Shown one piece after another: positions 1-17,224 of a stretch of DNA of 17,224 nt. A program made the position numbers and the translations under genes. Source of the DNA: Candidatus Adiutrix sp. (lineage in GTDB: Bacteria; Desulfobacterota; Desulfarculia; Adiutricales; Adiutricaceae); the NCBI GenBank assembly GCA_031283395.1, contig JAITBV010000072.1, forward strand, positions 1 to 17,224, written 5' to 3'. The notes beneath the pieces are model-generated. The model saw only the letters and a program-made list of their open reading frames with translations, was not told the DNA's origin and made no database searches. Position 1 is the first letter of the stretch, and each line of letters opens with the position of its first letter.

Positions 1-700
1 CCTTGTGTTCGGCCGCTCCGGCCATTAGGCGAATGACCTCCCCGGCCCTGAGGCGTCCGTGAACGAGGCGAACAGCCACCACTGTACCCCGGAAGGGATC
101 GTAGTGGGCGTCGAAGATACGGGCTGCCAGGGGAGCTTCGGGGTCGCCCCTGGGCGGCGGCACCCGGGATATGACGGCCTGAAACACTTCAGTCAGGCCC
201 TGGCCGGTCTTGGCCGAACAGAGCAACGCCCCTTCGGCGTCCAGACCCAGATCCCGGTCGATCTGTTCCCGGGTAGATTCGATGTCGGCTGCGGCCAGAT
301 CGATTTTATTGATGACCGGAACGATGGTCAGCTCATGTTCCATGGCCACATAGAGATTGGCCAAAGTCTGGGCTTCCACGCCCTGAGCGGCATCCACCAG
401 CAGCAGGACTCCCTCACAGGAGGCCAGGGCCCGGGAGACCTCATAGGAAAAATCGACATGCCCGGGGGTATCTATAAGGTTAAATTCGTATTTAAGGCCA
501 TCAGGGCCGGCCACGGGCAGGGTAACGGCGCTGGATTTTATAGTGATGCCCCTCTCCCGTTCCAGGTCCATGCTGTCTAATATCTGGTCGCGGAATTGGC
601 GGGCGTCCACCAGTCCGGCTTCCTGTATCAGGCGGTCGGCCAAGGTGGATTTTCCGTGGTCAATATGGGCCACGATGGAGAAATTGCGAATATGATCCAT
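1..700 (-). CDS. lepA: Elongation factor 4 (LepA), N-terminal 233 codons, cut by window edge
   Basis: Ribosome-associated translational GTPase (EF4) that acts on stalled or mis-translocated ribosomes. Translating the reverse strand from the ATG ending at 700 gives a protein opening [20 protein letters not shown], the classic LepA start. Visible GTPase motifs are the P-loop AHIDHGKST (residues 11-19), switch I RGITIK (50-55), DTPGH (77-81), NKID (131-134) and SAK (162-164), followed by the start of domain II (about 189-233). LepA is usually about 600 residues, so roughly 60 percent lies beyond position 1. The start is supported by family alignment and a GGA about 6 nt upstream of the ATG. It lies 76 bp downstream of the metallophosphoesterase gene on the same strand but has its own promoter (743-771). 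Family assignment is secure; only the 3' part is unseen. Confidence 0.96.
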
Positions 701-742
701 AAAAATTCCAGGGCGGCCTCTCTGACGGGCCGCAATTTTTTA

Positions 743-771
743 AGTATAACTTTTCGGCCGTTTAAAGGCAA
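743..771 (-). promoter_or_regulatory. Predicted sigma-70-type promoter of lepA
   Basis: On the minus strand TTGCCT (766-771) and TATACT (743-748) are separated by exactly 17 bp, which is a good match to the housekeeping consensus. Transcription would start near 736, giving lepA a leader of about 35 nt. The -35 box lies 6 bp beyond the stop codon of the upstream metallophosphoesterase gene, so lepA can be transcribed independently of the glgA operon. No convincing terminator separates them. This is a prediction from sequence pattern only. Confidence 0.6.
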
Positions 772-776
772 TCGGC

Positions 777-2000
777 CTAAATTTTTTTCAGAGTCAGAAT
801 ATCTATCTCCGGCCAGGCCCATAGCCGAAAAGGCGCCCCCACGGCGGCCAAACCCCGATTTACATTGAGCCAGCCGCCTTCCTGTCCGTAGAGTCCGCTG
901 GAATACTTGAAAAAAACTGAGGCCAGATTACTTTGGCTGTCCCAAGGCAGTTGATATTGGCCGCCGTGGGTGTGTCCGGCCAAGTAGAGTTGGAAACCGG
1001 CCCGGGCGGCTTGGGGAAAACCTTCCGGCCGATGATTGAGCAAAAGTTTAAGATCGCCCGGCCGGGCGGGAGGTCCGGTGACGACCTTAAAGTCCAGCGC
1101 CTCCGCTTCACCCAGCCAGGTCCACCGGCCTCCTTGGTCATCAAGCCCCACCAGGGTCAACGGCAGGCCCGGCAGATTTACTCGCCGGTCGACGAGCATG
1201 GTCAGGCCGTGCCCGTCCAAAAGCCCGGCGATGCGTTCAGGCCCGGTGTAGTGGTCATGGTTGCCCAGAACGGCCCAAACGCCGTGGGGGACCCTGGCCA
1301 GGGCCTTGAGGGGTTCGTGATACAGTCGGGCGAATTCCGGGTCACGGTCCACCAAATCTCCGGTAAAGACAGCCAGATGGGGTTTGGCGGCGGCAGCCAG
1401 GTCTAGAGCCCGTCCCAGTTCCGCCTGGCTGAACCAGAGCCCCAGGTGGATATCGCTTATATGGGCAATGACCAAGCCGTCCAGAGGCGCGGGCAGATCG
1501 CGTATATGGACGACCAGTCGTCTGAGGCCAGGCGGCCGCCCCTGGCGTCCGACCCCATAACCGACCAACCCGGTCAGACCTATAAGGCTGGCTCCGGCGG
1601 CGGTTTTAAGAAAATCGCGTCGTCCCGCCTCTAAGTTCATGGCCGGCCGGCGCGGCTGGCCCTTCCGGCGGCGGGCGAAAAAATGGAACAGGCCGAGACC
1701 GGCCGAAGCCAGGGCCGCCGCTGGCAGGAGCACCAACAGGTGGAACATCTGCCAGGCCAGGCTGGGTCTGTCCAGCCAAGCCCAAGCCTGACCGACGGGT
1801 TGGCCGTAATGGACGACTCCGAGTAAGTGCAGCCAGCCAAGATTGAAGATGATGAAAATCAGGTGGATCAGCAGTCGCAACCCAGGCTGGTCAGTCTGCC
1901 TCAACCACAGCCGCCAACTCAAGAACTGGCTGACCAGGCTCAACAGCAGAAATACGAGGACTCGGTGATTCAGAAGCCAGGCCCTGATAACCATATCCAT
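777..2000 (-). CDS. Membrane-anchored calcineurin-like metallophosphoesterase (YkuE/YaeI-like)
   Basis: A 407-residue predicted metal-dependent phosphoesterase; the substrate cannot be told from sequence. The catalytic domain (about 174-405) has the full motif set: SDIHLG (182-187), TGDLVD (213-218), GNHDH (246-250), NHRPE (322-326) and GHTHGGQ (342-348), expected to bind two metals. The N-terminal part has three hydrophobic helices (about 14-33, 41-63, 81-109), then a basic stretch, a twin-arginine-like motif RRDFLK (127-132) and a fourth hydrophobic segment (134-150). Positive charges before the fourth segment predict a catalytic domain outside the cytoplasm. Some family members (YkuE and relatives) are Tat-exported and others act on lipid or nucleotide phosphates. 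The ATG at 2000 is 6 bp after the kinase stop with AGGA about 10 nt upstream; Met3 is a possible alternative. Likely the last gene of the glgA operon. Confidence 0.88.
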   Translation of the reverse strand: MDMVIRAWLLNHRVLVFLLLSLVSQFLSWRLWLRQTDQPGLRLLIHLIFIIFNLGWLHLLGVVHYGQPVGQAWAWLDRPSLAWQMFHLLVLLPAAALASAGLGLFHFFARRRKGQPRRPAMNLEAGRRDFLKTAAGASLIGLTGLVGYGVGRQGRPPGLRRLVVHIRDLPAPLDGLVIAHISDIHLGLWFSQAELGRALDLAAAAKPHLAVFTGDLVDRDPEFARLYHEPLKALARVPHGVWAVLGNHDHYTGPERIAGLLDGHGLTMLVDRRVNLPGLPLTLVGLDDQGGRWTWLGEAEALDFKVVTGPPARPGDLKLLLNHRPEGFPQAARAGFQLYLAGHTHGGQYQLPWDSQSNLASVFFKYSSGLYGQEGGWLNVNRGLAAVGAPFRLWAWPEIDILTLKKI

Positions 2001-2006
2001 AAACGG

Positions 2007-4454
2007 TCATTCCTGACCTGGGGGGGGGATTTTGAGAGCCCCGGACTGAACCTCCGGAAACATGAAGGTGAAGGAGGCGCCGCTGTCCGGAATATGAGAC
2101 GGGTGGTTGGAAACCTGTATGCGGCCGTTATAGCGTTCCACGATTTTTTTTACTATGGCCAGCCCCAGGCCCGTGCCGTCGCTTTTGGAGGTGTAGAAGG
2201 GAGTGAAGATGTCCGGCAGAATATCCGGAGGGATGCCTGGTCCGGTGTCGGTTATTTCACAGGCCACGTAAGATTCATCGTCCGCTCGGGTCTCGAAGAG
2301 GCGGATATGGATGCGCCCGCCGCTCGGGCTCATGGCTTGAGAGGCGTTGTAAATGATGTTCAGGACGATGTGCATGACCTGGCTGTCATCGGCGGAGACC
2401 GGCGGCAACTCGGGGTCGGCCGCAAATTCCAGGGCTATTCCTTTGCGCTCCATCTCATGCTTGAGGGTGCCGATGGCCTCAGCCACCTTGTCCTCCAGTC
2501 GGAATTCCCGCATCAGGCCTTCAGTATTACGGGAATAGTCCAGAATGTTGTTTAGAACCTTGTTGACCCGGGAAACCTCTTCCCAGATGACCTCGGCGTA
2601 TTTGCGGAGCGGGTCGTCCTCGGACATTTTTTTCAGGAGCCGTTGGGTGAACCCGCCGATGGAGACCAGGGGATTGCGCACTTCGTGGGCCAAGTGGGTG
2701 CCCATTTCACCCTGGGCCGCCGCCTTTTCAGCGTCTATCAGCCGTCCCCGCACCTGGGAGAGGGTGCGGTTGGCCTGTTCCAGGTCATCATAGAGCCTGG
2801 CATTTTCAATGGCCAACCCGGCCTGGTTGGCCAGCATGGTCAAATCGCGCAGGTCGCCCAAAGTCAGCGGTTCACCGCTTAATGATCTGTCCACGGCAAT
2901 GACACCAACTTCCCGGTTCTTGGCCACCATTGGTACCGCGGCGTAGGCTTTAAGACCGAAATTTCTCAGCCGTTCATCCTGCTCATTATCGAAGGCCCGG
3001 AAGCCCAGCATGGCCTTCTTTTCCAATACCACCCTCGACAAAAGACGGGGACTTTCGGGGAAAATCGGAATCCGGACCCGCATATCCATGCCCCGCTGGA
3101 GCATACGGGTGGCCTCTTCCTTGGAAGGATTTTTCAAAAGTTCGGCCAGACCTCCCTCGGGGACTGGTTCTTCATCGGATTGTCCGTAGGTCCAGAAGGC
3201 GGAGCTGACCAAAGTTGACGGATGGTCTTCCTCGCTTTCCTCCAGAAGCAGAATGAACACTTGGTCAAAACCCAGGCCCCGGGGTTCGGTCAGAGCTCTT
3301 ATGATAATCCAGACCAGTTCGTCATAGCGAACAGTGGTCATCATGGCGCTGGAAATTTCGTGTAGGATCGAGAGGTAGGTGATGATCTTCTCATTGGTCC
3401 TGGCCAGGCTCTCAACTTTCCGGAAAGTTATGGCGTTTTCCAGAACCCCGGAAATAATGTTGTTCATGGAAAACAACAACTCGAAGTCGTCGCGGTCGAA
3501 AAGCCGGGGAGCGATGTCCGGCTGGATACCCTGGCCGCCCAGTTTGTTGAAAAGGGAAATGCTGCCCTGATGAGGGCCTTGAAAAATCAATGGGCAACTG
3601 ATTATGGTGCCCATCATTTCGGCATCTGAAAGGTCCATGGCGCAGGGATCCTCCTTAAGAAGACCGCTGAAACTGGTCTGGCGGGACAGGGCCGCGGCCA
3701 CGGATGAAGGCAATTTGCGGGAATAATGGTAGCGTTCGAAATTATAGGCCGGGGGGATGAGCCCATATTGCGAAGCCAGAATCAGGTGTTGACCCTCTTC
3801 GTCGAGAATGTTGACTGTGCATCCGTCGGCCAGGAAGATGCCGGAGGCGATCTGGGGAATCATGCTCATGACCTTTTCCACGTCAATGGTCGAGGACAGG
3901 GTGCGGCCCAGGTCGCTTAAGACATTCAGGATGCTCAGGCGCTTGCGGGTGTCGGTGGCCAGCCTGACGTTCTTGATGGCGATGGTCAACTCGCTGGCCA
4001 CGGCCTCCATCACGAGAGACTGGTGAGAATTAGGCGGCTGGTAGATCCGGCGCAAAAGCAAAAGCACGCCGTAGCAGGTTTTGTCGTCACCTAAGGGGGT
4101 GACCATCAAGCCATCGCCGAACGGAGCGACGAAGGCGGCCCAGTCGCGGGGCAGACCCAACAAATCGTCCTGGTCGGCCAGAAGAATCTGACGGCCGGTC
4201 AAACAGCGGCCTATGATATTGCCTTCCGCGGCTACGGGACCGAGACGGGGGAAGGTGGAATCGGCCAGCCATAGAGGCTGGAGATGTTTCAGATCGCTGC
4301 CCAGGGTCAGGAGAATGGCGTATTCCAGATCCCGCTCCCAGGAGATGGTGTTCAGAAAGCTGGTGACCTTCAATTCAAACTGGGTGTTGGAATTGGAAAG
4401 CTTGATCAGCTTGGCCAAAAGGGCAGCCGTATCCATTTTGGCGGAATGGGGCAT
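2007..4454 (-). CDS. Soluble sensor histidine kinase with three GAF-like domains
   Basis: An 815-residue cytoplasmic sensor kinase; no signal peptide or membrane helix is visible. Order of parts: GAF-like region 1 (about 40-165), GAF 2 (about 185-345), GAF 3 (about 368-553, ending in the typical AGLAIENARLYD helix), a helical linker (553-583), a HisKA dimerisation domain with phospho-acceptor His590 in LAHEVRNP, then a HATPase_c domain with N-box NIIYNASQAM (699-708), G1 DTGPGIP (736-742), F-box PFYTSK (752-757) and G2 GTGLGLAIV (760-768). All catalytic boxes are intact. No receiver domain is attached and no response regulator is present in this window, so it is an orphan kinase here. It starts 2 bp after the glgA stop and ends 6 bp before the phosphoesterase, which indicates co-transcription. 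The ATG at 4454 is preceded by GGGAAG at about 11 nt; Met7 (4436) is an alternative. The ligand of the GAF domains is unknown. Confidence 0.93.
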   Translation of the reverse strand: MPHSAKMDTAALLAKLIKLSNSNTQFELKVTSFLNTISWERDLEYAILLTLGSDLKHLQPLWLADSTFPRLGPVAAEGNIIGRCLTGRQILLADQDDLLGLPRDWAAFVAPFGDGLMVTPLGDDKTCYGVLLLLRRIYQPPNSHQSLVMEAVASELTIAIKNVRLATDTRKRLSILNVLSDLGRTLSSTIDVEKVMSMIPQIASGIFLADGCTVNILDEEGQHLILASQYGLIPPAYNFERYHYSRKLPSSVAAALSRQTSFSGLLKEDPCAMDLSDAEMMGTIISCPLIFQGPHQGSISLFNKLGGQGIQPDIAPRLFDRDDFELLFSMNNIISGVLENAITFRKVESLARTNEKIITYLSILHEISSAMMTTVRYDELVWIIIRALTEPRGLGFDQVFILLLEESEEDHPSTLVSSAFWTYGQSDEEPVPEGGLAELLKNPSKEEATRMLQRGMDMRVRIPIFPESPRLLSRVVLEKKAMLGFRAFDNEQDERLRNFGLKAYAAVPMVAKNREVGVIAVDRSLSGEPLTLGDLRDLTMLANQAGLAIENARLYDDLEQANRTLSQVRGRLIDAEKAAAQGEMGTHLAHEVRNPLVSIGGFTQRLLKKMSEDDPLRKYAEVIWEEVSRVNKVLNNILDYSRNTEGLMREFRLEDKVAEAIGTLKHEMERKGIALEFAADPELPPVSADDSQVMHIVLNIIYNASQAMSPSGGRIHIRLFETRADDESYVACEITDTGPGIPPDILPDIFTPFYTSKSDGTGLGLAIVKKIVERYNGRIQVSNHPSHIPDSGASFTFMFPEVQSGALKIPPPGQE
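2020..2028 (-). repeat. Nine-C homopolymer inside the kinase 3' end
   Basis: Nine consecutive G on the plus strand (C on the coding strand) lie 11 bp before the kinase stop codon and encode the Ile-Pro-Pro-Pro of its tail. Tracts of this length can slip during replication. Loss of one C would change only the last few residues and run past the normal stop, out of frame, into the start of the phosphoesterase gene. Confidence 0.7.
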
Positions 4455-4456
4455 AT

Positions 4457-5920
4457 TTAAACGCGCTTCCCGGCCGCATCCAAGGCTTTCCTGTAGACCA
4501 TCTCGTAAAGCGCGGCGGAACTGTCCCAGGAAAAATTACAGGCCATGCCCCGCCGGACGGCATCCACCCATCGGTCCTGATCGTTGAAATCGCGGACGGC
4601 CCGGCCCAGGACCTCCAGAAAAGCCTCGGCTGAATACTCGTTGAATTTGTAGCCGGTCCCCTCCCGCGGGTTGACCGCCAGGTCCACCACGGTGTCCTCC
4701 AACCCGCCGGTGCCGCGCACCACCGGGATGGCACCGTAACTTAAGGCGTAAAGTTGTTCCAGGCCGCAGGGTTCGAAACGCGAAGGCATTATGTAGATAT
4801 CCGAACCTGACAGTATATGGCGCAGAAGGACCTGGTCGTTGGCCCTTTTGTAGCCCAGCCGGCCCGGCCAGCGTTCGGCCGAATCAGCCAGAAAATCCTG
4901 ATAATGGGTTTCCCCCAAACCCATAAGGGCCAGGTTTATCGGCAAGTCCATCATGCGGTCCATGGCCTTGACCACTATATCAAGACCTTTGCGGGACAGG
5001 AGACGGCAGACCATGGAGACCGTAGGCAATCCGGAGTCGGAGAAACCGAAAAGTTCGGCCAGGTGAAGCCGGCACTTTTTCTTGCCGGAAAGATCGCCCG
5101 GGTAATAGACGGCCGCCAGATGGGCATCGGCGGCCGGATTCCACTGGGTGTAGTCAATCCCGTTCTGCACCGGTATGAGCCGGTCCTGACGGCTTAAGAG
5201 AACTCCTTCCAAACCCATGCCCATGGCGGGAGTCAGAGTTTCCTGGGCGTATTTCCGGCTGACGGTGGTCAGGTAATCCGCAGCTAGGAGGCCGGCTTTG
5301 GTCAGATTCATCCGGCCGTGGAATTCCAGCCCCTCGCTGGTGAAAAGATTCCAGTCCAGCCCGGTCAGGGCAAAATCATAGTGAAGAAACAGGCCCTGGT
5401 TGGCCAGGTTGTGATAAGTGAAGACCGTGCCGGCTCTGCCAAGGGTGGGGAATTGCCCCCGCCAGCTTTTCAGGTACATCGGCACCAGGCCGGTGGTCCA
5501 ATCGTGGCAATGGATGACCACCTCCTCTTCCGGCTGGGCCAGCCGATCAGCGGCTTGAAGGGCGGCCCGGGAAAAGAAGATGAAGCGCTCGGCATTGTCG
5601 TCGTAATCGCCGAACTCGTTGCCGTAAATGCCTGGCCGGTCGAAAAGCTCGTCACAACCTATCAGCACCGCCTGATGCCCCTCACCGGTGTCGCTCCTAA
5701 AAAAACGGGCTTCGCGCCTTGAGATAGACAAATCGATCTCCGAACGCCAGGAATCAATTTCTTCCAAGGGCATCTGGCCGGCGTTTCTATGCTTGGGAGC
5801 GATGACCATCACCTGGTGGCCCAGGCGGGCCAGGGATCTGGGCAGATAAAAGGAAACATCGGCCAAACCGCCCACTCGGGAGAAAGGGACCGCTTCAGGG
5901 GTAATGAAGATGATCTGCAT
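4457..5920 (-). CDS. glgA: Glycogen synthase, ADP-glucose type (GT5 family)
   Basis: Transfers glucose from ADP-glucose to the end of alpha-1,4-glucan chains in glycogen synthesis. The 487-residue length is normal for bacterial GlgA. The N-terminal starch-synthase catalytic domain (1-about 250) starts MQIIFITPEAVPFSRVGGLA and has HCHDWTTGLVP (137-147) and TYHNLANQG (168-176). The C-terminal GT-B domain has the CRLLSRKGLD block (305-314; Lys311 aligns with the E. coli ligand-binding Lys305) and PSRFEPCGLEQLY (379-391; Glu383 aligns with the E. coli catalytic Glu377), followed by RGTGGLEDTV (402-411). One oddity: the usual lysine of the K-x-G-G-L-A-D-V motif (Lys15 of E. coli) is Arg15, encoded by CGA. 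First gene of a probable glgA-kinase-phosphoesterase operon. No strong Shine-Dalgarno is seen, but the ATG matches the family start. Confidence 0.96.
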   Translation of the reverse strand: MQIIFITPEAVPFSRVGGLADVSFYLPRSLARLGHQVMVIAPKHRNAGQMPLEEIDSWRSEIDLSISRREARFFRSDTGEGHQAVLIGCDELFDRPGIYGNEFGDYDDNAERFIFFSRAALQAADRLAQPEEEVVIHCHDWTTGLVPMYLKSWRGQFPTLGRAGTVFTYHNLANQGLFLHYDFALTGLDWNLFTSEGLEFHGRMNLTKAGLLAADYLTTVSRKYAQETLTPAMGMGLEGVLLSRQDRLIPVQNGIDYTQWNPAADAHLAAVYYPGDLSGKKKCRLHLAELFGFSDSGLPTVSMVCRLLSRKGLDIVVKAMDRMMDLPINLALMGLGETHYQDFLADSAERWPGRLGYKRANDQVLLRHILSGSDIYIMPSRFEPCGLEQLYALSYGAIPVVRGTGGLEDTVVDLAVNPREGTGYKFNEYSAEAFLEVLGRAVRDFNDQDRWVDAVRRGMACNFSWDSSAALYEMVYRKALDAAGKRV

Positions 5921-5962
5921 AAGATGACCAGCCCCTTCCCGTTGTGTTGGAGAGATATTCTA

Positions 5963-5990
5963 TATTTAACCGCGGCAGCAACCCAGTCAA
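5963..5990 (-). promoter_or_regulatory. Possible second, weaker promoter of glgA
   Basis: On the minus strand TTGACT (5985-5990) is followed after 16 bp by TAAATA (5963-5968). It lies just downstream of the better promoter at 6001-6029 and would shorten the leader to about 35 nt. The -10 match is modest and the spacer is GC-rich, so it may be chance. Confidence 0.3.
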
Positions 5991-5991
5991 A

Positions 5992-6019
5992 ACCATTTCT
6001 ATTATATACCATTTATATT
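5992..6019. repeat. Direct repeat (ACCATTTNTATT, period 16) over the glgA promoter
   Basis: Two 12-base copies, at 5992-6003 and 6008-6019 on the plus strand, differ only at the N position. The first overlaps the -10 box of the glgA promoter and the second lies in its spacer. Tandem sites offset by 1.5 helical turns could be an operator, but the region is AT-rich and chance similarity is possible. Confidence 0.45.
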
Positions 6020-6029
6020 TAATTATCAA
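6001..6029 (-). promoter_or_regulatory. Strong predicted sigma-70-type promoter of the glgA operon
   Basis: On the minus strand TTGATA (6024-6029) and a perfect TATAAT (6001-6006) are separated by exactly 17 AT-rich bases. Transcription would start near 5994, about 74 nt upstream of the glgA ATG. This is the best promoter match I see in the window. Confidence 0.7.
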
Positions 6030-6057
6030 GAAGGAACCCGGCCAGACCAGAGCATTG

Positions 6058-6068
6058 GTTTGCCAAAC
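6058..6068. repeat. Short palindrome GTTTG-C-CAAAC over the rpoH -35 box
   Basis: A perfect 5-bp inverted repeat with a one-base centre spans the proposed -35 hexamer (6060-6065) of the rpoH promoter. The position suits a repressor or activator site, but the arms are short and no regulator is identified. Confidence 0.35.
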
Positions 6069-6088
6069 TTCAGCTCCGGCGCTATAAT
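6060..6088 (+). promoter_or_regulatory. Predicted sigma-70-type promoter of rpoH (distal)
   Basis: TTGCCA (6060-6065) and a perfect TATAAT (6083-6088) are separated by exactly 17 bp. Transcription would start near 6095, leaving a leader of about 190 nt before the rpoH ATG at 6289. Its -35 is about 30 bp from the -35 of the divergent glgA promoter, so the two polymerases would bind side by side. Confidence 0.65.
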
Positions 6089-6101
6089 ATCGGCCGGGAA
6101 A

Positions 6102-6181
6102 AAGCGACCTCAATCAAATCCTTATTGGCATCTTCCCAAGACGGTTTTAGAATCCGGACGAATTATTGTGGGTGGTCGCTT
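6102..6181 (+). repeat. Inverted repeat AAGCGACC / GGTCGCTT in the rpoH leader
   Basis: A perfect 8-bp inverted repeat (arms 6102-6109 and 6174-6181) encloses 64 bp. It starts only about 8 nt after the proposed start of the distal rpoH transcript and ends just before the second promoter-like sequence. In RNA it could close a large stem-loop at the head of the rpoH leader. Its function is unknown. Confidence 0.4.
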
Positions 6182-6185
6182 AAGG

Positions 6186-6212
6186 TTGACACGGGGCCGG
6201 TTTAGGTATAAG
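6186..6212 (+). promoter_or_regulatory. Possible proximal promoter of rpoH
   Basis: A perfect TTGACA (6186-6191) is followed by TATAAG (6207-6212) at a short 15-bp spacing, or by TAAGCT (6209-6214) at 17 bp. Transcription would begin around 6219, about 70 nt upstream of the ATG at 6289 and almost on top of the in-frame GTG at 6226, which argues for the ATG as the real start. Confidence 0.4.
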
Positions 6213-6227
6213 CTTAAATATTCCGGT

Positions 6228-6252
6228 GCTTTTCCTGGTCGGTCCGGAAAGC
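6228..6252 (+). other. Potential hairpin in the rpoH leader
   Basis: GCTTTTCC (6228-6235) can pair with GGAAAGC (6246-6252) with one bulged T and a 10-nt loop. It lies 37 nt before the proposed rpoH ATG, next to a G-rich stretch. Together with the 6102-6181 stem it suggests a structured leader, but this is unproven. Confidence 0.3.
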
Positions 6253-6288
6253 CGCGGGCGCCGGGGCGGGGGGACGAGCTTTTCATAT

Positions 6289-7404
6289 ATGACCGGTGAA
6301 GCCAGCAAAAATAACTCGGGCGACCAAACCTTGCCGGCCGGAAGACCGGAAGCGGCCCCCCCGGCCAAAAGAAATCCAGGCGCCCCTCCGGCCCGGAGAA
6401 TTCAAGGCGGTCCGCCTGTTACCAAATATACGGCCGGACCGCCAGCGCTTAAAACTCCGGCCGTTCCACCCGCCGAAAGAAAGGCCGCCTCACCGCCGGC
6501 GCCTAAAATCCCGGCTCCCCCTCCGGCCATCCTGACGCCGGCCCCGCCCCCGGCCACCGACCCATTACGGGCCTATCTGGCCGAAGTGCGCCAATTCAAG
6601 CTCCTGAGCCGGGAGGAAGAAAATCGCCTGGTAAAATCATACAAGGCGACAGCGGACCCGGAAACAGCCCAGAGGATCATAACTTCCAATCTCCGGCTGG
6701 TGGTCAAGATCGCCATGGACTTTCAAAGTCACTGGCTCAACAACTTGTTGGACCTTATCCAAGAAGGCAACGTGGGGCTAATGCAAGCCCTGAAAAAATT
6801 CGACCCCGGCCGGGGAGTCAAATTTTCCTATTACGCTTCCTATTGGATCAAGGCTTATATCCTGAAGTACATCATGGACAACTGGCGCCTGGTCAAGGTA
6901 GGCACCACCCAATCCCAACGCAAGCTCTTTTACAATCTGCGCAAGGAGCGGGACAAGATAATCAAGGAAGGCCTGACCCCGGCTCCCAAACTCTTGGCGG
7001 AAAGACTGGGCGTGGGTGAAGCCGAAGTCGAAGAAATGGATCTGCGACTTTCGGCCGGCCGCGAGATTTCTCTGGATGCCCCTCTAAGTCAGGACACCGA
7101 CCAGACCCAGAGCAGTTTACTGCCGGCTGACATACCCGGGGCCGATCATCTCCTGGCCCAACTACAGTTGAATGAACTCCTGAAAGCCAAGCTGGAAAAA
7201 TTCCGCACGGCTCTGTCGCCACGTGAGGGCCTGATTCTGGAAAAACGCCTGTTGGCGGAGACCCCGGTCACCCTTCAGGAAATCGGAGAAGAATTCGGCA
7301 TCAGCCGGGAACGGGTCCGCCAGCTGGAAGAGAGGCTTAAAAAGACCCTCCTGGTTTTTTTGCGCCGGGAAATGCCGGATCTGGAAGGAACGGAGCTTGA
7401 TTAG
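6289..7404 (+). CDS. rpoH: RNA polymerase sigma-32 factor with proline-rich N-terminal repeat tail
   Basis: Alternative sigma factor of the heat-shock (RpoH) class. Numbered from the ATG at 6289 (371 residues): proline/alanine-rich tail (about 20-92), start of sigma region 1.2 (DPLRAYLAEVRQF, 91-103), region 2 core-binding and -10 recognition (about 130-205, with DLIQEGNVGLMQAL and YYASYWIKAYI), the RpoH-specific box QRKLFYNLR (210-218), and a region 4 helix-turn-helix (TLQEIGEEFGISRERVRQL, 328-346). The RpoH box separates this from RpoD and RpoS. The tail is unusual: RpoH normally has only about 15-20 residues before region 1.2. An in-frame GTG at 6226 would add 21 residues but has no ribosome site and nearly coincides with a possible transcript start. 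The ATG also lacks a strong Shine-Dalgarno (GGACGAG lies about 12 nt away). Two promoters precede it. Probably first gene of an operon running to at least 11249. Confidence 0.93.
   Translation: MTGEASKNNSGDQTLPAGRPEAAPPAKRNPGAPPARRIQGGPPVTKYTAGPPALKTPAVPPAERKAASPPAPKIPAPPPAILTPAPPPATDPLRAYLAEVRQFKLLSREEENRLVKSYKATADPETAQRIITSNLRLVVKIAMDFQSHWLNNLLDLIQEGNVGLMQALKKFDPGRGVKFSYYASYWIKAYILKYIMDNWRLVKVGTTQSQRKLFYNLRKERDKIIKEGLTPAPKLLAERLGVGEAEVEEMDLRLSAGREISLDAPLSQDTDQTQSSLLPADIPGADHLLAQLQLNELLKAKLEKFRTALSPREGLILEKRLLAETPVTLQEIGEEFGISRERVRQLEERLKKTLLVFLRREMPDLEGTELD
6355..6555 (+). repeat. 27-bp-period coding repeat: nonapeptide xPPAxxxxA in RpoH tail
   Basis: Seven consecutive nine-residue units plus a partial eighth share Pro-Pro at positions 2-3, mostly Ala at 4 and Ala or Gly at 9: APPAKRNPG, APPARRIQG, GPPVTKYTA, GPPALKTPA, VPPAERKAA, SPPAPKIPA, PPPAILTPA, PPPA. 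Early units are lysine/arginine-rich and later ones lose charge. The register is perfect with no insertions. At the DNA level the units have diverged, so selection or age has kept the peptide pattern rather than the exact sequence. The segment is predicted to be disordered. Confidence 0.85.
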
Positions 7405-7412
7405 GAGCCGCT

Positions 7413-7436
7413 TCCCTGGATCAATTCATTCAGGGA
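7413..7436 (+). other. Hairpin between rpoH and the TPR gene
   Basis: TCCCTG (7413-7418) and CAGGGA (7431-7436) form a 6-bp stem with a 12-nt loop, extendable by two pairs past one bulged T. It lies 9 bp after the rpoH stop. There is no immediate T-run (five T occur about 10 nt later), so it is more likely an mRNA processing or stability element than a full terminator. Confidence 0.3.
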
Positions 7437-7467
7437 GCCTCGGGTGTTTTTGGAAAGGAGCCGCCCT

Positions 7468-9315
7468 GTGGTCAGGATCACATCTGCCGGGAAAAGCGCC
7501 GGGATACGCCTCTTGGCGTTAATAATCCTGGGCGCCGGCCTAGTCGGTGCGTCTCGGGAGGCTATGGGCGATGACGGTTTCGAGGCCGACCGCTACTATT
7601 ACTTTCTCAAGTCCACCTACGAAGAGCTGAACCGGAATGATGCCGCGGCTTTGAAGGCCATGGTCAAGGCTGCCGATCTGGGGCGGGGTTCATACCGTTT
7701 AAAGCTGGAAGCCGCCAGGCTCTATTCCCGTACGGGCGACAACCGGAACGCTTTGAAATACGCCAGGGCCGCCATGACCCTGGACCCGGAAGAACCAATG
7801 GCCCACCTTTTGACCGCCTGGCTGGCTGGCTCTGAAGGCGACCGGGAAACGGCCGAGATGGAATACTTGAAAGTTTTGGAACTGACCCCGGGCAACCCAG
7901 AGGCCCTTTACTGGCTGGGAACTCTGTATTTTGACAGTAGTCGCCACCGGGAAGCGGAAAAATTCTTCAAACGTCTGACCGTGGCTGACCCTGGTGCGGT
8001 CTCCTTTTATCACCTGGGGCATTTTTACCAGCGCCTCAATCGCAAAAAAGAGGCCATTGAAGCCTTGGTGGCTGCTTTGAAGAAGGATCCGGACTTCACC
8101 GACGCGCTTGATGATCTGGCCGGACTGTATGAAGAAACAGGCCAGCCCAAATCAGCGGAGAAGACCTATCGCCACCTGATGAAGTTCCGTCCCCAGGCGG
8201 CCCGAAACGGCCTGGCCAGGCTGTTACTTAAAACCGGCCGCCGGGCGGAGGCAGAAAAAATTGCGGCCGAAATCCTGTTGGAAGAGAGTCGCTTCCGCCA
8301 TGAGGCCGGTCTGAAGTCGGGCGAGGGCCCGGAGTATGACGAGCTTGATCTCAAACTCAAGCTTGGCCTGATCTACATGGAAATAAAGCGCCCTAACGAA
8401 GCCATAGGTGAATTTGAAGCGGTATTGAAAGCCCGGCCCGGGCATGACCGGGCCTCCTATCTTCTGGCCTCCGCTCTTATGGAGCGACAGGAAGCCGGAG
8501 GCAAGGCCGAAGCCGCCCGGGCAGCCGAACTTCTTGAAGCCATTGAGCCGGAATCATCACTTTATGTGGAGGCGCGTCTCCTTCTTACGTCTTCCATTCA
8601 AGACCGGGACGACAGGCAGGCGTTGTCCCTGATTGAAGAGGCCGCCAGGTTCAGGCCTGATTCCCTGCGTCTCAAGCTGGCCGAGTCACACTTCCTGGAG
8701 CGCTTAGGCGAATTGGAGAAGGCCCGGACTGTTCTGGCCCGGACTGTTGAAACATTCGGGCCGGAAATAAAACAGCGGCAACATAATCAGATTTTTCAGA
8801 AGGGCAAGACCAGGCGACGGCGCCCGGCCGTTCAGGAAGACGGGCGCATCTTCCCCAGCGAAGCGGAGATACTTTTCCGCCTTGGGACTTTGGAGGATCG
8901 CCTCGGACGCCAACCGGCCGCCATCGAATCCATGCGCCAAGCCATCAACCTCAACCCTTCCCACGCCGATGCGCTTAATTTCCTGGCTTACACCTGGGCT
9001 GAACGACGGGAAAATCTGGTCGAGGCCCTGGCTATGGCAGAAAAGGCCGACACCCTGAAACCAGACCAGGGTTATATTCTGGACACCGTGGCTTGGGTCC
9101 ACTACCAGATGGGTCAACCTCAGAAGGCTCTGCCCCTTTTGGAACGGGCCGTCCCTCTTTCTCGCCGGGATCCGGTGGTGCTGGATCACCTAGGTGATGT
9201 ACTCGCGGCCCTCGACCGGAACCAAGAGGCCTTGGACGCCTATCGGCAGGCCTTGGCGGGTGGTTTCGCCAACCAGGAGGAGCTGAATGAAAAAATCAAA
9301 AAATTGGCCCGGTGA
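7468..9315 (+). CDS. Secreted tetratricopeptide-repeat protein upstream of LolB-like gene
   Basis: A 615-residue TPR scaffold protein, probably periplasmic or attached to the envelope. I place the start at GTG 7468 because AAAGGAG (7454-7460) sits 7 nt before it; an in-frame GTG at 7444 has no such site. The N-terminus has basic residues and a hydrophobic stretch (13-28) typical of a signal peptide, with cleavage possible near GAS (27-29) or AMG (32-34). TPR-type helices run from about 75 to 265, 295 to 430 and 465 to 600; a basic insert (KTRRRRP, 447-453) interrupts the series. The C-terminal block (ALNFLAYTWAERR, ILDTVAWVHYQMG, VLDHLGDVLAALDRNQEAL) resembles the TPR family found next to lolB in other proteobacteria. 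The next gene overlaps it by 29 bp. Its likely role is protein-protein interaction in lipoprotein or envelope assembly; partners are unknown. Confidence 0.85.
   Translation: MVRITSAGKSAGIRLLALIILGAGLVGASREAMGDDGFEADRYYYFLKSTYEELNRNDAAALKAMVKAADLGRGSYRLKLEAARLYSRTGDNRNALKYARAAMTLDPEEPMAHLLTAWLAGSEGDRETAEMEYLKVLELTPGNPEALYWLGTLYFDSSRHREAEKFFKRLTVADPGAVSFYHLGHFYQRLNRKKEAIEALVAALKKDPDFTDALDDLAGLYEETGQPKSAEKTYRHLMKFRPQAARNGLARLLLKTGRRAEAEKIAAEILLEESRFRHEAGLKSGEGPEYDELDLKLKLGLIYMEIKRPNEAIGEFEAVLKARPGHDRASYLLASALMERQEAGGKAEAARAAELLEAIEPESSLYVEARLLLTSSIQDRDDRQALSLIEEAARFRPDSLRLKLAESHFLERLGELEKARTVLARTVETFGPEIKQRQHNQIFQKGKTRRRRPAVQEDGRIFPSEAEILFRLGTLEDRLGRQPAAIESMRQAINLNPSHADALNFLAYTWAERRENLVEALAMAEKADTLKPDQGYILDTVAWVHYQMGQPQKALPLLERAVPLSRRDPVVLDHLGDVLAALDRNQEALDAYRQALAGGFANQEELNEKIKKLAR
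8721..8748 (+). repeat. 15-bp tandem duplication in the TPR gene
   Basis: GGCCCGGACTGTT occurs at 8721-8733 and again at 8736-8748, an in-frame period of 15 bp that gives ARTVL-ARTVE in the protein (residues 419-428). Likely a small local duplication lengthening a TPR helix. Confidence 0.6.
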
Positions 9316-10144
9316 TCGGCGGGCCTTTCTGGTCCGCCTGACCGTTCTGGCCGTGCTGGTTGCCGAATTGGCCGGCTGTGCCGGTCACCTTGAGGTGGCC
9401 CCCAGGTCGGCCGAAGGTCCGGCCATGGATCTGGCTCGAGGGCTTTACCAAAGGAGTGAAAGCCTCAGGACCTTGGCCGCCCGAGGCGCGGTCAGCCATG
9501 AGGACGGGCGCCGCCGCACGTTTTTCCGCTTCGAGGTCCTGATTCTGAAGCCGGACCGGCTCTTGTTCACCGCTTTTGATCCGGCCGGCCGGCCCGCCTT
9601 TCGCTTGGCTTCGGCCGAAGGCCGGTTGACCGGCCTGTTCTACGGGGCCAGGCAATATTTCACCGGGGCCGCTACGGATGAAAACTTCGCCCGCCTTCTG
9701 CCTATCAAAATGGCCCAGGAACAATTGGTAGCCCTGTTGTGCGGCTCGACGGTCCGGCCAGCGGCCGCTGGCGCCCGGGCTGTGGGCGAGAGGAATACGG
9801 AACTTATCATCACCCCGGCCGAAACCTCGGAGGGTGAAAGCGATGTCTGGCGCCTGAAGCTGAGCGGCGGCCTGGACCAGGATCCAGAGCGAGCTGTGAT
9901 TTTGACCGCCGCGCGCGGCCCGGCCCGCCGACCGGACCTGACCCTCAGATACCTCACGGTTCAGGATGTGCCCCGCGAGAACGAACCCGGCCTTATGATG
10001 CCCTTCCCCACCTCGATGGAAGCGGAATGGGCGAAACAATTTCTCAGGTTGACCTATGACGAAGTGAGTTTGGGGCCGAAGCTGGACCCGGGCCTCTTTA
10101 CTCTCGCGCCGCCGGAGGGATTTGAAGTGGTGTCCCTGCCATGA
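9287..10144 (+). CDS. LolB/DUF4292-like outer-membrane lipoprotein
   Basis: A 285-residue predicted lipoprotein. The signal peptide has a basic head (MKKSKNWPGDRR), a hydrophobic core (13-27) and a lipobox LAGC with Cys31 as lipidation site; the next residue is Ala, not Asp, which suggests sorting to the outer membrane. The mature part looks like the LolA/LolB half-barrel: conserved-looking strands TFFRFEVLILKPDRLLFTAFDPAGRPAF (split around 78-105), the amphipathic segment near 138-152 and a C-terminal YDEVSLGPKLDPGLFTLAPPEGFEVV-type ending (257-282) as in DUF4292 proteins. LolB accepts lipoproteins from LolA and inserts them in the outer membrane; whether this protein does so is inference. 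AGGAGGAG (9275-9282) lies 4 nt before the ATG, inside the TPR gene, which it overlaps by 29 bp. The TPR plus LolB-like pairing supports the call. Confidence 0.75.
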   Translation: MKKSKNWPGDRRAFLVRLTVLAVLVAELAGCAGHLEVAPRSAEGPAMDLARGLYQRSESLRTLAARGAVSHEDGRRRTFFRFEVLILKPDRLLFTAFDPAGRPAFRLASAEGRLTGLFYGARQYFTGAATDENFARLLPIKMAQEQLVALLCGSTVRPAAAGARAVGERNTELIITPAETSEGESDVWRLKLSGGLDQDPERAVILTAARGPARRPDLTLRYLTVQDVPRENEPGLMMPFPTSMEAEWAKQFLRLTYDEVSLGPKLDPGLFTLAPPEGFEVVSLP

Positions 10145-10800
10145 TGAAGACCGGTAAATTGAGCCTCTTTCTGCCATTTCTGGCCTTGATATGGTTGGCG
10201 CCGGTCTGGGCGGCCGGAGCAGCTGAGAAGCCATCACTTCTTTTAGGTCCGGCCGGCTGGGGCAGGGTGGACGGGCAAGACCACGATTTGGATGAAATGC
10301 TGTCCCTTCTGCGACCTCCCGGGGCGGAAACCCTGGCCATCTTCGCCCCAGTCCAGAGCTGGAAGCCCTTTTATGACAAAATTTACGGCCGGGCTCCCAT
10401 TGATCTGAGCTTTTACGCCGTCATCTACGACCTTTCACTTGACGATGGCCCTGACCCGCCAGACCTGAGCGATTGGCCGGCTTTTTATCAGAAAATACCG
10501 GCCAAACCAGAGGATGTCCCGACCGCCCTCTTGCCTCCCGGGGAACCGTTAGGCCCGCCCGCATCAGGAGCGGTGACTTTCAGGACAACCATCGGTCCGG
10601 CCGGAGAAGACGGCCGTCATGTTGAGGGGAAAACAGTTTATACGGTGTTCGCCTCCCTGATTTTGGCCGAGCGGCGGATTTTTTTTCTGAACTTGTTTCA
10701 AATCGACCCTGGCGACCCGTCCGATTTGGAACGCCTGGCCCTGGTTTGGCGCGCCGAATTTCTGGAAATCCCGGCCCAAGTGGAGGAATCCGCACAGTGA
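10141..10800 (+). CDS. Exported protein of unknown function
   Basis: A 219-residue protein I do not recognise. It begins with a clear signal peptide: short basic head (MMKTGK), hydrophobic core (7-24) and likely cleavage after AAGA near residue 27. The mature protein is rich in proline and acidic residues, with a proline-rich middle (about 103-142, including LPPGEPLGPP) and two better-ordered parts (about 62-100 and 143-210) that look like mixed alpha/beta. There is no lipobox, cysteine or catalytic motif that I can name. The start ATGATG overlaps the lipoprotein stop by 4 bp (ATGA); no strong ribosome site is seen, so translation is probably coupled. Genetic linkage suggests it works in the periplasm with the LolB-like lipoprotein and the TPR protein. 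Confidence 0.75.
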   Translation: MMKTGKLSLFLPFLALIWLAPVWAAGAAEKPSLLLGPAGWGRVDGQDHDLDEMLSLLRPPGAETLAIFAPVQSWKPFYDKIYGRAPIDLSFYAVIYDLSLDDGPDPPDLSDWPAFYQKIPAKPEDVPTALLPPGEPLGPPASGAVTFRTTIGPAGEDGRHVEGKTVYTVFASLILAERRIFFLNLFQIDPGDPSDLERLALVWRAEFLEIPAQVEESAQ

Positions 10801-11249
10801 ACAAACCCTGGAATGATTCAGACCTGGTCAGGCTATCAGCCGACCTTGATGAGGAATTGAACGCCATTTTCGACCAAGTGGAAGCGGCTTTGACCCCGCC
10901 TGACGATCCGTGGACCGGCGAAGAGTCGGCCGAGATGCCAAGCCGCGATATCGGCTCGACCTGGGAAAGGCCTGATCCCGCCCCGCAACCGACCGACGTT
11001 CAGGCTGACCTGGAAACCGAAGAGGCTTTCCTGCTGGAAGACTTGGATATGGATGCACCCCTGGGAAACGGGAACATCTTTCCCGTCGGCCAATCTGAGA
11101 CTGAAACCGGCTGGCTTGAGCCGGGACTTTTGGGGGATCCGGAAATTTCCGGGGAATTGACGCCAGAAACCACGAGGGAACTGAGCCGGATAATCGAAAC
11201 GGCCGTGGAAAAGGGCGTGGCGGCTGCCTTGGCCAAGATTAAAGGCTGA
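10797..11249 (+). CDS. Small acidic cytoplasmic protein of unknown function
   Basis: A 150-residue protein I do not recognise. The start is chosen at GTG 10797, in a GTGA overlap with the previous stop, because GTGGAGGA sits about 8 nt upstream; the open frame extends further upstream to 10746 inside the previous gene, where initiation is unlikely. It is strongly acidic, lacks a signal peptide or membrane helix, and is low in complexity. It has a helical N-terminus (DLVRLSADLDEELNAIFDQV, 9-28), a long probably disordered acidic middle (33-115), and a C-terminal amphipathic helix (TRELSRIIETAVEKGVAAAL, 126-145) ending in basic KIKG. Such short C-terminal helices often mediate binding to a partner. 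No terminator with a T-run follows, so transcription may continue into the EF-G-like gene 61 bp downstream. Confidence 0.72.
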   Translation: MNKPWNDSDLVRLSADLDEELNAIFDQVEAALTPPDDPWTGEESAEMPSRDIGSTWERPDPAPQPTDVQADLETEEAFLLEDLDMDAPLGNGNIFPVGQSETETGWLEPGLLGDPEISGELTPETTRELSRIIETAVEKGVAAALAKIKG

Positions 11250-11278
11250 AAAAACGGCCCCGGCGGTCATGCCGCCGG
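11250..11278 (-). terminator. Hairpin with T-run readable on the minus strand
   Basis: CCGGCGG (11260-11266) and CCGCCGG (11272-11278) form a perfect 7-bp stem with a 5-nt loop. On the plus strand no T-run follows, so it is not a standard terminator for the rpoH operon. On the minus strand it is followed after 5 nt by six T (11249-11254), so it could stop antisense transcription coming from the EF-G side. Confidence 0.35.
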
Positions 11279-11310
11279 CGACTGAACATCTGAATACGGC
11301 TGGTTGAAGC

Positions 11311-13356
11311 ATGGCCACGGAACGCAAGAGCGGGGGAATCCGCAACATCGGCATAATCGCTCATATCGATGCGGGCAAGACCACCCTCACCGAGCGGATA
11401 CTCTATTACACCGGCCGGACCCACAAGCTCGGCGAAGTCCATGACGGCGAGGCCACCATGGACTTTACACCCGAGGAGCAGGCCCGGGGCATAACTATAA
11501 TGAGCGCGGTCACCACCTGCGACTGGAAAAATGCCCGCCTGAATCTCATCGACACCCCCGGACATGTGGATTTCACCATTGAGGTAGAAAGAAGCCTCAG
11601 GGTCCTTGACGGCGCGGTGGGGGTATTTTGCGCCGTGGGCGGAGTCCAACCCCAGTCGGAGACGGTCTGGCGCCAAGCCGACCGCCACGGTGTGCCTAAA
11701 CTGGTCTTTGTCAATAAAATAGACCGCGTGGGCGCCGATTTCGACCAGGTCATGGCTCAGATCAAAACCAAGCTTGGAGCCGTGCCCTTGGTCCTGACCC
11801 GGCCTTACGGCCAGGAAGAAAATTTCAAAGGTGTTCTGGATGTTCTCCGGCGCCGAGTTTATTTTTGGGACAATGATGACCTTGGGGCGAAGATGAAGGA
11901 GACAGGGCCACCATCGGATTTGGCCGCGGCCCTGGAGTCGGATCGGGCCGCTCTGCTGGAGATCCTGGCCGAAAACGATGATGAGATCATGGAAGATTAT
12001 TTGGAAGGCCGGGAACCTTCGGAAGATAGGCTCAGGGCGGCCATCAGGCGGGCCACCCTGGGTCTCAGGCTGGTACCGGTTTTCTGCGGGGCGGCCCTGC
12101 GCAATAAAGGGGTGCAGCCCCTGTTGGACGGCATCGTGGATTATCTGCCCTCCCCGTCCGATTTACCGCCTTTGACCGCTCAAGATACCAAGGGCGCCCC
12201 TCTCCTGATTGAATTCAGGGAAAAAGCGCCTTTGGCCGCCCTAGTGTTCAAAATACAAATGGTTGACCAGGGGCGAAAGATGAGTTTTCTGCGCCTCTAC
12301 AGCGGCCGTCTGGCCGAAGGCGACGAGGTGCTTAATCCCCGCACGGGCCAAAAAGATAAAATCGGCCGCATCCTGCGTGTTCACGCCGGCAAGCGCGACC
12401 GCATCGGAGAAGCCAGGGCGGGCGATCTGGTGGGAATAGTGGGGCTCCGATCGGCTGGCACCGGCGACACTATCTGCTCACCTGACCGCCCGGTGCTTTT
12501 GGAATCCATCCAGGCGGCCGAGCCTGTCATATCCATCGCCCTGGAACCGGAGAATTCGGCCGACCTGGACAAACTGGCCGATACCCTCGCCAAACTGACC
12601 GAGGAAGACCCCACCTTCAAAGCCAAAGTGGATGACCAGAGCGGGCAAACCATCATCTCCGGCATGGGCGAATTGCACCTGGAAGTGCTGACCCAGCGTC
12701 TGGCCCGCGAATTCGGCCTGAACGTGCGCTCCGGCAAACCCCAGGTAGTCTTCCGGGAGACCATCAGTCAATCCGCCGCAGGCGAAGGCTTGTTCGACCG
12801 GGACCTGGGCGGAGCCCGCCACTGGTCCAAGGCCATCGTGACCGTCGCCCCCCTGCCCCGAGGGGATGGCTATCAGTTCGAAAACTGCCTAGCTGCCCCG
12901 GAAACCATACCCCAGCCGCTCTTGGCCGCCGCCCTGACCACCTTGGCCGAAGGAGGCCATTCCGGCCCCCTTCAGGGTTTCCCACTTCTGGATATCAAGG
13001 CCGGACTGACCGAACTGGAATTGGGCGAAGGAGAAGACAGCGAAGCTGTGGTCCGCACAGCCGTGAGCCTGGCCCTGCGTGAAGCCCTGGTCCGGGCCGC
13101 ACCCACCCTTATGGAACCCCTGATGCGTTTGGAAATCACCATCCCTGATGAATTCCTGGGTGAAATCATTGGCGATTTGGCTGCCCGGCGAGGCCGGGTG
13201 GAAGAGATGACCGGACAGAGCGGCTTCAAAGTGCTGACGGCCCTGGCCCCTTTGAGTGAACTGTTCGGCTATTCCACGGCCATAAGGTCCCTGACCCAGG
13301 GCCGCGGCTCATTTGCCATGCACTTCTCTCATTACGATGTGGAAGCTCGCAAATAA
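11311..13356 (+). CDS. fusA: Elongation factor G-like translational GTPase, divergent paralogue
   Basis: A 681-residue EF-G family protein that couples GTP hydrolysis to movement or recycling of the ribosome. GTPase motifs are intact: P-loop AHIDAGKTT (17-25), RGITI (59-63), DTPGH (81-85), NKID (135-138) and CGAALRNKG (259-267). Domain II (about 300-390), domain III (about 404-480, with SGMGELHLEVL), domain IV (about 481-600) and domain V (about 605-680) follow in normal order. Domain IV is atypical: the tip loop that in canonical EF-G reads Y-H-D-V-D-S-S-E is replaced by LGEGEDSE (571-578), so the histidine corresponding to E. coli His583 is Gly572. This points to one of the paralogous subfamilies (EF-G2 or spd type) rather than the housekeeping factor, which is usually encoded next to rpsL-rpsG-tuf. 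The ATG is preceded only by a weak GAAG. It could be the last gene of the rpoH operon. Confidence 0.9.
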   Translation: MATERKSGGIRNIGIIAHIDAGKTTLTERILYYTGRTHKLGEVHDGEATMDFTPEEQARGITIMSAVTTCDWKNARLNLIDTPGHVDFTIEVERSLRVLDGAVGVFCAVGGVQPQSETVWRQADRHGVPKLVFVNKIDRVGADFDQVMAQIKTKLGAVPLVLTRPYGQEENFKGVLDVLRRRVYFWDNDDLGAKMKETGPPSDLAAALESDRAALLEILAENDDEIMEDYLEGREPSEDRLRAAIRRATLGLRLVPVFCGAALRNKGVQPLLDGIVDYLPSPSDLPPLTAQDTKGAPLLIEFREKAPLAALVFKIQMVDQGRKMSFLRLYSGRLAEGDEVLNPRTGQKDKIGRILRVHAGKRDRIGEARAGDLVGIVGLRSAGTGDTICSPDRPVLLESIQAAEPVISIALEPENSADLDKLADTLAKLTEEDPTFKAKVDDQSGQTIISGMGELHLEVLTQRLAREFGLNVRSGKPQVVFRETISQSAAGEGLFDRDLGGARHWSKAIVTVAPLPRGDGYQFENCLAAPETIPQPLLAAALTTLAEGGHSGPLQGFPLLDIKAGLTELELGEGEDSEAVVRTAVSLALREALVRAAPTLMEPLMRLEITIPDEFLGEIIGDLAARRGRVEEMTGQSGFKVLTALAPLSELFGYSTAIRSLTQGRGSFAMHFSHYDVEARK

Positions 13357-13366
13357 CCCCCCTGGC

Positions 13367-13395
13367 TTGCTTTTTACAGTCTCCGGCTTTAAAAT
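13367..13395 (+). promoter_or_regulatory. Possible promoter of the hybrid histidine kinase
   Basis: TTGCTT (13367-13372) and TAAAAT (13390-13395) are separated by 17 bp, just after the EF-G stop. The -10 is good and the -35 weak. Transcription would start near 13402, consistent with initiation at the GTG at 13445 and not with any start inside the EF-G gene. Confidence 0.4.
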
Positions 13396-13444
13396 AAAAA
13401 ATTATCCTGAACATTCCGGACTAATTACAGTCAGGCTGAGACAA

Positions 13445-16291
13445 GTGAAACCCAAGCGCAGACTGACCCAGATAATCGCCCTCCTCCTGTCAGGCGTCAC
13501 CTTGGTCTCCATTCTTCTGATCGGAGCCCTGTGGATACGATTTGAGGCGCAAAGGTCGAAAGACGAGAGTCTTAGGCTCAGGCGGGAATTCATAGACAAC
13601 CGGAAAACCTACATCAGCCTGGAGACCGGCCGCATCTGCGGTTACATGGAGGCCCAGCGGCAGTCCAGCGAAATACAATTCCTCAAAGCCATTCGGGAAC
13701 GGGTCCATGAGGCCTACAATCTGGTGGAGTCCATGAACTCCTCCGCCTTGATCGCGCCGGAAAACCAGGCCGTGATCCAACGCCTCATACTGGCCGCCTT
13801 GAAGGGCTTGAGTTCAACCGGCAACCGCAGTCAGTATTACGTTTTTACTCTCTCCGGGCAACAACTTTTGAGTTCCGTGGATTACGGCTCAAACGGCTCC
13901 ACCCTCCAATGGATGGACTCCAACGATTTTTCCAATCCGGCCGCCTTTTTGGACGTGGTCAATAACCTGAGCCTGAACAAGGAGGGATTTTTCCGCTACA
14001 ACAATATCCAAGGTTTGAAAGGGGCTGAGGGGGGTGACCACGGTGAAAATCAGGTCGTCTACTTGAAACTATTTGAACCTTTCAACTGGATAATCGGCAC
14101 CGGCGAATACCTTGAGGCCTGGGGCTCCGGCATCCGGACCGAACTGGTGGATTGGGCGGCCAACATGACCATGCCTGAAGACACCTACCTGATGATCCTC
14201 AATTATGACGGCGACATCCTGGCCCATCCCGAATTTGACCGGATCGGTCAAAACGTCTATGCCGAGGGCGGCGACCAGAATTTTATAAGGTTTATCTCCG
14301 AAATAATCAGAGGAGCCAAAGATCGGTCCAAGGACTTTATCCCCTACACCGCAGCCACCCCCCAAAACGGCAAAACAAACGAATATATCGCCTACTACCG
14401 GGCCATTCCCGCCTGGCACTGGGTAGTGGTGACCTGGTTTTATTTCAATGATTTGGATGACGTCCTGGCCCAGCGGCAGGCCGCCCTGGCCGAAAGCGTC
14501 CAACGGCAGATAAGCAACATCGCCTCCATTTCCATCGTCCTGCTCCTGGCCGGGCTCTTGACCTCCCGCCTCCTGGCCGTCCGGTCCGCCCGCAGTTTCT
14601 CGGCTTTCTTCGCCTTTTTCGAGCAGGCCGCCGATACTTCCAGGGAAATAAACATTGCCGATCAACCTTTCGAGGAATTCGCCCGGCTGGCGGTGGCCGC
14701 CAACCATATGATCAGGCAACGCCAGGAGGCCACCACCCTTTTGCGGGAGAGTGAACTAAAATTCAAAACTATTTTCGATCTTTCGCCCCAGGTCATAACC
14801 ATATCCACCCTGGAAGGGGTGCTGGTGAACGCCAACGAAGAATACCTGAAATTTTCCCGCCTTGATTTCACAAAAGCCTTGGGCCGGCCCCTGGAAGACA
14901 GTTTTTTCCTGTCTATCGATGCCAGGTTGGACCTGTGGCGACTCCTCCAGGAGGAAGGCTCGGTCGCCGGCCGTGAATTGACCGGTCACGACGCCGAAGG
15001 CCGTCCGTTGACCTTCCTGGTCTTTGGCAAAACCATCACCCTGGCCGCGTCCACCTTCGTTCTTCTGGTTCTGACCGATGTCACCGCCCTTAAATCCGCC
15101 GAAAAGGAGAAATTGATCCTTCAGGAGAAGCTGTCACGCTCCACCCAGATGGAGGCCATGGGGCTGATGGCCGCCGAAGTGGCCCATGACCTCAACAACA
15201 TCCTCTCCGGCATCATAGGGTATCCCCAACTCTTGTTGATGGACCCTAACCTAACCGACAAACAGAAGGACGCTCTGAACGAGATGCTTGATACCGGGCA
15301 GCGGGCCGCCGCCGTGGTCAAGGACCTGGTGACCATTGCCCGGGGTGTGGCCAGCGCCAAGTCCAGCCTGGCGGTCAATGAAATCATCACCGGCTACGCC
15401 AATTCACCGGAATGCAGGAAACTTCAGGATCTTTTCCCGGCCATAAAATTAGAATTGGAACTTGATCCGGAGTCCGGTCACATCAACGGCTCCATCATCC
15501 ATCTCTCCAAAGTGGTTATGAACCTCGTTTCCAACGCCTTTGAGGCTTTTCCCAGGGAACGGACCGATGGGGTGGTCAAAATTCGGACCGGCCTGGTCGA
15601 CTTAGACGGGAAATTGCCCGGCTATCAGGGCTCGAACCCGGTGGATCCGGGCCACTACGCCAAGATAGCGGTGGCTGACAACGGGCCCGGCATTTCCGCC
15701 CAGGACGTGGACAAGATTTTCGAGCCTTTCTATTCCAATAAACCCAAGGAACGTAGCGGCACGGGCCTGGGGCTGGCCATTGTCTGGAACACCATGATTG
15801 ACCATAATGGCTACCTGGCGCTGGAAACCGGCCCGGCAGGAACCATATTCAGCCTCTATTTCAAAAATATCGCGGAACAGGCCGCCGCCGCAGCCAAAAA
15901 GAAAGACTTGGGTGGGTTCCAGGGTCGGGGCGAGCGCATCCTGGTGGTGGACGACGTGGACATCCAGCGCAAACTGGCCACCAAGATGCTCACCAAGCTG
16001 GGCTACACCCCGGTTGCCGTGCCCTCCGGAGAAGCCGCTGTGGAATATCTGAAACAACAGGATGTGGACTTGGTCATTTTGGACATGATCATGCGTCCCG
16101 GCATCAACGGCCGGGAAACCTACGGCCTGATCATGGAATTCAAGCCTCATCAGAAGGCCATCATTGCCAGCGGCATGGCTGAGAGTGAAGAAGTGGCCAA
16201 GGCCCAAGCCATGGGCGCCGGCCAGTTCGTCAATAAGCCCTACACCATTGAAGATATCGCCGCAGCCGTGAAAAAAGCCCTCGCCGATTAG
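13445..16291 (+). CDS. Hybrid sensor histidine kinase: double Cache, PAS, HisKA, HATPase, REC
   Basis: A 948-residue membrane sensor kinase with attached receiver (numbered from GTG 13445). TM1 (9-31) and TM2 (359-379) enclose a periplasmic sensor of about 330 residues with two Cache-type modules; the first ends in the Cache_2-like motif NWIIGTGEYLEAW (214-226), while the second has lost the GTG (WHWVVVTWFYFNDLDD, 324-339). A PAS domain (about 436-550) follows. HisKA carries His581 in VAHDLNN, a type common in deltaproteobacterial hybrids. HATPase_c has N-box NLVSNAFEAF (693-702), DNGPGIS (745-751) and GTGLGLAIV (772-780). An Ala/Lys linker leads to the receiver (830-948) with Asp836/Asp837, phospho-acceptor Asp880 and Lys931. 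An upstream ATG at 13313 would start inside the EF-G gene and adds no domain, so I reject it. The AGG about 9 nt before the GTG is weak, so the start is uncertain. Ligand and output are unknown. Confidence 0.9.
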   Translation: MKPKRRLTQIIALLLSGVTLVSILLIGALWIRFEAQRSKDESLRLRREFIDNRKTYISLETGRICGYMEAQRQSSEIQFLKAIRERVHEAYNLVESMNSSALIAPENQAVIQRLILAALKGLSSTGNRSQYYVFTLSGQQLLSSVDYGSNGSTLQWMDSNDFSNPAAFLDVVNNLSLNKEGFFRYNNIQGLKGAEGGDHGENQVVYLKLFEPFNWIIGTGEYLEAWGSGIRTELVDWAANMTMPEDTYLMILNYDGDILAHPEFDRIGQNVYAEGGDQNFIRFISEIIRGAKDRSKDFIPYTAATPQNGKTNEYIAYYRAIPAWHWVVVTWFYFNDLDDVLAQRQAALAESVQRQISNIASISIVLLLAGLLTSRLLAVRSARSFSAFFAFFEQAADTSREINIADQPFEEFARLAVAANHMIRQRQEATTLLRESELKFKTIFDLSPQVITISTLEGVLVNANEEYLKFSRLDFTKALGRPLEDSFFLSIDARLDLWRLLQEEGSVAGRELTGHDAEGRPLTFLVFGKTITLAASTFVLLVLTDVTALKSAEKEKLILQEKLSRSTQMEAMGLMAAEVAHDLNNILSGIIGYPQLLLMDPNLTDKQKDALNEMLDTGQRAAAVVKDLVTIARGVASAKSSLAVNEIITGYANSPECRKLQDLFPAIKLELELDPESGHINGSIIHLSKVVMNLVSNAFEAFPRERTDGVVKIRTGLVDLDGKLPGYQGSNPVDPGHYAKIAVADNGPGISAQDVDKIFEPFYSNKPKERSGTGLGLAIVWNTMIDHNGYLALETGPAGTIFSLYFKNIAEQAAAAAKKKDLGGFQGRGERILVVDDVDIQRKLATKMLTKLGYTPVAVPSGEAAVEYLKQQDVDLVILDMIMRPGINGRETYGLIMEFKPHQKAIIASGMAESEEVAKAQAMGAGQFVNKPYTIEDIAAAVKKALAD

Positions 16292-16310
16292 TTAATACCG
16301 GTTAAAAGCC

Positions 16311-17189
16311 TCAGTTGCCGGGCCTCCGGGCCAGAGTCACCACCCGCTGGTGGCCAGCCAGGTCGCGGAGAACTTCTTCCACAACCAACCCGGCCCCTTC
16401 GGCCGAAACAGTCAGGGCGGCCAGGGAGGCCGGCCATATCTCCAGGATGAGCCGGCCGTCTGGCTCCAGGAAGCCGGGAGAGTCCGCCGCCAGGCGGCGA
16501 ATGAGAGCCAGACCCTCCGGCCCGCCGTCCAAGGCCAGGTGAGGTTCGTGATCCTTGACGTCGGGCATCAAGCCGGCCATTTCCGCCCCGGGGATATAAG
16601 GCAGATTGGCGCAGGCAAGGTGGAAGCTCCGTCCGGCCAGAGGCGCGGCCAGGTCACCCCGGATGAAGTCCACCCGGCCTTCCAAGCCGAGAGCCCTGGC
16701 ATTGGCCAGGGCCAAATCCAGGGCCTCCGGCGATATGTCCACGGCGCTGATTTCGGCCTGCGGAAGATTTGCGGCCAAGGCCAAGGCTATGGCCCCTCCC
16801 CCGCATCCTATATCCGCCACCTTAAGGGCTTCATCCGGCCAATGTTTTCTGGCCAGACGCAGAGCCTCATCCACCAAATGCTCAGTCTCCGGCCGGGGGA
16901 TAAGGGCGGCCGGGGTGGTTGTCAACTTCAGGCCGTAAAATTCCTTTTCGCCCAGGATATAAGCCACTGGCTCGCGTCGAGCCCGGCGCCGGACCAGTTC
17001 CCGATACTGGTCAAGTTCCCCCGGTTCGACCTGCCGTTCGAAGCCGACGTAAAGCTGGATTTTAGGCAGGGCCAGCACTCTGGCCAGCAAGAGTTCCGCG
17101 TCCAGGCGGGGAGTGCTTGAACCCTTGCCGGCCAAAAAATCAGTAGTGGCGCTCAAAAGGCGGACCACGGTCCAGATTTCCCCGGTCAT
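16311..17189 (-). CDS. prmC: Release factor glutamine methyltransferase (PrmC/HemK)
   Basis: SAM-dependent enzyme that methylates the glutamine of the GGQ motif in peptide-chain release factors RF1 and RF2 in the cytoplasm. The 292-residue length is typical. It has the N-terminal helical release-factor-binding domain (about 1-80, with REPVAYILGEKEFYG at 72-86), PRPETEHLVDEAL (99-110), the SAM-binding motif VADIGCGGGAIALALA (124-139), the acidic AVDIS (149-153) and the substrate-binding ANLPYIP (194-200), a known variant of the family NPPY motif, followed by LALDGGPEGL (218-227). It starts in an ATGA overlap with the upstream gene, whose last codons look like prfA, the usual operon partner encoding its substrate. 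GGGGAT lies a few bases upstream of the ATG. It ends 19 bp from the convergent kinase gene with no terminator visible between them. Confidence 0.95.
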   Translation of the reverse strand: MTGEIWTVVRLLSATTDFLAGKGSSTPRLDAELLLARVLALPKIQLYVGFERQVEPGELDQYRELVRRRARREPVAYILGEKEFYGLKLTTTPAALIPRPETEHLVDEALRLARKHWPDEALKVADIGCGGGAIALALAANLPQAEISAVDISPEALDLALANARALGLEGRVDFIRGDLAAPLAGRSFHLACANLPYIPGAEMAGLMPDVKDHEPHLALDGGPEGLALIRRLAADSPGFLEPDGRLILEIWPASLAALTVSAEGAGLVVEEVLRDLAGHQRVVTLARRPGN

Positions 17190-17224
17190 TTATCCCCGGT
17201 CAGCCTTTGGGCCTGGAAATGAGC
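17186..17224 (-). CDS. prfA: Peptide chain release factor 1, last 12 codons (partial)
   Basis: The frame entering from the right edge reads AHFQAQRLTGDK and stops at TGA 17186-17188, overlapping the prmC ATG by 4 bp. The HFQAQRL ending resembles the DQAxxL tail of RF1, and prfA-prmC is a very common gene order, but only 12 residues are visible, so the call rests mainly on context. Confidence 0.6.
   Translation of the reverse strand, partial: AHFQAQRLTGDK

Follow-up and report, generated by a model that had tools for sequence, protein, structure and literature searches.

The window, i.e., the whole stretch of 17,224 nucleotides from Candidatus Adiutrix sp. analyzed here, contains a sigma-32 (RpoH-like) gene on the forward strand (6289..7404, +) that opens with an ATG and encodes 371 residues. 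The initial annotation had called the product a sigma-32, and this is borne out by its score against NF005143 (RNA polymerase factor sigma-32, subfamily; 251 bits against a cut-off of 241). The proteobacterial RpoH equivalog model TIGR02392 was the top match of the scan, yet its cut-off was missed (258.4 versus 323.1 bits). Judged by these profile scores, the gene is a member of the sigma-32 subfamily and not of the TIGR02392 equivalog. A consensus scan placed two sigma-70-like promoter matches upstream of the gene (6060..6153, +; 6060–6088 with 11/12 and 6125–6153 with 10/12 positions); the scan of positions 5900–7600 on both strands gave four matches compared with 0.8 in shuffles and is no evidence of function. 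Downstream, the listed open reading frame of a TPR-rich protein (7444–9315, +) opens 39 bases past the sigma-32 stop, and further on elongation factor G (11311–13356, +; TIGR00484 over cut-off) adjoins a Cache-domain histidine kinase. Ribosomal proteins were not recognized among the window proteins tested, and a plasmid search returned no match covering 80% of the query among those listed (the best 5 of 341).

The protein contains sigma-70 region 1.2 (6559..6630, +; Pfam PF00140), with the first modelled helix at residue 92, region 2 (6679..6888, +; PF04542), and region 4 (7213..7335, +; PF04545), all over cut-off, and region 3 (PF04539) just under it (22.3 versus 25.3). Region 1.1 had no counterpart among the four Pfam families listed for the window protein. 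Among solved proteins, the nearest in sequence is Escherichia coli sigma-32 (8hkc_E; E = 2e-41, aligned over window residues 93–354), which also ranked first by fold. After region 2.4, the aligned stretches read TTQSQRKLFYNLRKE in the window protein and TTKAQRKLFFNLRKT in 8hkc_E, with QRKLF.NLRK well matched; we take this stretch to be the RpoH box. A link to the anti-phage protein MzaA was rejected, since both matches, one from PADLOC (98.9 bits) and one from NCBIfam (136.7 bits; cut-off, 800), span only the general sigma domain.

The close relatives of the protein come from “Candidatus Adiutrix” metagenome-assembled genomes, other deltaproteobacterial metagenome-assembled genomes, and the complete genome Smac51, which we take to be termite-gut bacteria, the order being presumably Adiutricales. 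Seven of them (P0002–P0005, P0007, P0009, and P0010) share the start of the window gene, their leaders beginning with MTG[E/D] (MTCE in one), which supports the ATG at 6289. The list of open reading frames also allows a GTG at 6226 as start, and in P0001, the database copy of the window protein, the predicted start lies 14 residues later, still ahead of the entire repeat array described below. One further sigma-32 relative, P0011 (560 residues, on a 4,385-base contig), exceeds most of the other listed proteins by approximately 200 residues.

A polar leader of 17 residues (6289..6339, +; MTGEASKNNSGDQTLPA) is followed by eight nonapeptides of the form x-[R/K]-x-x-[A/G]-x-P-P-[A/V] (6340..6555, +), the last of which lacks the R/K. 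In order, the units read GRPEAAPPA, KRNPGAPPA, RRIQGGPPV, TKYTAGPPA, LKTPAVPPA, ERKAASPPA, PKIPAPPPA, and ILTPAPPPA, and the array abuts TDPLRAYL, the first residues of region 1.2, in exact register. The initial annotation had described seven units plus a partial eighth from 6355; regular nonapeptides do precede region 1.2, but there are eight complete ones, and they begin at 6340. Self-identity at lag 9 is 31/63; among 20,000 shuffles of the residues, none scored this high at any lag between 2 and 24. The units have diverged at the DNA level, as had been noted before, any two of them having 9 to 18 of 27 bases in common, and with 33 to 67% DNA identity between units, a recent tandem duplication in the window is ruled out. 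The claimed charge gradient from basic early to neutral late units is weak, a hand count giving 0, +2, +2, +1, +1, +1, +1, and 0 per unit.

When the window and 80 related loci (L001–L080) were read in six frames, runs of at least four units were confined to sigma-32 tails (eight sequences). We consider it extremely improbable that the array is not translated, or that it is a composition artefact of GC-rich DNA, with the true start near region 1.2. No support was found for such a start; moreover, the leader is conserved in seven relatives, the register is kept at the protein level with varied codons, the runs occur nowhere else in the 81 sequences, and a scrambled control (see below) was empty below E = 0.01. 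The conserved leader, the register, and the codons likewise rule out a mistranslated start. A search of the protein database with the tail only returned P0001 and P0003 as the sole matches at E ≤ 1 among 1,096 candidates.

The RpoH N terminus had been described as normally very short, which holds for the E. coli protein, whereas it is less true of the relatives. Taking the most upstream ATG, which over-extends some tails (109, 133, and 859 residues), the tails of relatives L022–L080 are mostly 23 to 93 residues long. In E. coli RpoH (8HKC; PMC10216364), the core that aligns with the window protein is preceded by 15 residues without a repeat array, compared with 92 residues in the window protein. 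In that structure, this N terminus was left out of the model, for which the authors name disorder as a possible reason (PMC10216364).

Across 41 genomes of the order, exactly one sigma-32 per genome scored over cut-off in 40 and none in the remaining one (G035); a second sigma-32 paralogue was thus not seen in these relatives. Arrays of 2 (G007) to 10 (Smac51) units are present in 25 of the 40 proteins, the window being additional. The consensus unit, x-R-x-x-A-x-P-P-[A/V], has R, A, and P at every third residue. Across the 26 sequences, which contain 109 units in all and were given equal weight, position 2 is R in 81% and K in 5%, position 5 is A in 67%, position 7 is P in 63%, position 8 is P in 94%, and position 9 is A in 40% and V in 35%, whereas positions 1, 3, 4, and 6 vary widely. 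Fifteen of the 40 genomes (G012, G022–G030, G036, and G038–G041) were excluded by eye before the consensus was made because their tails did not show at least two in-register units that end close to region 1.2. When this profile was later applied to them, the excluded tails yielded a single unit each (scores of −2.2 to 8.7), compared with at least 18.4 for the 26 tails that were kept. Among the excluded, G012 has proline units that are out of register, G040 has an excess at lag 9 (reached by 2 of 500 shuffles) without matching units, and G022–G030 include tails that read as strongly acidic.

When each tail was scored with a profile trained without members of more than 75% core identity, the unit register of the training set being fixed beforehand from the full consensus, 23 of the 26 tails exceeded all 500 shuffles; in the other three, the score of the tail was matched by 9 (G002), 8 (G006), and 10 (G007) of 500 shuffles. 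Among lags 4 to 19, the top self-match was at lag 9 in 20 of the 26 tails and at lag 18 in three, and in two tails lag 9 was weak (reached by 48 of 500 shuffles in G008 and by 20 of 500 in G004). The proposal that the repeat is a maintained feature is thus upheld: the period of nine is retained in related RpoH orthologues, and close relatives do have such a tail, not random sequence, in this stretch.

The array ends at a constant offset from region 1.2 in all eight proteins compared (the window protein and its seven close relatives), in which a script counted 5 to 10 units. Some total lengths step by nine residues (371, 362, 362, and 353), others do not (370, 379, 341, and 342), and the latter may reflect differences in the leader or the C terminus; with lengths so mixed, they give no clean proof of whole-unit change. 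Codons for the proline at position 8 agree in 86 of 201 within-protein pairs, with 76.2 expected from the proline usage of each gene, which suggests that the units are old and that the constraint lies mainly on the protein. In the tree, long arrays occur in the pair formed by the window and G009 and, apart from these, in G001, the other five members of whose clade have two to five units. The simplest reading of this distribution is that the two sets of long arrays grew separately, with loss as a less simple alternative.

The tail could be a passive spacer, i.e., a stiff, soluble linker that needs only an extended shape and whose unit number drifts by slippage. The range of 2 to 10 units, the variability of positions 1, 3, 4, and 6, and the modelling of the tail as coil are in line with this idea, but R at position 2 and A/V at position 9 are retained across sigma cores that are 63 to 89% identical, and a spacer needs proline and not these residues. 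In addition, the register is common to unrelated proteins, as described below. We therefore regard a mere spacer as quite unlikely.

The specificity of the array was assessed with a second profile, A2, built from ten hand-chosen, in-register segments of 45 residues. Besides the window, 8 of the 41 genomes supplied rows, so that counts based on A2 are partly by construction. At E ≤ 1e-3, A2 matched 26 of the 41 genomes of the order, including 18 of the 33 from which no row was taken; elsewhere in the class, 2 of 22 genomes matched. At 1e-6, matches were found in 21 of the 41 genomes of the order, 13 of which supplied no row. Of 198 genomes sampled across the phylum, a draw that may include few others of the order and for which the first-pass screen is stricter at this limit, a single one matched, namely Smac51. 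A column-permuted A2 gave nothing below E = 0.0118 in the same 41 genomes and hence 0/41 at E ≤ 1e-3, whereas at E ≤ 0.1 it matched 7 of 41 genomes compared with 35 of 41 for the true profile. Many weak A2 matches in G022–G027 were excluded from the array counts. Together, the leave-out shuffles, the six-frame reading, and the scrambled-column control rule out GC-rich low complexity as the cause of the pattern.

Other Desulfobacterota sigma-32s resemble the window protein in carrying a hydrophobic-P-[A/V/S/T] motif before region 1.2. In a set of 60 (L020–L080 without L035), [LVIMF]P[AVTS], a motif chosen after reading the tails, lies 8 to 23 residues before region 1.2 in 54 (shuffle mean, 7.0; maximum, 16). 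Two of these, L020 and L021, belong to the order and are positive, leaving 52 of 58 outside it. Unlike the window protein, these sigma-32s have no run of at least four units, and by eye their tails are often acidic. In 12 of the 54 single motifs, an R or K follows the A/V at a distance of two residues, as it would in the array, and some of these 12 read LPAPR or LPTPR. Given these frequencies, the single motif seems to predate the array, and the arginine to do so only in part. Most simply, the array would have arisen by duplication of a single hydrophobic-P-[A/V] motif ahead of region 1.2, with growth probably proceeding by duplication of whole units.

The array is not restricted to sigma factors. 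Profile A1, made from ten sigma tails, also matched small proteins of no known family besides the sigma genes. Seventeen such orphan proteins of 131 to 280 residues each contain 7 to 19 consecutive nonapeptides, with R in 53% and K in 29% of units at position 2, A in 78% at position 5, and A in 77% at position 9; P at position 8 was the selection rule. Not included in this consensus are L168 and arrays that were shorter or found later (L181, L188, L190, L192, and L196–L198). In L196 (1423–1779, +), near-identical tandem copies of LPAFREFGD share up to 27 of 27 bases, i.e., a recent array expansion. No known family was matched by nine of the orphan proteins searched against Pfam or by three searched against NCBIfam. 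Their N termini fall into unlike types, one of which begins MSGKGLVG.F.FFGPDFI, and a homologue search, swamped by low-complexity words, gave no match at E ≤ 0.01 among 7,995 candidates scored.

The orphan genes, which occur in many genomes of the order, lie in a recurrent neighborhood, with a carboxypeptidase/lytic transglycolase on one side and nifU/nifS on the other. At least one of four marker genes is near the orphan array in 18 of 18 contexts (L153–L170), and markers are found on both sides in 7 of the 18. At L156, Pfam identifies the neighbors as a SIS/CBS protein, a DPBB lytic transglycolase, an S13 D-Ala-D-Ala carboxypeptidase, NifU, and a class-V aminotransferase, here called NifS-like. 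The NifU signature is also present in three of five further short loci, and the array and nifU share one contig in G015 and in G016. Near nifU, no orphan array gene was found in the DNA examined from seven genomes of the window clade, several contigs of which end near nifU.

In Smac51, a bacterial microcompartment (BMC) shell protein of an ethanolamine locus (L152:5760–6368, −) carries a C-terminal array (VPAMRNAAD, VPAVRQTPE, and so on) of four to five units with the same nine-residue spacing. The protein matches PF00936, its best NCBIfam match is EutM, below the cut-off of that model, and its gene adjoins EutB, an aldehyde dehydrogenase, and a second BMC protein. A shell tail with the array was seen in one genome only. 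In G009, the nearest sequenced relative of the window, whose 1.5-Mb genome may be incomplete, the only clear array is that of the sigma-32 tail; one further profile match (E = 0.02) falls in a 65-residue frame. The occurrence of the array in two non-sigma proteins of the order counts against a purely sigma-specific reading.

The geometry of the unit is suggestive. A polyproline-II helix has three residues per turn, so that nine residues make three turns and same-face residues of successive units are approximately 28 Å apart. The conserved positions 2, 5, and 8 are spaced at i, i+3, and i+6 along an extended proline-rich stretch, position 9 being conserved as well. With this spacing and a period of nine, R, A, and P would lie on one polyproline-II face. 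AlphaFold, run with 51 sequences, gave a low-confidence coil for the tail (block pLDDT, 41–69) up to the first helix at residue 92. The model is compatible with an extended, disordered tail and is no proof of polyproline-II.

On this basis, we tentatively favor, at somewhat less than even confidence, the reading that the tail is a disordered, polyproline-II-prone array that acts as a multivalent docking site. The tail would repeat a single short linear motif, [P/V/T]-P-[A/V]-x-R-x-x-A, every nine residues, and if it adopts the polyproline-II shape, the R2, A5, and P8 side chains of all units would be aligned on one face. A partner reading several units at once could then hold or deliver sigma-32, with the number of units tuning avidity. 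Judging by the relatives, the sigma-32 so handled is probably the only one in the cell. In the E. coli protein, a control region within region 2.1 is the contact site for DnaK, DnaJ, HtpG, and Ffh (PMC4823717).

The main rival to docking is a basic, polyanion-binding arm resembling histone H1, which would bind DNA, RNA, ribosomes, or polyphosphate and thereby tether sigma-32 to the nucleoid or hold it close to promoter DNA at the cleft of RNA polymerase. Of the 26 sigma arrays, 25 have a positive net charge per unit and one a charge of zero, all 17 orphan proteins have +0.67 to +1.75 per unit, and some orphan units (e.g., TPAKKEAAK) resemble bacterial H1 repeats. The H1-like protein AlgP is reported to act on polyphosphate granules (PMC9239181). 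Conversely, the same spacing is found at −0.5 charges per unit in the shell tail and at −0.2 per unit in L196, and the uncharged A5, P8, and A/V9 are conserved, so that charge alone is no explanation. We consider this arm a somewhat doubtful alternative.

The abundance of proline pairs near the gene start raises another possibility, namely that eight early PPx motifs tie sigma-32 synthesis to EF-P and translation capacity. Each window unit does contain a PP pair, but no more than 63% of the sigma units, and 10% of those in orphan proteins, retain the first proline of the pair. Stalling motifs are ranked in strength by the residue that follows PP, and in the 26 sigma tails, 75 of 87 such residues are A, V, S, I, or T, 11 are P, and one is G. 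With the first proline poorly conserved and mostly A or V following the pair, translation pausing fits poorly, and control of this kind is very unlikely.

A more specific form of the docking reading extends it to all proteins with the array. It posits a nonapeptide code specific to the order, in which a receptor reads [P/V/T]-P-[A/V]-x-R-x-x-A arrays of at least three clients and regulates sigma-32 by motif titration; we regard this as a doubtful proposal. The clients would be the single heat-shock sigma factor, the orphan array protein, and the ethanolamine-microcompartment shell protein, and the orphan array protein may be a competitor or scaffold that sets the amount of free sigma-32. Since G009 has a single clear array and no orphan array gene was found in the DNA examined around nifU in seven genomes of the window clade, the receptor idea cannot rest on co-occurrence everywhere.

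Several known systems bear partial likeness to the array. Among primary sigma factors, mycobacterial SigA and Streptomyces HrdB have a long extension before the conserved regions; these are not sigma-32s, unlike the window protein, and we know of no period-9 R-A-P register in either. The bacterial H1-like proteins AlgP and Hc2 have low-complexity basic repeats, as does the window array. AlgP varies by KPAA-type repeats. Hc2 is reported to vary in copy number by lysine-rich pentamers, whereas the unit in the window has nine residues with R, A, and P at every third. The array thus does not show the short lysine-rich tetra- or pentapeptide repeats of H1-like proteins, its unit being nine residues long with R at position 2 in 81%.

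The initial annotation knew of no described RpoH with such a tail, and our literature search agrees: nothing was found on RpoH or sigma-32 with a proline-rich repeat N-terminal extension, in a search that covered few subscription papers. Among the matches listed for sigma factors with disordered proline-rich N-terminal extensions, none was evidently about such a tail, and no such array was named among the matches listed for nonapeptide or proline-rich bacterial repeats (the best 10 of a larger set). Hence, the protein is of a known kind, a sigma-32, and the array module was found undescribed.

The regulation of sigma-32 is a textbook circuit that was established chiefly in E. coli. Most sampled genomes of the order keep a repeat array on their single sigma-32, and the register of the array has outlasted much other tail sequence. 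If the tail is indeed a docking site, the heat-shock response would have a new regulatory input, and the repeat peptide could serve as bait for finding the receptor. If the arrays are read as a code, motif titration would be a control layer for RpoH that was not found in the literature searched.
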